Position numbers and translations under genes: made by a program
Shown: one piece after another, positions 1 to 64,000 of the stretch
How positions within the stretch are numbered: position 1 is the first letter of the stretch
Layout: every line of letters begins with the position of its first letter
Assembly: GCA_937936465.1 (NCBI GenBank)
Contig: CALDDH010000009.1
Location: 1 to 64,000 of the forward strand
Reading direction: 5' to 3'
From: an uncultured Mycoplasmatales bacterium
GTDB taxonomy: Bacteria; Bacillota_I; Bacilli_A; UBA3375
Length of the DNA: 64,000 nucleotides
Notes under the pieces: generated by a model
Database searches by the model: none
Told to the model about the DNA's origin: nothing
The model's input: the letters and a program-made list of their open reading frames with translations, nothing else

Positions 1-454
1 ATTCATTTGGTGAATTTTCATTTTCAATTAAATAATTAATTTCAATTCCACCATCCATCATTTGAATTTCACTTGAATATTCTTCTGCTTCATTTTCATA
101 TATTATTTCATTTTCATCAGTTTTTTTATATTCTAATTCATCATCTTCTTGAGTTATAGAAAGAACATCTTCTTGATTTTCTTCTATATTACTTATATAA
201 ACCTCGCTTGTATCTTTATCAGTAATTATTTCTACACCATTTTCTTCTAAAATTACTTCTTCGCTTGTTTCATCAATAGTATCTGATGAGTCATTTGTTA
301 TTTTTTTATCAATTTTATTTGATGTTAGTATATCTGTTTGTTGATGATTTTTTTTAATTATTTCATTTGCTGAAAATATAATTGGTGATATTTGAAGCAC
401 TATAATTAAAATAACCATATTTGATATTAAAATTTTTAATGTATAGTTATTCAT
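1..454 (-). CDS. Secreted acidic protein of unknown function (partial, runs off window)
   Basis: An open frame on the minus strand begins with ATG at 454-452, four bases after a strong AAGGGGGG ribosome-binding site, and stays open to the window edge (151 codons). The first ~30 residues form a signal peptide or membrane anchor (basic start, then a long Ile/Leu/Val stretch ending near FSA). The rest is very rich in Glu, Asp, Asn, Ser and Thr, with repeated EEN/DEN-type blocks and no visible domain. A -10-like TATAAT lies about 55 bases upstream. It is probably an extracellular or cell-surface protein. I do not recognise a family; the C-terminus lies outside the window. Confidence 0.6.
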   Translation of the reverse strand, partial: MNNYTLKILISNMVILIIVLQISPIIFSANEIIKKNHQQTDILTSNKIDKKITNDSSDTIDETSEEVILEENGVEIITDKDTSEVYISNIEENQEDVLSITQEDDELEYKKTDENEIIYENEAEEYSSEIQMMDGGIEINYLIENENSPNE

Positions 455-562
455 TTTACCCCCCTTATTTTCCATAAATAAAATAACCTCACTTATATAA
501 TCATTATATCATTTCTAATATTTATTTAATTGATTATTATGTTTCTTTTTCTTGATTTCTTC

Positions 563-855
563 TTAAGCCAATTCAATGATTGCATGTGTTTTAACTTGGT
601 ATTTCTTGTCAATAAAACTTGCATAATTTAAATAGATATTTTCCACTTCTATTAATATACTTATTTTTGAATCTATTACCTTTAATATTTTATTCATTTC
701 ATTACGATTCGATTGATTACTTGTATCTTTATTTTATTCATAAAATTTCATTAACATTTGAATTGTTTTATCAATTGATGTTAAATCAAATTCTTCTTTA
801 TATTGCTTTAAGAATTCATAATTCTTTTGAATATGTTTTCCTTTTTGACATAATC
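563..855 (-). pseudogene. Decayed gene of unknown function joined to an IS end
   Basis: Read on the minus strand this stretch encodes a hydrophilic helical protein tail (KQYKEEFDLTSID... then KILKVIDSKISILIEVEN) interrupted by one in-frame TAA near 734 and ending at a TAA at 563-565. Its upstream end fuses to the first codons of an IS3-type transposase (start like MSKRKTYSK). It therefore looks like the 3' remnant of a gene cut by an IS end. No family recognised. Confidence 0.4.
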
Positions 856-916
856 TCTTTTTTATAATATTGTATCAATATTAATAAAGTTTTGTGTCAC
901 ATATATTATAGACTAT
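828..916 (-). mobile_element. Orphan left end of the IS3-type element
   Basis: On the minus strand this segment matches the left end and first orfA codons of the IS copy at 25007-25100: the same block of inverted-repeat sequence (TAGTCTATAATATATGTGAC), the same spacer and the same ATG TCA AAA AGR start. Only this end is present, with no right inverted repeat and no orfB. It is a relic of a second IS copy. Confidence 0.6.
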
Positions 917-990
917 CCAAGTTTACTTTAATGCACTAATAACTTAATTTAATTATTATTTATTAAGTAGGTGATATAAATTATTTTAAA

Positions 991-1260
991 TTTATTTTGG
1001 GAATAATATAATTCATCATTTATTAACTTTCAAAATTTTATTTTGAGTGATTTTATTTTATCATGGTAATAATAGTATTAGATAAGTTATTGCATTAAAA
1101 AGACATATCTAGTATGGTCTTTTAATTATCAGATTATAATTTTACTTTTATTTAAGTGTTTTTATTCTCCTTTGGCAATAATATAATTAGAGGCTTTATT
1201 TCATTTAAAAAAGCATAACAAGTATGCTCTTTTTATTACCAGATTATAATTTAATACTGT
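991..1260. repeat. Intergenic repeat cluster: dispersed AT-rich repeat plus paired hairpins
   Basis: This gene-free stretch holds a ~110-bp unit present twice (about 1045-1149 and 1154-1255). Each unit has a GTAATAATATAATTAG-type core, a short hairpin with A and T runs on either side (1099-1123 and 1207-1233), and the tail CAGATTATAATTTA. A third, partial core lies at 991-1014. The hairpins can work as terminators in either direction; the second serves the gene ending at 1272. The same core recurs at 1694-1732, 2494-2532, 24961-25006 and 32711-32746. Confidence 0.6.
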
Positions 1261-1271
1261 CTATTAGAAAT

Positions 1272-1541
1272 TTATTTTATTTTTTCATATTTTCCCTCTT
1301 CATATAAATGCATGTCTCTGATCAACATAATTATTGGTTTTATTAAAAGTAATATAGATCCAATTACAAATAACCACGTTCCTAAATAAGTTGTTTGTTC
1401 CTTAAAAAACAATATTGACCCTATCAAAAACAACGTTCCTACTAAGATTTCATTTATTGTTAATATTATTATGTATATACTTTTTTTCTTACTGTTACTG
1501 AAAACAAATTCCTTTTTTATATATTTTCCTTTAATTTGCAT
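1272..1541 (-). CDS. YrhK-family small membrane protein
   Basis: 89 residues with a basic N-terminus, two hydrophobic hairpin segments (about 22-44 and 52-72) and a charged tail. The spacing and the pattern GTLFLIGSILFF ... GTWLFVIGSILLLIKP match the YrhK-like domain, a two-helix membrane domain of unknown function found in many bacteria. The start is supported by GGAG six bases upstream of the ATG. It stands alone; a bidirectional hairpin terminator (1207-1233) follows. The biochemical role is unknown. Confidence 0.65.
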   Translation of the reverse strand: MQIKGKYIKKEFVFSNSKKKSIYIIILTINEILVGTLFLIGSILFFKEQTTYLGTWLFVIGSILLLIKPIIMLIRDMHLYEEGKYEKIK

Positions 1542-1693
1542 TTTTCTCCAATTTTATTAATTTTTTTGTTAAATATATTATAACAAAATTGATTTTTCAA
1601 ATAATTATATTAATTTATTAGAAAAATGGTATAGTAGTTTATCTATTTGATAATTCACTATTTTATTAATGAGCTAATTTTAATGTGTTTGAA

Positions 1694-1732
1694 TTGATTT
1701 TAATTTGTTTTGGTAATAATATAATTAGATAC
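1694..1732. repeat. Dispersed 37-bp repeat, copy 1
   Basis: The block TGATTTTAATTTG followed by TTTTGGTAATAATATAATTA is identical to the copy at 2494-2532. Together they bracket the pseudogene between them. Confidence 0.6.
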
Positions 1733-1756
1733 TTAAACTAATAGTTAATTGACTTC

Positions 1757-2349
1757 TTAATTAGTACTTTCAAATTCTTCTTTTAAATCATCATACTTAA
1801 TTAGCTGATCACAGTTAATTTCTTTTCTATTTTTTCTACACATTTCAGATCCTTCATTTGTAATTGTTAATTCTTCTACTACTCTTTGTGCTGGTATTTC
1901 TTCTGTAGCTTCATTTATTAATACCTTTTCCCCTGTAATTACTACTTCACCAAAGTCATTTTATATTCTAACTTGCTTTTTATCTGTACAGTTAAAACTT
2001 TCTTCTTGTGCTAATGGTTTTCCTTTATTTGATCCATTACCAACATCTTGAAATACAGCAATTGTAGTTCCTCCATCATAATCAATTGTTAGCTCTTGAT
2101 TAGGTATATCTTCTCCGCATACTAATATCGTATCATCAAATGGTGCATAACTAAATGTTTGATTAAATGGTTCACTATATACTGCTTCCTTTACAGGTAT
2201 TTCTTCGGTTAAATAAGTAGTGCTTTTCGTTTTACTCCCGTATACAGCAATTATATAAAAATAACTATTACACAACTTATTATTATTACTGTTAGTTTTT
2301 TATGTTTAAAATTATGATATTTTTTTTCTTGTTCTAGTCCATAAATATT
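1757..2349 (-). pseudogene. Decayed paralogue of the surface repeat protein at 31.7-32.7 kb
   Basis: A reading frame on the minus strand is broken at its start (AAGGGG ribosome site, ATG, then an immediate stop), again just after the transmembrane segment, and by an in-frame TAA at 1961-1963. The N-terminus has one membrane helix. The C-terminal part (EATEEIPAQ... then CDQLIKYDDL) matches the tail of the protein at 31732-32658 (EATEVIPAHE, CSELNKYDQL). It is a dead member of that membrane-anchored family. Identical 37-bp repeats flank it at 1694-1732 and 2494-2532. Confidence 0.6.
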
Positions 2350-2493
2350 CCCCTTATTATATTTGATTAAGATATGTTTAATTATAGCATTTATTAGCTA
2401 AATTTTTATCTTAAACATTTATAATACTTATGTTTTTGATTACCCACTTATGATTTAGAACTATTTGATATCTATTTTTATATTTATTTTTGA

Positions 2494-2532
2494 GTGATTT
2501 TAATTTGTTTTGGTAATAATATAATTAGATAA
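2494..2532. repeat. Dispersed 37-bp repeat, copy 2
   Basis: Identical over about 37 bases to the copy at 1694-1732. Degenerate copies occur at 1045-1086, 1154-1193, 24961-25006 and 32711-32746. It lies directly beyond the 3' end of the sensor kinase gene. Confidence 0.6.
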
Positions 2533-2543
2533 GATATTGATAG

Positions 2544-3692
2544 TTAAACTATTTTAAATTTAATCGTAAAGGTTGTTACTTGATCTATAGATATGCATTT
2601 AATTGTTGCATGATGTTGATCTGTTATTACTTTAGCAAGTGAAAGACCTAACCCAAAACCTTGAGAGTTTCTTGATTCATCTGCACGGTAAAATCGTTCA
2701 AATAAATTATTTATTTGATTACTGCTTAAAGTTTCAGAACTGTTTTCTATTATTAAAATAGCTTGATCTTTTTTCTTTTTTAAACTAATATTAATTATTT
2801 TTTGTTGATCATTATATTTAATCGCATTATCAAGTAAAATAATTAATAATTGTTTAATCCTATCTGCTTGTCCATTAATATAAATACTATCACTTATATT
2901 TATATTTAATTTAAAGTCTTCTTCATACATTTTTACTTCCATTGCACTTATAGCATAGTTAATTTGATTTGATAAATCAATCTTTTCAAAAGTCATTTGT
3001 TTTTTTTGAAAATCTACTGTTGACAATTCAAGTAGTGTTTCAGTCAATGTTGTAATTCTATTTGATTCATCAATTGCAATATCAAGTAGTTTTGGATCAC
3101 TATCATGTTTATACAATTGTAAGTTAGAAATAATTACTGAAAGTGGAGTTCTTATTTCATGAGACACATCAGAAACAAAGTCTTTTTGTTTATAATATGC
3201 TAGTTCAACTGGTTTAACAGCCTTTTTAGCTAGAATTGTTCCAATTGCAAGTGCTATGATTGAAAAGATTAAAAATGCCCAACCCAATGAATAAAGCAAA
3301 CTATTTAAGTAGTTAATATCATTTGTCACATTTATAAATTTAATACTTTCTGGATAAACTCGATATGCTATTTTATTACCTTGGTAATCAATTATTTTAT
3401 CTTGATTATCTAGTGCATCTTCCACTAACATTTGGTATTGCCGATCAGTTAAATCATAATTTGAATTATCATATAAAAGTTGTTGGTCATCTGTTATTAA
3501 TATATTAATTTCTTGATTACTATTTAATTTATCAGGACTTATCTTTTTATACTCTGAATTTAATCGATTGCTTATTTCACTATGAACAGATGTATAACTT
3601 AAATAAAAAATTAATGAAAATGATATTAATAAAATTATTAGTATACTTATGACATATGTAATTATCATCTTTAATTTTAGTTGTTTAAACAT
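2544..3692 (-). CDS. Two-component sensor histidine kinase
   Basis: Membrane sensor kinase of ~382 residues. Transmembrane helix 1 (about 10-33) and helix 2 (about 134-155) flank a ~100-residue extracellular sensor domain. The HisKA box follows (VSHEIRTPLS, phosphorylated His178), then the N box (LLDNAIKYND) and G box (GFGLGLSLAK) of the ATPase domain. The preferred ATG at 3692 (MFKQ) lies inside the last codons of the response regulator gene, so the two are translationally coupled. It should phosphorylate the regulator encoded at 3685-4365. Its neighbours (small peptide genes, then bacteriocin/ABC genes) hint at sensing of peptides or envelope stress, but that is inference. Confidence 0.9.
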   Translation of the reverse strand: MFKQLKLKMIITYVISILIILLISFSLIFYLSYTSVHSEISNRLNSEYKKISPDKLNSNQEINILITDDQQLLYDNSNYDLTDRQYQMLVEDALDNQDKIIDYQGNKIAYRVYPESIKFINVTNDINYLNSLLYSLGWAFLIFSIIALAIGTILAKKAVKPVELAYYKQKDFVSDVSHEIRTPLSVIISNLQLYKHDSDPKLLDIAIDESNRITTLTETLLELSTVDFQKKQMTFEKIDLSNQINYAISAMEVKMYEEDFKLNINISDSIYINGQADRIKQLLIILLDNAIKYNDQQKIINISLKKKKDQAILIIENSSETLSSNQINNLFERFYRADESRNSQGFGLGLSLAKVITDQHHATIKCISIDQVTTFTIKFKIV

Positions 3693-4365
3693 TTTGTTCC
3701 TTAAGTGTATATCCAACACCACGAATTGTTTTTATCTCTACGTTAGCATTTAATAATTTTAATTTTTTTCGTAAGTAACTAATATATACTTCCACATGAT
3801 TATTTAAAACATCACTATCATGACCCCATATTTGCTCAATTATCTTTTCTTTTGAAACTGTATAATTGCTATTATTAATTAAATATTCCAGTAAATTAAA
3901 TTCTTTTAATGTTAAATTAATTGTTTTATCTTTAACGTTAAGAGATAGATCATCACGAATAATCATCATATTAGCAAATGTATTATTAGTTAAAACTGTA
4001 TCTTGATACTTACGCCTTAAGTTAGCTTTAATTCTAGCTATTAATTCATTGAAATCATATGGTTTGACGATATAATCATCTGCCCCTAAATCCAAACCGG
4101 TAATTCGGTCTTCAATCTCACTTTTAGCAGTTGTTAAAATAATTGGAACATTAATTTGTAGATCACGCACTTGCTTTAAAATGCTTAAGCCATCAAGACC
4201 CGGTAGCATAATATCTAATAAAACAAGATCATAATCTTCTGTTTTAATCTTTTCCAAACCTTTGCTTCCATCATATATTAAATCTACTTGATAATTATAT
4301 CTTTTTAAATGTTTTTGGGTAGAATTTCCTAAATAAATTTCATCTTCAACAATTAGTATACGCAT
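3685..4365 (-). CDS. OmpR/PhoB-family response regulator
   Basis: 226 residues. The N-terminal receiver domain has the acidic pair in VEDE, the phosphoacceptor Asp51 in LLDIMLPG and the Lys in VKPYD. The C-terminal winged-helix DNA-binding domain ends in the typical VEVYISYLRKKL ... IRGVGYTL. It is the first gene of a regulator-kinase operon. Just upstream (4423-4491) are two inverted arrays of CTTAATT half-sites with 11-bp spacing, the usual binding geometry for this family, so autoregulation and control of the divergent genes at 4531 and 4739 are likely. Confidence 0.93.
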   Translation of the reverse strand: MRILIVEDEIYLGNSTQKHLKRYNYQVDLIYDGSKGLEKIKTEDYDLVLLDIMLPGLDGLSILKQVRDLQINVPIILTTAKSEIEDRITGLDLGADDYIVKPYDFNELIARIKANLRRKYQDTVLTNNTFANMMIIRDDLSLNVKDKTINLTLKEFNLLEYLINNSNYTVSKEKIIEQIWGHDSDVLNNHVEVYISYLRKKLKLLNANVEIKTIRGVGYTLKEQNV

Positions 4366-4422
4366 TGAACTCCTTATGTTTATTATACATTATATTTCAT
4401 AAATAAATTATATTAAATGAAT

Positions 4423-4491
4423 CTTAATTAAAACTTAATTTTTATTGATTATTAATGCTTTATAAAATTTCACTTTTAAGTTTTAATTAAG
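4423..4491. promoter_or_regulatory. Paired OmpR-type operator arrays between divergent transcription units
   Basis: CTTAATTAAAACTTAA at 4423-4438 recurs as its exact reverse complement at 4476-4491. Within each copy the CTTAA core repeats every 11 bases, the phasing used by OmpR/PhoB-type dimers. The right copy ends 8 bases before a TATTAT -10-like box (4499-4505) for the plus-strand genes, so it sits at the -35 position as expected for activation. The left copy faces the regulator gene. Confidence 0.6.
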
Positions 4492-4530
4492 AGATAAGTA
4501 TTATTATGTTGTTATACAAAAGGAGGAATC

Positions 4531-4659
4531 ATGGCAAAAGCATTTTTTTACAGTTACGAATATAAATATATTATTAAAAAACATCAATATAATGAGTTAA
4601 TTTATTTTGAATTTTTCCACTCTACTTTAACAATGGTTCACACTTTAATTGTTTTCTAA
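4531..4659 (+). CDS. Small 42-residue basic peptide
   Basis: An ORF starts at ATG 4531, seven bases after a near-perfect AAAGGAGG ribosome site, and encodes 42 residues rich in Tyr, Phe, Lys and His with no cysteine or export signal. It is the first gene downstream of the OmpR-type operator, on the opposite strand from the regulator. The strong ribosome site and operator position make it likely to be expressed. No family recognised; it could be a target of the two-component system. Confidence 0.5.
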   Translation: MAKAFFYSYEYKYIIKKHQYNELIYFEFFHSTLTMVHTLIVF

Positions 4660-4738
4660 AATATTTATTTATTAGATAATTTTATATTTAAGTTTATATT
4701 AAGCTTTAAATTATATTATTAATTAAGAAGGAGAAACT

Positions 4739-5128
4739 ATGACAAACAACAATACAAATAATTATTACTATATTATTAATGAGAATCAATATATAAGTTT
4801 AATTCAAGATATGCATAAATATATTTTACTCAATAACCTTAATCAACAAAATAGTTTGGATATCAACAAGATGAGAATTCAATTACATAATAAAATAAAT
4901 ATAGATGATTTGAAAATAACAATAAATAAAAGTTTTTATAATGCAGATCTATTTGTATTGAAAATAAATATTAATTGTAAATACAGTCTACCTGACTGGT
5001 TTGAAAACTATTTAATTGAAAATCATATTGAAAAAAACAAAAACATACATTTTGATCATTCAAATTCAAATAAAACATTGACTAAAACAAAAGTATATAA
5101 TCATTTAGTTAAAAAACATATGCATTAA
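4739..5128 (+). CDS. Hypothetical cytoplasmic protein under the two-component operator
   Basis: 129 residues, Asn/Ile/Lys-rich, with no transmembrane helix or signal peptide. The start has an AAGGAG ribosome site six bases upstream. It follows the 42-residue peptide gene on the same strand by 80 bases and probably shares its promoter. The last 16 codons lie in a 50-bp unit that is tandemly duplicated beyond the stop codon. I recognise no domain. Confidence 0.55.
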   Translation: MTNNNTNNYYYIINENQYISLIQDMHKYILLNNLNQQNSLDINKMRIQLHNKINIDDLKITINKSFYNADLFVLKININCKYSLPDWFENYLIENHIEKNKNIHFDHSNSNKTLTKTKVYNHLVKKHMH

Positions 5129-5179
5129 AGACTAAAACAAAAGTATATAATCACTTATTTAAAAAACACATGCATTAAA
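5080..5179 (+). repeat. 50-bp tandem duplication at a gene 3' end
   Basis: Units 5080-5129 and 5130-5179 begin GACTAAAACAAAAGTATATA and end ATGCATTAAA; they differ at a few positions. The first contains the C-terminal codons and stop of the upstream gene, the second is untranslated. Confidence 0.85.
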
Positions 5180-5275
5180 ATAATACAAAAAAAATTAATT
5201 TTATTTAACTAATTCATTATATTCTATTAAATATATAAATTTTGTTCCTTATTCAATTAATATCAAACTATAAAT

Positions 5276-5899
5276 TTATTTTGCCAGTTGATTTAAATCA
5301 ATTATTTGATTAGCATACTTATGTAAATCTTGATTGTGTGTTACCATAATTACAATTTTTTGATTCTCTGTTAATTCTTTTAATATTTCCATAATTGCAG
5401 TTGTGTTATCAAGATCTAAATTACCTGTTGGTTCATCAGCTAAAATAATTTGTGCATCTTTTAAAAGAATTCTTATAATACTTATCCGTTGTTGTTCCCC
5501 ACCAGAGAGTGTATATACTTTAGAATTTATTTTATCTTCTAAATTAAATTTTTTTAGTTGCTTATATATTTGATCTTTTTTATTTTTCACTTGACTAAAT
5601 TCAAGGGCTACTAATAAATTATCATATACTGTTTCTTCATCAATTAATCCATAACTTTGGAAAATATAACCAAATTTATATCTGAAATTTTTTCTTAATC
5701 CCAGATCATCTTTAAATCTTATCTCACCAAGATAATTTTGATCAATTCCACTAATCATATTAAGAAGCGTTGTTTTACCGACACCACTTTTACCGGTAAT
5801 TACAATAAAATCGCCTTTATCAGCAGTAAAACTTAAATTTTGATAAACAACTTTATCTTGGTATTTTTTTTCTTTAATATTAACAGTTAATTCACTCAT
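5276..5899 (-). CDS. ABC transporter ATP-binding protein, bacteriocin locus 1
   Basis: 207 residues with a complete nucleotide-binding domain: Walker A GKSGVGKTT, Q-loop (FQSYGLIDEE), signature LSGGEQQRI, Walker B IILADEPTGNLD and the switch His in VMVTHN. This is the MacB/LolD-like class found beside lactococcin-972-type bacteriocins. It overlaps the upstream membrane-protein gene by 8 bases. It should energise the membrane partner encoded at 5892-7875 in bacteriocin export or immunity, although that partner is split by a frameshift here. Confidence 0.88.
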   Translation of the reverse strand: MSELTVNIKEKKYQDKVVYQNLSFTADKGDFIVITGKSGVGKTTLLNMISGIDQNYLGEIRFKDDLGLRKNFRYKFGYIFQSYGLIDEETVYDNLLVALEFSQVKNKKDQIYKQLKKFNLEDKINSKVYTLSGGEQQRISIIRILLKDAQIILADEPTGNLDLDNTTAIMEILKELTENQKIVIMVTHNQDLHKYANQIIDLNQLAK

Positions 5900-7214
5900 G
5901 TATAACCTTTCTGATGTTAGTTTTTTGTTTAAACATTATGATATCTATGATAATAATTATTATATATATCGCTATGAACAGCCAATTAAAATTATATAAG
6001 CTAAGAATCATCACTAACATAAAACTCACTATTTTAAATAATAAATCTAATAATATTTCATTTTTAAAAATTTGAAAATTTGAATATCCAAAATAATATT
6101 TTATTGTAATCTTTTTTTTCTTTCTAAAAATACTTATATCAATGACCATATTATTAACATAAAATAGTAACATAATAATACTAATTAAAACTATAATTAA
6201 TAAGACAATTAATTTTTCTAATAAATCTATATATTGATAGACAGAATCATTTTTAAGTTCATACTCATTAATATATTTTTCTATATTTAAATCAATTATT
6301 AATTGATTAAATTCTTCTTCTGAGATATCAATGAAATATAATCCTTTATTATCACCGACTAAGTAATTTATATCTTGATCATGCAGAACATGCACGAGAG
6401 GATCAATTGCTACATATCCACTTTCCATAAATGTTTGTGGATTTATATAGACATCTCGATTAAATGTTAAGTACTCTTGATTACAAGGTATGTCTATAAT
6501 ATTCACCTTATCTGGCTTATATAAATCCCCAAGATCATCCTTAATTTCATCTTTATGACAAACAGGCATTAAAAAGTTTTCTTGATCATCTTCCAAGTCT
6601 TGTTCTACTCGGTTACCTTGCATATCTTTTATTTCCATTTCTTCAAGGTAATTTTGATTGACATCAATTAAATTACAATATACCGTGTTGTAATAAGGGT
6701 TTTCACTACAATATTGATTATTACTAACTAACTTTCTGGAATCAATTAATAGTCCATTATAGCGATCAACTGTTTCTTTATATAGTAAAGAACGTGCCTG
6801 ATCAACATCTTCTGAGGGATCATTATGATTATAACTAAAGATAGTTGTAGCATATTGATCATATTGATCATATATTTTAATTGATTTATGTAAATCATGT
6901 ACTTTCACTAAACTAGTTGTTATGAAAAATATACATACAATCACAAGTGCAAATAATAAATATTTAAATGAGATAAATACAAAGTAGATAAACTTGCCTC
7001 CAACATAATTATTAATATACTTAAAATTAACTTTCCTTAAATATATTTGTAAATTAAATAGTAAAATGATTAGTATTAAAATATTTAAATAAATTAAATT
7101 ATCAAGTAATAGAATTTTTAAATATAACAGAAAATTAAGTTGATGAAATAAAAATAATATGATACTAAATAACCCTAAAAAAATAATTAGTGACATAAAC
7201 AATGGATAGAGCAT
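5892..7214 (-). CDS. Bacteriocin-associated integral membrane protein, C-terminal part of a split gene
   Basis: 440 residues with several N-terminal membrane helices, a ~190-residue extracellular domain and a C-terminal group of helices. It corresponds to the larger part of the 660-residue homologue at 21952-23940. The frame stays open upstream past its first ATG (HQKKINLYKVFGYS...), joining the gene at 7273-7875 if one TA is added to the (TA)5 run at 7294-7303. The two ORFs are therefore best read as one frameshifted gene of about 660 codons. The product would be the permease partner of the ATPase at 5276-5899. Confidence 0.75.
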   Translation of the reverse strand: MLYPLFMSLIIFLGLFSIILFLFHQLNFLLYLKILLLDNLIYLNILILIILLFNLQIYLRKVNFKYINNYVGGKFIYFVFISFKYLLFALVIVCIFFITTSLVKVHDLHKSIKIYDQYDQYATTIFSYNHNDPSEDVDQARSLLYKETVDRYNGLLIDSRKLVSNNQYCSENPYYNTVYCNLIDVNQNYLEEMEIKDMQGNRVEQDLEDDQENFLMPVCHKDEIKDDLGDLYKPDKVNIIDIPCNQEYLTFNRDVYINPQTFMESGYVAIDPLVHVLHDQDINYLVGDNKGLYFIDISEEEFNQLIIDLNIEKYINEYELKNDSVYQYIDLLEKLIVLLIIVLISIIMLLFYVNNMVIDISIFRKKKKITIKYYFGYSNFQIFKNEILLDLLFKIVSFMLVMILSLYNFNWLFIAIYIIIIIIDIIMFKQKTNIRKVIHE

Positions 7215-7272
7215 CTTTGAAGTAAACTTTAAGTATATTTGGTGTGAACTATACCCAAATACTTTATATAAA

Positions 7273-7875
7273 TTAATTTTCTTTTGATGTCTGTATATAT
7301 ATATTAATGAATATCATAAACAATAGTATTTCTATAATGATGATTAACTTTAAAATTTCATTATTATTAGGTAAAAAATATGAATCAGTCAATGTAGCAT
7401 CATATCCAGATTGTTTAAAACTTTCAATCATTTGATTTAATGTATTACTATCTTCACTATTGACAACAAGCGTTGCTTCTTCAATGTTAATATTTTCTAT
7501 TTGATTCAAATCATAAATATAAATATTATCAATTACATTTGGATAATTTATATATGTTGATTCGCCAATATCAATAAGATCATTTGTTAAGTAGTCTTGA
7601 TCAGTATAATCATCAAGATTAGAAATATAATATATTGATTGGTCATCATCACCTTTTTGAAAGTAATGAATCATTACACCATAGTCTTTAGCGACTTGCT
7701 CCGTATCACTAATAATTTGATCATTTGTTTTATTTCCACTAACATCATTTATTGTAATAAATGACCCTGTACGAAAATACTCATCTTCAAAATATTGAAA
7801 GTATTGAAAGAGTGATAAAAAAGATATTGATAATACAATTATCAATATATTTATTTTTAAATATTTATTTAACAT
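7273..7875 (-). CDS. Bacteriocin-associated integral membrane protein, N-terminal part of a split gene
   Basis: 200 residues: an N-terminal membrane helix (about 5-27), an extracellular domain of ~150 residues and a second helix near the C-terminus, after which the frame ends at QTSKEN. This matches the N-terminal layout of the intact homologue at 21952-23940. It begins 10 bases after the lactococcin-972-like gene, so it is in that operon. The premature end follows a (TA)5 tract; a two-base change there restores a continuous frame with 5892-7214. It is either a recent frameshift or a phase-variable site. Confidence 0.72.
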   Translation of the reverse strand: MLNKYLKINILIIVLSISFLSLFQYFQYFEDEYFRTGSFITINDVSGNKTNDQIISDTEQVAKDYGVMIHYFQKGDDDQSIYYISNLDDYTDQDYLTNDLIDIGESTYINYPNVIDNIYIYDLNQIENINIEEATLVVNSEDSNTLNQMIESFKQSGYDATLTDSYFLPNNNEILKLIIIIEILLFMIFINIYIQTSKEN

Positions 7876-7884
7876 TTACTGCTA

Positions 7885-8169
7885 CTAACATGATTCATGA
7901 CCAGCTTGCGCTATTTGATCCCCAGGAAACTGTACTTCACTGGCATTAGCCCAAACATCCGCTGGCTCATCAACGCAAGTTGTATTACCCGTTCCTTGGT
8001 TATATATTGCTGCCCAATGATCTTCACTTGGATGGTGATAATCACTCCAAACACTTGCAGCATTAGAACCATGATTCCATGTTCCTCCTTGATAATCACT
8101 CGCACTAAATGCTAATATATTAATCCCGACTAATAAAAAGATAAAACTTATTATAGTTATTTTTTTCAT
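7885..8169 (-). CDS. Lactococcin 972-family bacteriocin precursor
   Basis: A ~94-residue secreted peptide. ATG 8169 follows GAGGAGG. The signal peptide (MKKITIISFIFLLVGINILA) ends near FSA. The mature part opens GGTWNHGSNAASVWSDYHHP, close to the lactococcin 972 pattern of G-x-W-x-HG ... Y-S-x-YHH, and is rich in Trp, His and Gly. Family members act on the septum by binding lipid II; that is family knowledge and not shown here. Two cysteines in the C-terminal part are unusual for the family and could form a disulfide. The downstream genes encode the cognate membrane protein and ATPase. Confidence 0.8.
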   Translation of the reverse strand: MKKITIISFIFLLVGINILAFSASDYQGGTWNHGSNAASVWSDYHHPSEDHWAAIYNQGTGNTTCVDEPADVWANASEVQFPGDQIAQAGHESC

Positions 8170-8194
8170 AATCCTCCTCAAATATTACATAAAT

Positions 8195-8223
8195 ATTATA
8201 TCACTTTAAAAGTTATTCATCAA
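8195..8223 (-). promoter_or_regulatory. Promoter of bacteriocin locus 1
   Basis: TTGATG (8218-8223) and TATAAT (8195-8200) are separated by 17 bases. The same promoter block is repeated at 12533-12561 in front of the second peptide cluster, as part of a longer direct repeat. Confidence 0.6.
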
Positions 8224-8260
8224 AAAATTTTTTCGCTTCAAAGTACTGATTTACAATTAA

Positions 8261-8507
8261 TTACTTCTTCAGTTGATACTCTAATTCAACAAAATTATTG
8301 GAATGCTCAATTCTTGTTAAGTTATAATTAAACGTTTTCTTGTTTTGAAAAAAGCGAATACCTGCTCCTAAGATAATCGGCATTTGGACAAGAATAATTT
8401 TATCTATTAGACCTAAATCTATTAATTGACCAGCTAAGTTTCCTCCACCTAAAACAGCGATATCTTCTTTCAGTTTTGGGATGATTTCTTCTAATGCCTG
8501 ACGCCAA
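8261..8507 (-). pseudogene. 3' fragment of the dihydrofolate reductase-like gene
   Basis: This encodes the last ~80 residues of a RibD/DHFR-like protein (LGGGNLAGQLIDLGLIDKII ... KK and stop). It is nearly identical to the C-terminus of the intact gene at 12600-13142, and the adjacent promoter region is duplicated too. The 5' part is absent. It marks the left border of the 4.3-kb peptide/ABC cluster. Confidence 0.85.
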
Positions 8508-8597
8508 TAAATGCTTTACCACTTTCTTATTTATCTTTACATCAAATATTAAAAATAAAAATAAATTAAAGGTTAATCTAAATTAAGGACCGATAGG

Positions 8598-8656
8598 TAA
8601 GATATTTCTTTATCACTAAATGTTTTAGTAAAGCGAATAAATAGTCCTGTAATCTT
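8598..8656 (-). pseudogene. 3' scrap of a cstA-like gene
   Basis: Minus-strand translation gives ITGLFIRFTKTFSDKEIS, nearly the same as the C-terminus of the intact CstA at 15681-17111 (ITGLIIRFTKTFNDQEIS). About 60 bases remain with no start and no stop at the expected place. It lies directly beside the dfr-like fragment, so this interval is a recombination scar. Confidence 0.7.
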
Positions 8657-8661
8657 TAATT

Positions 8662-9264
8662 TTAATCTATTTTAGTTAATGTTAAGTATGAATTAGTATA
8701 TGAATTGTCTTGTTTCAAAATAACTAATTTTAACCTTTGGTATTCATCTACATATATTTCTAATGGAAAATCTTGCTGACTTAATGCACCTTGTTTACCT
8801 GCATTCATATTATACACAGTTTCACCTGCTTGGAGGTTAGCATCAACTTGATATTTTCCTTCACAAATCATTGAGCCTTGATAATAATTACCAGTTGTTA
8901 AATTGATTATTTCTTGATCATTATAATCATCCATCTCTGATTGTGCTATAAATTCTAATTTACCTTGTTGGATTGTTAAATTTGCACCTGCACTTAATGA
9001 GATGTTTTGTAGTATCGTTTGATCTTCTAATACATATTGTCCACTATATAAAATAGGGTCTGAATTATTTTCAATAGTAATAACAGTATCTCCCGTTACA
9101 TATATATCATAATTACCCTGATTACTTAATCCAATATCTATTGAATCATCTTCAGTCATTTGAAAATCTGTTAAATTAAATTTAGTAAAACTTATCAATG
9201 AAATAATATATAAAATAATTAAGGTACTTATTATCACAATCACAAATAATTTTTTTTTATTCAT
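8662..9264 (-). CDS. Membrane-anchored extracellular protein of peptide cluster 2
   Basis: 200 residues: an N-terminal membrane anchor (about 5-26), then an all-beta-looking extracellular part with repeated GNYDIYV, SGQYVLED and EGKYQVDANL blocks that recall the GxY repeats of the surface protein at 31732-32658. It overlaps the ATPase gene by 8 bases and is the last gene of the cluster that begins with the secreted peptide at 12094-12507. It could be an accessory or immunity lipoprotein-like factor; no specific family recognised. Confidence 0.6.
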   Translation of the reverse strand: MNKKKLFVIVIISTLIILYIISLISFTKFNLTDFQMTEDDSIDIGLSNQGNYDIYVTGDTVITIENNSDPILYSGQYVLEDQTILQNISLSAGANLTIQQGKLEFIAQSEMDDYNDQEIINLTTGNYYQGSMICEGKYQVDANLQAGETVYNMNAGKQGALSQQDFPLEIYVDEYQRLKLVILKQDNSYTNSYLTLTKID

Positions 9265-9886
9265 TTACTATTTCCCCCGCATCCATTTCGATCAAATAAT
9301 CAGCTATTTCTTTTAATTCAAGGCTATTATGGGCAGCAATTATTATTATTTTACTTTTCTTTATACTTGATAAATAATTAATTAAAGTAGTTGAAGAACT
9401 TTTATCTAATGAGTTTAATGGTTCATCTAATATTAAAACATCAGGATTACCAATTAACGTTTGTGCTAAAGCAAGTTTTTGATTCATTCCTAGTGAATAT
9501 TCTGCGACTTTTTGATTATTATTTGTATCAAGTCCGACTATTGTTAAATAATTCATTAATTCTTTGTCACTATCAACATTACCTTTGTACTTATTAATTA
9601 TTTTTAAGTTCTCTAAACCCGTATAATCTTTTAATAACTCTGTATGTCCAATTATTAATCCAACATCTTTTAAAAACTTATTATCTTCTAATTTATTTTG
9701 ATCTTGCAAGATATGACCTGATGTTGGTTTTATCAATCCGACTATTGCCCTTAATAACATTGTTTTACCGCTTCCATTGATACCCTCTAATAAATATATA
9801 TTACCTGTATCAAATTGATAAGAAACATCATTTAAAACTAAATTATTTTTTATTTTCTTACTATAATTTTCAATTGATATCTTCAT
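9257..9886 (-). CDS. ABC transporter ATP-binding protein, peptide cluster 2
   Basis: 209 residues: Walker A GINGSGKT, signature YSLGMNQK (a variant of LSGGQ, as in the ABC-2/bacitracin-exporter class), Walker B VLILDEPLNSLD and the H-loop in IIAAHN. It overlaps the membrane-protein gene upstream by 4 bases and the gene downstream by 8. With the three membrane proteins encoded at 9883-12071 it should form an ABC-2-type exporter for the peptide encoded first in the operon, or for self-protection against it. Confidence 0.88.
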   Translation of the reverse strand: MKISIENYSKKIKNNLVLNDVSYQFDTGNIYLLEGINGSGKTMLLRAIVGLIKPTSGHILQDQNKLEDNKFLKDVGLIIGHTELLKDYTGLENLKIINKYKGNVDSDKELMNYLTIVGLDTNNNQKVAEYSLGMNQKLALAQTLIGNPDVLILDEPLNSLDKSSSTTLINYLSSIKKSKIIIIAAHNSLELKEIADYLIEMDAGEIVNE

Positions 9887-10584
9887 AAAAAGTCCTTTCT
9901 ATTTAAAACTTGAATACTACATATTAAAAGTAGTATATATTCAATAAAACTTATAATTGGATAATATACATAATTAATTTGATCAAACTGATTGTATACA
10001 TCATTTCTTGAACTCATTGCCCCATTAAAACCAAACAGATATAGCAGTTGATAATTACTATCATATACAAAACAAAAGGCACTAATAATTGTAATTACAA
10101 CTGATATTGAGATGATTAAATAAAAACTAATTTCAGCATTTGTCTTTAAATTTATTAATAAGTATAACTGACTAATAACTGTAAAACTAATTAATAACTG
10201 CATTGATGTAATTAGATAATTTTGATAATCGTATATATCAATTGAATTATATAATATGAGTGCATTGATAATTGATAAAAAGCTAACATAAAATAATAAA
10301 TTTAGAAATATTTTTAAAGTATAGTTATATAACCACTTTATTTTTGTTTTTTTATAAACAAAATTTAAATAGTAATATTTATTAATATCTTCATTAACAT
10401 CATTATATATAATTAGAACTCCACCAATAAAATAAATCATCCAAAATATAAGTGTCACTAAATCAAAGTTTGGTGATTGGCCATAGTATATTTGGCTTAA
10501 ATAAGTTATTTGGTCTTTATTAGTTAGTAACACCAATCCGTATATTAAGCTAGTTATCATTGTTATAATCATTGTTTTTTTCAT
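9883..10584 (-). CDS. ABC-2-type membrane protein, peptide cluster 2
   Basis: 233 residues with six predicted membrane helices, starting with a short basic N-terminus and a hydrophobic helix. No nucleotide-binding motif. It sits between another membrane-protein gene and the ATPase gene (4-base overlap), so it is most likely a permease subunit. Sequence identity to known exporters is too weak for a finer name. Confidence 0.65.
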   Translation of the reverse strand: MKKTMIITMITSLIYGLVLLTNKDQITYLSQIYYGQSPNFDLVTLIFWMIYFIGGVLIIYNDVNEDINKYYYLNFVYKKTKIKWLYNYTLKIFLNLLFYVSFLSIINALILYNSIDIYDYQNYLITSMQLLISFTVISQLYLLINLKTNAEISFYLIISISVVITIISAFCFVYDSNYQLLYLFGFNGAMSSRNDVYNQFDQINYVYYPIISFIEYILLLICSIQVLNRKDFL

Positions 10585-10594
10585 AATTTTCCCT

Positions 10595-11299
10595 TCAATC
10601 TAAATATTGTTTATTTTTAATCAAAAATTGATATAAATAATCAACTGTTAATACATAAAACAATAAGATAAATAAATTACCTATAATCAAAAAAAACAAT
10701 GAATAATTAACTTCTGTGCCAATAAATACTCCGATAGAAACAACTATTGATGGAAGCATATCTAAGATGTTGCTATACTGTAATTGAATAAAATATAAAA
10801 CATATACAATACTAATTGCAACGAAATCACTTATAAGCCAATGATAATATATTCTAAACAATTGACTAATTATTGCTACTAATAATAAATACAGATTTAA
10901 TAAAATAAATTGAAAGCATATAATAAATAAGTTATTCAAATTAATGACTACAAATATATTAAACATTATAATGGAAATCAATAAGTATACTATGCAATAT
11001 GTTCCTGAAAAAGCAAAAACCTGTTTAATCATTTTTTTTCTAATATAATTTGTATAAAAATTTTTTTTAGTTTTATAACTAATAATTAAATTTTCTAAGT
11101 TTTCATTTTCAATTTCCAGTGACCAAATAAATAATGGAATTAAAACAAGTGTAATTATCTCTTTAGAAAACGGTGAATAATATCCTTTATTGAAATTCAT
11201 AAAAGCCTCAACTTGATCAGTTTCTCCCAGTAAATTTCGGTTAAAAATAACAATAACCATCATTATTATTATTATTACAGTCTTTGATTTAATTTTCAT
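10595..11299 (-). CDS. ABC-2-type membrane protein, peptide cluster 2
   Basis: 234 residues with about six hydrophobic segments. The N-terminal helix is followed by a short acidic loop. It is separated from the next gene upstream by one base and from the one downstream by 10 bases, a tight operon. Probably a permease subunit that pairs with the ATPase at 9257-9886. Confidence 0.62.
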   Translation of the reverse strand: MKIKSKTVIIIIMMVIVIFNRNLLGETDQVEAFMNFNKGYYSPFSKEIITLVLIPLFIWSLEIENENLENLIISYKTKKNFYTNYIRKKMIKQVFAFSGTYCIVYLLISIIMFNIFVVINLNNLFIICFQFILLNLYLLLVAIISQLFRIYYHWLISDFVAISIVYVLYFIQLQYSNILDMLPSIVVSIGVFIGTEVNYSLFFLIIGNLFILLFYVLTVDYLYQFLIKNKQYLD

Positions 11300-11300
11300 A

Positions 11301-12071
11301 TTAAATATAATCTTTCTGTCTCTTATATTTTAAGTAAATTATACAATTTATCACACTTAAAAATAAAAAAACAATTATAAAACTACTAATATATTCTGTA
11401 AAACTTGTATCTCCAAATGGTTGCAATATTTTATTCGCTCCAACAAATGGTATTAAGTATAAACTAAAATTAATAATAAATACAATGCTGTATACTTGTA
11501 CTTTTTTCATTGGCATTAACGACAAACCAACAGTAAGCATACCGATCATACCAGCATATAAACTAGCATTGATAGTATATATATATACTGTTGCCCATGG
11601 GTGAAGAACGCGATAATAATTAAATAAATCATCATTAAAATTGATACTTTGCTTTTCAATAGAATAAAATTGATTAATTAATACATTAATAATAATATCA
11701 ATAGTTTGTAATGATATTATTAGACAAAACCCTGTTAAGAAACCAATTATATATTTAGATTTAATATATTTATTTTTAAATCCAGCATTAATGATGTTGT
11801 GATATCCATTATTATGTTCATCAATTATTTTATCACTAAAAATTAATAATATATATATTGGCAAGAACCAATAGATTAAAATAAATTGAATATGACCTTC
11901 AGAAAAGGAATTTAAAAAAAATGTTTCGTAAAATGGATATCCTTGATGAAATAATAAAATTTCAATGCTTTCACTTATATATATTAAACAAAAAATGAAA
12001 ATAATAATTAAACTTTTTTTGCTTAAATATATTTTCCTTAATTCAATACTTGGTTGCACTATTCTCCTCAA
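11301..12071 (-). CDS. ABC-2-type membrane protein, peptide cluster 2
   Basis: 256 residues with about six membrane helices. The N-terminal cytosolic stretch (MRRIVQPSIELRKIYLSKK) is typical of ABC-2-like permeases of bacteriocin/lantibiotic immunity groups. It follows the secreted peptide gene by 22 bases. Three consecutive membrane proteins with one ATPase suggest a hetero-oligomeric exporter or immunity pump. Confidence 0.65.
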   Translation of the reverse strand: MRRIVQPSIELRKIYLSKKSLIIIFIFCLIYISESIEILLFHQGYPFYETFFLNSFSEGHIQFILIYWFLPIYILLIFSDKIIDEHNNGYHNIINAGFKNKYIKSKYIIGFLTGFCLIISLQTIDIIINVLINQFYSIEKQSINFNDDLFNYYRVLHPWATVYIYTINASLYAGMIGMLTVGLSLMPMKKVQVYSIVFIINFSLYLIPFVGANKILQPFGDTSFTEYISSFIIVFLFLSVINCIIYLKYKRQKDYI

Positions 12072-12093
12072 AAAATATTTTAATTAATTTTAA

Positions 12094-12507
12094 CTATGGC
12101 GTTTGACCCCACTCTTCATCCCAGTTTCCTTTAACAGTGAACTTACTTGGTGCAGCATCATTATCTTCAGCTGTTAAATAATTATCTTTTCTTGAAGCAG
12201 AATTTTTTGGATTTTTCCATATTCTTTCATAATTCCCAACACTATATGTATCAGAAATATTATGACCGCTGTAATCTTCCAACCAAAACCTTGTTTTACA
12301 ATCACTACATTCGCTAGTACTACTAACGTATACAGTCCATAAAGTGGAATTATCATAATCATCTCTAAATCTACCATTATCACGTGAATTATTAAGACCA
12401 TTAATATTTAAACTGAAATTATCATAATTATGTTCAGCCAACAAATTAATATTCAAGCTATAAATAATTAAAAATAGAAAACTAATAGCATAGGTTATTT
12501 TTTTCAT
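12094..12507 (-). CDS. Secreted peptide, first gene of peptide cluster 2 (DUF2712-like)
   Basis: ~137 residues. ATG 12507 follows GAGGAAG. A signal peptide covers about residues 1-25 (ends near LLAEHN). The mature part is hydrophilic and Asn/Ser/Tyr-rich with one CSDC pair, FWLEDY and W-rich C-terminal blocks (KGNWDEEWGQTP). It resembles the small secreted proteins (DUF2712-like) found next to ABC-2 transporter genes; the match is by eye only. Its promoter and ribosome-site region are a near copy of those of the bacteriocin gene at 7885-8169. It may be a bacteriocin-like substrate of the exporter encoded downstream. Confidence 0.6.
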   Translation of the reverse strand: MKKITYAISFLFLIIYSLNINLLAEHNYDNFSLNINGLNNSRDNGRFRDDYDNSTLWTVYVSSTSECSDCKTRFWLEDYSGHNISDTYSVGNYERIWKNPKNSASRKDNYLTAEDNDAAPSKFTVKGNWDEEWGQTP

Positions 12508-12532
12508 AATCTTCCTCAAATATTACATAAAT

Positions 12533-12561
12533 ATTATATCACTTTAAAAGTTATTCATCAA
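12533..12561 (-). promoter_or_regulatory. Promoter of peptide cluster 2
   Basis: TTGATG (12556-12561) and TATAAT (12533-12538) have a 17-base spacer, identical to the promoter at 8195-8223. They lie within the long direct repeat shared by the two clusters. Confidence 0.6.
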
Positions 12562-12599
12562 AAAAAATTTTTCGCTTCACAGTGCTGATTTACAATTAA

Positions 12600-13142
12600 C
12601 TACTTCTTAAGTTCATACTCTAATTCAACAAAATTATTGGAATGCTCAATTCTTGTTAAGTTATAATTAAACGTTTTCTTGTTTTGAAAAAAGCGAATAC
12701 CTGCTCCTAAGATAATCGGCATTTGGACAAGAATAATTTTATCTATTAGCCCTAAATCTATTAATTGCCCAGCTAAGTTTCCTCCACCTAAAACAAAGAC
12801 ATCTTGTTCTAGCTTAGGTATCATATTTTTCAAAGTATTGAAATCAATAAACTCTTTAATCTTTTGATTACTGTATTGATCTTTTTTACTTGTCACAACA
12901 TAACTATCAAAATCATCATATGGCCAAGGCAGATCAAAGCTTAGAATATCTAAGTATGTTCTCATTCCCATAATTATTACTTTAGTGTTTTTAATTATAT
13001 TGAAGTAACTGTTATAAATTGGATCATCTTTTGGCAAGCCTCCTATTTGCTCATTAAACTTATCAAGCCAACTAACTGCTGTCTTTGTATTTTCTTGAGC
13101 CATGTACCCATCAATTGATAGTGCTGCATAATAATATATCAC
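12600..13142 (-). CDS. Dihydrofolate reductase-like (RibD C-terminal domain) protein
   Basis: 180 residues matching the RibD_C/DHFR-like fold of the YyaP/YwjB group: N-terminal YYAALSIDGYMA, a central MGMRTYLDIL block that would bind NADPH phosphate, and C-terminal VLGGGNLAGQLIDLGLIDKI (nucleotide-binding Gly cluster) with QMPIILGAGIRFF. The reaction is probably an NAD(P)H-dependent reduction of a pterin or pyrimidine-like substrate; the true substrate of this subgroup is not established. A copy of its last ~80 codons lies at 8261-8507, on the far side of peptide cluster 2. Confidence 0.82.
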   Translation of the reverse strand: MIYYYAALSIDGYMAQENTKTAVSWLDKFNEQIGGLPKDDPIYNSYFNIIKNTKVIIMGMRTYLDILSFDLPWPYDDFDSYVVTSKKDQYSNQKIKEFIDFNTLKNMIPKLEQDVFVLGGGNLAGQLIDLGLIDKIILVQMPIILGAGIRFFQNKKTFNYNLTRIEHSNNFVELEYELKK

Positions 13143-13188
13143 AATTCTCCTTTAATCATCATTTGAAATTATTTTCTACTATTTTATT

Positions 13189-13962
13189 TTAATTTTTTTT
13201 AAACCAATCTTTTTGGACCGTTAATACTTGATGTCCATTTTTAGTAATTAAAACTGTATGTTCAAAGTGGGCTGCTCTGTCTCCGTTATACGTAAATGCA
13301 CTCCACCCATCTTCAGCAATATAAACATCTTCTTCATTTTCAGTAAAGATTGGTTCAATTGCAACAATCATATTTTCAAGTAAGATATCTTTTTGATTTT
13401 TATCAACAAAGTTAGGAATCATTGGCTCTTCATGCAACTCACACCCAACACCATGTCCAACAAATTGGCGAACTATTCCTAGTTTATTACTATAAGCAAC
13501 TTTTTGAATTTCTTTAGATACTTTTTTAACTGGAGTCTTATCTTTAAGAACTATTAAAGACTTTTCTAGTGCAAGTTGAGTTTTATCTAATAACAATTGA
13601 CTTGATTGAGTAATTTTCCCAATTGGATATGTCCATGCACTATCACCGAAGTACCCTTGATAATCAACTCCAATATCAATACTGATTATGTCACCTTCTT
13701 TTAAAACTTGCCCACTCCCTATTCCATGAATTACACAATCATTAATTGCAATACATACAATATCTGGATATCCTTGATACCCTTTAAAAGCACTCTTTGC
13801 ACCATGCTTGATTATAATATTCTCAACAAAATCATTAATTTCAATAGTTGATATTCCAACCTTTAAATAACTTTGTAATTTAAAGTGACAATATCCAACT
13901 ATTTTAGATGCATGCCTTATTTTTTCTATTTGTTTATCCGTTTTAATAATCAGCTCATTCAT
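13189..13962 (-). CDS. map: Type I methionine aminopeptidase
   Basis: 257 residues. Removes the initiator Met from nascent proteins in the cytosol. All five metal ligands of the pita-bread fold are visible: Asp in ISIDIG, Asp in FGDSAW, His in VGHGVG, Glu in AIEPIF and Glu in HFEHTV. The catalytic His is in CVIHGIG. Length is normal for a bacterial type I enzyme, with no N-terminal extension. It is monocistronic, with an AGGAAAATAA ribosome site upstream of ATG 13962. Confidence 0.96.
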   Translation of the reverse strand: MNELIIKTDKQIEKIRHASKIVGYCHFKLQSYLKVGISTIEINDFVENIIIKHGAKSAFKGYQGYPDIVCIAINDCVIHGIGSGQVLKEGDIISIDIGVDYQGYFGDSAWTYPIGKITQSSQLLLDKTQLALEKSLIVLKDKTPVKKVSKEIQKVAYSNKLGIVRQFVGHGVGCELHEEPMIPNFVDKNQKDILLENMIVAIEPIFTENEEDVYIAEDGWSAFTYNGDRAAHFEHTVLITKNGHQVLTVQKDWFKKN

Positions 13963-14086
13963 TTATTTTCCTCATTTCTATATACTTAAATTATAACAAA
14001 TAAATAAAGCTTAAATAAACAAGAATTAAAAAAATATAATAAATCAATTATTTTCTTATTTATTACTCTATTACTGTATTACTGTA

Positions 14087-15322
14087 TTATTGTTTTCTTA
14101 TTTTCTGAATATATCCGATTCCTATGATACTTATTATTGCACTGATTAGGAAAAAACTATTGTATGATGTGATTGGTGATGGTGAAAATGAAACAATTGT
14201 ATTAGCAATAATTGGTGCATATAGATCTGGTAAATATCCAATGAATGAGATAAATCCAATTGCTATTCCAATATATGCATTAGGAATTTGTAAGTCATCA
14301 AGTAGTGACCAGTATAAGCCTTTAATTGCGTATGTCATAACCGAGGCAAAGAGAATTATTATTAACTTAACGCTAACCCATGGAGTTAATTGTGTTATTA
14401 AGACAAGACTTGCTGTAAATAAAATAAAGATAATTCTAAGAATTTTTTCTTTACCATATTTATCTGCTAATATTCCAAATGTAATTCCCCCAACTGGCCT
14501 CATCCAAATGATTAAATTTCCAATAAATGCCGTTGTTATTGGTGATAGATTATAAACTTCTTGTGTATAACTAGCATAGTAAAAGGTTGTCCAATATCCT
14601 GTGTATCCTGTCATAATAATAATACTTAAATACCACACGCGTTTATTTCTAAGAATTATTTTCAAAAATTTTAGATTGTCAGCAAAATCCACTGATCGAT
14701 CTTGATCTAATTTATTATCTTTATCTAAAAAGATGGCTAATAAGATACCTACACTTATACAGACAAATGAATATAAATAAACGACCCCTGAAAAACCTTT
14801 TGTTGTCAATTCAATGCTATCTGGATCTACTTTGACAATGCTTGAAAAAATAAAAAAAGCAGTAATACCAAGTACACCACCAATTAAACCTTGAACACCA
14901 TCTAGTGTACCAAATATTCTTGCACTGTCATGATCGCGCGATAAGATTTTAACAGTCTTAATAAAAGCACCCCAAAAACATAAAAGTGTACTTATCCCCC
15001 AACCAATATAAATATATGTTAAATATTCCTTCGGTGGAATTTGTGCATAGATGATCCCAATTAATCCTGTACAAACTAATGAAACAACTAATAATTTTTT
15101 TGTTGTAAATCGATCTGCTAAACAACCACTTGGTATATAACCTAAAACAAAAAATACACCTAACCAAATATATAATTGATTTAACTCATTGATCGTTAAA
15201 TCAAATGAAGATAAAATAACTAATTGATAACCTTCACGTAAATAAAGCATTGGGTAGATTACTCCTCCAGCTAGGATTAGTAATAAGACTTGGAAATATC
15301 TTTTGATATCGTATCTATCCAT
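14087..15322 (-). CDS. Major facilitator superfamily transporter
   Basis: 411 residues with about 12 membrane helices. The first cytoplasmic loop carries the MFS signature (PSGCLADRFTTKKLLV) and the second half repeats it (FGILADKYGKEKILRI). The substrate is not evident; the pattern with two LADxxGxxK loops fits anion:cation- or sugar-phosphate-type symporters. It stands alone between map and cstA. A TATACT -10-like box lies ~40 bases upstream of the ATG. Confidence 0.85.
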   Translation of the reverse strand: MDRYDIKRYFQVLLLILAGGVIYPMLYLREGYQLVILSSFDLTINELNQLYIWLGVFFVLGYIPSGCLADRFTTKKLLVVSLVCTGLIGIIYAQIPPKEYLTYIYIGWGISTLLCFWGAFIKTVKILSRDHDSARIFGTLDGVQGLIGGVLGITAFFIFSSIVKVDPDSIELTTKGFSGVVYLYSFVCISVGILLAIFLDKDNKLDQDRSVDFADNLKFLKIILRNKRVWYLSIIIMTGYTGYWTTFYYASYTQEVYNLSPITTAFIGNLIIWMRPVGGITFGILADKYGKEKILRIIFILFTASLVLITQLTPWVSVKLIIILFASVMTYAIKGLYWSLLDDLQIPNAYIGIAIGFISFIGYLPDLYAPIIANTIVSFSPSPITSYNSFFLISAIISIIGIGYIQKIRKQ

Positions 15323-15647
15323 ATATTACCCTTCAAAATCAATGGCGCATGTAATGGATAGAGTATAACACTATTAATCTAACTTAAAATCTTATATATG
15401 CTTTTATTCATTAATAATCTTAGTTTTTTGATACTTTACTTGATGATAAACAGATATAGTTTAAATAAATTATAATATTTATAAGTAATAAATCATTTTA
15501 AATCGGTGCCACATTAGTTGTTTATTTATAAATACAGCTCATATTAAGCTGTAACTCTATAATATAATCTTAACTTAAAATAGGATTTATTATTTATAAA
15601 GTAGTATGAAATACTAATCAAACTTAAATAAAAGACAAATAAAAATA
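15323..15647. other. Intergenic stretch between the MFS gene and cstA
   Basis: No gene seen. It holds a small perfect 6-bp-arm hairpin (ACAGCT ... AGCTGT, 15534-15552), several TATAAT-like boxes and the promoter region of the MFS gene. The cstA terminator lies at its right edge. Confidence 0.5.
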
Positions 15648-15672
15648 AATAAAACCTTAATTAAAATTAAGG
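15648..15672 (-). terminator. Intrinsic terminator of cstA
   Basis: On the minus strand the arms CCTTAATT/AATTAAGG (15655-15672, 2-base loop) are followed by a TTTTATTT run, just after the cstA stop. Confidence 0.75.
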
Positions 15673-15680
15673 TCTTTTGT

Positions 15681-17111
15681 CTATGATATTTCTTGATCAT
15701 TAAAAGTTTTTGTAAAGCGAATAATTAATCCAGTAATGACAAGTGAAACAACAATACTTAAAATAATTGATATAAATCTACTATCAATTCCAAAACCAAT
15801 ATCTGGATCACTAAATAAATAAATCATATTAATAATAAATAAAATAATTGCTGGAATTAAAGTTACTAAATAATTCTTGTGATAGTATCGTAAATAGGCA
15901 GTTGATGTAAAGAGTGTTAAGACAGCTAACATGTGATTTGACCATGTAAAGTATTGCCATAATGTTGAGAAGTCAATAATTGTAAGTAATAAAATAGATG
16001 ATAAGAAAATTGGAATTGCTAAGATCAAACGATTTTTGATTTTAACTTGATTAAGATCAATAAATTCACTAATAATTGTCCTTAAACTTCTAAATGCTGT
16101 GTCACCTGAAGTAATTGGTAAAATAACTACAGCAACAATAACAAGCCAAGAGAAATAACTTCCTAAAGCAACTGTTGCTATTTGGGGAATCAGCTCTGGT
16201 GCAGTTGCTACCGCTATTTGACTTGGGCTAAAGATCATCATTGTAACAAGTGCCCAAATCATTGCAATTATTCCTTCTACTACCATCATTCCATAAAATA
16301 CTTCACGTGATTGACTTTCACTTTTAAGTGTTTTAGCAACTATTGGTGTTTGCGTAGCATGAAATCCAGATATTAAACCACATGAAACCATCACAAAGAA
16401 ACCAGGAATAATTAGACTTCCTGTTTGATCTTCCCAACTCAACAGCATATCAAGTTCAAATGGTTCTGGCGTAATTGAGCCACTAAATGCTTGCATCACA
16501 ACTGAAATAAAAGTAAGTAATGTTCCAACTAATAAAAGAACAGCAATATATGGATAAATCTTACCAATTATTTTATCAATTGGTGTAATAGTTGAAATAA
16601 TATAGTAAATAAAAATAATTAGTAAAATTAATTTATATGGAACACCGAAGTTAACACTTATTAATTCAGCAGGAGATGTGACAAAAACTGTTGCAACTAA
16701 AATTAATAATACAACGCTAAAGATTGTGAATATAACATTAGTCCAACTACCAATATATTTAGTAGCTATTTCAGGTAAGTTATAGCCTTTATTTCTAATT
16801 GAAATAACACCGAATACATAATCATTAACTGCACCAAAAAAGATATTACCAATTGGAATAATTAGTAGTGCAATTGGTCCAAAGACAGCAGCTGCAATTG
16901 GACCATAAATTGGACCAGTACCTGCAATATTTAATAGTTGGATTAATTCGTTCTTCCTTTTAGATAATGGGACGTAATCAACACCATCTTCGCACTCATA
17001 TGCCGGCATCCTTGCATCATTATTAATATTTAACATCTTAGAAATATATTTAGAGTATGTCATGTACCCACCAACTAAGATCACAACCCCAATAACAAAC
17101 AATAATAACAT
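15681..17111 (-). CDS. cstA: CstA-family carbon starvation/pyruvate transporter
   Basis: 476 residues with many membrane helices in the CstA order: N-terminal helix, then NIAGTGPIYGPIAAAVFGP, NIFFGAVNDYVFG, and GFHATQTPIVAKTL. Family members are secondary importers of pyruvate or peptides induced when carbon is short. It is shorter than the ~700-residue enterobacterial form, as is usual in Gram-positives. It is transcribed from its own promoter through a ~260-nt leader that contains two tandem hairpin units and an intrinsic terminator, so expression is probably controlled by attenuation. A 60-bp copy of its 3' end lies at 8598-8656. Confidence 0.9.
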   Translation of the reverse strand: MLLLFVIGVVILVGGYMTYSKYISKMLNINNDARMPAYECEDGVDYVPLSKRKNELIQLLNIAGTGPIYGPIAAAVFGPIALLIIPIGNIFFGAVNDYVFGVISIRNKGYNLPEIATKYIGSWTNVIFTIFSVVLLILVATVFVTSPAELISVNFGVPYKLILLIIFIYYIISTITPIDKIIGKIYPYIAVLLLVGTLLTFISVVMQAFSGSITPEPFELDMLLSWEDQTGSLIIPGFFVMVSCGLISGFHATQTPIVAKTLKSESQSREVFYGMMVVEGIIAMIWALVTMMIFSPSQIAVATAPELIPQIATVALGSYFSWLVIVAVVILPITSGDTAFRSLRTIISEFIDLNQVKIKNRLILAIPIFLSSILLLTIIDFSTLWQYFTWSNHMLAVLTLFTSTAYLRYYHKNYLVTLIPAIILFIINMIYLFSDPDIGFGIDSRFISIILSIVVSLVITGLIIRFTKTFNDQEIS

Positions 17112-17234
17112 CTATCCCCCAGAAATAATTTAGATACAATTGTATTTAATATTTTATACATTAAATTTAGTTTATATTTATTATAATAACATAACTAACT
17201 TATATTTATTTCTAGATTTCAAAATATATTGTAT

Positions 17235-17263
17235 AAAAAAAAGAATTGACTTTACATCAATTC
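17235..17263 (-). terminator. Leader (attenuator) terminator upstream of cstA
   Basis: On the minus strand GAATTGA/TCAATTC arms (17243-17263, 7-base loop) are followed by eight T residues (17235-17242). It lies within the cstA leader, about 125 bases before the start codon, so it would stop transcription before the gene unless an alternative fold forms. Confidence 0.75.
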
Positions 17264-17371
17264 CTTTAGTACTCTGGTGTACCAACCGCTTTTATACCTT
17301 CCAACCTGGCATGGAATCTCCGCTTTTATACCTTCCAACTTAGCATGGAATCGCTGTTAAAATATTTTTAC
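17264..17371 (-). ncRNA. Structured 5' leader of cstA with two tandem 34-nt hairpin units
   Basis: Transcribed on the minus strand from the promoter at 17378-17406. It holds two nearly identical 34-base units (17320-17353 and 17286-17319, 3 differences), each with a TTCCA/TGGAA hairpin followed by GGTATAAAAGCGG. A third stem, TTGGTAC/GTACTAA, follows, and then the terminator. Duplicated aptamer-like units ahead of a terminator and a transporter gene are typical of a riboswitch or protein-binding attenuator. I do not recognise it as a known class. Confidence 0.55.
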
Positions 17372-17377
17372 ATTTAT

Positions 17378-17406
17378 ATTATAACATAAAATAACAGTAA
17401 TGTCTA
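17378..17406 (-). promoter_or_regulatory. Promoter of the cstA leader
   Basis: TAGACA (17401-17406) and TATAAT (17378-17383) with an exact 17-base spacer on the minus strand. Transcription should begin near 17371, just before the first hairpin unit. Confidence 0.75.
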
Positions 17407-17452
17407 TTGAGTTAAATATAGCTAAATACTTTTATTATTAATAATTATAACT

Positions 17453-19783
17453 CTAATCCAAAAACTTTTTAATTCTATTTAATTCATTTGTTTGATGCTT
17501 TGTTTTTAATCTGATGATATCTGCATTAAATTTTTTATGCAATCGATCTTTTATTTTGTCACGCTCTATTTGTTTTTCTTCTTCATGAGTAGACCCATCT
17601 ACTTCAATAGAAAGCACATGTCCTTTACTAATATTTTCACTAATTAAAAAATCAACATGTGATTCTGCCTTTATGAAATTAATCTCCTCTTGTGTCAATT
17701 CAATATTACCTTTATATACCCTAACTTTATTTGTATTGTTATTATTTGAATTATATTGATTGATGAATAAATCTTTTAATCTGTATCTACGATATAAATT
17801 ATATTTTCCATTATATTTTGATAATATTTTTTCAATTTCTTCTTTAATTTTCTGTTCTGCTGGATTATAATCATATTGTTTACCAGAGTATAAAAAATCA
17901 AACATTGTAATTTTTTGATACATTCTTTCATCAAAAGTGTGATACATAATAAATTTAGTTAAATCTGAAACTAAATTATTTTCTTTTGTAAAATCCTTAG
18001 ATACTAATGTAAACTTTTCTTGAGCACGTGATACTGCTACATTAATGAAACTTGGATTATTTAAATACATAGTAACCTCCTCTCTTGGTAACGTTAAATA
18101 GATACTTCTTGCTTCTCTACCTTGATATGAGTAGACAGTCGGATAACTATTATCATTTTTATAAGGATTGATAATCCCTTCTCCATCTTTTAAAATTTCT
18201 CGTTGATCCAAGGCTTTTTTTTCAACTTCTTTTGAATTTTCACATTCAATAAATTCCATACTTTTACCTGTTGATTTTGTATGAATTTTTAACATATTGT
18301 CGTAAAAAAAAGTGTTACAAAAATGAATGATACTTCTTTCACAACGATAATGTTCAAGTAACATAATTTTGGATACATCCTTAATTTTCTCACCAAATAA
18401 CGATAGAAAGCTACCTTTTAAATTTAAACTTGTAAAATCATCAGCTTTTTTACTTGTTACAATTGGTGCAAATTGCTTTTCATCACCAACTACAATAATA
18501 TTTTTAGAACAACCAATAAGCGATATTCCCTCATATATATTCATTTGCGATGCTTCATCAATAATTAAATAATCAAATTGAAAATCCTTTGGCATTAACT
18601 TATATAATGAAAATGATGTTGATCCAATTATTGGATAAACTTTAATAAATTGCTTGAAATTTTCTTGTTTGAAATTCATTGTACTTTCCAGAATTGTTTG
18701 GGTTTCATTTTTCAAAACATTGATTGATTCTTTATTTAATTTTTCAATATCAACTTTTGCTAATTGTTTTTGTATTTTGTTTATTTTACTTTCTAATTCA
18801 TTTATTTTTTTCTCATAAGACTTTCTAACTAAATAATTATAATCCATTTTATAAAAATGCTTTTTCAAATACTTATTTACTTCATTATTTCTTTCAAAAA
18901 AATTTATATGACTTAATAAAAGTTTACTATTTAATTTATTAATTAAAAAATTGTCTTGATTATTTTCATATGTATACATTGTTTTAATATATTGATATTC
19001 TACTTCAAGATTGTACAGTTGACCTTCTAATTCTGCTTTGACATTTTGCTTTACAAAATATGAATATTTTTTTCGATATTTTTCAGTTAACTCTTGAATT
19101 GTACAATTTACTTGGACCTGCTCATTATATGGTTCTTTTTTTATTTCATTAAACTCTTTTGTTTTATCTTTACTCCCAACATTTGCCATTAAATTACCTA
19201 AATTATTTTTTTCTAATTTTTCATATACATTTTCAACTGCTGAATTAGTAGATGATATGATAGCGACAGTTTTCTTTTCAATAACTAAATTGGCAACTAT
19301 ATTCAATATTGTATTTGTTTTACCCGTTCCTGGTGGACCATCAATAACTGTATATCGGTTGTCTAAAGCTAATTTTGTTGCTTGATATTGGGTTTGATTT
19401 GTTCCAAAAGGGAAAATTAATTTATCACACTTTTGATATTGTTTATTTACCAACCCCTTATTAATAAAATCGATAACTCGCTTATCATTATTAATATTTA
19501 TTCTATTTATTAAACAAGCATTTCTCTTCTGATTAATATTAAAAATATCTTTAACATTATAGTATTCATTAAACTGCGATAATAATACTGAGAAATCGGT
19601 GTTTTCTTTGATTATTTTTGGTTTTATACAAACATTATCACTATTATATGTATACGCTTGAGTTCCACCTTGATATTTAATACTATATTTATTACTAACT
19701 TCATTAAAATTAATTGTTTCAATGTTATCTTTAATTTCTGTCTTGACATATATTAATGAATCTTTTATATTTATATTTTTAAT
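17453..19783 (-). CDS. SF1 helicase with C-terminal PD-(D/E)XK (DUF2726-like) nuclease domain
   Basis: The helicase core has Walker [13 protein letters not shown], Walker B LIIDEASQM, motif III GDEKQF and motif VI VAVSRAQEKF, the Upf1/DNA2-like SF1 class. The last ~120 residues carry a Vsr/DUF2726-like domain with Asp in VDFLI and Glu-x-Asp in IEVDGS as likely nuclease residues. The first conventional start is TTG at 19453, but the frame is open for ~110 more codons, up to a GGGGGGAG ribosome site with an ATT triplet 5 bases on (19783), suggesting a rare ATT start or a truncated 5' end. Such helicase-nuclease fusions are common in defence islands, and defence gene fragments surround it. Confidence 0.8.
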   Translation of the reverse strand: MKNINIKDSLIYVKTEIKDNIETINFNEVSNKYSIKYQGGTQAYTYNSDNVCIKPKIIKENTDFSVLLSQFNEYYNVKDIFNINQKRNACLINRININNDKRVIDFINKGLVNKQYQKCDKLIFPFGTNQTQYQATKLALDNRYTVIDGPPGTGKTNTILNIVANLVIEKKTVAIISSTNSAVENVYEKLEKNNLGNLMANVGSKDKTKEFNEIKKEPYNEQVQVNCTIQELTEKYRKKYSYFVKQNVKAELEGQLYNLEVEYQYIKTMYTYENNQDNFLINKLNSKLLLSHINFFERNNEVNKYLKKHFYKMDYNYLVRKSYEKKINELESKINKIQKQLAKVDIEKLNKESINVLKNETQTILESTMNFKQENFKQFIKVYPIIGSTSFSLYKLMPKDFQFDYLIIDEASQMNIYEGISLIGCSKNIIVVGDEKQFAPIVTSKKADDFTSLNLKGSFLSLFGEKIKDVSKIMLLEHYRCERSIIHFCNTFFYDNMLKIHTKSTGKSMEFIECENSKEVEKKALDQREILKDGEGIINPYKNDNSYPTVYSYQGREARSIYLTLPREEVTMYLNNPSFINVAVSRAQEKFTLVSKDFTKENNLVSDLTKFIMYHTFDERMYQKITMFDFLYSGKQYDYNPAEQKIKEEIEKILSKYNGKYNLYRRYRLKDLFINQYNSNNNNTNKVRVYKGNIELTQEEINFIKAESHVDFLISENISKGHVLSIEVDGSTHEEEKQIERDKIKDRLHKKFNADIIRLKTKHQTNELNRIKKFLD

Positions 19784-19826
19784 AATTTCTCCCCCCGCAA
19801 AGCTCTAAATAGTATAGCAAATAATA

Positions 19827-19994
19827 TTAGTAATTATAAATTAATTCATCTATTTCTTGTTTTGTTGCAATTGTATCACTAAATGCCGTCGCTGATCAAG
19901 ATGCTACTGCAAACTCTAAAATTTTATTTGTTGATTTATTTTCTAGTTTAGACAAAATAAAACATGCAACAAAATAATCTCCAATTCTAACCTT
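19827..19994 (-). pseudogene. fruK: 3' remnant of fruK (1-phosphofructokinase)
   Basis: Minus-strand translation reads GDYFVACFILSKLENKS ... LEFAVAS, stop (TGA), SATAFSDTIATKQEIDEL, then TAA. This is the C-terminal end of a PfkB-family 1-phosphofructokinase, whose members end GDSFVAGF ... SGSATAFS ... ATKEEI. Only the last ~55 codons are left, the catalytic GAGD motif is incomplete and one in-frame stop is present. It is a dead fragment. Confidence 0.65.
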
Positions 19995-20063
19995 GTTTTA
20001 AACTACTTCTTGATATGAATTTATTTTTAAATGTTTTATTTTTGAATAATATTTTGATCCATT

Positions 20064-20480
20064 TTATCCAAGTGTCACAATCAGATCTTGTACTCCACTG
20101 TTTTTTAAATGTCTTCTCCATTGGTAAACTGTATCGTTATTTTGCATGCTATCTTTTAATATATCATAATGTTTAAAGTTATGATAGTAGTATTTTTCAT
20201 CTACTTTTTGATTAAAGTCTGTACAATCAAATATTGTTTTAGATGATTTTTGAGGTTTAGGGAAATCAAAATTTTTATAATCTTCTTTGTTTAAAAAACC
20301 AACAATATATATTCTTTCTCTATTTTGAGGAATATTAGCATACTCTGAAGCATTCATGACCATATACTTCACTTTATAATTTATTTCTTCTAAACTTTTT
20401 AAAATAACATCAAAAGTATTACCTTTATCATGAGAAATTAAGTTTTTAACATTTTCTAAAAAAATAACTCTTGGCTTTTT
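20064..20480 (-). pseudogene. dcm: Fragment of a C5-cytosine DNA methyltransferase
   Basis: About 138 codons in one frame. It contains motif IV (VIFLENVKNL), the spacing region, and motif VIII (YANIPQNRERIYIVGF), then VYQWRRHLKNSG, after which the expected motifs IX-X are lost and the frame ends. The catalytic PCQ motif and AdoMet-binding N-terminus are missing. At its upstream side it is fused directly to a cas13a fragment. It probably derives from a restriction-modification system. Confidence 0.75.
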
Positions 20481-20880
20481 TTCTTATTAAATTTATCTTT
20501 TATATCTTTAATATAATTGTCTTCTTCATAAAACTCTTCATAATCACGAATATCAACTTGTAAGTTTTGAAACACTTCCAATTTTAAATGTTTCTTAATA
20601 AAACCTTTTTGTTCAAAATTAATTAATGTTCTAAAAAGAATTAAGTTATCTTCCTGTATTATTAATTTTTGCTCATTATATTCATTTCCTTTTCAATATA
20701 TTGTTGATATTTAATTTTTGATAAATCATCACTCTTATTTTTTTTAATATATATTCTAATTCTTCATAGTCTGTAATAGGTAATCCATGCTTCTTATTAC
20801 TTAATATTTTATATTCTGGGTAGGCTTTATCTTTTATTTTAATTAATAATTTCAAAATTTTTTGAGTCTTTTTTCACTTA
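20481..20880 (-). pseudogene. cas13a: Decayed second cas13a fragment
   Basis: Minus-strand pieces in three frames align with residues ~855-985 of the intact Cas13a at 26155-29670: LLIKIKDKAYPEYKILSN, SDDLSKIKYQQYIEKE, then LIIQEDNLIL, RTLINFEQKGFIKK and DIRDYEEFYEEDN. Hand alignment of the longest block gives about two thirds identity, so it is a diverged relative and not a recent copy. At least two frameshifts are present. The HEPN2 domain is absent because the sequence breaks straight into the methyltransferase fragment near 20480. Confidence 0.85.
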
Positions 20881-20912
20881 AATAATGATGTTGCTTTTTA
20901 ATAAAAAATAGA

Positions 20913-21344
20913 CTATGTAAATAATACCTTACCTTCAATTTGAGCGGTAGTAACTGGACCATACAGGCGACTATCTAGGCTTATCATTGAATTATCACCA
21001 ATTACAAAATATTCCTCCTGCGCTAAAGTATAAAATTGCTTTTCGGGACAATTTTGATCACAATTAGTTGGGTATAAAACATTATTAACATATAAATCAT
21101 TATATTCATCTATCTTAATCTGATCACCAGGAAGACCAACTATCCTTTTTAAATATTGTTTATCATTAACTTCAGCAACTATAATATCATTACGACTAAG
21201 ATTAAAATATTCTTGAATTATAATAATATCATTAGCTTTGATCGTTGGCTCCATTGATGTTCCTTGAACAATTGAAAAATCAAAAAATATTGAAGCTAAA
21301 AACATCAACCCCAATATAACTATATACTTTATTTTTCTAAGCAT
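20913..21344 (-). CDS. Type I signal peptidase of bacteriocin locus 2
   Basis: ~143 residues. One N-terminal membrane helix precedes the catalytic Ser in QGTSMEPTI and the catalytic Lys in YLKRIVGLPGD; the box near the C-terminus reads VIGDNSMISLDSRLYGPV. The preferred ATG (21344) overlaps the end of the ABC ATPase gene by 16 bases. It would cleave signal peptides at the outer membrane face. Its place as the last gene of a lactococcin-972-like operon suggests a dedicated processing enzyme for the precursor encoded at 23993-24298. Confidence 0.88.
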   Translation of the reverse strand: MLRKIKYIVILGLMFLASIFFDFSIVQGTSMEPTIKANDIIIIQEYFNLSRNDIIVAEVNDKQYLKRIVGLPGDQIKIDEYNDLYVNNVLYPTNCDQNCPEKQFYTLAQEEYFVIGDNSMISLDSRLYGPVTTAQIEGKVLFT

Positions 21345-21955
21345 AATTTTTGCCCAGCCCAATTAATAACTTCCTTGTCATGACTTACAATAATAATTGT
21401 TTTTTTTTCACTTGCTAACTCTTTAAATATGTTCAAAATAATATCACGATTTTGTAAATCTAAATTCCCAGTTGGTTCATCTGCAAAAACAAATGGAGTA
21501 TCACGTAAAAACACTCTTGCCAATGCAACTCTTTGTTGTTCTCCTCCACTAAGGGTATGAATTTTTTGATTTAAGATACTCGGATCTAAATTAACTTTTT
21601 TCAAACATTCAATTAATTTATTTTTTTTAATTTTACCTTGATTAGATGCCAGTTGTAAATTTTCTTTAACAGTCTCCGTTTCCACTAAACCAAAATTTTG
21701 AAAAATAAAAGTTATTAATTTACTCCATAATATTTGATGATCTTGATATGGATTTATTTTTTGCTGATTAAAATAAATTTCTCCTTGATCATAATCAATC
21801 AATCCACTGAGAATATTTAGCAATGTACTTTTACCACTTCCACTTACACCGTTGATTACTAAAATTTCTCCATTTTCTAATGAAAAATTAATATTATTAA
21901 AAATAATTTTATTTTCAAATGATTTTTGTAATCCTTGAACTTCAATTGACTTCAT
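21329..21955 (-). CDS. ABC transporter ATP-binding protein, bacteriocin locus 2
   Basis: 208 residues: Walker A GVSGSGKST, Q-loop FQNFGLVETE, signature LSGGEQQRV, Walker B FVFADEPTGNLD and switch HD in IIVSHDKE. Same MacB/LolD-like class as the ATPase at 5276-5899. Overlaps the upstream membrane-protein gene by 4 bases. It should pair with the 662-residue membrane protein in bacteriocin export or immunity. Confidence 0.9.
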   Translation of the reverse strand: MKSIEVQGLQKSFENKIIFNNINFSLENGEILVINGVSGSGKSTLLNILSGLIDYDQGEIYFNQQKINPYQDHQILWSKLITFIFQNFGLVETETVKENLQLASNQGKIKKNKLIECLKKVNLDPSILNQKIHTLSGGEQQRVALARVFLRDTPFVFADEPTGNLDLQNRDIILNIFKELASEKKTIIIVSHDKEVINWAGQKLCLEK

Positions 21956-23940
21956 CGTTCTCCTTTCAAAATATTTTTTTTTCTAAGTAAATATACTCTT
22001 ATTCTTTGACTTACCAATATTTGAATTATCAATATTAAAATCAAAAGTAATGATAAATATATATTCTTAAATAAAACAATACAAATAATTGTAGCTATGA
22101 TAATAAAAAATGGAATAATCAATAAATCTTCATAAATTTGTTTTTTAAAAATACTTTTTACTTTCCAACCATGAAAATACATTAAGCTATATTTTTTTTG
22201 ATTAACATTATATTCAATCAAAATCAAATAATAAATAAATATAAAGTAGATTAATAAATTGATTATAAAAGTTATACTTAATGCTACTAATAATTGATAT
22301 TCAATTATCATTTTTTGATTAGTTCCATCAAGTGTATTTTTAGTTTCCACAATACTTGCTTGTAAATTATTACCTTCAATTAAGTAACTAATTTGATCAT
22401 ACGGATACTGACTTGTTGTTGAAAAATGTAAACTACCTGTTGATAACATTGTTAAATAATTATCAACGCTTAATTGATTCTGATCAACTACTACAATATC
22501 TGAGTAAACTTCACCTTGTTTACCAATAAGTGGGTCATAAGTAAAGTATGTTGTTTTATCTGTCCAAATAATATTCAACTCAGTATTATAATCCTCTATA
22601 TTTTGACAAATACTTTTTACATAACAATCATAATCATATTTAGTATCACTATACATTTGCTCATTCATTTCAATACTAATTTTATCTTTATCTTCTTTAT
22701 ACTGTTCATTAACAATTATGTTATTTGCTCCTTCTTGTAGTTGGGAAATTTCATTTTCCATACCTTGTTCTTTTAAGTATTGTTCATTAACTCGAACCTC
22801 ACAATTAAAACTAGTACAAGCATTATCCTCTAAATTTGTAGCATAAAATAAAACAGCATCATATTCTTCTTCTAAGTCAATTTTTAAATTTTTTAGATTT
22901 TCATTTAATTTAAATTCATCTTCATCTGTTAATAACCCTGTCCACTTTAAAGTGAAGTGGTAATAATTTTCATATGGTTTAAAAACAGCTAAATCTTGAT
23001 AATCATCATTAATCAAAATTATTAAATAAAAAATTAATATACTTAATATTGATACAATTAAAAATAATAAATATTTATAAAATTTAAGGATTTTAGTAAT
23101 AATTGTATTTTTTTGATATTTATGTAAATAATTAATCATCTGCTCTTTAGCAATTCTATTAGCAAAGGTATATTTGATTAAATATAACAAAGACAATACA
23201 ATTATAAAGATGATTAAAAATAAAAGATTAAAAATAACATATGAAATAAGATTATATTTAAAGTAAATAAGGAAAAATAAAATGTAAAAAATTGATAATA
23301 TTTTCAAGTTTATTAATTCATTATTTAAAAAATGATTTCTACTTTTTTGCCTAACACCAAAAAATTTTTCTAGAGCAAATCTTTCTCGTAATAAAAAACC
23401 TTCAAAAATAAATATTAAAATTGTAAAAATAAACATTAAAATGGTAAGAATACATAAATAAAAATATATTGGACCATTATGATAACTTGTTGTTGGAATA
23501 TTAGCAACAGAGCCTAAATTATTATTAATTAATTGTTTATTAATATATTCTATTTCTGATTGAGGATCATCTGATTCAATTTTGTAGACACCCCCTACTC
23601 CATTATTGTAAACTTTACTAATATCACTAAATGTATATTTATCTTCCCTAAAAGAAAATGGTTGCATCCATTTTTGCTCAACCTCTTGATCTATTTCATT
23701 ATTATATTGATTTGTATAGATTATAATTTCATCTTGTTTATGAACTTCTTTGTAAATCAATTGCTCAGAGGTTTCAAAGATATCAATCACCTTATCAATA
23801 TTAGCATCATCATTTATTACTACTGAAAACTCTACCCCATCAAATAATTGTTTAGTGACTAGCCCATTCCATAAACCAACTGTCACAAAATATAAAGATA
23901 TTAATAAGATAATTAAAATTGTTTGTTTAATTACTTTCAT
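21952..23940 (-). CDS. Bacteriocin-associated integral membrane protein (DUF1430-like), intact
   Basis: ~662 residues. ATG 23940 follows AAAGGAGGTGG, a stronger start than the upstream GTG/ATG options. Layout: an N-terminal helix, a ~140-residue extracellular domain, four helices in the middle (about 160-270), another helix, a large extracellular domain (about 320-530) and a C-terminal helix group, that is two FtsX/MacB-like halves. This is the architecture of membrane proteins found with lactococcin 972. The homologue at 5892-7875 is split by a frameshift. It is separated from the peptide gene by an intrinsic terminator. Confidence 0.8.
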   Translation of the reverse strand: MKVIKQTILIILLISLYFVTVGLWNGLVTKQLFDGVEFSVVINDDANIDKVIDIFETSEQLIYKEVHKQDEIIIYTNQYNNEIDQEVEQKWMQPFSFREDKYTFSDISKVYNNGVGGVYKIESDDPQSEIEYINKQLINNNLGSVANIPTTSYHNGPIYFYLCILTILMFIFTILIFIFEGFLLRERFALEKFFGVRQKSRNHFLNNELINLKILSIFYILFFLIYFKYNLISYVIFNLLFLIIFIIVLSLLYLIKYTFANRIAKEQMINYLHKYQKNTIITKILKFYKYLLFLIVSILSILIFYLIILINDDYQDLAVFKPYENYYHFTLKWTGLLTDEDEFKLNENLKNLKIDLEEEYDAVLFYATNLEDNACTSFNCEVRVNEQYLKEQGMENEISQLQEGANNIIVNEQYKEDKDKISIEMNEQMYSDTKYDYDCYVKSICQNIEDYNTELNIIWTDKTTYFTYDPLIGKQGEVYSDIVVVDQNQLSVDNYLTMLSTGSLHFSTTSQYPYDQISYLIEGNNLQASIVETKNTLDGTNQKMIIEYQLLVALSITFIINLLIYFIFIYYLILIEYNVNQKKYSLMYFHGWKVKSIFKKQIYEDLLIIPFFIIIATIICIVLFKNIYLSLLLILILIIQILVSQRIRVYLLRKKNILKGER

Positions 23941-23958
23941 TCCACCTCCTTTATGTAT

Positions 23959-23986
23959 TAAAAAAGACATTTAGATAAATGTCTTT
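23959..23986 (-). terminator. Terminator between bacteriocin 2 and its membrane-protein gene
   Basis: On the minus strand the perfect arms GACATTTA/TAAATGTC (23966-23983, 2-base loop) are followed by TTTTTT. It lies 7 bases after the peptide stop and before the strong ribosome site of the next gene, so peptide mRNA should exceed mRNA for the transporter genes. Confidence 0.85.
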
Positions 23987-23992
23987 AAGTTA

Positions 23993-24298
23993 TTAGCGAT
24001 AATCATAATATGCTTTATTTCCACCACCTGTTAAATATTGTTGTGTGGCATTAGAAAAAACATCTTTTGATTTCCAACCACCTGACTTATATTCCCCGCC
24101 TGAATCAACTGATGAGGCATGTCCCTCATAACCATCATCTGTTGCTTTATATTCTGATCTTAATGTAAATGTCGGAGTATATGTTCCCCTAATCCAATAC
24201 CCCTTGTTTACATAACCTGAAACAACACTAGCACTCACCATTCCTGAAAAATTAATTAATAAAAATAAAAATATACTTATACTTAAAATTTTTTTCAT
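23993..24298 (-). CDS. Lactococcin 972-family bacteriocin precursor 2
   Basis: 101 residues. The signal peptide (MKKILSISIFLFLLINFSG) ends near VSAS. The mature part (GYWIRGTY ... RSEYKATDDGYEGHASS ... GGWKSKDVFSNAT ... GGGNKAYYDYR) matches the lactococcin 972 pattern of W/G-rich start, Y-x-x-x-x-x-H-S-S core and terminal NKAYY. No cysteine, unlike the peptide at 7885-8169. The start has GAGGAGG seven bases upstream, and TATAAT lies at 24319-24324. The operon continues with the membrane protein, ATPase and signal peptidase. Confidence 0.8.
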   Translation of the reverse strand: MKKILSISIFLFLLINFSGMVSASVVSGYVNKGYWIRGTYTPTFTLRSEYKATDDGYEGHASSVDSGGEYKSGGWKSKDVFSNATQQYLTGGGNKAYYDYR

Positions 24299-24318
24299 GT
24301 ATCCTCCTCTATAATAAA

Positions 24319-24347
24319 ATTATAGCATAGCATTATTTAAAAGTCAT
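24319..24347 (-). promoter_or_regulatory. Promoter of bacteriocin locus 2
   Basis: TATAAT at 24319-24324 with a weaker -35 (ATGACT at 24342-24347, or TGACTT one base nearer) 16-17 bases upstream. Confidence 0.5.
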
Positions 24348-24403
24348 TGGTTATATTTATTTATATTTTAATACCATAGTCTTTCAGATGAAAATTAAAT
24401 CAA

Positions 24404-24436
24404 TAAAAAAAATCTTAAAGTAATAAGATCTTTTTC
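24404..24436 (-). terminator. Terminator beyond CRISPR array 1
   Basis: ATCTTA/TAAGAT arms (24412-24429) have an A-run on the left and a T-run on the right, so the hairpin can stop transcription from either side. It lies downstream of the leader-distal end of array 1. Confidence 0.55.
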
Positions 24437-24571
24437 TATATTAATAAACTCTTTTAAACACAATCATAATATTTAAAACAATTAATTATCAATTAATAAA
24501 AAGTAATTTATTACTTTCAGTTTGAAAATATTTTATATCAAAAAACAAGAAAAATATTTTTAGAAAGAATA

Positions 24572-24876
24572 GTTTTAGTCCCCTTCGTTTTTGGGGTCAT
24601 CTATATCAATACAAGTTTGTGAAAGAATGTAAATATTATGTTTTAGTCCCCTTCGTTTTTGGGGTCATCTATATCTCTAAAGTCTTGAACAATAACTCCA
24701 CTTGATAGTTTTAGTCCCCTTCGTTTTTGGGGTCATCTATATCTGGACAAAAGAAACTACCGAAGAGCCAACAGTTTTAGTCCCCTTCGTTTTTGGGGTC
24801 ATCTATATCAATAACAGATGTTGCAAACAATGTAATATACGTTTTAGTCCCCTTCGTTTTTGGGGTCATCTATATC
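24572..24876 (-). CRISPR. Type VI-A CRISPR array 1 (5 repeats, 4 spacers)
   Basis: Five identical 36-base repeats at 24572-24607, 24640-24675, 24708-24743, 24774-24809 and 24841-24876, with spacers of 32, 32, 30 and 31 bases. Read on the minus strand (crRNA sense) the repeat begins GATATAGATGACCCC and ends GGGGACTAAAAC, with a CCCC/GGGG stem. This is the Cas13a direct-repeat pattern, in which the repeat sits 5' of each spacer. The leader is on the high-coordinate side (24877-24930) and is shared with array 2. The array is cut off from cas13a by a dead IS3 element. Confidence 0.97.
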
Positions 24877-24930
24877 CAATGATTGGATATATACTTTAAT
24901 TATAATACTTTATCTTCAATATTACAAATT
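24871..24930 (-). promoter_or_regulatory. Leader and promoter of CRISPR array 1
   Basis: TTGTAA (24922-24927) and TATAAT (24899-24904), 17-base spacer, point into the array. A perfect palindrome with 9-bp arms (TATATCCAA/TTGGATATA, 24871-24891) straddles the leader-repeat junction. The ~55-base leader differs from the leader of array 2 at only about two positions. Confidence 0.8.
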
Positions 24931-24960
24931 ATTTTTAAACTTTTATATATTGATTTATCC

Positions 24961-25006
24961 TTATTTTAATTGTTTTTTTTCTATTTCGGTAATAATATAG
25001 TCTTAT
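24961..25006. repeat. Degenerate copy of the dispersed AT-rich repeat
   Basis: TATTTTAATTG ... CGGTAATAATATAG resembles the 37-bp repeat at 1694-1732 and 2494-2532. It lies directly left of the IS3 element. Confidence 0.4.
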
Positions 25007-26092
25007 GGATAGTCTATAATATATGTGACACAAAACTCTATTAATATTGATACAATATTATAAAGGAGAGATTATGTCAAAAAGAAAAACATATTCAAAA
25101 AAATTTAAGTTAAAAATTGTGCAATTAAAAGAAAGTGTTGTATCTAGAAAAAAATATTACAAGATTATGATTTGAAACACCAAACATTTGATCGTTGGTT
25201 AATGGTATAACGCATGTCAAGTAGTTCTTCAAACCCTGAAATTTCTTTAACCGATGAACAAAAGAAAATTTCAGAGTTAGAACGTAAATTACGTCAAGTC
25301 CAAAGAGCACGCGATATTTTAAAGGATGCAACCTTAATACTAGGGAGGAAATAATAACTGCTATTAAGGTATTAAATGAAGAAAAAGGATATTCAATAAG
25401 TGAATTATGCAAACAATTAAAAATAAGTCGTGAAACATATTATCGATACTTTAGAAAAAATAAAATATTCAAATATATGAAAGAAAACATTCAACGGCAA
25501 AGAAAAAAGAAATTTATGGAAGTAGAAAGATTCGTAATATTCTTAATACGTATAATATAAATGGAAAGAAAGTGAAGTTATCTCGCCACCAAATACTTAG
25601 AAAGATGAAGTAGATGGGTGGATATATATATGTTTCATAATAGATTTATTTAATCGTGAAATTATTGGATATTCAATCTCCAAGTATCATGATACTGAAT
25701 GTGTATTGAAATCATTGAAAAATATTAAATTTGATTTGAAGACTACTAGGTTATTTCATAGTGATCGTGGTGGAGAATTTGCCTCTGGTGAATTGTCAGA
25801 ATATCTAAATAAATTTGATATTACTCAATCAATGTCACGTGCTGGGTGTCCATACGATAATGCAGTTAGTGAAAATATGTTTAAATTATTGAAAGTTGAG
25901 GGGATCGATAGGTATTATCAATTTGATAGCAATTTAATGCTGGATGTAAATGAATGGGTCAAGTGGTATAACAATGTACGTATACATATAAAAATCAATT
26001 ATACTACACCTGTATTATACGGAAAACAATATGAATTAAAAACAGCTTAATTATTAATAGAGTATTTTGTCACATTAAAATTTGACAATCCA
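25006..26092 (+). mobile_element. IS3-family (IS150-like) insertion sequence, inactive
   Basis: A ~1.09-kb element bounded by imperfect ~40-bp inverted repeats starting TGGATWGTC (25006-25047 and 26051-26092) and containing orfA/orfB relics. No clean target duplication is visible (TTA versus TCA). It lies between CRISPR array 1 and the 3' end of cas13a. A left-end relic of the same element is at 828-916. Confidence 0.8.
25074..26050 (+). pseudogene. IS3-type transposase orfA/orfB, multiply broken
   Basis: orfA starts at ATG 25074 (MSKRKTYSKKFKLKIVQLKE) and then shifts frame. Its C-terminal coiled coil (DEQKKISELERKLRQVQRA) is still readable. orfB (KVLNEEKGYSISELCKQL...) is broken by frameshifts and an internal deletion that removes the region of the first catalytic Asp. 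The last open part (25706-26050) retains the second Asp in FHSDRGGEF and the Glu in NAVSENMFK. It cannot encode an active transposase. Confidence 0.88.
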
Positions 26093-26154
26093 TCATTTAT
26101 ATTATAACATAATATATAAAACATATAGATTATGCTAAAGTTAAGTAATTATTT

Positions 26155-29100
26155 TTAATATTTTATATTTCCCTTATTATTTAAAAGTAAAAATCTGATT
26201 TCTTCCATTACAATTAAATCTAATTCAATCTTAAAAATATCGTCCTTATTATAATAAATCGTTTTAACTTTTGGTTTTAAACCTTCTATTATAATCTTTT
26301 CTTTAAATAATATATCTGAAAAATCAATTTTATACTTTCTAAATATTGTAATTACTATCTCTTTTAAAGCATTTCTTTCTTTTATAAAGTTATTTTCATG
26401 TAATACTTTATGGTAAGCTAAAATAATCCCAAATATATTATCATTATCATTTAAATAATCATAGTGATCAATTCTATTTCTAATTGTATTCAAGTCTTTT
26501 ATATATGTTACTATTTGATCAAATTTTCTCATTTCAGACACTAACCTCATATTTAATTCATATTCAAATTTTATTTTTTTGACTAATAATTTTAATTTTA
26601 ATTTATTATCTAAGTAATCATGTTTCAATATATTCTTGTTTAATTGAATTAATTTGTTTTGTTTCTCATTAAAAACTTTACTTTCTAATTTATATATTTC
26701 TTTTCTTAATTCATTGTATTGGTCTTTTATATCCTTAATATGATTATCCTTTTTATAAAAATCTTCATATTCATGAATATCATTGTTTAAGTCTTGAAAG
26801 ATTTTAATTTCTAAATATTTCTTAATAAAACCTTTATTTTCAAAATTAATTAATGTTCTAGAAAGAATTAAGTTTTTTTCCTGAATTATTAAGGGTTGTT
26901 CTTTTATTTCATTTTCATTGTCAATATATTGTTTATATTTAATTGTTGATAAGTCCTCTCTATCATATATTATTTGCAATCTTTTATTCAATCCTTTGTA
27001 GCCCTCACCATGAATAGGAAATCCTTTTTTCCCATTACTTAACAATTGATATTTTGGAAGTTCTTTATCCTTTATTTTTAATAATAATGTAAGAAATTCT
27101 AGAAGTATTTCTAATTCTTCTAAATACTTCTCTCTAGTATTATTAATATCGTATTTATTTAAATATTCTGCGTGTTGGACTTTAAAATCATCTTCTTCAT
27201 ATCTTTTGGTTAAAATAGTTTTATACTTCAATGTGTTTTGAATCAATGAAGATATTTCATCTATACTATTGAAAATACTACTCATTACTATATATTTAAA
27301 ATTAATGTTTAATATTTGGATATTGTTTTTAACCTGATCTAATGTCTTTTTACATTGACATTCAATCTTAGGTATATTTTCATATTCTCTTCCACCTTCT
27401 ATTTGTTTGATATTATCAAAAATAAATCTATAGTTTTCTTTTATATAATCTCCAAAATTATAACTAATATATTTTTCAAATTTAATTTGATATTGCTTAA
27501 CTTTACTTTCATTACCATTAGCTAATTGAAGCAATTGTCTTTGTTTTTCAATTAAATCTATATCTTCATTTTTAAATATATCTATAAGTTTCTGATTTTT
27601 ATTACACAATGTGTCAAAATATTTATTATTTTTGATAGAACATAAAAAATCATTAACATGGTTATATATTTCTTCTAACAAATATTTTATTGCATTATAC
27701 TTTGTTATATTAAAATCCTTTTGATCAAGACCTAAAATTTGTCTAATATAGTTATCATCTATGCTTCTACTATGATTTATTAGTTTGTGAAACCTAGGTA
27801 ATGCAGTTTTTTTAATTGCAAAAATATCTAATCCACTATATAATTTATTAATTTTTTCTTGAGTAAAATACATATATATTGCATTACTATTTAATTTAGC
27901 TACTTCATATTCCGCTAAATCAAATTCATTAATTTTTTTTGACCAGTATATATTGTATTTTTTAATAAATTCTTCTATAATACATTCATCTAATTTACTA
28001 TCATCTTTAACATGATATAAATAATTTCTCAACCTTATTAGTGCTAATGATAATTCTGGACTTTCTTTTAGCTCATCAATATCTAGTTTATCTACTTTAT
28101 TATAGTAACATTTCTCATTAATTGCATTAATACCATCCCCAAATAAATCATTGTATTTATTTTTATCATTATTTTTATTGTATTTATTATTAAATAAATA
28201 TAATGTTGGAGAAATATTTTGAGCTAACTTTGATTTAAATGTATTTTCTAATTTAATTATTTCTTTTTGATACCTATTATGATTAAAATTTGTACTATTT
28301 ATATATGTATCATTTTGCATATCATTTTTCAATTCTTTTATAATATTGTATTGTATATTACTAAATATACTATTTTCAATTTTTGACTGTAAATATTTAA
28401 CTTTAAAATACTTCTTAATCTTTATTTGTTGTTCACTTTTATTTTCAATTAATAATATCTTTTTATAACGACCTTGTATAGTTTGATGAACTAATTTTAA
28501 AACCCTTAATGAATCATCTCCTTTAATTAATTTTGTGTCAATTGTTAAATGATTAATTAATTCTTCTTTTCCTTTTTCTTTATTTTCTATATATATTTTA
28601 AATTGACTTTGATAATGATTTTTTACTGTATTAATTAATTCAGATATCCCATTATTATAATTAACAGCATTAATTAATGCATTAACATTAAATTTTTCAA
28701 TAATTTTTTTTATATCACTTTTTATATTTTCATTTATCTTTTTAATTTCATCTTGTTTTTTTTGTTTTTCATTTTTTGACAAATTAGCTTTATCAAGATT
28801 AAATGTTTTATATTTAATTTCTTTAAAATATTTTTTTGCATTTATGCTTGGAAATGTAGAATTTAGTTTTTTATTAATTGAGCTAAATTCTCCCAACTTA
28901 TAATTACTTTTTAAAATACTATCTAATTGTATTTCACTTAAATTTTTATCATAAAACAAAAAGAATGAATAAATTTGCTTTAACATTTCTTCGCTCTTTA
29001 TATATTCATATAATTTATCATCATCAATAAAATTATTTTTTTCTAATTCTTTGGCAATAAATCTTATGAAGTTATTGAAGTGTTTTATCTTTAAATCACC

Positions 29101-29670
29101 CATACCTAATAGTAATTTTTCTATTTTTATTGGGTTTTTTTCATCTATTAATTTCTCCCTTGTGAATTGATCAAATGACTTTTCCACATTAGTAGTATTT
29201 TTACGATACACACCATCCATATTTATTTCAAATCTACATTTGAAATTATTATTATTATTATTAATTTCAAATAAAAAAAAATTTAAAAATTCATTTATTG
29301 CCTTTTTCAATTGATTTCTCTGGATTAATAAATCTCTTTCAAAATCTGTATAATAATCACGAGTTATTTTATGACCATTAATTCTATGTTTTCCATCAGA
29401 ATACTTTTTATTGAATCTCTCTTTAAATTTACTGTATGATTCATCATTTCCCTTTCTATTAACAATAAAATATTTTTCATTGTTTACACAATCTCCATCT
29501 ATTGATTTATAAACAATATTTTGGATTTGATTATCTTTGAATTCATAAATTATATTATTTTCAAAATATTTTTCTTTGATTTCACTAATATTGTGTATCT
29601 TTTTACCATACTTATATTTATTAATATCAACTCTCTCAATATTATATTGTTTAAATTTTCCTTTTGACAT
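26155..29670 (-). CDS. cas13a: Cas13a (C2c2), type VI-A CRISPR RNA-guided RNase
   Basis: 1171 residues, in the usual Cas13a range. Two HEPN RNase motifs of the RN-x3-H type are intact: HEPN1 RNYLYH (Arg548, Asn549, His553) and HEPN2 RNRIDH (Arg1064, Asn1065, His1069), with spacing and a C-terminal second HEPN as in Cas13a. It is Lys/Asn/Ile-rich with no other recognisable domain. Guided by crRNA from the adjacent arrays, family members bind complementary single-stranded RNA and then cut target and bystander RNA, causing dormancy of infected cells. ATG 29670 follows GAGGAG. It has its own TATAAT (29717-29722) after a terminator separating it from array 2. A relic relative lies at 20481-20880. 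Confidence 0.97.
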   Translation of the reverse strand: MSKGKFKQYNIERVDINKYKYGKKIHNISEIKEKYFENNIIYEFKDNQIQNIVYKSIDGDCVNNEKYFIVNRKGNDESYSKFKERFNKKYSDGKHRINGHKITRDYYTDFERDLLIQRNQLKKAINEFLNFFLFEINNNNNNFKCRFEINMDGVYRKNTTNVEKSFDQFTREKLIDEKNPIKIEKLLLGMGDLKIKHFNNFIRFIAKELEKNNFIDDDKLYEYIKSEEMLKQIYSFFLFYDKNLSEIQLDSILKSNYKLGEFSSINKKLNSTFPSINAKKYFKEIKYKTFNLDKANLSKNEKQKKQDEIKKINENIKSDIKKIIEKFNVNALINAVNYNNGISELINTVKNHYQSQFKIYIENKEKGKEELINHLTIDTKLIKGDDSLRVLKLVHQTIQGRYKKILLIENKSEQQIKIKKYFKVKYLQSKIENSIFSNIQYNIIKELKNDMQNDTYINSTNFNHNRYQKEIIKLENTFKSKLAQNISPTLYLFNNKYNKNNDKNKYNDLFGDGINAINEKCYYNKVDKLDIDELKESPELSLALIRLRNYLYHVKDDSKLDECIIEEFIKKYNIYWSKKINEFDLAEYEVAKLNSNAIYMYFTQEKINKLYSGLDIFAIKKTALPRFHKLINHSRSIDDNYIRQILGLDQKDFNITKYNAIKYLLEEIYNHVNDFLCSIKNNKYFDTLCNKNQKLIDIFKNEDIDLIEKQRQLLQLANGNESKVKQYQIKFEKYISYNFGDYIKENYRFIFDNIKQIEGGREYENIPKIECQCKKTLDQVKNNIQILNINFKYIVMSSIFNSIDEISSLIQNTLKYKTILTKRYEEDDFKVQHAEYLNKYDINNTREKYLEELEILLEFLTLLLKIKDKELPKYQLLSNGKKGFPIHGEGYKGLNKRLQIIYDREDLSTIKYKQYIDNENEIKEQPLIIQEKNLILSRTLINFENKGFIKKYLEIKIFQDLNNDIHEYEDFYKKDNHIKDIKDQYNELRKEIYKLESKVFNEKQNKLIQLNKNILKHDYLDNKLKLKLLVKKIKFEYELNMRLVSEMRKFDQIVTYIKDLNTIRNRIDHYDYLNDNDNIFGIILAYHKVLHENNFIKERNALKEIVITIFRKYKIDFSDILFKEKIIIEGLKPKVKTIYYNKDDIFKIELDLIVMEEIRFLLLNNKGNIKY

Positions 29671-29716
29671 AATTTCTCCTCTTTTGTATTTTTTTCTTCC
29701 CTATTTTCTCAATAAT

Positions 29717-29722
29717 ATTATA
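29717..29722 (-). promoter_or_regulatory. -10 box of the cas13a promoter
   Basis: TATAAT on the minus strand, 47 bases upstream of the start codon; the -35 is weak (TTACTT-like). It lies downstream of the terminator at 29746-29767, so cas13a is probably transcribed separately from array 2. Confidence 0.5.
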
Positions 29723-29745
29723 ACAATAAAACTTTAAAAAGTAAT

Positions 29746-29767
29746 AAAAAACTTAATCTAAATTAAG
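29746..29767 (-). terminator. Terminator between CRISPR array 2 and cas13a
   Basis: On the minus strand CTTAAT/ATTAAG arms (29752-29767) are followed by TTTTTTATT. It would end the array 2 transcript before cas13a. Confidence 0.65.
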
Positions 29768-29873
29768 GTCTTTTCTTATATTTAAAAATCCTTACTAATC
29801 AAAGTAAATAATGATTAATAAAGATTTTTGTAATTTATTTTATTTACTTAATGATTATTACTCTTAGGTTCAC

Positions 29874-30311
29874 TTACTTGTCCCTTTCGTTTTTGGTGGC
29901 ATCTATATCCATTTCAATATATTCCAGAAGAAAAAATAAGTTTTAGTTCCCTTCGTTTTTGGGGTCATCTATATCAAAATGAAAAGATCTTTACATTTTA
30001 TATTTAGTTTTAGTCTCATTCGTTTTTGGGGTCATCTATATCAGAAGCAAATACGACTACATTTACGACAGAGTTTTAGTCCCCTTCGTTTTTGGGGTCA
30101 TCTATATCCAAACACAATTGAAAGATTTTTAGTTGATTAGTTTTAGTCCCCTTCGTTTTTGGGGTCATCTATATCGTAGTATATAATTACCAGTTTACAG
30201 TGTTTGAGTTTTAGTCCCCTTCGTTTTTGGGGTCATCTATATCACAAATATTCAAAAAAGGAGGCTGATATATCAGTTTTAGTCCCCTTCGTTTTTGGGG
30301 TCATCTATATC
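29874..30311 (-). CRISPR. Type VI-A CRISPR array 2 (7 repeats, 6 spacers)
   Basis: 36-base repeats at 29874, 29940, 30007, 30073, 30140, 30208 and 30276 (last ends at 30311); spacers of 30, 31, 30, 31, 32 and 32 bases. The four repeats nearest the leader are identical to those of array 1. The one at 30007 has two changes, the one at 29940 has one, and the terminal repeat at 29874 is strongly degenerate (about seven changes). This decay away from the leader fits crRNA transcription on the minus strand. It lies between cas2 and cas13a. Confidence 0.97.
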
Positions 30312-30370
30312 CAATGATTGGATATATACTTTAATTATAGTACTTTATCTTAAATATTACAAATTTATTT
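30306..30370 (-). promoter_or_regulatory. Leader and promoter of CRISPR array 2
   Basis: TTGTAA (30357-30362) and TATAAT (30334-30339), 17-base spacer, reading into the array. The palindrome TATATCCAA-N3-TTGGATATA (30306-30326) spans the junction with the first repeat. The leader is nearly identical to that of array 1 and starts 26 bases after the cas2 stop. Confidence 0.8.
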
Positions 30371-30395
30371 TTTGTTTTTTTTAGTTTTTTTATCT

Positions 30396-30719
30396 TTAAA
30401 ATTCAATTAACCTTGTTTTCCTACTTATTATTTTCTCACTTAATGATTTATCCCCTGCTATTACTTCCATCTTTTCATATTGATTGTTTGGTATGAGTAA
30501 CATTCTAATATTTGAGTTGTTTGGGCTACTTAGTTTCAATTGACTTTTTAAATTTAAATAACTAGGTTTTTGATTCAAACTTTTTATATACACTGACTCT
30601 TGCAACATCATAAAGCCAATTGATAAAATATGCTTTCTAAATTTATTATAATCCTTTGATTCTTTAATATTATTATTTGGAATATCATATATTAAAATGA
30701 TTGTATATTTAATACTCAT
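30396..30719 (-). CDS. cas2: Cas2 adaptation protein
   Basis: ~107 residues from ATG 30719 (MSIKYTIILIYDIPNNN); an in-frame start ten codons earlier lies inside cas1 and is less likely. The ferredoxin-like fold is recognisable: beta-1 ending YDIPN with the conserved Asp, RKHILSIGFMMLQESVYI with the Q-x-S-V-y strand, and RMLLIPNNQYEKM. It overlaps the cas1 stop by 11 bases. It forms the integrase complex with Cas1. The similarity is to type II-A-like Cas2, as is typical for type VI-A adaptation modules. Confidence 0.93.
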   Translation of the reverse strand: MSIKYTIILIYDIPNNNIKESKDYNKFRKHILSIGFMMLQESVYIKSLNQKPSYLNLKSQLKLSSPNNSNIRMLLIPNNQYEKMEVIAGDKSLSEKIISRKTRLIEF

Positions 30720-31605
30720 AGTGCTCACAATTAGTAACTGGTAGATCAATCTTTTTTATATCATAATTTAAGTAATCAATTATATTATTAATAAATATTT
30801 GAACACTTGTTTTATACTCTTTCTTTTGATTATTAATGACTACTGTTTGAAATATTAACTGTTGTAAATATTCTTTTTCAACCTTGGTAAATATATTATC
30901 TTTAATCATCAACAAATATACAACATAATCTACCATTGGCCGATATACTTCAATTAAATCATCAGCTAAATTAAAGTTATTAAATTGATTACTGTGCCAA
31001 ATACCAAGTGCTGGGCTTAATCCTTTGGCAACTATTTGTTGTTTAATGACACTCCTTAAAATTGCATATCCATAATTAAGTCCATAATTTATCTCATCTT
31101 CTGCAAATCTAATAAATTTATTTGTATATAATTCTTTAAAATAAATTCTTGCAACTTGTGCTTCAATACTAATGAAATTATCTTTAGTTATTTTTAATTT
31201 TAAACATTTTATTTTTCTAATTATAGCTTGATCTTTATTAAAGTGTTCTAATAATAATAATTGATTATCTATTTTTTGCTCTATTATTTTCATAAATAAT
31301 TTTTGTTTACGACTTTCTTTCCATTTAATTTGTTTCTCTAACCTAGATAATTGTTTATAAAACGTATGAAAAGAAGTAGTTAGTGCCAGTGGGGTATATT
31401 TTTGATCACAATAAATAATTGGAACACTATATTTTGCACAAATTATATTTACTGATGCTGTTATGGAGCAATTTGGATTTTCAATTATTAATACTTCTAT
31501 TTGATTAATTGGAACTTTATTTGTCTCTTCATTGACTACTATGACTATGTTATTATTTTCAACTTTTAGTTTACTCATGCTTTTTACAGTTATGATATTA
31601 CTCAT
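30709..31605 (-). CDS. cas1: Cas1 spacer integrase
   Basis: 298 residues. The catalytic metal ligands are visible: Glu148 (SIEAQVARIYF), His204 (GIWHSNQFNNFN) and Glu219 (DLIEVYRPMVD), together with NYGLNYGYAILRS. The sequence resembles the Cas1 of type II-A systems. With Cas2 it inserts new spacers at the leader end. The start has AAAGGA nine bases upstream of ATG 31605. A hairpin terminator (31648-31682) isolates the gene from the upstream surface-protein gene. A complete adaptation module suggests this type VI-A locus can still acquire spacers. Confidence 0.95.
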   Translation of the reverse strand: MSNIITVKSMSKLKVENNNIVIVVNEETNKVPINQIEVLIIENPNCSITASVNIICAKYSVPIIYCDQKYTPLALTTSFHTFYKQLSRLEKQIKWKESRKQKLFMKIIEQKIDNQLLLLEHFNKDQAIIRKIKCLKLKITKDNFISIEAQVARIYFKELYTNKFIRFAEDEINYGLNYGYAILRSVIKQQIVAKGLSPALGIWHSNQFNNFNLADDLIEVYRPMVDYVVYLLMIKDNIFTKVEKEYLQQLIFQTVVINNQKKEYKTSVQIFINNIIDYLNYDIKKIDLPVTNCEHYEY

Positions 31606-31647
31606 CTTTAAATCCTTTCTTTGAACTTGATTAATATATTATCTGTT

Positions 31648-31682
31648 TAAAAAAGCAACTAGTTATTTAATAACTAATCGCT
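31648..31682 (-). terminator. Terminator upstream of cas1
   Basis: On the minus strand a long stem (AGCGATTAGTTAT / ATAACTAGTTGCT with one mismatch) is followed by TTTTTT. It ends the transcript of the gene at 31732-32658. The stem is almost the same as that of the small RNA terminator at 34635-34667. Confidence 0.8.
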
Positions 31683-31731
31683 TTAATTGATTTATCTAAT
31701 TGGTTTCAATAATTCACTTACTTTGTTTAAC

Positions 31732-32658
31732 TTATTCACCCTCATGTAACTGATCTTCTAATTGATCATACTTATTTAATTCACTACACTTAGCTTCTTC
31801 TTTATCTATATAGCATGTTTCAGTTTCTTCTTTATCAACTTTAATTGCTTCTGTTACTTCATGGGCTGGTATAACTTCAGTTGCTTCTTGAACAACTTGC
31901 TCTTTTTCATGAGCTATTAGAGAGATAGCAACTCCTGACACTGTTATTTCATCTCCCGCTTTTAAAGTTAAGTTATCATAGTTTGTGACATAAAAACTTC
32001 CACCTTCTACACCCATTATTTCATTAATACCTGCCCCTATAACATTTCCACCACCTTCTATTGCTTCCAAATCATATTTCCCAGGTTCTATCTTACCTGT
32101 ATCATTACCTTGTGGTATTAATTTAATTGCTACACCACTAACTTCTAAACTATCACCTTGATCAAAAGTCTTATTATCATAATAATTTGTATAAAACTCA
32201 CCACCTGCTGTTCCCATGATTAGATTTAGATCTGTTCCTTGAACGTTTCCTCCACCTTCTACTGGCATTAAGTCATATGTTCCAACTGGGAAGTCTTCTC
32301 CTGCTATATAGTTACCACTTTGTGATGTTGTAAATTCTTTTTCTTCTCCACTTACATATTGTGATGGACTTTGACCAATTATATAATCCCCATTAATTTC
32401 TGTTGTAAAATCTTTTCCATCTTTAACCATTTCAGTTTTCTCTTTATGTGCTGGCACTTCCTGGGCCATGTATGTAACACTTGCTGATTGAAGCGAAGCA
32501 CCTGATATCATAGAAAAAAGTAAAAATCCTAAAAAGATACTAATAACTATTTTAATCAATTTACCCCAAATTGAATATTTCCACATTAAAAATAATCCAA
32601 TTGGAAAAAATAAGATTAACATAATGATAATAAACCAAGTTTTTTTATACACTAACAT
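31732..32658 (-). CDS. Membrane-anchored repeat protein of unknown function
   Basis: 308 residues. Two N-terminal membrane helices (about 6-26 and 33-54), then an extracellular part with two ~65-residue repeats (GTYDLMPVEGGGNVQGTDLN ... GDSLEVSGVAIKLI and GKYDLEAIEGGGNVIGAGIN ... GDEITVSGVAISLI), and a charged tail with PAHE-type repeats and two cysteines. The GTYD/EGGGNV pattern occurs in many Gram-positive hypothetical proteins; the function is unknown. A dead paralogue lies at 1757-2349. It lies between the CRISPR locus and a divergent YHYH protein gene. Confidence 0.7.
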   Translation of the reverse strand: MLVYKKTWFIIIMLILFFPIGLFLMWKYSIWGKLIKIVISIFLGFLLFSMISGASLQSASVTYMAQEVPAHKEKTEMVKDGKDFTTEINGDYIIGQSPSQYVSGEEKEFTTSQSGNYIAGEDFPVGTYDLMPVEGGGNVQGTDLNLIMGTAGGEFYTNYYDNKTFDQGDSLEVSGVAIKLIPQGNDTGKIEPGKYDLEAIEGGGNVIGAGINEIMGVEGGSFYVTNYDNLTLKAGDEITVSGVAISLIAHEKEQVVQEATEVIPAHEVTEAIKVDKEETETCYIDKEEAKCSELNKYDQLEDQLHEGE

Positions 32659-32710
32659 TTTTGAATCCTCCTCTATATCCTTACATATATAATTATATCA
32701 AAAATAAAAT

Positions 32711-32746
32711 GAGTGTTTTTATTTCTTTTGGGGAATAATATACTTT
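32711..32746. repeat. Degenerate copy of the dispersed AT-rich repeat
   Basis: GAGTGTTTTTATTTC followed by TTTTGGGGAATAATATAC, between two divergent genes. Like the copy at 2494-2532 it lies upstream of a member of the GTYD-repeat protein family. Confidence 0.45.
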
Positions 32747-32802
32747 TTTCATTTAATCAATTATTTTATCTAATATAATTTACTGTTGAAAGGCAAGGGG
32801 AT

Positions 32803-33645
32803 ATGAAAAGTTTTTTCTTAATAACAATTTCATTACTAATAATTAATTTAATAAAGCTTCAAGCACATCCAGGGGGAGTAGATTCATCAGGAGGCCATAC
32901 ATGTCATACAAATTGTGAGCAGTATGGATTAAGTCCAGAAGAGTATCATGATCATAGTAGTAGTTCAACTACAAAAACTGCTGATCCAACATATCAAAGT
33001 CCAGTTGAAATAGAACCAACTTCAATTGAAGTAAAAACTAATCAAGAGCCAACAATTACTACTAATTATTCAGCTACTATTAACGAAGATGATATTGATG
33101 AGACACTTAATAAAACACAAATTATTGAATTATTAAATATCTCAGTTGATGATCAAGAAGATGTAGAAATTAGATCAAATGATATTAATATTGATTCTAG
33201 TGAACTTAATAAAACTTCATATGGTGATAATATAATTACTATTTCATATACAGATCAGGCTGGATCACATGTCCAAAAAGAAGCAACTATTACCATTGAA
33301 AAACACATCAATCAAAAACCAGAGATTACAACTACTGTAACTGATAATTTCATAATGATCGATGAGGATCAAATACCTGAGAATATAAATGAGTTAATTA
33401 CTTTACTAGGAATTGAAGTAACAGACCCTGAAGATAGAGTCATTGAACTAGAACCTAGTAATTTTAAAGCCAAAGATAATTTACTACTTATACAAGTTGA
33501 AGACCAAGATGGTCAAAAAGAAAGTTTAGAAATTGAATACAAAATAAACTCAACTATCTTCGGTCAAATAATTGTTTTAATAATAATCTTTGCAGGAATC
33601 ATCGCCTTAGTTACTTTCCTAATTAAAAAATTAATAAAAGATTAA
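32803..33645 (+). CDS. Secreted YHYH-like domain protein with C-terminal anchor
   Basis: 280 residues. A signal peptide (about 1-21) precedes HPGGVDSSGGHTCHTNCEQYGL ... EEYHDH, the calcium/zinc-type YHYH motif region common in Gram-positive secreted proteins, here with YHDH in place of YHYH. Two Ig-like or cadherin-like blocks follow (NYSATINEDDIDETLNKTQ and VTDNFIMIDEDQIPENINEL, each about 80 residues), then a C-terminal membrane helix (about 253-275) and a lysine tail. The start has AAGGGG seven bases upstream. Function unknown; it is probably displayed on the surface. Confidence 0.75.
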   Translation: MKSFFLITISLLIINLIKLQAHPGGVDSSGGHTCHTNCEQYGLSPEEYHDHSSSSTTKTADPTYQSPVEIEPTSIEVKTNQEPTITTNYSATINEDDIDETLNKTQIIELLNISVDDQEDVEIRSNDINIDSSELNKTSYGDNIITISYTDQAGSHVQKEATITIEKHINQKPEITTTVTDNFIMIDEDQIPENINELITLLGIEVTDPEDRVIELEPSNFKAKDNLLLIQVEDQDGQKESLEIEYKINSTIFGQIIVLIIIFAGIIALVTFLIKKLIKD

Positions 33646-33667
33646 ATACTTAAATTAATAAAAATAA

Positions 33668-33694
33668 AACCTTGCATATAAGCAAGGCTTTTTT
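33668..33694 (+). terminator. Intrinsic terminator after the YHYH protein gene
   Basis: CCTTGC/GCAAGG arms (33670-33687) followed by CTTTTTT on the plus strand. Confidence 0.85.
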
Positions 33695-33728
33695 ATTCAA
33701 TATATTGTATAAACAATTAATATTACTT

Positions 33729-34619
33729 TTATATATTTAAGTAAAGTTCATATTTCATAATTATTATAAATATTTCATCTAACCACTCATTGGTACAATT
33801 CAATTTTTGATAATATTTTATGGATTTTTCTAATTCTCTAATAAAATCATTAAAAACATACTTTTTCATTTTAAATGTACAGTCATTCTTGCTTAAAAAA
33901 TAATGTACTAAATCAATCAAATATATTTGTTCTGTTAATAGAAATTTATTATAGTTTTTTTTTATATATTTTTTAGTTTCATATTTTTCTTCAGACCAAG
34001 TATCAGAAAATATTGTATTCAATATCTTCTCTTGAACTTGTTCTCTTTCTTGAACTGGTTTTAATTTTTGTTTTGTATCAAAATATAGTAAATTATCATG
34101 GTGAGAAACTTTATTTCTTATATTATTTATCTTTGGCTCAATAAATTTTTTTTCTTTAAATATATTATTATATATTGCTATCAAATCACTAAGGTAATAA
34201 TAATCATACAATTGAAAAAATTCAAAATTAGGATTTTTTAATGTTTTTTCAATTTCATTTATTTTATTTATAAATTTTTTTTGTTTTTTTTCTATATATA
34301 ATTTAATGTCATTGTTTATTTTTTGCTTATCAACTTTATTTTTTAAACTATAAATACGACTTAAATATACTTTTATTTGATGCTCAAATGTTTTTATTAA
34401 TATTTCAAATGCTCTACTATAATAAAAATTAACTAGCCCACCCATTCTAATATCATCAAATGTTAAATTATTATATTTACCATTTTGAAAACCTTTGAAC
34501 ATTTCTCTTGATGGCTTTAACAACTGCCAAGTTGTATTATACTCTAAATATTCTATTGTATTTATTTCATCATTAATTATTAAGCCTTTTTCTTTCAAAT
34601 TATCAATAACTTTTTGCAC
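33729..34619 (-). CDS. Abi/AbiF-like HEPN RNase (putative toxin of an RNA-protein module)
   Basis: ~296 residues from GTG 34619, just after AAGGGGGG. An earlier in-frame GTG at 34646 is inside a terminator stem and is unlikely. The N-terminus (VIDNLKEKGLIINDEINTIE ... LVNFYYSRAFEILIKTFEHQ) resembles the Abi_2/AbiD/AbiF phage-exclusion family. The HEPN catalytic motif RNKVSHH (Arg168, Asn169, His173) has the RN-x3-H form also seen in Cas13a. No membrane helix. Family members act as abortive-infection factors, probably by RNA cleavage. A promoter, structured small RNA and terminator directly upstream suggest an RNA antitoxin or guide-like partner. It lies 2.1 kb upstream of the type VI-A locus on the same strand. 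Confidence 0.75.
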   Translation of the reverse strand: MQKVIDNLKEKGLIINDEINTIEYLEYNTTWQLLKPSREMFKGFQNGKYNNLTFDDIRMGGLVNFYYSRAFEILIKTFEHQIKVYLSRIYSLKNKVDKQKINNDIKLYIEKKQKKFINKINEIEKTLKNPNFEFFQLYDYYYLSDLIAIYNNIFKEKKFIEPKINNIRNKVSHHDNLLYFDTKQKLKPVQEREQVQEKILNTIFSDTWSEEKYETKKYIKKNYNKFLLTEQIYLIDLVHYFLSKNDCTFKMKKYVFNDFIRELEKSIKYYQKLNCTNEWLDEIFIIIMKYELYLNI

Positions 34620-34634
34620 GTCCCCCCTTAAAAT

Positions 34635-34716
34635 AAAAAAAGCCACTAGTTATATAATAACTAATGGTAAAATCCTAACATAAATGTTTGATTTTCTCCA
34701 GTACCCCTGTACCTAC
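34635..34716 (-). ncRNA. Putative ~80-nt structured small RNA upstream of the HEPN gene
   Basis: Predicted transcript on the minus strand, from about 34716 to a T-run at 34635-34641. Three hairpins can be drawn: GTAC-AGGG-GTAC at the 5' end; a central stem with AAAATC/GATTTT and inner AACAT/ATGTT; and a terminator with 11-bp arms (34643-34667, one mismatch). It has no ORF and ends 16 bases before the HEPN start. The arrangement promoter-RNA-terminator-toxin gene is that of RNA-antitoxin modules; its true role is inferred. Confidence 0.6.
34643..34667 (-). terminator. Terminator of the small RNA
   Basis: CCATTAGTTAT / ATAACTAGTGG arms with a 3-base loop, followed on the minus strand by GCTTTTTTT. 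Leaky read-through would feed the HEPN gene. Confidence 0.85.
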
Positions 34717-34722
34717 ACATAT

Positions 34723-34751
34723 ATTATAACACAATTTAATAATTAAGCCAA
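34723..34751 (-). promoter_or_regulatory. Promoter of the small RNA-HEPN module
   Basis: TTGGCT (34746-34751) and TATAAT (34723-34728) with an exact 17-base spacer. Confidence 0.8.
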
Positions 34752-34834
34752 GTGCTTTATTTAATTATTTATATTTGTTTTGTTAAGATGGATTGTTTAT
34801 TATTCAAATAAATTAAATTCATTTCAGTAATTTT

Positions 34835-35704
34835 TTAAGTTACTTTCTTTTTAAACTTAGTGAAATTAACTTCATCAACTAATACTGCACTAAATAAGAA
34901 TGTTCCACCAATTAAAATCATTGCAGTGAATGGTTCATTTAAGAATAAGATTGCAAAGAAGGCACCCCATAGTGACTCTGTTGCTAAGATAATACTACCT
35001 CTTGCTTCATCTGTATATTTAAGGCCGATGTTTTGTAATAAGAAACATAAAGCTGAAGGTATTAAACCGACCCAAATTAAGACATATATATTAACTTTTT
35101 GAATTTCACCTAACATACTTACGCCTGTTGTTGGCATTACAAGTAGTGCAAGCACACCACACACAATCATTTGACCAACTGCTAATTTAATAATATCTAC
35201 TTTCTTTGAATAATGACTAATTAAAACAATGTGTAGTGCAAAGAACATTGCTCCAATAATTGCAATTAAATCACCAAGCATCAACTCTTCAATTCCACCT
35301 GTTAATAATTGGATTCCAATTAATGTTAAGGCAACTGAAACTAAATGTTTACTTGCGATTGTTTTCTTATAAAATAAATACCCAAATATTGGTACAAAGA
35401 CAACATTAGTTCCAGTAATAAATGATACATTTGTTGTTGTTGTATAGTTCATTGCTATTGTTTGGGTCATAAACCCTAAATATAAAACTATCCCAACTAA
35501 TAGTGGACCAAGTAAATCTTGTTTTCTAAACTTCAGTCTTTTATGAAATATAATACTTAATGTAATTCCGGCAATTAAAAAACGGGCTCCTACTAATGCA
35601 TTTGGATTCATTCCTGATGTTAGCAGAACATCTGTACCTAAATATCCCAGACCCCAAAAAACTGCAGTAATCCATAAAATTATATCTGCTCTTTTCTCAC
35701 TCAT
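34835..35704 (-). CDS. EamA/DMT-family transporter
   Basis: 289 residues with ten membrane helices forming two EamA repeats. The N-terminal half has ITAVFWGLGYLGTDVLL and VGARFLIAG, the second half SALCFLLQNIGLKYTDEA and ESLWGAFFAILFLNEPF, the usual signatures of drug/metabolite exporters. The substrate is unknown. ATG 35704 has an AAGGAGAAAG ribosome site. Monocistronic. Confidence 0.9.
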   Translation of the reverse strand: MSEKRADIILWITAVFWGLGYLGTDVLLTSGMNPNALVGARFLIAGITLSIIFHKRLKFRKQDLLGPLLVGIVLYLGFMTQTIAMNYTTTTNVSFITGTNVVFVPIFGYLFYKKTIASKHLVSVALTLIGIQLLTGGIEELMLGDLIAIIGAMFFALHIVLISHYSKKVDIIKLAVGQMIVCGVLALLVMPTTGVSMLGEIQKVNIYVLIWVGLIPSALCFLLQNIGLKYTDEARGSIILATESLWGAFFAILFLNEPFTAMILIGGTFLFSAVLVDEVNFTKFKKKVT

Positions 35705-35895
35705 CTTTCTCCTTTTGTTTTTTTTATCTATTGTTATTTAATTTTAAATAAATTAATCATTGATCTATTGATATTCTTGATGATCCTATTTAAATCGATT
35801 GTCATATACAAATAATTATACTATTAATATTATATATAGATATAATTTTATTAATACTTTTATTAATGCTTGTACTAATATTTTTGACTTATATG
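35705..35895. other. Intergenic spacer with no visible gene
   Basis: Very AT-rich, 191 bases between the DMT gene start and the fetB stop; it would hold the DMT promoter. No convincing ORF or hairpin terminator seen. Confidence 0.4.
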
Positions 35896-36669
35896 CTAAT
35901 CAATATCTACTTGATGATATTGATTAATTAAATGTCTTTTCTCTAACGTTAAATAAATATGCGTTGTGAAAAATGTCCCACCTAAAATTGCAAACATAAT
36001 TGCGATTTGATATTTAATTGCAAGTAGGGGATCTACACCACTTAATATTTGACCTGTCATCATTCCTGGCAGAGCAACTAGTCCAATTGCTAGCATTGAT
36101 GTTAAGATTGGACTTAGCGCTGTTGCTAAACTTTTTTTATACGTATCTTCTAAAGCGTGGCTAGGGCTCATCCCTAAATGAATTTTACTCATGATTAGAC
36201 GCTTTTCTAATTTTAAGTTGTTATCTAGTGTATTAACTATTAAAACTAAAGCTGTTAGACTATTACCAATCATCATCCCGTATAATGGAATAACATATTG
36301 TGGATTTAATTTAACATCAGGATTAACAACAAAAAACATAAAGTATAACAATAAAGTAAATGATGTAACTAACAGGCCAATTGCTCCGTTAATTAATTTT
36401 CTTTTTTGATAGTTTACCATTTGACTTTTAAAAGTTCTAATTGCAAAAAATTGCATAATAAATATATACATGCAACCAATAACCGGTGGCAAGTAATCAA
36501 AGATAAATATTAAGATATATCCTATTAAAACTAATTGAACAGTCATCTTGATTGAAGAACGTAAAATTCTCTTCTCTAAATTATAATGATTTTTCTTACT
36601 CATAACTAATAGTAATAAGGGGATTAAACTGGCAAGTAACATTTGAAATATTGTTAGATTAATTATCAT
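35896..36669 (-). CDS. fetB: FetB-like (UPF0014) ABC transporter permease
   Basis: ~257 residues with seven or so membrane helices. Characteristic UPF0014 blocks: MTVQLVLIGYILIFIF, the ALEDTYKKSLATALSPILTSM loop and LVALPGMMTGQILSGVDPL. With the ATPase encoded just upstream it forms a metal (iron) export system that protects against oxidative stress, by analogy with E. coli FetAB. ATG 36669 overlaps the fetA end by 11 bases. Confidence 0.88.
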   Translation of the reverse strand: MIINLTIFQMLLASLIPLLLLVMSKKNHYNLEKRILRSSIKMTVQLVLIGYILIFIFDYLPPVIGCMYIFIMQFFAIRTFKSQMVNYQKRKLINGAIGLLVTSFTLLLYFMFFVVNPDVKLNPQYVIPLYGMMIGNSLTALVLIVNTLDNNLKLEKRLIMSKIHLGMSPSHALEDTYKKSLATALSPILTSMLAIGLVALPGMMTGQILSGVDPLLAIKYQIAIMFAILGGTFFTTHIYLTLEKRHLINQYHQVDID

Positions 36670-37279
36670 CACTACCTCCAATTTGATACTTACTAAACTT
36701 TGGATTATTAATTATTTTCTCATCATGGGCAATTATCACAAGTGTTTTATTACTTTCTTTAATATAGTGATACATTTTATCAATTAACTTATTAACTAAG
36801 TTACCATCAAGAGCACTAGTTGTCTCATCAAGTAAATATATTTCCTTATCTAAATATAAGGCTCTTGCTAAAACTAATCTTTGTTTTTCTCCACCACTTA
36901 ATTTATCGATTGGAAAATCAAGGTCAAGATCAAAACATGCTACTTGTAAAAATTTATTCATTTTATTTTGATCAAACTTAAGCTTTAAAATTTTTGAAAT
37001 ATATTTAAATTCGGCGCGTGGTGTATCCATAAATAATTCTTCTTGTTGTGAGACGTATCCAATTTTATTTCTAATTAATTGAGAATCTTTATTTTTAAAG
37101 TTTTCCTGATTAATTAAAATATCTCCATGGTAATTATAATCATTACCAAAGATCAAATTAAATAATGTTGATTTACCTGCACCACTACGGCCATAAATAA
37201 TACTGATTTTTCCACTTTGTAATGTCAAGTTACTGATCTTTAATATATCTTGATACTGCAAATTTTTTATTTCAATCAT
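36659..37279 (-). CDS. fetA: FetA-like ABC transporter ATP-binding protein
   Basis: 206 residues: Walker A GRSGAGKST, Q-loop VSQQEELF, signature LSGGEKQRL, Walker B IYLLDETTSALD, H-loop IIAHDEK. It overlaps fetB and starts two bases after the uvrC stop, so the unit uvrC-fetA-fetB is probably co-transcribed. Confidence 0.88.
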   Translation of the reverse strand: MIEIKNLQYQDILKISNLTLQSGKISIIYGRSGAGKSTLFNLIFGNDYNYHGDILINQENFKNKDSQLIRNKIGYVSQQEELFMDTPRAEFKYISKILKLKFDQNKMNKFLQVACFDLDLDFPIDKLSGGEKQRLVLARALYLDKEIYLLDETTSALDGNLVNKLIDKMYHYIKESNKTLVIIAHDEKIINNPKFSKYQIGGSDDN

Positions 37280-37281
37280 CT

Positions 37282-39045
37282 CTACTCCCCTTGATTTAGT
37301 TTATCGATTAATACTTTGGCAACTTTACTTGGTATTTTTAACTTGATTAAATCTTCTACTTTAGCTTTTTTTAAACTTTTAACAGTTTGATACTCTTCTA
37401 ATAAGATTTTTTTTCTTTTCAAACCTAAACCTTGGATTCCATCTAATTCAGAAATAAATAAAGATTTAGTTTCTAATTTATGGTGGAAATCAATTGCAAA
37501 GCGGTGTACTTCTTCTTGCATTTGAAATAAGAATTTATATAAGCCACTTTGTTTATCAATTTGTTTAAGTTTTTTATCTAAATTAACTATTGCTTCAGTT
37601 TGATGTTTATTGTTTTTAACTAAACCGATTAACTTTATTTTACCAATTAATTGATATTTTTCCAAGACTTCTTTTCCTATTTGGACTTGACCTTTCCCTC
37701 CATCTAAAATAATTAAGTCAGGCAAATCAATAACATGGGCTTTTTGTGGATTTAATCGACGTTCAAGTACTTCTTTCATCGATGCATAATCATCAGCCTT
37801 ATTTGCTTCTTTTATTTTATATTTACGATATAATTTTTTACTTTTAGATCCATTTTGATATGCAACTTTAACACCAATTTGACTATCTCCTGAAAAATGC
37901 GATATATCATATACTTCAATTAGCTTTAATTGGCTACTTGCAATTGCTTGGAGTTCTTTATATCCATCTTCTTTTTTACTTAATAATTTATTAGTTACTT
38001 TATCAACATTGTTTTTAAAGTATAAATTAGCATTTTCTTGAGCAATTGCAAGTAGTCCTTGATAATCAACTTTCCAATCTTTTTGCGACTTCATTAGAAA
38101 GTTATCTTCAATCAATTTAGCAAGTTCAATATCTTGACTATTAACTAAAAATAATTCTGGTTGCAAATTAGTTAAGTAGTGATTATATAAACTAGCTATG
38201 ATTTGCTGATTTATATCATCTACATAAGAGATCATCACAGTTGATAAATTGTTTACTTTTCCATCAATCACACTAATTATACCAATACTTATCCAATCAT
38301 CATCTTGATAATAGGCAATAATATCCATCGTAACTATATTTGTTAACTCAAAGACTTGATTTTCTTTATGCCAGCTAAAATCAGCTAATAATTGCTGATA
38401 TCTTTGAGCATCTTCAAACTCTAATAAGTCTGCACTTTCATGCATTTTTTTAGTAATTAATTTTTCAAGTCGTTTCATTTTATTAGTAAATAACTTTTTT
38501 ACTTGATCTTTATAACTATTTACTTCAAGTTGATCAACTTCTTTAATACAAGGAGCATAGCATTGTTTTAAGTGGTAGTAGATACATTCTTCTTTAGGCA
38601 TAACCATACATTTTCTAAACGGCACTTCTTTACCAATAACTTCAATGATTTGACTGGCAAATGAGCCTGATGGAAACGGACCAAAATAAGTACCTTTTTG
38701 TTTAGTGTTTCTAACCTTTAAAAGGCGTGGATGATCTTCATCAGTTAATAATATATATGGATACCTTTTATCATCTTTCAGTAAAATATTATATTTAGGT
38801 TGATGCTTTTTAATTAAATTATTTTCTAAAATTAATGATTCTTTTTCATTTTGCGTCACAATAAATTTAAATTCAGTTATTTCACTAACCATCTTTGTTG
38901 TCTTAATATTATTAATTCGTTCAAAATATGAGAGCATTCTCTTTTGTAAGTTTTTGGCTTTACCAATATAAATGATTGTACTATTTGAATAATATAAATA
39001 ACACCCAGGTTTTTTGGGAACTTGCGATTTAATTTGATTAATCAT
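37282..39045 (-). CDS. uvrC: Excinuclease ABC subunit C
   Basis: 587 residues, normal length. N-terminal GIY-YIG nuclease domain (KPGCYLYYSNSTIIYIGKAK), a cysteine-containing region (CMVMPKEECIYYHLKQCYAPC), a UVR domain (about 200-235), an RNase H-like 5' nuclease domain (EVYDISHFSGD, LIILDGGKGQV) and C-terminal tandem HhH motifs (SELDGIQGLGLKRKKILLEE). Makes both cuts in nucleotide excision repair with UvrAB. Confidence 0.97.
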   Translation of the reverse strand: MINQIKSQVPKKPGCYLYYSNSTIIYIGKAKNLQKRMLSYFERINNIKTTKMVSEITEFKFIVTQNEKESLILENNLIKKHQPKYNILLKDDKRYPYILLTDEDHPRLLKVRNTKQKGTYFGPFPSGSFASQIIEVIGKEVPFRKCMVMPKEECIYYHLKQCYAPCIKEVDQLEVNSYKDQVKKLFTNKMKRLEKLITKKMHESADLLEFEDAQRYQQLLADFSWHKENQVFELTNIVTMDIIAYYQDDDWISIGIISVIDGKVNNLSTVMISYVDDINQQIIASLYNHYLTNLQPELFLVNSQDIELAKLIEDNFLMKSQKDWKVDYQGLLAIAQENANLYFKNNVDKVTNKLLSKKEDGYKELQAIASSQLKLIEVYDISHFSGDSQIGVKVAYQNGSKSKKLYRKYKIKEANKADDYASMKEVLERRLNPQKAHVIDLPDLIILDGGKGQVQIGKEVLEKYQLIGKIKLIGLVKNNKHQTEAIVNLDKKLKQIDKQSGLYKFLFQMQEEVHRFAIDFHHKLETKSLFISELDGIQGLGLKRKKILLEEYQTVKSLKKAKVEDLIKLKIPSKVAKVLIDKLNQGE

Positions 39046-39058
39046 TTTACTTCCTAAT

Positions 39059-39090
39059 AAAAACTGACTTTACAATTAAGTAAAATCAGT
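39059..39090 (-). terminator. Intrinsic terminator between trxA and uvrC
   Basis: An 11-bp stem (ACTGATTTTAC / GTAAAGTCAGT, one G-T pair) is followed by TTTTTATT on the minus strand. Confidence 0.8.
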
Positions 39091-39101
39091 CTCTAGTTAT
39101 T

Positions 39102-39413
39102 TTATTGTCCATCAATCCAAGTTTGCATTTCTTCTGCTGTTTTGACACCAACTTTTTGTCCTACAACTTTTCCATCTTTTAATAATACCATTGTTGGGAT
39201 TGACATAACTTCATATTTACTAGCTATTTCTTGATTATCATCAACATTAACTTTAACTATTTGTTGCCCTGCTGATAATAATGGATCTAATTTTTCTAAT
39301 TCCGGACTTAACATTTGACATGGTCCACACCAGTCTGCATAAAAATCTACTAATGTAATACCTTCACTTGTTATTTTTTCAAAATTTTCTTGATTACCAT
39401 GTACTATTGCCAT
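39102..39413 (-). CDS. trxA: Thioredoxin
   Basis: 103 residues with the active site WCGPCQ and the cis-Pro in MSIPTMVLL. General protein disulfide reductant in the cytosol. The start has AAGGAGAAAAT upstream. It lies between acpS and uvrC, the latter being a common neighbour in Gram-positives. Confidence 0.96.
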   Translation of the reverse strand: MAIVHGNQENFEKITSEGITLVDFYADWCGPCQMLSPELEKLDPLLSAGQQIVKVNVDDNQEIASKYEVMSIPTMVLLKDGKVVGQKVGVKTAEEMQTWIDGQ

Positions 39414-39487
39414 ATTTTCTCCTTTATTAATATATTGTATATCATAACAAATTTTCAGTTGCTTTGCTTAACTTTACACAAAAATTA

Positions 39488-39808
39488 TTACTTTTTTTCT
39501 TCCCAAATAACAAATGCAACTGAGTAATCTTTTTCATGTGATAAACTTAAATGTAAATTGCTATCTTGTCTACATCTCAATTGACCATCACTTGTTTTAC
39601 AAATCTCAATTTGATTTAAGAAGTACTTCTTATTAGTTGCTTTAATAATTGCTTCTTTTAAAGCAAAGCGAGATGCTAAAAACTCGATTGCACGGTCTTC
39701 TTTTAAACTATTAAAATAGTCTTGCTCTGTGCCTACTAAAACTTTTTTAGCTATTTTTAATTTAATTCGCTTATGTGCGACAATATCTGTTCCTATACCT
39801 TTTATCAT
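39488..39808 (-). CDS. acpS: Holo-acyl-carrier-protein synthase
   Basis: 106 residues. Transfers 4'-phosphopantetheine from CoA to acyl carrier protein. Conserved IGTDIVAHKRI with the Mg-binding Asp, and ASRFALKEAIIKA with the second acidic ligand; the C-terminal LHLSLSHEKD is typical. Slightly short at the middle compared with the usual ~120 residues. It starts 20 bases after the comEC stop. Confidence 0.93.
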   Translation of the reverse strand: MIKGIGTDIVAHKRIKLKIAKKVLVGTEQDYFNSLKEDRAIEFLASRFALKEAIIKATNKKYFLNQIEICKTSDGQLRCRQDSNLHLSLSHEKDYSVAFVIWEEKK

Positions 39809-39827
39809 GTAAATATTATAACATAAT

Positions 39828-41798
39828 CTATTTAAAAGGTATTGTAATTAAACCTTCATCTTTTGTCATGTGGATTTCAACTTGATCAGATTCAAGGCGG
39901 GCAATCACTTCTGGACTTGGATGACTAAACATGTTATTGTTACCAACACTTATGAAGGCTTTGCTTGGTGTCATCAAATCTAAAAGTTCTTTGGTTGTTG
40001 AAGTTTTTGATCCATGGTGAGCTACTTTTAAATAATCAATATCTAATTGTTCAGCATTATAATATTCAACTAATTGCTGCTCTATCTCCTCTTCCATGTC
40101 ACCACTAAACATCCATTTATATTGTCCAATAACAACAGACATAACTAGCGAATTATTATTCTCATTATTACTATCAAAATTACATGGTGCGAGTACTTGG
40201 AAATTTAATTTATCAATCATTACTTGATCACCACAAGTTACGTATACTGGATTCTCTAATTCAATATTGTGATCTTGCTTTTCAAAGTTGATTGTTTGAT
40301 CAATCTCAAAGTTATTAGATACTGCTACGTATCCTCCATCATGATCTAAGTGGTAATGGGTCAAGAAAACAGCATCAAGTTTATTAACAGCTTTATATTG
40401 CATGAAATCAATTACTTCTTGGCTAGATTTTTTTGGCCCAGTATCTATTAAAATATTACCTTGATTAAATGGCATTTCAATCATTATACTATCACCTTGA
40501 CCAACATCAATTATATATACATGTCCCAGGATATTAATATTAATGAAAAAACTACTAATTGTTAATAATAAATAATATAAATATTGCTTAATAACTATTC
40601 GCTTAATAATCATTAGATATAACAAGTAAATTAATAAACAATAGTAGATAAGTACAATTATAATATTTATATGACCAATATTGACAGTGAAGATATTTAA
40701 AAAATTAGCTAGTCCTTCCATTATATGAACAATTAATAAATAGATATTTTCTAACAAATGAATATGCAATATTGCATACATAAAGCTAAGAGGTAAAAGA
40801 AAGAAAATAACAAGGGGAATATAAATAATATTTGTAAAGATTAGGAAAATATTGAAAGTATAATTCGTATTAATTAAAATTGGCAGGACACTTAAACTTG
40901 TACAGATTGAAATAACAATTGACTTCAGAAAATAATTATCAATCTTAATACTTGGACTTACTACTAATAACATAAAGGTGATGATATAACTTAATTTAAA
41001 ACCAAGTGAAAAGATTGCAAAGGGATTAATAATTAAATTAATTAGTAAAACAAAAATAAATATTTTTAATTTGCTAACTTTACCATCAAAAAGAATTTGC
41101 AAGATAATCATCATTGATGCTCTAATAACAGAGTGTCCAAGTCCCGCCATAATTGTGTATATTGGTAAAATAATTAATAAAATAAAATTGATCTTTTTCA
41201 AAGTAATATGCATTCTCGATAAGATTGCTTTTAAAAAACTGACAATTAATATGACATGTGTTCCAGAAATCGCAAACAAATGTGATACTCCTATTTGATT
41301 GTAGTTTGTATAAATATCATCATCCAGATCATTTTGACCAAATACTAAAGCATTAATATATGTTGATATATCAGGATAGATTACTTTTATTTTCTCAATT
41401 TGCTTGAAGCGAATATTTTTTAAATAATTAACTACACTAAAGTGATGTCCTCCTTTACTATATTGACTAACATCCAATTGATATGTAACACCTTCACTTA
41501 ACATATACTTTGAATAATTAAAACTTGATGGGTTATGATACTTGTTTGTAATTTTTTCAAGTTCGCTTTTGTTGATATTAAAAGTATCACCATATTTAAT
41601 ACCATAATCTTCTTGATAATTATTATAGTAAATAATTTTTGTCTTTCCATCAATAAAACTAATGTATTCATCTTCTATTACTAAATCTTTTTTAACTTCC
41701 ACCCTTTGGCTATATAGTGTGGGAATCATTAAGATTGTAAAGCGGATAATAATATAAATAATAATTAATATAATTACTAGTTTTTTATTAATTTTCAC
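39828..41798 (-). CDS. comEC: ComEC/Rec2-type DNA uptake channel
   Basis: 656 residues. N-terminal soluble domain, a Competence domain with about 8-10 membrane helices (HLFAISGTHVILIV; LGHSVIRASMMIIL) and a C-terminal metallo-beta-lactamase-like nuclease domain (IDVGQGDSIMIEMP, THYHLDHDGGY, KVAHHGSKTSTT). It carries single-stranded DNA across the membrane in natural transformation. The start overlaps the comEA stop by 4 bases. Confidence 0.95.
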   Translation of the reverse strand: MKINKKLVIILIIIYIIIRFTILMIPTLYSQRVEVKKDLVIEDEYISFIDGKTKIIYYNNYQEDYGIKYGDTFNINKSELEKITNKYHNPSSFNYSKYMLSEGVTYQLDVSQYSKGGHHFSVVNYLKNIRFKQIEKIKVIYPDISTYINALVFGQNDLDDDIYTNYNQIGVSHLFAISGTHVILIVSFLKAILSRMHITLKKINFILLIILPIYTIMAGLGHSVIRASMMIILQILFDGKVSKLKIFIFVLLINLIINPFAIFSLGFKLSYIITFMLLVVSPSIKIDNYFLKSIVISICTSLSVLPILINTNYTFNIFLIFTNIIYIPLVIFFLLPLSFMYAILHIHLLENIYLLIVHIMEGLANFLNIFTVNIGHINIIIVLIYYCLLIYLLYLMIIKRIVIKQYLYYLLLTISSFFININILGHVYIIDVGQGDSIMIEMPFNQGNILIDTGPKKSSQEVIDFMQYKAVNKLDAVFLTHYHLDHDGGYVAVSNNFEIDQTINFEKQDHNIELENPVYVTCGDQVMIDKLNFQVLAPCNFDSNNENNNSLVMSVVIGQYKWMFSGDMEEEIEQQLVEYYNAEQLDIDYLKVAHHGSKTSTTKELLDLMTPSKAFISVGNNNMFSHPSPEVIARLESDQVEIHMTKDEGLITIPFK

Positions 41799-42346
41799 AA
41801 ACTAATATATGGCTCAATGTTTTCTAAAGTAGCCGGGCCAATTCCATCAACTTCTAACAACTGATCAGTACTTGTATACAAACCATTTGATTCCCTATAA
41901 TCATAAATACTTTGGGCTTTAGTCGGGCCAATTGAAGGAATTAGTTCAAGTTCAATCACAGTTGCCTCATTTATATTGACTACTCCATCATCATTTACAC
42001 CATCTTGCTCGCATTGTTCATTACTACTTGGTACAACAATCACCATTTGGTCTGATAAAACTTCAGATAAATTAATGCATTCTTGATTAGCACCATCAAA
42101 TCCACCAGCTTTTTTAATTGCCATGTCTACTCGATCACCAATATTAAATTGATACATCCCAGGGTTGACAACGCTCCCTTTAACATCAACATAAATTTCT
42201 TGACTAGCAACACTTTGATCATCACTAGTTTCGACTACTTGATTACTTGAATCAACTTTAGATAATATTAATGTTGTAACATTAATGCTTATTATTATTA
42301 AAAAGAAAATAATCAGTGTTTTTTTATATTTAATTAATAATTCCAT
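41795..42346 (-). CDS. comEA: ComEA-type DNA-binding competence protein
   Basis: ~183 residues from ATG 42346, after GAGGTGAT. An N-terminal membrane helix (about 8-27), a SLBB-like domain (VYVDVKGSVVNPGMYQF) and a C-terminal pair of helix-hairpin-helix motifs (INEATVIELELIPSIGPTKA and LLEVDGIGPATLENI) that bind DNA outside the cell and pass it to ComEC. Operon comEA-comEC, probably continuing into acpS. Confidence 0.94.
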   Translation of the reverse strand: MELLIKYKKTLIIFFLIIISINVTTLILSKVDSSNQVVETSDDQSVASQEIYVDVKGSVVNPGMYQFNIGDRVDMAIKKAGGFDGANQECINLSEVLSDQMVIVVPSSNEQCEQDGVNDDGVVNINEATVIELELIPSIGPTKAQSIYDYRESNGLYTSTDQLLEVDGIGPATLENIEPYISL

Positions 42347-42415
42347 TTCAATCACCTCTATATATATCATTATCTTTTCATAGTATAAACACTCTTTTTT
42401 TGCTATAATTAGACT

Positions 42416-43498
42416 ATGCAGAAATATGGAATTATTTTAGAAATCAACCCATTACATAATGGCCACTTATATTTTTTAAATAAAGTTCGCAAACTTGCTC
42501 AAAATAAGCCAATAATTGCGATCATCAGTGGTAATTATGTTCAACGAGGCGAAGTCAGCACATTAGATAAATTTAGTAAAGCAAACTTATTAATTGATTA
42601 TGGAGTAAACCTTGTTGTTGAATTGCCATTTGTCTTTACAAATCAAGGTGCTGAATACTTTGCTGATCATGCAATTAATATTTTAAATGATTTAGGTATT
42701 ACTGATTTAATCTTTGGTAGTGAAACAAATGACTTAAACTATTTAAAAGAACAATCAGCAAGCTTAGTTAACAATTCATTTAAAGTTGGAATTAATAATA
42801 ATTTAAAGACTCTAAAGTCTAATGATATCTTAGCTGTTTCATACTTAAAATCAATTAAGAAAATAAACCCATATATTAAAGCTCATCCTATTAAAAGAAT
42901 AGCTAATCACTATAATGATTTAACAACAAATGATTCAAGCATTGCCAGTGCAACAGCAATTAGAAACAAATTTGATAATAACCAAGATATTGATAATTAT
43001 TTACCAGTTGATGTTTTGAAATCAATGAAAATAATTGATAATAAGTTGTTATTTAATTTATTTACAAATAATTTAAACTACGCAATCGATCACAATATTA
43101 ATATTTTCTTATCTGAAGACTGTCAATTATTATTTAAACTACAAAAATTTATTGAACAAGCAGATTCAATCGAAGAGCTAGTTAAACTAGCTAAAGATAA
43201 AAATAATTCTCAGTATAAACTAAAGCGAATAATTTTAAATACGATCTTACTCATAACTCAATATGACATCCAAATAATTATGAAAGAAAATCGATACATT
43301 AGAATTTTAGCAATCAATAACAAGGATACATATTTATTAAAAAATATAGAAAAAAAATATTACAAGTCTCAAGTCAATAATAAATTACACATTAGTAAAA
43401 TTGAACTAAGAGCAACTAAACTTTATGACCTTGTTACAAATCAAAAGACAATCAAATTGGAATATCAGAAAAAAGTAATCAAAAAGGAAAAAGCATGA
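42416..43498 (+). CDS. tmcAL: tRNA(Met) cytidine acetate ligase
   Basis: 360 residues. The nucleotidyltransferase-like N-terminal half has EINPLHNGHLYFL (HxGH-type), IISGNYVQRGE and PFVFTNQGAEYFA; the C-terminal half is helical. Uses ATP and acetate to form N4-acetylcytidine at the wobble position of elongator tRNA-Met (formerly YlbM). It is divergent from comEA, with 69 bases between their starts, and overlaps the next gene by 4 bases. Confidence 0.93.
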   Translation: MQKYGIILEINPLHNGHLYFLNKVRKLAQNKPIIAIISGNYVQRGEVSTLDKFSKANLLIDYGVNLVVELPFVFTNQGAEYFADHAINILNDLGITDLIFGSETNDLNYLKEQSASLVNNSFKVGINNNLKTLKSNDILAVSYLKSIKKINPYIKAHPIKRIANHYNDLTTNDSSIASATAIRNKFDNNQDIDNYLPVDVLKSMKIIDNKLLFNLFTNNLNYAIDHNINIFLSEDCQLLFKLQKFIEQADSIEELVKLAKDKNNSQYKLKRIILNTILLITQYDIQIIMKENRYIRILAINNKDTYLLKNIEKKYYKSQVNNKLHISKIELRATKLYDLVTNQKTIKLEYQKKVIKKEKA

Positions 43499-44574
43499 AA
43501 ATATTAATAATTTCAGCAACTTATGGAAATGGCCACATGTCTGCAACTAATTCACTTACCCAAATGCTAAATAATAACTTTAATAATATTGAAGTTATTG
43601 TCTGTTCTCCAATCGAAGAAGAAGCATACTATCTTCATAAAGTAATTAATTATTCATATAATAAATTTTATACAAAAAAATCACATATATCAAGTTTGAA
43701 ATTTATTTACAACACATCATATAAAATATTTGATAATTCAATTAGTAGTAAATTATCTAGCTTAACTGCAACTCCTTTTATTAAAAAAACAATTAATAAA
43801 TATCAACCTGATTTAATTATTCAAACTTTTCCCCTTAATACTATTAAAAAACAAAGTGTCCCTAATTTAGTTTTCATTACTGACTATGGAATTAACAAAT
43901 TGTGGATCAGTAATTTAGTTGATCATTATTTCGTAGCAACTCAAGATATGAAGATGACTTTAATGAAACATAATATTAAAGCAAATAATATTTCAATTAG
44001 TGGTATTCCAATTAGAAAGGAATTTAATCAAAAGAATAGTCAAAAGATCAATAAAAATATTTTGATTAGTTTAGGTAATAATTTAAGTTTTATTACCGAT
44101 AAGTTTATTGATCAAATTAAAGAATATAGTTTCTTAGGTTATATGTTTACAATAATTACTGGCCATAATAAAAACATGGCTATTTTATTAAATAATCGTC
44201 TTGAAAATTGCACTAACATTGATATTTTAGGCTTTGTAACTAATATGGAAGATTACTTAAATAAAGCTGATATTATTATTACTAAAGCTGGTGGTATATC
44301 AATCTCTGAAGCAATCCATAGTGAGACTCCAATGATTATTAATAAATCAATTACCTTATCAGGTCAAGAAAATTACAACTTAAAATATATTAAGCAAAAT
44401 AACTTAGGTTATATTACAACTAGTGATCAAATAATAGTAACTGCCATAAACTGCATAAATAATCTTGATGATTATAATCAACTTGTAACTAATATTCAAA
44501 ATCAGAAAATATATCACCAAGAACAATTAATCATTAAACAATTAAAAAAATATTTAGAGATGAGTAAAACATAA
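43495..44574 (+). CDS. UgtP/MGDG synthase-like glycosyltransferase
   Basis: 359 residues. GT-B fold: N-terminal SATYGNGHMSATNSLTQ and FITDYGINKLW; C-terminal donor site TKAGGISISEAIHSETPMII with a Gln-Glu-Asn region. Family members add sugars from UDP-donors to diacylglycerol to make membrane glycolipids. Overlaps tmcAL by 4 bases. A second, truncated copy of its last ~40 codons lies at 45237-45367, beyond a secreted-protein pseudogene. Confidence 0.88.
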   Translation: MKILIISATYGNGHMSATNSLTQMLNNNFNNIEVIVCSPIEEEAYYLHKVINYSYNKFYTKKSHISSLKFIYNTSYKIFDNSISSKLSSLTATPFIKKTINKYQPDLIIQTFPLNTIKKQSVPNLVFITDYGINKLWISNLVDHYFVATQDMKMTLMKHNIKANNISISGIPIRKEFNQKNSQKINKNILISLGNNLSFITDKFIDQIKEYSFLGYMFTIITGHNKNMAILLNNRLENCTNIDILGFVTNMEDYLNKADIIITKAGGISISEAIHSETPMIINKSITLSGQENYNLKYIKQNNLGYITTSDQIIVTAINCINNLDDYNQLVTNIQNQKIYHQEQLIIKQLKKYLEMSKT

Positions 44575-44591
44575 TAACTTAAGTTATTATG
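44570..44591. terminator. 22-bp perfect palindrome at the glycosyltransferase stop
   Basis: CATAATAACTTAAGTTATTATG contains the stop codon of the upstream gene (positions 44570-44591). The T-run after it is weak; it may be a terminator or a site of recombination. Confidence 0.5.
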
Positions 44592-44650
44592 CTGTTTATG
44601 TTTATACGATAATTAAAACAATCTTAATATTATTTTTTCTTATATAAGAT

Positions 44651-45067
44651 TTAATTAGTCGGTGTACCTGTATACACAGAAATACTTCCAGATATTTGTT
44701 GACCATTTATTGTATCCCAACTGATTGTATTATACGTTCCATAACCATTTGTTATATAAGTAAACCAAGTCTCCCCTTTAGACATGTAACCCGTGTATAC
44801 TTTACCTGCTTGATTTGTGCCCATATGTCTAAACTCTACACCGACTTCATCAGGACCATCTGAGTCCAGAGATCTATAAAATTCAACAGTAAAATCTTCA
44901 CTTTCTGAAAAAGTTATAATCCCACTTGAGGCATTTTCAAATTCTCTACTTTAAAGCATATACTGTTCAATACCACCTGCTGCATTTAAAACTGGCGATG
45001 TAATCATTTGAACACCAACCAAACAAAAAATAATCATAATCGAAATAATTTTATACATTTTTTTCAT
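44651..45067 (-). pseudogene. Secreted protein gene with one in-frame stop
   Basis: ATG 45067 follows AAAGGGG and begins a signal peptide (MKKMYKIISIMIIFCLVGVQ ...), with the mature part starting near LNAAGG. After GIEQYML a TAA stop interrupts a frame that is otherwise open for another ~100 codons (FSESEDFTVEFYRS ... SGSISVYTGTPTN). The protein resembles small secreted bacteriocin-like products in start and size. No transporter gene accompanies it. It is probably inactive. Confidence 0.7.
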
Positions 45068-45137
45068 AATACCCCTTTCAATTTTATGTATATAGCAATA
45101 TTATATATTACTATTTTTAATTTTTCAAATTAAAAAA

Positions 45138-45195
45138 GAAATTATATTTTAAGCTTTTTAAATAATAAAGAAATTATATTTTAAACTTTTTAAAC
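45138..45195. repeat. Short AT-rich direct repeat
   Basis: AAAGAAATTATATTTTAA with a CTTTTTAAA tail occurs twice in tandem between the secreted-protein pseudogene and the glycosyltransferase relic. No gene in this interval. Confidence 0.5.
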
Positions 45196-45236
45196 TTTTC
45201 CATAAAATTATTTTATTTTGAAAATCATCTTCTTAC

Positions 45237-45367
45237 TTATGATATTTTACAACAATTGATCAAATAATATTAGCTGCAATCAATTGCATAAATAAGGTTT
45301 ATAATTATAATCAACAAGTAAATGATATTCAAAATCAGAAAATATATTATCAAGAAAAATTAATATG
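45237..45367 (+). pseudogene. Truncated copy of the glycosyltransferase 3' end
   Basis: DNA close to 44409-44540 of the intact glycosyltransferase: both share ATTCAAAATCAGAAAATATA, with about 80% identity across the block. Stops and an altered 3' end make it non-functional. It bounds the inserted secreted-protein pseudogene on the right. Confidence 0.75.
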
Positions 45368-45389
45368 TACGTCATGATAATTTATTAAT

Positions 45390-46058
45390 TTATATTGTTG
45401 CTGGGTCAATAAACGCTATAACCTCACTGTATGTTGTAATCAGAACCAATGGTCCACTTACCGCATTTACAATGCCAATAATTTCAATACCACCTGGTAC
45501 ATATCTATAAACTGGTGAGCCACTGACTCCATTTATTAAATCAATTTGTTGTGGATCATAGTAATCTGAGTATAAATATGTTTTACCCGGAGTTGATTCT
45601 GGGTTTTGAATTGAAATCATTTTATATTTATGTTCAGTCTTATCTGAGTATACATAGACCTCATCACCATATGCAACCGGATCTGTTGCACCACTAATAA
45701 CAGGAACTGGATTAGTTTCCTTATCTGTATAAATGTATGGCATAACTTCACTTGTTATACTATCTTCATATTCAATAAATTCAATATCAATATCTTCGTT
45801 GTATAATACATTTATAACATGACCAATTAACTGATCACTTGCATTATAAACATCTTGATTATCATTAAAACAATGACCTGCCGTTACTAATATTTTTTGT
45901 TGATGATCCTTGGAGTATCCATTAAATCCAGCTGTACAATTTATATCATGATCTTTATCATATATTATTTCCCCTCCTAAAACTGGCTGAAGTGCAAGTA
46001 GTTTAATCATTCCTGTAAAAATAAATATTATTAATATCATTATAATCTTCCTAATCAT
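45390..46058 (-). CDS. Secreted trypsin-like serine protease
   Basis: 222 residues. N-terminal signal peptide (about 1-24). The chymotrypsin-fold triad can be placed: His in VTAGHCFND, Asp in DIDIEFIEY and Ser in NGVSGSPVY. Two cysteines (one in the AGHC) fit the His-loop disulfide of streptogrisin-like proteases. The start has AAAGGAGATAAATG. It is monocistronic, and the target is unknown. It lies directly beside an accessory insertion. Confidence 0.82.
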   Translation of the reverse strand: MIRKIIMILIIFIFTGMIKLLALQPVLGGEIIYDKDHDINCTAGFNGYSKDHQQKILVTAGHCFNDNQDVYNASDQLIGHVINVLYNEDIDIEFIEYEDSITSEVMPYIYTDKETNPVPVISGATDPVAYGDEVYVYSDKTEHKYKMISIQNPESTPGKTYLYSDYYDPQQIDLINGVSGSPVYRYVPGGIEIIGIVNAVSGPLVLITTYSEVIAFIDPATI

Positions 46059-46236
46059 TTATCTCCTTTTTAAATCATATTAACTATATTATCATAATAA
46101 TTAAGTCTTTTCTTTATATATAGTTTATATTATATGCCAATTAATTGCAAACGCTTTCTATTTTTTTAAATATTTCTCCTTTTTTCATCTTAAAGGCGTT
46201 ATAATGTGTTTAGAGAAAAGAAAATAAGGTGGTTAT

Positions 46237-47526
46237 ATGAAAAAAGATATGATAGAGAAATTTCTAAAACTTTTAGAAGATGAATTACTTGTTGCCCAAG
46301 GGTGTACCGAACCAATTTCTGGAGCATTTGTTGGGGCAACTGCAAAAGAATATATTGATGGACCAATTAAAAAAATAGATATTGTAGCCTCAAAAAATAT
46401 TATTAAAAATGCCAAAGGAGTCAATATTCCTAATGGAGATTCATTGAAAGGAATAGAAGCTTCAATTGTTTTAGGAATGATTTCAGGAGACAGTTCTAAG
46501 AAACTAGAAGTTTTAAATGGTACTACACATGCTGATGTCAAAAAAGCAATTGAAGTAATAAATTCTAATATTGTAACATTAAACTATTCAGATACTGTAG
46601 CTAAACTACATATCAAGGTAACACTAACAAATGAAAGTGGAAACACAGCCACAGTTGAAGTAATGCATTCACATACAAATATAATTAATATTACGAAAGA
46701 TTCTAATGTTGTCTTAAGTAAAGAGTGTGATCCTAATGATTTTTTAAATCATTCAAGTGATAAGTCCTTTGTAACAGTTGAAAATATTATTAAGTTCATT
46801 GAAAGTGTTGATGTTGACAAATTAACATTAGTTGAAAGGCAAATTGATTTAAATAGAAAAATATCAGAAGAAGGATTAAGTAAGAGTTATGGAATGTCAG
46901 TTGGAAAAACACTTAAGACTAGTTCAGAAGATATCAAATTTGATTTAAACTATGATATTAGAAGAATAGCTGAGAGTTATGCATCAGCAGGTTCTGATGC
47001 TAGAATGTCTGGTAACACTCTTCCTGTTGGAATTATTTCCGGTAGCGGTAACCAAGGAATAACTGCATCAATTCCTGTTTATATTTATGCAAAGTTTTTA
47101 GAGGTTAGTGATGAAAAGTTGCTTAAAGCTGTTGCTCTATCTGATTTAATTACTATTCATATTAAGTCTCAAATAGGTAAATTATCACCAGTATGTGGAG
47201 TATCTATATCAGCAATTGGTGCTGGTTGTGGGCTGATGTATTTAGTTGACTCAACATATGATGAGTATGCTAATATGATTATGAATAACATTGCTACAAA
47301 TACTGGAATGATCTGTGATGGTGCCAGCAGAACATGTGCAATGAAGATCCAATCATCTATTCAAGCTTCAATTATGGCAGCAAATATGGCAATTGAAGGT
47401 AAAAATGTTGAATTAAATGAAGGAATAATTGGGTCAGATGTTGAACAAAGTATTAAAAATATGGGAAGAATTGCCCAAGCGATGAATCCAATTGATGATA
47501 TAATTGTTGATATTATGTCTAAATAA
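46237..47526 (+). CDS. L-cysteine desulfidase/serine dehydratase-like protein (UPF0597 family)
   Basis: 429 residues. Opening LLVAQGCTEPISGAFVGATA and later CDGASRTCAMKIQ provide the conserved cysteines, together with SPVCGVS and GAGCGL, expected to hold an iron-sulfur cluster. UPF0597/YhaM (CyuA) enzymes cleave L-cysteine to pyruvate, ammonia and sulfide or act as serine dehydratases. It starts with an AAGGTGG ribosome site and is followed by a hairpin terminator. The reaction is assigned by family. Confidence 0.85.
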   Translation: MKKDMIEKFLKLLEDELLVAQGCTEPISGAFVGATAKEYIDGPIKKIDIVASKNIIKNAKGVNIPNGDSLKGIEASIVLGMISGDSSKKLEVLNGTTHADVKKAIEVINSNIVTLNYSDTVAKLHIKVTLTNESGNTATVEVMHSHTNIINITKDSNVVLSKECDPNDFLNHSSDKSFVTVENIIKFIESVDVDKLTLVERQIDLNRKISEEGLSKSYGMSVGKTLKTSSEDIKFDLNYDIRRIAESYASAGSDARMSGNTLPVGIISGSGNQGITASIPVYIYAKFLEVSDEKLLKAVALSDLITIHIKSQIGKLSPVCGVSISAIGAGCGLMYLVDSTYDEYANMIMNNIATNTGMICDGASRTCAMKIQSSIQASIMAANMAIEGKNVELNEGIIGSDVEQSIKNMGRIAQAMNPIDDIIVDIMSK

Positions 47527-47574
47527 AAATAGACTAACAGATAACTTAATAAGATAATTATTGAAATAAAATAG

Positions 47575-47603
47575 ACACATAACCATATTGGTTATGTGCC
47601 TTT
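47575..47603. terminator. Hairpin terminator between convergent genes
   Basis: Perfect 9-bp arms CACATAACC/GGTTATGTG with a 5-base loop (47576-47598), followed by a modest T-rich stretch; it serves the plus-strand gene ending at 47526. Confidence 0.65.
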
Positions 47604-47651
47604 ATATATAATATACAATTAATAAGATTATGAATATTAAATGTTTATAAC

Positions 47652-48794
47652 TTATTTATCAGTTTGATGTTTTTTCAATTTATAAACTAATATGTAATTA
47701 AATGATGCAATGATTGCCATCGCTAAAAAGGTCATGTTTATTCCATAATATGAGATGATAATTGTCATAATAACACCTGATATTATATAACTACCTAATG
47801 ATTGTATTGTTGCATTGAATAAAAAGGCAGTTGATGAAATAGTTGGTGCTACACTTCTTTTTAAACGCATGAAAAATGATGGTAAGTAAATACTCATGAC
47901 ATATCCATGAAGTGGTGCTACAAGGAAAATAAGGAAAATGCTATGTGTTATGAATAATAATAAACTGTGAATTATAATAATCGTTGTTGCAATATAAAAT
48001 AGCTTATAATCACTTGTTTTTGAATACAGTCTATCAAACTTAGGTAAAAGAATTACTTCTGGCAGAACAACCATGAAATTGATTAACATCAATGCTATTA
48101 TTGATGCATCTAGTTCAACAAGTAACATCGATTGATAAGTCAGCTTAATTGCACTTAGTGCTAGTATTAAAACATTGATGATAATTAACAGCATATAATT
48201 ATTATTTTTTGCAAGTTGTTTACTATCTTCAACATAACTAACTTTTTTACTTGCACTTTGATAAACAAGTGTATCATCAATTGAGAACATATAATAAAAA
48301 CTAATAATTGAGCATACAACTAATAGTAAAAATGAACTTGCCCATCCACCAATTAAAACGAATGGAACAAGTAAAAAGATTCCAAATCCAAATCCATATG
48401 ATGCACCAGCTCTTAATTTACCATATGATAATGCATAGTGTTGACAATGAGTTGCAATGATATTATCATAGAGCGGAAAAAATGTTGCTCTAAACAATGA
48501 AATAATTATAATACTAATCATCACAATAATTTGGCTGCTTGCATATGTAAACACAAGTGATAATACAAGAACAGCTATCAAACCAATTTGTAAAATTAAT
48601 TTTGGTTTCTGCGTCTTGTCGGCAAAATAACCAACAACTGGTTGAAAGACAGAGGCTAAATATGTAATACTTATTATTATTGCTATTTGGCTAGCTGAAA
48701 AACCTTTATCAGCTAAAATGAATGGCAAGGCAATAATAAATACATTAGTAATAACACCAAGTAAAAAATAAATCGTAATAATCTTTCTATTCAT
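47652..48794 (-). CDS. MFS transporter
   Basis: 380 residues with 12 membrane helices. First-loop signature QPVVGYFADKTQKPKLI. The layout (FLLGVITNVFIIALPFIL, RATFFPLYDNI, YGKLRAGASYGFG) resembles the nucleoside:H+ symporter/LacY-like group. The substrate is uncertain. It starts with AAGGAGAAAAAG upstream and is convergent with the cysteine desulfidase gene. Confidence 0.82.
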   Translation of the reverse strand: MNRKIITIYFLLGVITNVFIIALPFILADKGFSASQIAIIISITYLASVFQPVVGYFADKTQKPKLILQIGLIAVLVLSLVFTYASSQIIVMISIIIISLFRATFFPLYDNIIATHCQHYALSYGKLRAGASYGFGFGIFLLVPFVLIGGWASSFLLLVVCSIISFYYMFSIDDTLVYQSASKKVSYVEDSKQLAKNNNYMLLIIINVLILALSAIKLTYQSMLLVELDASIIALMLINFMVVLPEVILLPKFDRLYSKTSDYKLFYIATTIIIIHSLLLFITHSIFLIFLVAPLHGYVMSIYLPSFFMRLKRSVAPTISSTAFLFNATIQSLGSYIISGVIMTIIISYYGINMTFLAMAIIASFNYILVYKLKKHQTDK

Positions 48795-48831
48795 ATAATC
48801 TTTTTCTCCTTATAATAGATGAAGATGAGCA

Positions 48832-50937
48832 CTAAAGCTCATCCTCTTTATTTTCCTGTTTTGTTTCTTTTTTAATTTCTTGTTTTTCTTCTTCTTTTAA
48901 ATCTCCTGCTAATGGTTGATCTATTTTGTTTTTTTGAGTTGCTTTATATTTACTTTCAACCATTTGGTCTAATTCTTTATCAGTTAATACCTTCACTTCT
49001 TTATCTTTTTTCTTTGCAATTTCTTGACGTTTTTGAACACGTTTTAATTTTGCTTTAATTGCATCTTTTTCAATTTTTTCAATTTCTTTTGCAGTATACT
49101 TTTCTGATTCTAATTTCTTAGGCAGTTCACCATTACCAAGTAAGTAATCAATATCATTTTTATTAAGTGTTTCTACTTCACTAAGTGTTTTCGCAATTAA
49201 ATGAACTTCATCCACTCGTTTAATTAAAATATCTTTTGCATCTTGGTATGCTTGATCTAAAATACCTTTGATTTTCGCATCTATTTCTTTTGCAATATCA
49301 TCAGAATAACGAGCAGAACGATATGGATTTTGTAAATCTTCATTTAATTCATATTGATAAGTTCCTAAATCACTCATACCGTACTGTGTTACCATTGCAC
49401 GTGCCATTTTAGTTGCACGTTCAAAATCATTATGTGCGCCTGTTGAAATTTCTTTTAAATAAATTTCTTCTGATGCACGCCCGGCAAGTAGTCCAGTAAT
49501 TTTATGTAATATTTGTGTTTTAGTTGTAAAGAAACGTTCTTCTTTTGGTGTGAACATCGCATATCCACCGGCTTGACCACGCGGTACTATTGTTACTTTT
49601 TGAACTTCATCAGCTTCATCTAATTCTAACCCAACTATCACATGTCCAGTTTCATGGTAAGATACTAATTTCTTTTCAAGTTCTGAATATTTACGATTCT
49701 TTTTAGCAGGCCCCGCAACTACACGGTCAATTGCTTCTAAAATATCATCATCATCAATTGTTTTTTTTCTATTTCTAACCGCAACTATTGCTGCTTCATT
49801 AATAACATTTTCAATATCTGCACCTGAAAATCCTGAAGTGTTTTTTGCATATTCTTTAATATTAATATCATCAGACATTTTACGTTTATTTTTATGTAAA
49901 GTTAAAATCTTCTCACGAGTTTTGAAATCTGGTAAATCAACTCTAACTTGACGGTCAAAACGACCCGGTCTTAAAAGAGCTGGATCTAAAACATCATCAC
50001 GATTGGTAGCAGCCATAATAATAACTCCAGAGTTAGATTCAAAACCATCCATTTCAACAAGCATTTGATTCAATGTTTGTTCTCTTTCATCATTTCCTCC
50101 ACCAATCCCATTTCCACGTTTACGACCTACTGCATCGATTTCATCAATAAAGACGATTGCCGGTGCATTCTTTTTAGCTTCTTTAAATAACTCACGTACT
50201 CTAGACGCTCCTACACCGACAAACATTTCAACAAAATCAGATCCTGAAATAGTATAAAATGGAACTTTAGCTTCCCCAGCAACTGATTTGGCTAATAGTG
50301 TTTTACCTGTTCCTGGAGGTCCAAGTAATAAAATACCTTTAGGTATTCTTGCACCCATTTCATCAAATAGTGTTGGATTTTGTAAAAATTCAACTATTTC
50401 AACAAGTTCTTGCTTTTCTTCTTCATATCCAGCAACATCTTTAAATTTAATCTTAGATTTAATTACTTTCTGGGCTTTGTTTTTACCAAAATTCATTGCT
50501 TTACCATTTTGTTTAGACATACGTGAAAATAAGAACACTAATAATAAAATAGGTAATCCAAAGAATAAAAAGGCTCTTAATAAGGATGAGAATAATCCAT
50601 AATCAGATCCACTTTCAGTTGTAATTGCAACACCTTCTTTAGCTGTATTTTCAATTTGCTCAAAAACATATGATTCTTTTGGTGCAGTTGTTGAATAGTA
50701 TACTTTTTCTTCTTCAGTTGAACTACTTAGTTCACCTTCAATTTCATAAATACCTTGTTTCTCTTGAATAATTACAGTATTAATTTCATCTTTTTCTAAT
50801 TGACTGATGAATTGATTGTAAGTTACTTCTTCAATATTACTTGTAAATAAACCAGTAATATTTGAAAATAATCCAATCATAGCTAGAAAAAATATTGCAT
50901 AAATAAATAAACTTAAAAACTTATTACCTTTTTTCAT
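48832..50937 (-). CDS. ftsH: ATP-dependent zinc metalloprotease FtsH
   Basis: 701 residues. Two N-terminal membrane helices (about 8-27 and 108-130) flank an extracellular domain. AAA domain with Walker [13 protein letters not shown], Walker [12 protein letters not shown] and second region of homology RPGRFDRQV; protease site HETGH. It degrades membrane and regulatory proteins. The start overlaps the hpt stop by 4 bases (ATGA). The acidic/basic C-terminal tail (about 620-701) is low complexity. Confidence 0.97.
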
Positions 50938-51488
50938 TTGTCTCCTTTAATTATCTCATCTTTAGGAATCCCAATAACTCTAATGTTTCTATACATTTCA
51001 TTGTAATCAAGTCCATATCCAATTAGAAAATTTAATCCTAATGTATACCCTTTATATTTAGGCATTAAATCAACTTCTCTTCCTGTTGGTTTATCAATCA
51101 TCGAGACAATTTCAACAGTTTTTGCTCCACGAAACATAAGTAGGTCCTTAACTTCTTTAATTGTTCTTCCACTTTCAACAATATCTTCTACTATTACAAT
51201 ATCACGATCTTTAACTTCTAAAGTCATATCTTTAACAATCTTGACTTCATTAGTTGATTTAGTCCCACCAAAATATGATGAAACTGACATGTAATCAACT
51301 TGATGGTAAAAATCAATGTGTCTTAATAAATCTGTCATAAATGGATGACACCCTTTTAAAATTCCTAAAAAAATTGGCAACTCTATATCTTTATAATCAT
51401 TTGTTATTTCTTTAGCCAAACTCAAACAAGCACTGTCTATTTGCTCCTCTGTAATTAAAATCTCTTTTAAGTCATCGATTAATTTCAT
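50934..51488 (-). CDS. hpt: Hypoxanthine phosphoribosyltransferase
   Basis: ~184 residues from ATG 51488, which overlaps the tilS TGA stop (ATGA). The PRPP-binding loop is IVIVEDIVESGRT, and FLGILKGCHPFMTDLL and VDYMSVSSYFGG are conserved. Salvages hypoxanthine and guanine. tilS-hpt-ftsH is a classic Gram-positive gene order. Confidence 0.96.
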   Translation of the reverse strand: MKLIDDLKEILITEEQIDSACLSLAKEITNDYKDIELPIFLGILKGCHPFMTDLLRHIDFYHQVDYMSVSSYFGGTKSTNEVKIVKDMTLEVKDRDIVIVEDIVESGRTIKEVKDLLMFRGAKTVEIVSMIDKPTGREVDLMPKYKGYTLGLNFLIGYGLDYNEMYRNIRVIGIPKDEIIKGDK

Positions 51489-52585
51489 AAATCCTCCCAG
51501 ATTTTTGGTATTGATACTATCTCGTTTTTTTGATTGATGATAATTGGCCAACGATTTCTTTGATTTTTTTCAACCTTTAAATCAATAAACAAGCGACTAA
51601 CTTTCTTATGATAATTTCTGATCTTTACTTTATCACCTGGTTTAAATGTTCTAATGGTTCCAGTGTAATCTTTGTTATAAAAAGTAATACCATTGAAGTC
51701 ATTGACACCAAACTTTAACGACATTTGATTTATAATTGGTTTATCTTCAAATATATAAATTTGCTTATAACCTTTAATTACTTTAAACTTTGGGCTTAAG
51801 TAAAATTCTTTATACCCCAAACTACTCACTGACCTAATTATATCATTTAATAGCTGTTTTTTTATATCTATTTTAAAAATTTTAGATCTAATTAGTTTAA
51901 TGAGCATTATTTGTTGATCCAAATAATTCTTCTTCTTAAAATTCTCAATCATTATTTCTTGACAAATAATCTGATTATAATGTATTTCTTTTTTTATTTG
52001 CCTATCATATAATTCTTGCTTTTCTATTTCACTGTAGTTTTTCAACTCGATACGGTGCTTATTTCTTTGATACTTAGTACTTTCATTTGTATAATCTTCA
52101 TTGTATAAAAGTTGATTTTTTTTTGCATACTTATATAATTTACTTTTAGGTATCTTAAGCATCGGTCTATAAACATTTATATTATTAATTAACTTATGTT
52201 TGTGCATTAAACAAGGGCTTATCTTTTCTTGACTCATTAAGATGTTTTCTAATTGATCATCAAAATGATGACCTAAAATTAATCCTTTTAAATGATTATC
52301 TTCAATTATATTTTTTGCTTTTTGCAAACGAAATTCTCTAGCCATGCTTTGAAAATTACCAGATTTATGTTCATATTTATAATAGTATAAATCAATTTGA
52401 TTACTTTCAGCAAAACTACTTACCAAGTTATATTCAAATTGATTTTCGTGATATCTTGTTTGGTGATTGACATGCAAAATTGCAAACTGATAATTATTAG
52501 TCAATAAATAATGTGCTAAGACAATTGAATCTACACCACCACTAACTGCAACTAAATATTTAGTTTGCATGCTTTGCTTATTCAT
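51485..52585 (-). CDS. tilS: tRNA(Ile)-lysidine synthetase
   Basis: ~366 residues. ATG 52585 (MNKQSMQTK) overlaps the divIC stop by 8 bases and is preferred to an upstream in-frame start. N-type ATP pyrophosphatase motif AVSGGVDS; LGHHFDDQLENI is conserved in the family. Converts the wobble C of tRNA-Ile(CAU) to lysidine. The shorter C-terminal domain is at 270-366. Confidence 0.94.
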   Translation of the reverse strand: MNKQSMQTKYLVAVSGGVDSIVLAHYLLTNNYQFAILHVNHQTRYHENQFEYNLVSSFAESNQIDLYYYKYEHKSGNFQSMAREFRLQKAKNIIEDNHLKGLILGHHFDDQLENILMSQEKISPCLMHKHKLINNINVYRPMLKIPKSKLYKYAKKNQLLYNEDYTNESTKYQRNKHRIELKNYSEIEKQELYDRQIKKEIHYNQIICQEIMIENFKKKNYLDQQIMLIKLIRSKIFKIDIKKQLLNDIIRSVSSLGYKEFYLSPKFKVIKGYKQIYIFEDKPIINQMSLKFGVNDFNGITFYNKDYTGTIRTFKPGDKVKIRNYHKKVSRLFIDLKVEKNQRNRWPIIINQKNEIVSIPKIWEDL

Positions 52586-52868
52586 CTTCTGGAAAAACAA
52601 AAAGTAATTCGTCATCATTTGATAATTGATATTTTTCACGAATCATCTCTTCTTGTTTACTTGCGCCTTCTTCAAGAATATCAATACTATTATTTAGTTG
52701 ATTATTTGCTTGTTGTTTTTCTTCTAATTCTTGATTTAAATTATACTTTGCTTGCAACCCTTGAACCAAGGGCATGAAAGTATTAAACAGTATAAAGACT
52801 GAGAAAAACAATAATAATAAATATAATCCTGTTGTATCAAATATTTTTTTCCATTTTATTCTTTTCAT
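52578..52868 (-). CDS. divIC: DivIC/FtsB-like septum protein
   Basis: 96 residues: short cytosolic basic N-terminus, one membrane helix (about 13-33) and an extracellular coiled coil (about 38-70: NLNQELEEKQQANNQLNNS) ending in YQLSNDDELLFVFPED. It links division proteins FtsL and DivIB at the septum. Its place before tilS supports the call. Confidence 0.85.
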   Translation of the reverse strand: MKRIKWKKIFDTTGLYLLLLFFSVFILFNTFMPLVQGLQAKYNLNQELEEKQQANNQLNNSIDILEEGASKQEEMIREKYQLSNDDELLFVFPEDE

Positions 52869-52891
52869 AAGATATATTATACCACATAAAT

Positions 52892-55078
52892 CTATTCAAC
52901 TACAAATTGATTATAATAAAGTTCTGAATAGAAACCTTTTTGTAGTAATAAATCATGATGTGATCCTCTTTCAATAATTTCTCCATCTTTCAATACAATA
53001 ATTATATCAGCATTTAAAATTGTTTTTAAACGGTGAGCTATTACAAATGATGTTCTGTTTTCCAAAACGTTATTCATCGCTTTTTGTAATTTAGCTTCTG
53101 TTACTGTATCAACATTTGAAGTAGCTTCATCTAATATTAGTAAATCTGGGTTAGTAATAATCGTTCTTGCTATACTTATTAATTGTTTTTGTCCTGTTGA
53201 GAAAATTGAAACTGAGTTATCAACATATGTTTCATATCCATCTTCCAATGTCATAATATAATCATGAATCGATGCAAGTTTTGCAGCATCAGTTACTTCT
53301 TGATCAGTTACATTATCTTTCCCATATCCAATGTTTTCTTTTATTGTTCCAGAAAATAATATTGAATCTTGAAGAACTATGCCAACTCGCTTACGTAAAT
53401 CTCTTATATCTAAATCTTGAATATTAATTCCATCAAATAATATTTCTCCTTCATTGATGTCATAAAAACGATTAAGTAAGTTCATAACTGTTGTTTTACC
53501 ACTTCCAGTTGGACCTACCAAAGCAACCATTTGTCCTTTTTTAACTTCAATATCAATATTTTTCAGAATTTTTTGTTCAGGATAATTATATCCAAAAGTT
53601 ACATCTTTTAATTGAACTTCTCCTGTTAATTCTTCAATTCTAAGAGCTCCTTCTTTATTTTTAATCTCAACTTCTTCAGCTAAAATATCATTAACTCGAT
53701 ATGCTCCAGTTAAACCTAACTCAACTAAATTATATTGTGATACTAATTGAGCAAGTGGTTGAAAGAAACGTTGTGAGTAGTTAATAAAAGCGACTAATAG
53801 TCCAACAGTCATTAAGTCTTGTGAAACAAAGAGACTTCCTAAAAATACTAATACACCTAAATTGATTAACCCTATCCCATTCATCAGTGGCATTAATAGA
53901 CCAGAATATATTTGACCTTTAATCGATGTTTTCTTAAGATCAGCATTTAATTCTTCAAAACCAGCAATTGTTTCTTGTTCTAAACCATATGACTTAACAA
54001 CTTTTTGTCCTGAAATCCTTTCGTCGATATATGCATTTAAGACACCTAATTTACCTTGTTGTTTTGATACATAAAACTTAGCCTTACGAATAATAAATAA
54101 TGCAAAGAATATGGCAATAGCAGCAAAGATGATCATTGACCATGTTAATAAATTATTTAGTTCTATTCCATTTTGCAGTTGAACATAAGATGTATCTTCG
54201 CGAAACATCATATATACTATTCCCATAAGCATTGCAAATTGAGATAAGATTTGTGTTAATGACTGATTCATTGCATTTGAAATATTATCAATATCATTAA
54301 TAAATCTACTCATAAGTTCACCATCTGGTGTTTTATCAAAGAACCTAATTGATAATTTTTCCATTTTAGTAAATGATCCATTACGTATATCACGAGATGT
54401 TTTACCACTCACTAAGACCATTAAAACACTGTATATATAGTTTGAAACTAATAATGCTACATACGAAAGTACAAGTAACATTAATGCATCAATAAAATTT
54501 TGATATGCTGGTTCAATTGCTGATTCATCAATTTCTAAATCAATAATTGTTTGATTGATTGTTGTTAATTGCTCTGGCGTTACTAATCCATTTTCTAAAG
54601 CAAATTTTGTTTGATCATCAAAGACAGTTGAATCTTGTACTGCCTCAATCTGCTTATCAGTTAATCCTTCTTCATTTTCAATTGCAACTGGATCAATTGC
54701 AAAGATTTTCTTAAATTCAATTGTTTGATTATATTGTGTTTGCAACTCTTCTGCTGATTTTCCTAAAAAGAAATCTTTTGCATCAGAATCAATATCCGCA
54801 CTGTTTTCAATTGCATTTTGTTGTTCTTGACTTAACCCTTGACCACTTTCAATCATTTCATATAATTCTTTTTGTGAATCAACTTTAATTACTTCAAGTA
54901 AGTAACCTGACTCCTCAGAGGTACCTGTCATTTGATCAATTGCATCACCTAATAATTTAGGTGATATAACTTGAAAGTAAGTTGTTAAAGATATGAAAAC
55001 AACAACAATAATTAAACTTTTCCAATAAACACGCATGTATTTCCAAATGAAACTTAAACTTATTTTTGTCTTATTCAT
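52892..55078 (-). CDS. Heterodimeric ABC exporter subunit with large extracellular insert
   Basis: ~728 residues from ATG 55078, overlapping the partner stop by 8 bases. Six membrane helices, with a ~150-residue helical insert between the first two (about 50-205) predicted to lie outside the cell. ATPase: Walker A GPTGSGKTT, signature STGQKQLIS (a variant of LSGGQ), Walker B LLILDEATSNVD, H-loop IAHRLKT. With the partner encoded at 55071-56807 it forms an exporter of the BmrCD/YheHI/YfiBC kind. TetR control (56804-57355) suggests induction by a toxic compound. Confidence 0.88.
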   Translation of the reverse strand: MNKTKISLSFIWKYMRVYWKSLIIVVVFISLTTYFQVISPKLLGDAIDQMTGTSEESGYLLEVIKVDSQKELYEMIESGQGLSQEQQNAIENSADIDSDAKDFFLGKSAEELQTQYNQTIEFKKIFAIDPVAIENEEGLTDKQIEAVQDSTVFDDQTKFALENGLVTPEQLTTINQTIIDLEIDESAIEPAYQNFIDALMLLVLSYVALLVSNYIYSVLMVLVSGKTSRDIRNGSFTKMEKLSIRFFDKTPDGELMSRFINDIDNISNAMNQSLTQILSQFAMLMGIVYMMFREDTSYVQLQNGIELNNLLTWSMIIFAAIAIFFALFIIRKAKFYVSKQQGKLGVLNAYIDERISGQKVVKSYGLEQETIAGFEELNADLKKTSIKGQIYSGLLMPLMNGIGLINLGVLVFLGSLFVSQDLMTVGLLVAFINYSQRFFQPLAQLVSQYNLVELGLTGAYRVNDILAEEVEIKNKEGALRIEELTGEVQLKDVTFGYNYPEQKILKNIDIEVKKGQMVALVGPTGSGKTTVMNLLNRFYDINEGEILFDGINIQDLDIRDLRKRVGIVLQDSILFSGTIKENIGYGKDNVTDQEVTDAAKLASIHDYIMTLEDGYETYVDNSVSIFSTGQKQLISIARTIITNPDLLILDEATSNVDTVTEAKLQKAMNNVLENRTSFVIAHRLKTILNADIIIVLKDGEIIERGSHHDLLLQKGFYSELYYNQFVVE

Positions 55079-56807
55079 TCTCTTCTTCCTCCTTACCTTT
55101 TTGTGTTTCATAAATCTCTTTATAAACTTCACTGCTTTGAACTAATTCTTTATGTGTCCCAATTGCATCTATTTCTCCATCTTCTAAAACAATTATGCGG
55201 TCTAAGTCAATTACAGATGATATTTTTTGAGCAACAATAATTGTCATAACTCCACAAAGTTCATTGTTAATTGCTTCTTTAACTAATCTTTCACTTCGAG
55301 CATCTAGTGCTGATGTTGAATCATCTAAAATTAATAATTCAGGATTCTTAACTAATCCACGAGTAATTGAAAGACGTTGTTTTTGTCCACCTGAAAAGTT
55401 ATTTCCACGTTCTAATACTTCTGATTCAAAGTCACCATCTTTATCTTTAATAAAATCTAATGCTTGAGCTCTAGTAGCTGAAACTTCTATTTCTTCTTGG
55501 TTAGCACTTTGGTTCCCTTGTAAAATTGTATCTTTGATTGTTCCTGAGAAAATAAAGGCTTTTTGCAAGACAATTGAAACTTTATTAGTTAATGCATTAT
55601 GAGTATAGCTATCAATTGGTTGATCATTAATTAAAATTTGACCATCAGTTGAATCAAATAACCTTGGAATTAATTGCACTAAAGTTGATTTACCACTACC
55701 TGTTTTTCCAACTATTCCAATTTTCTCACCTTTATGAATAACAAATGAAATATCTTTTAGAGTATCTTCATCGGCATTTGGATATTTAAAGTTTACATTT
55801 TTCATTTCAAGTTTATTAATATGTTCAATTTCATCTTCACCATATTTAAATGTTGAATCTGTATCTAATACTTCATTTATTCTTTTAATTGATACAACTG
55901 CACGTGATACTGTCATCAGTAAGAATCCACCCATAACTAATGCATACATAATTTGCATTAAATAAGTAATGTACGATACTAATTCACCAACTAAAGAAAG
56001 ATCATCTACTGCCCACTGCGCTGTTAGGTAAATTGCAATTGCTGTAATAATATTAGCAACAAACATAAACCCAGGAATTACAACTGAAAAAGTTGTACCG
56101 ATTTTTATATACTTATCTGTTAATTGACCAACTCGGTCAGTAAATTTCTTTTTCTCTTTATCTTCAGCTACAAATGATTTAACTACTCTAACACCATCAA
56201 TGTTTTCCTTAACTACCGTGTTAATCTTATCAACATCTTTTTGTAACTTTGGAAATAATGGTCCCATTCTATATAGTGCAAAAGCCAATATAATTACAAC
56301 TACTACAATATATATAATAAGTGTCCACCACAATTGAGGAAATGCTAAAATAGCCATTACAAATGCTCCAAAAAATAATACCGGAATTCTTGCAACCATT
56401 GTTAAAGTCATCATTAAAAAGTTTTGAACTTGCGTTACATCATTGGTCATTCTTACAACAAGTGAACTTGATGAGAATTTTTCTATATCACCAAATGAAT
56501 ATGATTGAACTTGTCTAAAAGTATCCTCACGCATATCAGCACCAACTTTTTGGGCAACATTTGCAGCAAAGAATGTTGTGACAAGACCAGCAATTAGAGC
56601 TATCATTCCCCACATAATAAGTTGAAAACCATTAGTATAAACTTCCTCCATATTTGGAGTTATTTCACCAAGTTCATTTGTTTCATTTAATGCATTAATA
56701 ATATTTGAAATTAAATCAGGCTGAATTAATGTTGCAACAGTTGATATAACTACTAAGATTATTGCACTCATAAATTCTAATTTGTATCTATATAAATACT
56801 TTTTCAC
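55071..56807 (-). CDS. Heterodimeric ABC exporter subunit
   Basis: 578 residues with six membrane helices and a C-terminal ATPase: Walker A GKTGSGKST, signature NFSGGQKQR, Walker B LLILDDSTSALD, Gln in place of the H-loop His (IVAQKIS). Asp replaces the catalytic Glu after Walker B, so this subunit contributes the degenerate ATP site typical of heterodimeric exporters. It overlaps the TetR gene by 4 bases. Confidence 0.9.
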   Translation of the reverse strand: MKKYLYRYKLEFMSAIILVVISTVATLIQPDLISNIINALNETNELGEITPNMEEVYTNGFQLIMWGMIALIAGLVTTFFAANVAQKVGADMREDTFRQVQSYSFGDIEKFSSSSLVVRMTNDVTQVQNFLMMTLTMVARIPVLFFGAFVMAILAFPQLWWTLIIYIVVVVIILAFALYRMGPLFPKLQKDVDKINTVVKENIDGVRVVKSFVAEDKEKKKFTDRVGQLTDKYIKIGTTFSVVIPGFMFVANIITAIAIYLTAQWAVDDLSLVGELVSYITYLMQIMYALVMGGFLLMTVSRAVVSIKRINEVLDTDSTFKYGEDEIEHINKLEMKNVNFKYPNADEDTLKDISFVIHKGEKIGIVGKTGSGKSTLVQLIPRLFDSTDGQILINDQPIDSYTHNALTNKVSIVLQKAFIFSGTIKDTILQGNQSANQEEIEVSATRAQALDFIKDKDGDFESEVLERGNNFSGGQKQRLSITRGLVKNPELLILDDSTSALDARSERLVKEAINNELCGVMTIIVAQKISSVIDLDRIIVLEDGEIDAIGTHKELVQSSEVYKEIYETQKGKEEEENE

Positions 56808-57355
56808 ATTTCTCCTTTTCTAAGTGACTCATATGTTAATTTTGCTAAATCTTGAACATCTTTTGTTTTCAATTGTTTCTTTAAGTAATATTTTTCCATG
56901 GCCAAATAAAAAATTGGTCCATTTAAAAGTGCAATGAAAATATTTAACTCAATATTTTCAAGAGTATAATCTGTTGCAATTAAGATATTACATTTATCAA
57001 TAAAATTTTGATTTAATTTTTTTAAATGATCTTTACTAGTTTTATTGACAAAACTTGCCTCACAATTATGTTTAATAAAGATTGTTTTCTCAATATTTTT
57101 AACAAATGATAAATAATATCTTTCAATTAATTTTGCTAAATCACCTTCTAAAATAAATTGATCATGTAAATCATCAACTATTTTAACAAACAAAGAATTT
57201 AAAATGTCTTCTTTACTATTAACATGGTAATAAATGGCTGATTTAGTGCAATTTAATTCATCAGCAATTTTACTAATAGAAACGTTGTCTAAACCTTGTT
57301 TGTTAATTATTTTAAAAGTCGTATTTAATATATCTACTTTACTTAATTTCAACAC
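56804..57355 (-). CDS. TetR-family transcriptional regulator
   Basis: 183 residues. N-terminal helix-turn-helix (NVSISKIADELNCTKSAIYYHVNSKEDIL) typical of TetR. The start may be GTG 57355 or the next codon, TTG 57352, which is better spaced after GGAGG. First gene of the operon with the two ABC exporter subunits, so it is probably their ligand-released repressor. A GAACGTTC palindrome at the transcription start is a likely operator. Confidence 0.9.
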   Translation of the reverse strand: MLKLSKVDILNTTFKIINKQGLDNVSISKIADELNCTKSAIYYHVNSKEDILNSLFVKIVDDLHDQFILEGDLAKLIERYYLSFVKNIEKTIFIKHNCEASFVNKTSKDHLKKLNQNFIDKCNILIATDYTLENIELNIFIALLNGPIFYLAMEKYYLKKQLKTKDVQDLAKLTYESLRKGEM

Positions 57356-57365
57356 TTATCCTCCT

Positions 57366-57409
57366 GAACGTTCGTTAAGTATTTTATCATAATTATTATT
57401 ATATTTCAA
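57366..57409 (-). promoter_or_regulatory. Promoter and likely TetR operator of the exporter operon
   Basis: TTGAAA (57404-57409), 17-base spacer, TAAAAT (57381-57386); the perfect palindrome GAACGTTC at 57366-57373 lies at the expected start of transcription, between promoter and ribosome site. Confidence 0.6.
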
Positions 57410-57480
57410 GTATTTTTATATAAAAATGATTCAATTTTATTTAATAAATAAAATGAATAACCTATTATTATATATTACAT

Positions 57481-58965
57481 TTAAATTAGTTCAGCAATTA
57501 GTTCTTTTGTATATTTACTTTTTGGTTTATTAAATATATCATTTGTTAATCCTACTTCAATCAAATTACCAGATTTAATAACTGCAACACGATCTGATAT
57601 ATTTTCAACTAATTTTAAATCATGCTCAATAAATATAATTGTTAAATTTGTTTTTTCTTTAATAATTAATAAATACTCAATTATGATATTTTGAATTTTT
57701 TGATCCAAGGAACTAAATATTTCATCTGCTATTAATATTTTTGGTTTTAAAATAAGTGCTCTAATTATTACAACCCTTTGAAGCTCTCCACCTGACAATT
57801 GATTTGGAAACTTATTTAAATGATCTTTATTTAAGCCAAACTTCAATAGCATTGATTTAACCTCTGACTTATAATCGTTCTGATTATCTTTTTTTAAATA
57901 GCTTTCTTCAATTATTTGTTTTATTTTCATCTTTGGATTAACCGCATCATAAGGATTTTGAAAAATCAATTGAATGTCTGAAAAGATTATTTGTCTTGCT
58001 TGCTTAGTCATCTTTTGATTAATTATTTTATTTCGATATATTATTTGACCGGTTGAAGTTTGCATGCCAAAAATATTTTTAACAAGCGAAGTTTTCCCAC
58101 CACCACTTTCTCCAATAATAGATAAGATTTCATTATCAAAAATTTTTAAATTAATATTTTCTAAATTATTTAATCTTTTTTTATTTTGATAAACAAAACT
58201 ACCGAAATCTTTAAACTCTAAAATAGTTACTGGCTCTGTTAAGTTTTTTACTTTTTTTATATAATTTATTGGGTAAATAGAATTTAAATCTTTAAAATTT
58301 ATATTAATAATCTCACTGTTTTTCAAATGAATAAAACGATCACCAAGATTTTTTGCAACAAATAAGTCATGTGTTATAAGTAACAATGTAAATTGATATT
58401 TTTTTTGTAATCTTTTTAATAAATCTAATATTTGCTTTTGAACAATATTATCTAAACCAGTTGTTGGCTCATCTGCTATTAATAACTTTGGTTTACAAAG
58501 TAAAATTATAGCTAACATAATCCTTTGAGCCATCCCTTCAGAAAGTTGATGCATATATAATTTACCAACTTTTTGAATATTTAAATCAACTTCTTTTAAA
58601 CAATTGGTTATTATTTGTTCATATTCATTTTTCGGATATTTATTCGCCTTTAAAACAACTTTAATTTGTGTTTCAATATTGACAACTGGATTAAGCATTA
58701 TACGAGGATTTTGTAATAAGATTAATATATTAGGATTTGGCTTCCCCAAGAAAGAATGACCATTATAAGCATCTGACTTTGATGATATAATGTAGCTTTT
58801 GTGTAAAGTATTACTTATTGCTTTTGCAATAAGTGTTTTACCTTGCCCACTATCTGCGACAAGACAAAGTATTTCACTTTCATATATATCAATATTAATA
58901 TTATCTAATAAAATTTTTTTTTCAATAGTTATTTTTAAACAGTTAATATTCATTAATTTATTCAT
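57481..58965 (-). CDS. Oligopeptide ABC transporter ATPase, fused OppD-OppF type
   Basis: 494 residues holding two ATPase domains. Domain 1 (1-235): Walker A ADSGQGKT, signature LSEGMAQRI, Walker B LLIADEPTTGLD. Domain 2 (250-494): Walker A GESGGGKT, signature LSGGELQRV, Walker B ILIADEIFSSLD. It replaces separate oppD and oppF genes. The start overlaps the oppC stop by 8 bases. Domain 1's LSEGM and the compact size are slightly unusual. Confidence 0.9.
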   Translation of the reverse strand: MNKLMNINCLKITIEKKILLDNINIDIYESEILCLVADSGQGKTLIAKAISNTLHKSYIISSKSDAYNGHSFLGKPNPNILILLQNPRIMLNPVVNIETQIKVVLKANKYPKNEYEQIITNCLKEVDLNIQKVGKLYMHQLSEGMAQRIMLAIILLCKPKLLIADEPTTGLDNIVQKQILDLLKRLQKKYQFTLLLITHDLFVAKNLGDRFIHLKNSEIININFKDLNSIYPINYIKKVKNLTEPVTILEFKDFGSFVYQNKKRLNNLENINLKIFDNEILSIIGESGGGKTSLVKNIFGMQTSTGQIIYRNKIINQKMTKQARQIIFSDIQLIFQNPYDAVNPKMKIKQIIEESYLKKDNQNDYKSEVKSMLLKFGLNKDHLNKFPNQLSGGELQRVVIIRALILKPKILIADEIFSSLDQKIQNIIIEYLLIIKEKTNLTIIFIEHDLKLVENISDRVAVIKSGNLIEVGLTNDIFNKPKSKYTKELIAELI

Positions 58966-59908
58966 CTTTACTCCTTATTAAATCAATAGAAACTGAACGT
59001 TTTAATCCTTCAGATATTAAATGTAAACTTAGGGTAATTAAACAGAGCATTAAAACTGGAATAATCATCATATAAAAGTGATATTGATAATCAAAAATAG
59101 CTTGATTTAACAGTGTTCCTAAAGAAGGGATAGGAAGTTGGATTCCTAGTCCTAGAAATGAAATTGATGCTTCATATAAAATTATGTAAGGAATAAAAAA
59201 GATAATTGACATAAACACATATGGAAGTAAGCTTGGAATAATATGCCTCCTAATAATATATAAATTACTCATCCCAAGTAATTTACTATTCATAATATAT
59301 CCTTTTGATTTAATTTGTAAAACTTGAACTCTGATTAAACGATAAATAAATGTCCAACTTGAAATAATTAAACCAAACATTAAACTTTTAACTCCTGGTC
59401 CAAACATCCCAATCATCAGGATTATCCAAATAATAGTTGGTACACCATTTAACACAAGTGCAACTTTTTGTAAAACTATTCCGATATAACCTTGATAGTA
59501 ACCTGAAATAATTCCTAAAATTAAGCCAATTAAAACTTGAGTTAATACAACAATCAGTGCAAATAATAATGAAACTAGTGTTCCAACCATTATTCTGACA
59601 AATTGATCTCGACCAAATTGATCTGTTCCAAAGTAAAAATATTTACCATCAGGAACTTGAGCACTTGCATATAAATCTTCTCCTTCAACAACTCCATCAG
59701 CAATATGAAAATACTCAAGTACTGGAATTTTTGGAGGAAGATAGGTATATTGTGGTTGTTGGTAATCTCCAATTAGATTTTTCCCAGTAGTTCCATCAGC
59801 TTCAGTGTAAGCATTGTGGTATGTAGAAATAAATGGTGCTGCAATTGCAATAATTAAAATACTTAAAAAGATAATCAGACCACTCATTAAAAATTTATTT
59901 TTAAGCAT
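58958..59908 (-). CDS. oppC: Oligopeptide ABC transporter permease OppC
   Basis: 316 residues, six membrane helices, a ~60-residue extracellular loop after helix 1 with FYFGTDQFGRDQFVRIM, the OppC hallmark, and the EAA-like loop (NSKLLGMSNLYIIRRHIIPS). Overlaps oppB by 8 bases. Confidence 0.94.
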   Translation of the reverse strand: MLKNKFLMSGLIIFLSILIIAIAAPFISTYHNAYTEADGTTGKNLIGDYQQPQYTYLPPKIPVLEYFHIADGVVEGEDLYASAQVPDGKYFYFGTDQFGRDQFVRIMVGTLVSLLFALIVVLTQVLIGLILGIISGYYQGYIGIVLQKVALVLNGVPTIIWIILMIGMFGPGVKSLMFGLIISSWTFIYRLIRVQVLQIKSKGYIMNSKLLGMSNLYIIRRHIIPSLLPYVFMSIIFFIPYIILYEASISFLGLGIQLPIPSLGTLLNQAIFDYQYHFYMMIIPVLMLCLITLSLHLISEGLKRSVSIDLIRSKDE

Positions 59909-60887
59909 CTTTGCTCCCTATCAAACTAATTCTTGGATCTAATTTAGCATACAATATATCAATAAAGAAATAAATGATCAAAATTTGCAAGGACATAAAA
60001 ATGATAATCGCTAATGTCATATATGTATCTTGGCCTAAAAGTGAAGCTGATAATACTTTACTCATGCCTGGAATATTGAAAATTAATTCAACACCAAGTG
60101 ACCCAGCTGTTACCATAATAAATAAAGGACCTAGGATTGTTAATAAATCAAGTACAATATTTTTCAAATAATATTTACAGATTAATTGTAGCTTACTTAT
60201 ATTAATTGATTTAACAAATACAATATATTCTTGATCAATTATATCATTCATTTTACTGCTGACTATTTTAGTTATTTGTGCTGATATTAAAATGACTAAA
60301 GATATAATTGGTAATATCAAACTAGATACTTGCTGATTATTATACATTGCTGGAAATATATTATGATTAATAGCAAATGTTGTTTGTAAAAAGATTGCAA
60401 CAATAAACATTGGAATGCTTATTCCTAATAAAATAAATATTGAGATAATTATTTTAACTACTTTAGATTTATTAAGTGCAAAAATAAAACCTAAAATAAT
60501 TCCTAAAATTGTTCCAATAAGAAGTGAAATATAACCTAATATTAGCGTGACTGGATACCTTGATTTCATAACGCCACTTACTTCTTGATCAAAAACAAAT
60601 GAATATCCAAAATCAAATCCAAAAAGATTATCATCTTTACTTTCTTGATCTATTGTTATTAGACCTTCTAAGCCAATAATATTAAAGATATAATCAAAAT
60701 ATTGAACACTAATTGGCCGATCAAAACCATATTGATGATCTATTTGTTCTTTTTGCGCTGGCAATAACTTATCAAATTCACTATATGTTTTTTGATCTAT
60801 CCAATGTAAAGAAAAAAATGATATTGTAATTATAAACCACAGTATAATCATCATACTTAAAAATCTTTTAATTATATATTTAAACAT
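59901..60887 (-). CDS. oppB: Oligopeptide ABC transporter permease OppB
   Basis: 328 residues, six membrane helices. N-terminal FKYIIKRFLSMMIILWFIIT, extracellular YGFDRPISVQYF and the EAA loop (VKSINISKLQLICKYYLKNI). First permease gene, 21 bases after oppA. Confidence 0.94.
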   Translation of the reverse strand: MFKYIIKRFLSMMIILWFIITISFFSLHWIDQKTYSEFDKLLPAQKEQIDHQYGFDRPISVQYFDYIFNIIGLEGLITIDQESKDDNLFGFDFGYSFVFDQEVSGVMKSRYPVTLILGYISLLIGTILGIILGFIFALNKSKVVKIIISIFILLGISIPMFIVAIFLQTTFAINHNIFPAMYNNQQVSSLILPIISLVILISAQITKIVSSKMNDIIDQEYIVFVKSINISKLQLICKYYLKNIVLDLLTILGPLFIMVTAGSLGVELIFNIPGMSKVLSASLLGQDTYMTLAIIIFMSLQILIIYFFIDILYAKLDPRISLIGSKDA

Positions 60888-60908
60888 TTAATCCCCCAAC
60901 TATATGTT

Positions 60909-62510
60909 TTATTTTAAATGAATATATTTGTGTGAAATGATCATCACCAAATCTTCAGGCATCACATATTTATAATTAACTAAATATGGAATATTCTCCT
61001 GGTATATCGGAATGACTACTGCATCTTCTAAAACTATTTTTTCAAGCTGAGCAAACATTTCAAATCTTTTTTCAATATCTTGTTCTTGAGATGCTTGTTT
61101 ATATATTTCATCAAATTCAGGATTAATATACCTAGAAATATTTATATAATCTATTGCTTCTGATTCCCATTGACTAAGATATGTTTCTGGATCAAGGTAA
61201 TCAGCTCCCCAACTTGATAGTACCATATCAAAATTACCAATTCTTTTATCTTCAACGAATATATTATGAGGTTTAATTACTATATCAATGTTAATACCAT
61301 ATTCCTGTTTATAAAAAGCTTCAATCACTTGAGCTACATTGATTGATAATTCATTATCAGATATTAAAAAGCTAATTTCAATTTGATTTCGACTTTCATA
61401 TCCCATTTGATCCATATATTTATCAAAATGATAATCAGCTTTTTTTTTGTCATAAAGAATATAATCATCATCAGCATAATCACGGTATTCAACCCCATAA
61501 AAATCACCTACAAAGTCATCTGGAACTAAATAATTAACTTCTAAATTCATCCCTGCATAAACGCTGTCATTAATAATTGTTCGATTTAATCCATAAGCCA
61601 TGGCTAGTCTTAAATCTTTATTATTGAAAATACTATCTTCAGATGTATTTAAATATAGGCTATATATATAACCAGTCAAATGATCATGAAGCTCTGAATT
61701 ATCTTTATTTGCCTCATAATAATTGGGATTTTGGATAGTTGTATAATCATATTCACCAGCTTGATAACCTTGGTAATTCATCTCCAAGTCATTACTAACT
61801 TTATAAATTATTTGGTTTAAGTCTACATGTTCTTGATCATAATATAAAGGCGCTTTATCAAGAACTATTTCATAACTTTTATCATATGAACTTGGATAGA
61901 AAGGTCCATTATAATACATATATTGATTACTAGTTGCATAATCATATTGATATTTTAAATATGCTGATTCTGGTTGTGGATAAAATAAAGGAAAGGCTAA
62001 TAGTGATTCAAAATATTGAGCAGGGTGATCAAGTCTTATTTCTAAAGTATAATCATCAATTGCTTCAATCCCCAATTGGTCGACTTCTTTTTCTTTAGCA
62101 ATGATTTCTGATCCATTTTCGATAATAGAAAAGATATAACTATATTCACTATTAACTTCCAAAGTTCTTCGCCATGAAAAAACAAAATCACTTGCAGTTA
62201 CATGTCCTTTTGTATTACCTTGGTAGTCATACCAATATGCATCTTCCCTTAATTTAATTGTATATGTTAATCCATCAGAACTAACACTTATATCTGTTGC
62301 TAAACCATATACAACATTACCTTCTGAGTTAACCTCTGTTAAACCTTGATAAATATCTGTAAAAAACTGCATACTGTAACTATAGTATGCATGAGAAATA
62401 TCCAATCCTTCAATTTCTTTAGAAGGGTAAACAAAAGATAAATTATCTTCTTTTTGGCAACCAGATAAAAAGATTATTAAAAATGTGATTATTAAAAATA
62501 TTTTTTTCAT
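60909..62510 (-). CDS. oppA: Oligopeptide-binding lipoprotein OppA
   Basis: 533 residues. Lipoprotein signal peptide with lipobox LSGC (Cys18) before KEDNLSF. Class C solute-binding fold: LREDAYWYDYQGNTKGHVTA and SDFVFSWRRTLEV, followed by LAMAYGLNRTIINDSVYAG. Captures extracellular peptides for the OppBC-ATPase importer. First gene of the opp operon, 15 bases after a YihY-type gene. Confidence 0.93.
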   Translation of the reverse strand: MKKIFLIITFLIIFLSGCQKEDNLSFVYPSKEIEGLDISHAYYSYSMQFFTDIYQGLTEVNSEGNVVYGLATDISVSSDGLTYTIKLREDAYWYDYQGNTKGHVTASDFVFSWRRTLEVNSEYSYIFSIIENGSEIIAKEKEVDQLGIEAIDDYTLEIRLDHPAQYFESLLAFPLFYPQPESAYLKYQYDYATSNQYMYYNGPFYPSSYDKSYEIVLDKAPLYYDQEHVDLNQIIYKVSNDLEMNYQGYQAGEYDYTTIQNPNYYEANKDNSELHDHLTGYIYSLYLNTSEDSIFNNKDLRLAMAYGLNRTIINDSVYAGMNLEVNYLVPDDFVGDFYGVEYRDYADDDYILYDKKKADYHFDKYMDQMGYESRNQIEISFLISDNELSINVAQVIEAFYKQEYGINIDIVIKPHNIFVEDKRIGNFDMVLSSWGADYLDPETYLSQWESEAIDYINISRYINPEFDEIYKQASQEQDIEKRFEMFAQLEKIVLEDAVVIPIYQENIPYLVNYKYVMPEDLVMIISHKYIHLK

Positions 62511-62525
62511 AATTATTAACTCCGA

Positions 62526-63344
62526 TCATTGATCTTTTTGAAAATTATAAATTTGTGCATTTAAGCGAATTGATGAAACAATTATTTGACTTAAAATATA
62601 AAACCATAATAAGAATAATAAATACTTTGCTGATGATCCATAAATAATATCATATGTATTTAAATTTGATAAATAAACTTCATAGTAATATGAGGCAATC
62701 ATGAATCCTACTGTTGACAAAATTACACCAGGTAAAATAGAAATATATGAAACTTTTACATGTGGTAATATTTTATAAGTAATTGAAAACATAGCGAATA
62801 GAACTAAGATTGTTAATAAATATTTAATTCGTAAAATTTGATCTATAATATCAACAATAAATAAATTATTCATTAGATTATCTTCAATGATTATACGTAA
62901 TAATTGACCTAAATATAAAATTAAACCAATAAAAATAGCAAGGAAAATAATCGATATAAACAAAAGAATTGAGATCAATACTTTCTTCCATAATTTTCTT
63001 GCTACAGTTACTAAATATAAATCATCTGTAATTTCCATTAAGTTTCTAATATTAGTGGATATAGTTAAAAAGATAATCAGAATAATGAAAATATTTAGTA
63101 TTAAATTGTTGTTTAAAATATCAATTGTTAATTTACTATAAAATTCTTGTAATTGCTCTGGTGCATATGTAAAATTACTGCTTTGTTCAATTAAAAATTG
63201 ATTTGGAATAAAACTAAATAAGATATTAATGAATATTATTGCTGGAAAGGTAATGAACACTAATGAAAATGCTAGAGATTTAGCTTTTTGTTCATGACGC
63301 ATTGCTGAATATCCTTTAATATATCTTTCAATAAATTCTTTCAT
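62526..63344 (-). CDS. YihY/BrkB (RBN)-family membrane protein
   Basis: 272 residues with six membrane helices, an opening Lys/Arg-rich helix (MKEFIERYIKGYSAMRHEQK), SLAFSLVFITFPAIIF and a C-terminal LLFLLWFYILSQIIVSSIRLNAQI, the hallmark of the YihY family. Once misnamed ribonuclease BN; the function is unknown. Starts with AAAGGGG upstream. Confidence 0.88.
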   Translation of the reverse strand: MKEFIERYIKGYSAMRHEQKAKSLAFSLVFITFPAIIFINILFSFIPNQFLIEQSSNFTYAPEQLQEFYSKLTIDILNNNLILNIFIILIIFLTISTNIRNLMEITDDLYLVTVARKLWKKVLISILLFISIIFLAIFIGLILYLGQLLRIIIEDNLMNNLFIVDIIDQILRIKYLLTILVLFAMFSITYKILPHVKVSYISILPGVILSTVGFMIASYYYEVYLSNLNTYDIIYGSSAKYLLFLLWFYILSQIIVSSIRLNAQIYNFQKDQ

Positions 63345-63372
63345 TTTACCCCTTTATTACTTAGTTTAGTTA

Positions 63373-64000
63373 TTAATTGATTAAATCACCATATAAACTA
63401 AATGATTTAGCATCATTTATTTTAACTTGTACAATTTGACCTGTTAATTCTTTTGTAGATTCAAAATGAACTAACTTAAGTCCTTCTGAATATCCGGCAT
63501 AAACTAATTGATTTTTTTTACTAGGTCCATCAACTAAAACATTAACTACTTGACCGATAATATGATCATTGTTTACTTGAGCATAGTGATTAACTAATTT
63601 ATTTAATTTTTGTAACCTAGCTTTTTTTATTTCTAAAGAAATATTATCTTCCATCACAGCTGCAGGTGTTCCTTCTCTTGGTGAATAAACAAATGTATAT
63701 GCAGTATCATACTTGCAGTACTCATACAAACTTAATGTGTCTTCAAATTGCTCTTCTGTTTCATTAGGGTATCCAACAATAATATCTGTTGTAAACACAA
63801 CACCTGGGATCTTTTTCTTTATTTGATCAAATAGCTTTAAATATTTTTCTCTTGTATAACTTCGACCCATTATTTTCAGAATTTGATCATTACCTGATTG
63901 AACCGGCAAATGAACATGAGACATGATATTATCATATTTAGCTATTACATCGATTAATTCTTCTTCAAAATCCCAAGGGTGAGATGTCGTAAACCGAATA
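63373..64000 (-). CDS. miaB: tRNA-2-methylthio-N6-dimethylallyladenosine synthase MiaB (3' part)
   Basis: ~209 C-terminal residues; the gene continues beyond the window (frame open to 64000). Radical-SAM core end (TSHPWDFEEELID, HLPVQSGNDQILKIMGRSYT, DIIVGYPNETEEQF, YSPREGTPAA) followed by the TRAM domain (about the last 60 residues). The HLPVQSG and MGRxYT motifs indicate MiaB and not MtaB. Adds a methylthio group to i6A37 of tRNAs. Confidence 0.94.
   Translation of the reverse strand, partial: IRFTTSHPWDFEEELIDVIAKYDNIMSHVHLPVQSGNDQILKIMGRSYTREKYLKLFDQIKKKIPGVVFTTDIIVGYPNETEEQFEDTLSLYEYCKYDTAYTFVYSPREGTPAAVMEDNISLEIKKARLQKLNKLVNHYAQVNNDHIIGQVVNVLVDGPSKKNQLVYAGYSEGLKLVHFESTKELTGQIVQVKINDAKSFSLYGDLIN

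Follow-up and report, generated by a model that had tools for sequence, protein, structure and literature searches.

The window (the whole 64,000-nt stretch of DNA analysed, from contig C9 of an 87%-complete assembly of 987 kb) very probably carries a type VI-A-like CRISPR-Cas locus whose Cas13a-like effector is deeply diverged and nearest to the L. shahii type. The assignment draws on gene content, the identity of repeats and leaders, the ancestry of Cas1, the collinearity of the effector with Cas13a and the conserved catalytic residues, all of them read from the sequence. The effector matched no curated Cas13a model, therefore the type VI-A label needed more than an ordinary search.

Organisation of the locus

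The order on the minus strand was cas1, cas2, leader and array A, effector, a broken IS3 element, and leader and array B. The features of the locus were as follows:

30709..31605, minus strand: cas1, 298 aa, type VI-A clade (TIGR03639, E=4.6e-70; tree; metal ligands)
30396..30719, minus strand: cas2 (TIGR01573, E=1.2e-17; YDIP motif)
30312..30398, minus strand: leader of array A, with a TTGTAA-17-TATAAT promoter-like site at 30362..30334
29874..30311, minus strand: CRISPR array A, 7 repeats (GATATAGATGACCCCAAAAACGAAGGGGACTAAAAC) and 6 spacers (30-32 nt); the distal repeats are degenerate
26155..29670, minus strand: cas13a-like effector, 1171 aa (Helical-1 R401/K404, HEPN1 R548/H553, HEPN2 R1064/H1069)
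25005..26093, plus strand: IS3-family element, degenerate, with terminal inverted repeats; separates array B from cas13a
24877..24963, minus strand: leader of array B, with a promoter-like site at 24927..24899
24572..24876, minus strand: CRISPR array B, 5 identical repeats and 4 spacers
20309..20859, minus strand: decayed second cas13a fragment, 63% amino acid identity to residues 920-991, with frameshifts and stops

The GC content was 26% across the window compared to 19% in the effector gene. The stretch separating array B from the 3' end of cas13a is occupied by the broken IS3-type element (25005-26093), which does not belong to the CRISPR system. For cas2, ATG at 30719 was a likelier start than the TTG at 30749 used by the ORF caller. 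An Rfam search of 19-35 kb of the window gave no match. All parts of the locus listed in an earlier sequence-only reading were recovered where it had placed them, and its description of a complete type VI-A locus agreed with the repeat, the Cas1 tree and the collinear Cas13a alignment, with other subtypes covered by PADLOC models only.

Repeats, spacers and leaders

Both arrays share one 36-nt repeat, as had been read before. On the transcribed strand, the repeat (GATATAGATGACCCCAAAAACGAAGGGGACTAAAAC) is nearly the same as the Leptotrichia Cas13a repeat, and most of the changes lie in the loop and ahead of the stem. It has the type VI-A features of a length within 35-39 nt, a short stem and a 3' dinucleotide bulge, with a CCCC/GGGG stem followed on its 3' side by AC (hairpin z=-2.4). 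An AC bulge after the stem is a mark of U-cleaving Cas13a (PMC8209922). When 84,980 species were scanned for repeats of this type, 14 stretches were returned, among them Leptotrichia, Listeria and the divergent type VI-A locus of the SnakePit MAG.

The three leader-distal repeats of array A carry 2, 1 and 7 changes, while the five repeats of array B are identical; the repeat decay away from the leader described earlier therefore holds for array A and not for array B. All ten spacers of the two arrays differ from one another. Protospacer searches gave only chance-level matches, both for the ten spacers by blastn against a phage collection and the genome itself and for six of the ten by exact 24-mers in IMG/VR. 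The leaders were indeed recognisable, with 87% identity between the leader regions of arrays A and B over 129 nt. TTGTAA-17-TATAAT is present in both leaders, and TATAATTAAAG recurs in the leader of a related genome (G001). The promoter scan as a whole was not above its shuffles, so the promoter-like site is argued from this conservation.

The possibility of the second array serving the type II system of the same genome was ruled out since the array of that system is built on another repeat. The type II locus (L074; G000:C3, 29.5-36.2 kb) consists of a 1290-aa Cas9-like ORF, cas1, cas2 and an array.

Cas1 and Cas2

The identities of Cas1 and Cas2 leave no ambiguity. The profile match of Cas1 looks type II-like, as is the case for type VI-A Cas1 proteins generally. 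In a tree of 36 Cas1 proteins, the window Cas1 was placed within a seven-member type VI-A clade (support 100/99) made up of the window, Leptotrichia VI-A loci, the SnakePit MAG VI-A locus and G001, with both the type II Cas1 proteins from the class and the type II Cas1 of this genome falling outside the clade. This indicates that the adaptation module shares the ancestry of type VI-A and did not come from a local type II system. Residues E148, H204, D216 and E219 were unchanged in 36 of 36 Cas1 proteins, which agrees with the three ligands reported in the sequence-only reading; the metal ligands are E148, H204 and D216 or E219. The same reading had regarded a linked cas1-cas2 as uncommon for type VI-A; in Leptotrichia VI-A loci, cas1-cas2 are usually found downstream of cas13a (PMC6914741), so this point was not retained.

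G001, the one further member of the order that was sampled, carries cas1 (53% identical Cas1), cas2, a leader and the same repeat. Its 5.6-kb contig contains cas1 and cas2, then an array in which the contig ends, and the effector was either absent from the assembly or not recognised. The presence of cas1-cas2 and the repeat in G001 as well indicates that the family carried the module across two genera. In this sister-genus genome, a 767-aa protein with a P-loop (GGYGAGKSS), a possible defence NTPase, is encoded directly upstream of the VI-A-type cas1 (L072, 1406-3706, minus strand).

Effector motifs and database searches

No match was found for the effector in Pfam, NCBIfam (including the Cas13a model NF038188), PADLOC or PDB sequences, with E=10 for PADLOC and PDB; the PADLOC search covered all models, Cas13a included, and gave no match of any kind. 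Listeria Cas13a controls produced 715-797 bits with curated Cas13a models. Such a match marks a threshold of annotation and not a biological criterion, and the effector fell below it. Standard annotation here would give cas1, cas2 and two arrays without an effector. A tblastn search of the effector in plasmids and phages gave no match, and scans of genome contigs and viral sequences for proteins closely related to the effector or to Cas13a gave nothing usable. Across 395 genomes of the class, only the effector itself, its own fragment and one 30% match over 91 residues were found, the last of which was judged to be chance. AlphaFold predictions of the effector were uninformative (pLDDT of 31 with one sequence and 37 with four C-terminal sequences) and too poor for a fold search.

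Exactly two RNxxxH motifs are present in the effector, RNYLYH at 548 and RNRIDH at 1064 of 1171 residues; at least two such motifs arose in 37 of 20,000 shuffles of the same composition. These are the two HEPN motifs that had been called intact, and they are in register with 11 Cas13a proteins. The layout is also that of Cas13a, a large single protein with HEPN1 central and HEPN2 near the C-terminus.

Effector alignment and phylogeny

A BLAST search against Leptotrichia Cas13a gave one collinear stretch (E=0.001, single-subject search). Alignment of the single effector to six Cas13a proteins with hhalign scored 33.6 for the HEPN1 region and 25.4 for HEPN2 with correct order and register. Among 400 motif-preserving shuffles, the best score was 29.9 overall, and the best with HEPN1 aligned in register was 23.7, compared to 33.6 for the effector. 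With six more Cas13a proteins added, the scores rose to 35.0 (HEPN1) and 29.6 (HEPN2), which is the behaviour expected of true homology. Against the L. shahii group alone, one continuous alignment of 411 columns was obtained from Helical-1 to the end of HEPN1 with a score of 34.9, compared to a maximum of 27.0 in 120 shuffles. The hhalign probabilities for the effector against Cas13a were all below 10%, and pairwise significance is weak.

Unconstrained MAFFT alignment with 11 Cas13a proteins placed R438, K441, R597, H602, R1278 and H1283 of LshCas13a (L099) on identical effector residues (R401, K404, R548, H553, R1064 and H1069, respectively). LshCas13a needs R438 and K441 to process pre-crRNA (PMC6013697). 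Among the compared Cas13a proteins, Arg at the position of Lsh R438 was common to the effector and the L. shahii/SnakePit group only, and Lwa-type and Listeria Cas13a have Glu at this position.

In the effector tree, the nearest neighbours were Lsh-type and SnakePit Cas13a with a support of 100/99, or 89/88 once a divergent protein from another genome of the class (G030) was added. The branch length of the effector was approximately 2.8-3.0 changes per site, and its amino acid composition was skewed. The tree is unrooted and thus indicates nearness to the L. shahii group, not strict membership. The protein search and tree suggested in the sequence-only reading gave no match with curated models and a position next to Lsh-type/SnakePit Cas13a, on a very long branch, and its candidate new Cas13a branch was supported. 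From these comparisons, the effector was concluded to be a deep, fast-evolving branch of Cas13a.

It is improbable that the effector comes from another Cas13 subtype or an undescribed HEPN family and lies beside a captured type VI-A adaptation module and array. An origin of this kind would fit an effector with no match to any curated Cas13a model and a gene order (cas1-cas2-array-effector-array) unlike that of SnakePit (cas13a-cas1-cas2-array), but the homology to Cas13a reaches well past the motifs, collinear from Helical-1 through HEPN1 and beyond HEPN2. The Helical-1 Arg, common to the effector and the Lsh clade only among the compared Cas13a, and the agreement of the Cas1 and effector trees, also count against it.

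Predicted mode of action

Expression, crRNA processing, RNA cleavage and immunity would be expected from the conserved residues, the repeat structure and established Cas13a biology. Cas1-Cas2 would insert spacers of 30-32 nt beside the shared leader in both arrays, and each leader promoter would drive a minus-strand pre-crRNA. The effector itself is predicted to cut the pre-crRNA via the Helical-1 site (R401/K404). The resulting crRNA would have a 5' repeat handle with the CCCC/GGGG stem and then AC, the bulge typical of U-cleaving Cas13a. The composite HEPN site, R548/H553 with R1064/H1069, would be activated by a complementary phage transcript, and would cleave both target and bystander RNA and shut down the infected cell.

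Cas13a has here diverged beyond all curated models while its crRNA handle stayed nearly fixed, a combination that would allow the reading of the handle by Cas13a to be tested cleanly. Going by the repeat, the effector should accept Leptotrichia-type crRNAs despite 24% identity.

Comparison with known Cas13 systems

Shared with the L. shahii VI-A locus (LshCas13a, L099) are the repeat core and AC bulge, a linked cas1-cas2 belonging to the one clade, an effector that aligns collinearly, the R-X4-H pairs of both HEPN domains and the residues corresponding to R438/K441 of Helical-1. However, the window effector has 24% identity over approximately 1000 columns (23-24% to the L. shahii type) and is 218 aa shorter, the gene order is changed, and the window has two arrays and an effector without a curated model match. 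The SnakePit MAG VI-A locus (L019) also contains cas1-cas2 (Cas1 35% identical to the window Cas1) and the same repeat type, and its effector is likewise far under the NCBIfam cut-off (22.9 of 150 bits). It differs in the gene order given above and in an effector of 1483 aa that is weakly recognised by Cas13a models. In the SnakePit MAG (L019, L018 and L023), HEPN1 of the 1483-aa effector reads RGNIIH, and further arrays on two other contigs have a slightly different repeat (CAATATCG instead of CAATATTG).

Listeria Cas13a (L013, L024) has HEPN motifs in register with a spacing of 522-549 residues compared to 516 in the window, and a repeat ending in GGACTAAAAC. Its identity to the window effector is only 16-18%, Glu takes the place of the Helical-1 Arg, and cas1-cas2 were not seen in the stretches examined. 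Cas13an (PMC12165695) is similarly a Cas13 overlooked by sequence models, but is 429-577 aa in length and has neither a linked cas1-cas2 nor a canonical REC lobe. A Cas13an identity was ruled out by the 1171 aa of the window effector and its linked cas1-cas2.

A search by repeat and Cas1 finds type VI effectors missed by protein searches, and the same approach yielded the Cas13a of G030. This 1211-aa Cas13a-like protein (L114 96-3728, L113) has RNNISH and RNECLH motifs and lies beside an array whose repeat (...CACCCCAAAACCGAAGGGGTCTAAAAC) has the bulge TC instead of AC; its PADLOC Cas13a match is weak (44.7 bits over the C-terminal part). Another genome of the class (G002; L033/L075) encodes a 1280-aa Cas13a with 146.8 bits to NF038188, and no cas1-cas2 or obvious array was found within the 18 kb examined around it.

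A tentative and rather doubtful extension is that the order (two sampled species) carries its own Cas13 subgroup, in which the Leptotrichia crRNA handle and Cas1-Cas2 were kept but the effector changed until it could no longer be recognised; its handle recognition, nuclease preference or regulation might be altered too. Other genomes might then hide similar 'effector-less' VI-A loci that a search by repeat would reveal.

Second cas13a copy and neighbouring genes

The decayed cas13a fragment is on the same strand as the locus, beyond array B, and together with the duplicated leader it suggests a former second leader-array-cas13a unit. The chance that array B and the fragment are left over from such a duplicated unit, which is compatible with the type VI-A-like reading, was considered about even. 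Array B shares its leader, repeat and strand with array A, the fragment lies downstream of array B, and the regions downstream of the two arrays aligned slightly above block-shuffled controls (164 compared to a maximum of 158 in 300 shuffles). However, this downstream similarity is weak and AT-rich, and four unrelated genes (bacteriocin-type export, signal peptidase) separate array B from the fragment. The genes between array B and the fragment (20913-24298, minus strand) encode a 672-aa bacteriocin-associated membrane protein, a small secreted protein, a lactococcin-972-type exporter ATPase and signal peptidase I.

The decayed second copy, the IS3 remnant inside the locus, the short arrays and the protospacers not found could also point to a VI-A remnant with relic arrays and an effector or adaptation that has lost its function. 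This was regarded as improbable given that 1171 codons are open at 19% GC, where chance stop codons are frequent, that the effector and Cas1 both have intact catalytic residues, and that the leader-proximal repeats are intact as well. Ten different spacers and two near-identical leaders were also retained.

A 305-aa protein near the Cas locus (33729-34646, minus strand) has a HEPN-like motif (IRNKVSHHD) and looks like an Abi-type RNase; it had no match in Pfam and PADLOC. On the other side of the locus, the cas13a fragment is truncated next to a C5-methylase remnant (20064-20372), which is adjoined by an AAA_11-type helicase with a C-terminal DUF2726 (17453-19453, minus strand). The region of the helicase and the methylase remnant is a decaying defence island.

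Follow-up and report, generated by a model that had tools for sequence, protein, structure and literature searches.

A divergent AbiF-like HEPN gene with a predicted structured leader RNA near a Cas13a-like locus of an uncultured Mycoplasmatales bacterium

Does a gene for a stand-alone HEPN protein that lies within a few kilobases of a Cas13a-like CRISPR locus encode the toxin of an RNA-restrained pair, and does its position carry meaning for either system? The question is raised by a 64,000-nt stretch of DNA from an uncultured Mycoplasmatales bacterium (contig CALDDH010000009.1, positions 1 to 64,000; hereafter the window, in whose coordinates all positions are given unless another locus is named). 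A first-pass annotation of this DNA had proposed an AbiF-like protein preceded by a promoter, a small structured RNA and a terminator, and had suggested that the presence of such a module near Cas13a could be informative about the transition from AbiF to Cas13. The features on which the analysis turns are collected in Table 1.

Table 1. Positions of the abiF-like module and of the Cas13a-like locus in the window.
Feature	Coordinates	Strand	Basis
Promoter TTGGCT-17-TATAAT with extended -10	34723..34751	-	sequence match and shuffles
Predicted leader RNA, about 81 nt	34635..34716	-	promoter, terminator, fold (z -3.45)
Hairpin 1 of leader RNA, 5 pairs	34700..34713	-	MFE structure
Hairpin 2, outer 6-pair and inner 4-pair stems, 1/2-nt internal loop	34669..34695	-	MFE structure
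Intrinsic terminator stem-loop, 11 pairs, then T7 (34641-34635)	34643..34667	-	terminator prediction
Shine-Dalgarno-like AAGGGGGG, short spacing to GTG 34619	34622..34629	-	sequence reading
abiF-like gene, 296 aa, predicted HEPN RNase fold	33729..34619	-	bridging homology via L002 and AF2 model
HEPN catalytic motif RNKVSH (R168-H173, numbered from GTG 34619)	34101..34118	-	codons checked; R168, N169, H173 invariant in A3/A6
Cas13a-like effector, 1171 aa, R-x4-H motifs RNYLYH and RNRIDH	26155..29670	-	ORF and motifs
cas2 (30396-30749) and cas1 (30709-31605)	30396..31605	-	family matches
CRISPR array 1, 5 repeats, VI-A-type repeat	24572..24876	-	repeat analysis
CRISPR array 2, 7 repeats, far ones degenerate	29874..30311	-	repeat analysis

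The minus-strand open reading frame at 33729-34646 is real, but it runs into the end of the predicted terminator with its first 9 codons. Such an early start, inside the terminator, is unlikely; translation likely begins at GTG 34619-34617, behind AAGGGGGG, which gives a protein of 296 aa. The neighbouring gene upstream on the minus strand encodes an EamA transporter and has its stop at 34835. The stand-alone HEPN protein with a Cas13-type RN-x3-H motif that had been claimed for this locus is thus present, the motif reading RNKVSH. Its residues R168, N169 and H173 are invariant in two alignments, A3 (28 rows: the window protein, the prophage protein L036 and 26 of 41 viral AbiF proteins) and A6 (46 rows, described below), where they occupy the motif position of the AbiF/Abi_2 family, and its R and H align with R210 and H215 of PbAbiF, residues whose roles are treated in PMC12373285. 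No second AbiF copy was found in the genome by a search with the AbiF-wide profile A3.

Assignment of the protein to a family by sequence depends on an intermediate. The window protein has no Pfam, NCBIfam or PADLOC family match; PF07751 matches neither it nor any other part of the source genome over the cut-off, and a search of PDB sequences with the window protein alone gives nothing below E 0.056. A protein search of 100 genomes (the source genome included) matched three, namely the source genome itself, G028 (locus L002, E 1.8e-11) and G001 (locus L003, E 4.8e-8). L003, which is decayed, is the nearest relative by host, G001 being in the same family as the source genome. L002, with the motif RNLYAH, falls just below the PF07751 cut-off (22.8 bits against 25.6, E 1.3e-4). 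In an hhalign profile comparison, the window protein and L002 together score 96.8% (E 2.2e-10) against a set of nine Abi_2 proteins, across 93 N-terminal columns. When a profile was built from 80 Abi_2 proteins of genome contigs together with L002, the window protein scored 18.0 bits (reached by 0/1000 shuffles); the same profile without L002 fails to detect it (1.5 bits, reached by 7/1000 shuffles). The sequence link therefore runs mainly through L002. Against a profile built from 29 Abi_2 proteins of the class, the window protein scores 4.1 bits, which none of 1000 shuffles reaches.

Other searches returned few relatives. None was found in phages or plasmids by tblastn, in viral contigs searched with the single window protein, or in genome contigs searched with alignment A1. 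Viral contigs searched with A1 yielded one, L036, which encodes the same protein as L002 behind an identical leader, and A1 run against 392 genomes of the phylum added L035 as the sole further locus.

Structure prediction points the same way over the whole protein. An AF2 model calculated from the window protein and 45 relatives (alignment A6) has pLDDT 80.1 and pTM 0.80; the rows of A6 are the window protein, L036 and 44 of the 80 genome-contig Abi_2 proteins, drawn from the 50 best-ranked, of which six were omitted (L168, identical to L166, and L141, L110, L132, L129 and L170). Compared with solved PbAbiF (8vz6), the model gives Z 12.3 over 252 of its 296 residues with an rmsd of 3.9 and 13% identity, and the next chain scores 4.7. 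Foldseek likewise places 8vz6 at rank 1 (prob 0.97, E 0.055). An earlier AF2 model made with the canonical viral rows of A3 was poor (pLDDT 50.4), and in a search of PDB sequences with profile A4, 8vz6 ranked fifth with E 0.11, behind ferritins and a designed protein. No Cas13 chain is among the matches listed by VIA-align and Foldseek, an absence that is uninformative there. Because Abi_2 rows guided it, the model supports rather than proves an AbiF fold across the protein. The assignment is nevertheless judged safe, since unrelated chains score far lower and the R, N and H of the motif do not vary, and we consider it very probable that the window protein is a divergent AbiF/Abi_2 HEPN protein; the AbiF-like identity first proposed from the letters of the sequence is thus supported by the bridging homologue, the comparison of profiles and the predicted structure.

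The region between the EamA stop and the abiF-like start contains each of the elements that had been described there. The promoter has an exact -10, TG before the -10 and four of six matches at the -35 (10/12 in total), with the claimed spacing of 17; the terminator, of 11 pairs followed by T7, ends just before the Shine-Dalgarno-like sequence. The RNA predicted between them, from 34716 to about 34635, agrees with the ~80 nt and three hairpins of the first-pass annotation: its MFE structure (-19.7 kcal/mol) has three hairpins, the last being that of the terminator, and 1/300 shuffles are equally stable. Removal of the terminator reduces the folding signal to z -1.87 (46/1000 shuffles equally stable), and much of the leader fold signal is therefore the terminator. 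A longer stretch (34728-34624) folds otherwise outside the terminator (z -1.96, 7/200 shuffles).

How far these elements exceed chance differs between them. Promoter-like sites in 33600-34900 number 12 against 13.9 expected from shuffles, which is not above chance, whereas terminators number 3 against 0.1. A terminator by itself is unremarkable, being found within 120 nt upstream of 4/45 window genes. Nine promoters with 10/12 matches and an extended -10 occur on both strands of the 64 kb, and that of abiF alone is then followed by a terminator within 40-150 nt, by thresholds (10/12, extended -10, 40-150 nt) that were chosen after the site was known; in dinucleotide shuffles of 34620-34834, 0/2000 give promoter and terminator in order. 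By sequence prediction, abiF is immediately preceded by a promoter, a short structured RNA and a terminator, the arrangement of AbiF-ncRNA (type III-like) systems, and the RNA-antitoxin/HEPN-toxin architecture claimed earlier does correspond, in the order of its elements, to the published one.

The leaders of homologues show how widely this layout extends. The Rfam model of abiF RNA, RF03085, has no match over its gathering cut-off of 37 bits in the window RNA. The model is a weak test, since it exceeds the cut-off in 0/18 clear Abi_2 loci of the class. It does so in 2/20 viral AbiF loci searched (of 45), the match lying 19 nt before the abiF ORF in L064 and covering the initial codons of the longest ORF in L055; among 10 genomes searched, three have sub-threshold matches and none has one over the cut-off, and sub-threshold matches stand before Abi_2 genes in G004 and G107. 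By eye, the loci L002/L036 and L003 repeat the window's order ahead of the abiF start: first a promoter-like site, then a stretch of a size to encode such an RNA, and last a terminator. The leader RNAs of the window, L002 and L003 are unalignable (pair scores reached by 44, 226 and 127 of 300 shuffles); the L002 RNA folds strongly (z -4.21), the L003 RNA weakly (z -1.42, 26/300 shuffles). In the wider subfamily a terminator lies within 120 nt upstream in 8/80 loci. Upstream folding in the 50 of these 80 loci that have 120 nt of non-coding sequence shows no excess over 121 control genes (p 0.30), with z below -2 for 8/50 abiF genes and 18/121 controls. Among canonical viral abiF genes 9/40 are preceded by a terminator, where shuffles predict 2.4; for abiF genes of the class the count is 1/29 against 0.6 expected. 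The layout is therefore one of a small clade and a minority of relatives, not of all.

The leader shared by L036 and L002 is conspicuously structured. It is a 511-nt non-coding abiF leader (L036 3480-3990, plus strand; identical in L002) with z -7.55, to which 0/100 shuffles are equal in stability, and by eye it contains about six different tandem hairpins before a final terminator. It is possibly a multi-unit antitoxin RNA. The antitoxin RNAs of type III systems frequently consist of arrayed repeats. MAFFT gives no invariant column, and hence no common unit, among the L002 leader hairpins; the search for further copies of this leader returned just two 31-base phage matches and its own contig. 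In L036 the abiF gene lies beyond the holin, M23 peptidase and SocA/Panacea genes of a prophage.

Two characterised systems provide the closest comparison. In Clostridioides difficile, a SigA-type promoter drives RCd22, a structured RNA about 100 nt long, which ends at a Rho-independent terminator with readthrough into the gene of AbiFCd; the protein is toxic, changes to the motif's R and H abolish the toxicity, and direct RNA binding neutralises it (PMC12373285). The window, known from sequence alone, resembles this system in promoter, structured RNA, terminator and HEPN R-N-x3-H motif. AbiFCd belongs to a lysis module, and the homologous prophage locus L036 is likewise situated beyond holin and M23 peptidase genes. 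The two differ in that RCd22 has two RF03085 motifs and the window RNA none, and in that the window protein has diverged beyond the reach of PF07751. PbAbiF with its RNA AbiFr (8VZ6; Prevotellaceae bacterium), described in PMC12737573, is the best structural match of the predicted model, with the same catalytic positions, but has little sequence identity to the window protein (13%). The nearest large group by profile is the AbiD (PADLOC PDLC02344)/Abi_2 subfamily of L035 and L089, from which the window differs in that the PADLOC AbiD model recognises L035 and L089 yet neither L002 nor the window protein, and in that loci of the subfamily mostly have no upstream terminator. AbiF and AbiD are both placed in the HEPN superfamily in PMC3710099.

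The best reading of the locus is a small RNA-restrained HEPN RNase module of the AbiF kind, because its elements are arranged as in the characterised AbiF-ncRNA pairs; by analogy with these we give this reading a probability of roughly 0.68. Transcription from the promoter at 34751-34723 would produce a short structured RNA ending at the terminator just before the gene, and occasional terminator readthrough would supply the abiF-like mRNA. The product would be a HEPN RNase, probably dimeric, acting through R168 and H173, and the RNA most likely would limit it in two ways: transcription would end early, and the RNA would bind the protein. Should the supply of RNA fail, for example during phage infection, the freed protein would cut RNA and growth would stop. 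Homology, predicted fold, motif and promoter/RNA/terminator layout are the basis for this scheme in the window; transcription, dimer, RNA binding, toxicity and anti-phage role are carried over from AbiFCd and PbAbiF.

The main rival is that the leader is a cis attenuator only, limiting abiF transcription by termination without binding or neutralising the protein. It accommodates the facts that the terminator is the firmest element, that the body of the RNA folds modestly on its own, and that the RNA is neither an RF03085 member nor alignable with homologous leaders; the characterised relative, however, both attenuates and binds directly (PMC12373285), and we regard attenuation alone as unlikely. 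A second rival dispenses with a separate RNA altogether, the terminator serving to end the EamA gene, the promoter-like site being due to chance and the protein working without an RNA partner. The terminator does lie 168 nt after the EamA stop with no other predicted between, promoter-like sites are common in AT-rich sequence, as the counts above indicate, and 72/80 wider-subfamily loci have no upstream terminator. Yet the window has no second extended -10 site of such quality with a terminator following it, no shuffle reproduced the combination, and L002 and L003 share the layout, which makes this account improbable.

There remains the neighbourhood. The CRISPR components (two arrays, effector ORF, cas2 and cas1) span 24.6-31.6 kb, and the name Cas13a is given because of the two R-x4-H motifs, cas2, cas1 and the two arrays with a VI-A-type repeat. 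The effector is unrecognised in Pfam, NCBIfam, PADLOC or PDB sequence searches, and no relatives of it were found in viral contigs, in plasmids (tblastn) or in 99 other genomes. By its failed family, PDB and plasmid matches it is a very divergent Cas13a and deserves its own study. A second Cas13a-like gene is represented at 20486-20831 (minus strand) by a piece with 67% identity over 67 residues to effector residues 920-986, together with further short pieces and many stops. The remains of an insertion-sequence transposase lie between array 1 and the effector gene (about 25050-26060, plus strand), with integrase core domains in 25706-26047 and a frame that is apparently broken. The ends of the two arrays and 70-90 nt beyond them are near copies of each other (24835-24963 and 30270-30398; 129 nt, 87% identity), which makes them a duplicated array end, probably the leader. 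VI-A-type repeats occur in 3/395 genomes of the class (the source genome, G001 and G030), as judged by a pattern based on the Leptotrichia-type form of the repeat.

The start of the Cas13a-like gene is about 4 kb from abiF, and cas1 is 2 kb from it; the two genes between cas1 and abiF have no family match over cut-off. In G001, cas1, cas2 and the VI-A-type repeat share one short contig and the decayed abiF is on another, behind aro genes (dehydroquinase, shikimate kinase). In G030 neither the abiF protein of the window nor PF07751, which misses the window protein as well, finds a match, and the G030 contig examined has no match to the window effector. Similarity of the leader RNA to the CRISPR repeat was considered and rejected, being at chance (score reached by 632/1000 shuffles). 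Targeting of the abiF locus by spacers was also rejected, as each of the 10 spacers (30-32 bases) has at least 10 mismatches to 33600-34850. As a separate observation, a 21-nt terminator hairpin with one variable base occurs on the minus strand at 31658-31678, about 50 nt before cas1, and at 34645-34665, before abiF. It has no further mismatch-free copy in the genome; only exact matches are meaningful here, because at up to 2 mismatches a reversed control matched 13 times. In the titles and abstract openings of the literature searched (mostly without subscription papers), no report of AbiF-Cas13 co-location was found.

On present evidence no functional link between abiF and Cas13a is found, and their nearness is ordinary. 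A broader proposal, that the window/L002/L003 clade has its own RNA class distinct from RF03085, in which the various hairpins of the 511-nt leader serve as a multi-unit antitoxin, and that the module beside the VI-A locus perhaps shares a regulatory hairpin with it, so that ancestor-type and descendant-type RNA-restrained HEPN RNases would act in one defence neighbourhood, is improbable. A functional tie between the module and the Cas13a locus, in which the former would be a guard or partner released on CRISPR failure, is highly improbable, since against its short distance from cas1 and the effector gene and the single mismatch-free recurrence of its terminator hairpin before cas1 stand the intervening genes without family match, the chance-level likeness of repeat and RNA, the mismatched spacers, the separate contigs of abiF and cas1 in G001, and G030, which has VI-A-type repeats yet no match to the window protein or PF07751.

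The suggestion that this neighbourhood is informative about the AbiF-to-Cas13 transition accordingly finds no support, given the decayed abiF of G001 on a contig other than that of cas1 and the lack of a match in G030. The proposals of Cas13 origin from AbiF that had been invoked in its favour do exist: kinship of the two is in print in PMC12373285 and PMC12737573, the latter including a proposed AbiF-to-Cas13 path. The window protein shares with the HEPN domains of Cas13a the R-x4-H motif, and the descent of Cas13 from AbiF is published, but it has one HEPN motif in 296 aa, is without guide RNA or array, and shows no intermediate features. The evolutionary framing has thus been published before, and the present neighbourhood does not carry it further.

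The kind of system described here is also already known, and the window module is a divergent member of it. AbiF being the published ancestor type of Cas13, a divergent AbiF that escapes Pfam, NCBIfam and PADLOC and has a leader different from the known motif adds to the RNA-HEPN pairs available for studying the step from antitoxin RNA to guide RNA, and it indicates that surveys of AbiF by Pfam or Rfam alone undercount the family.
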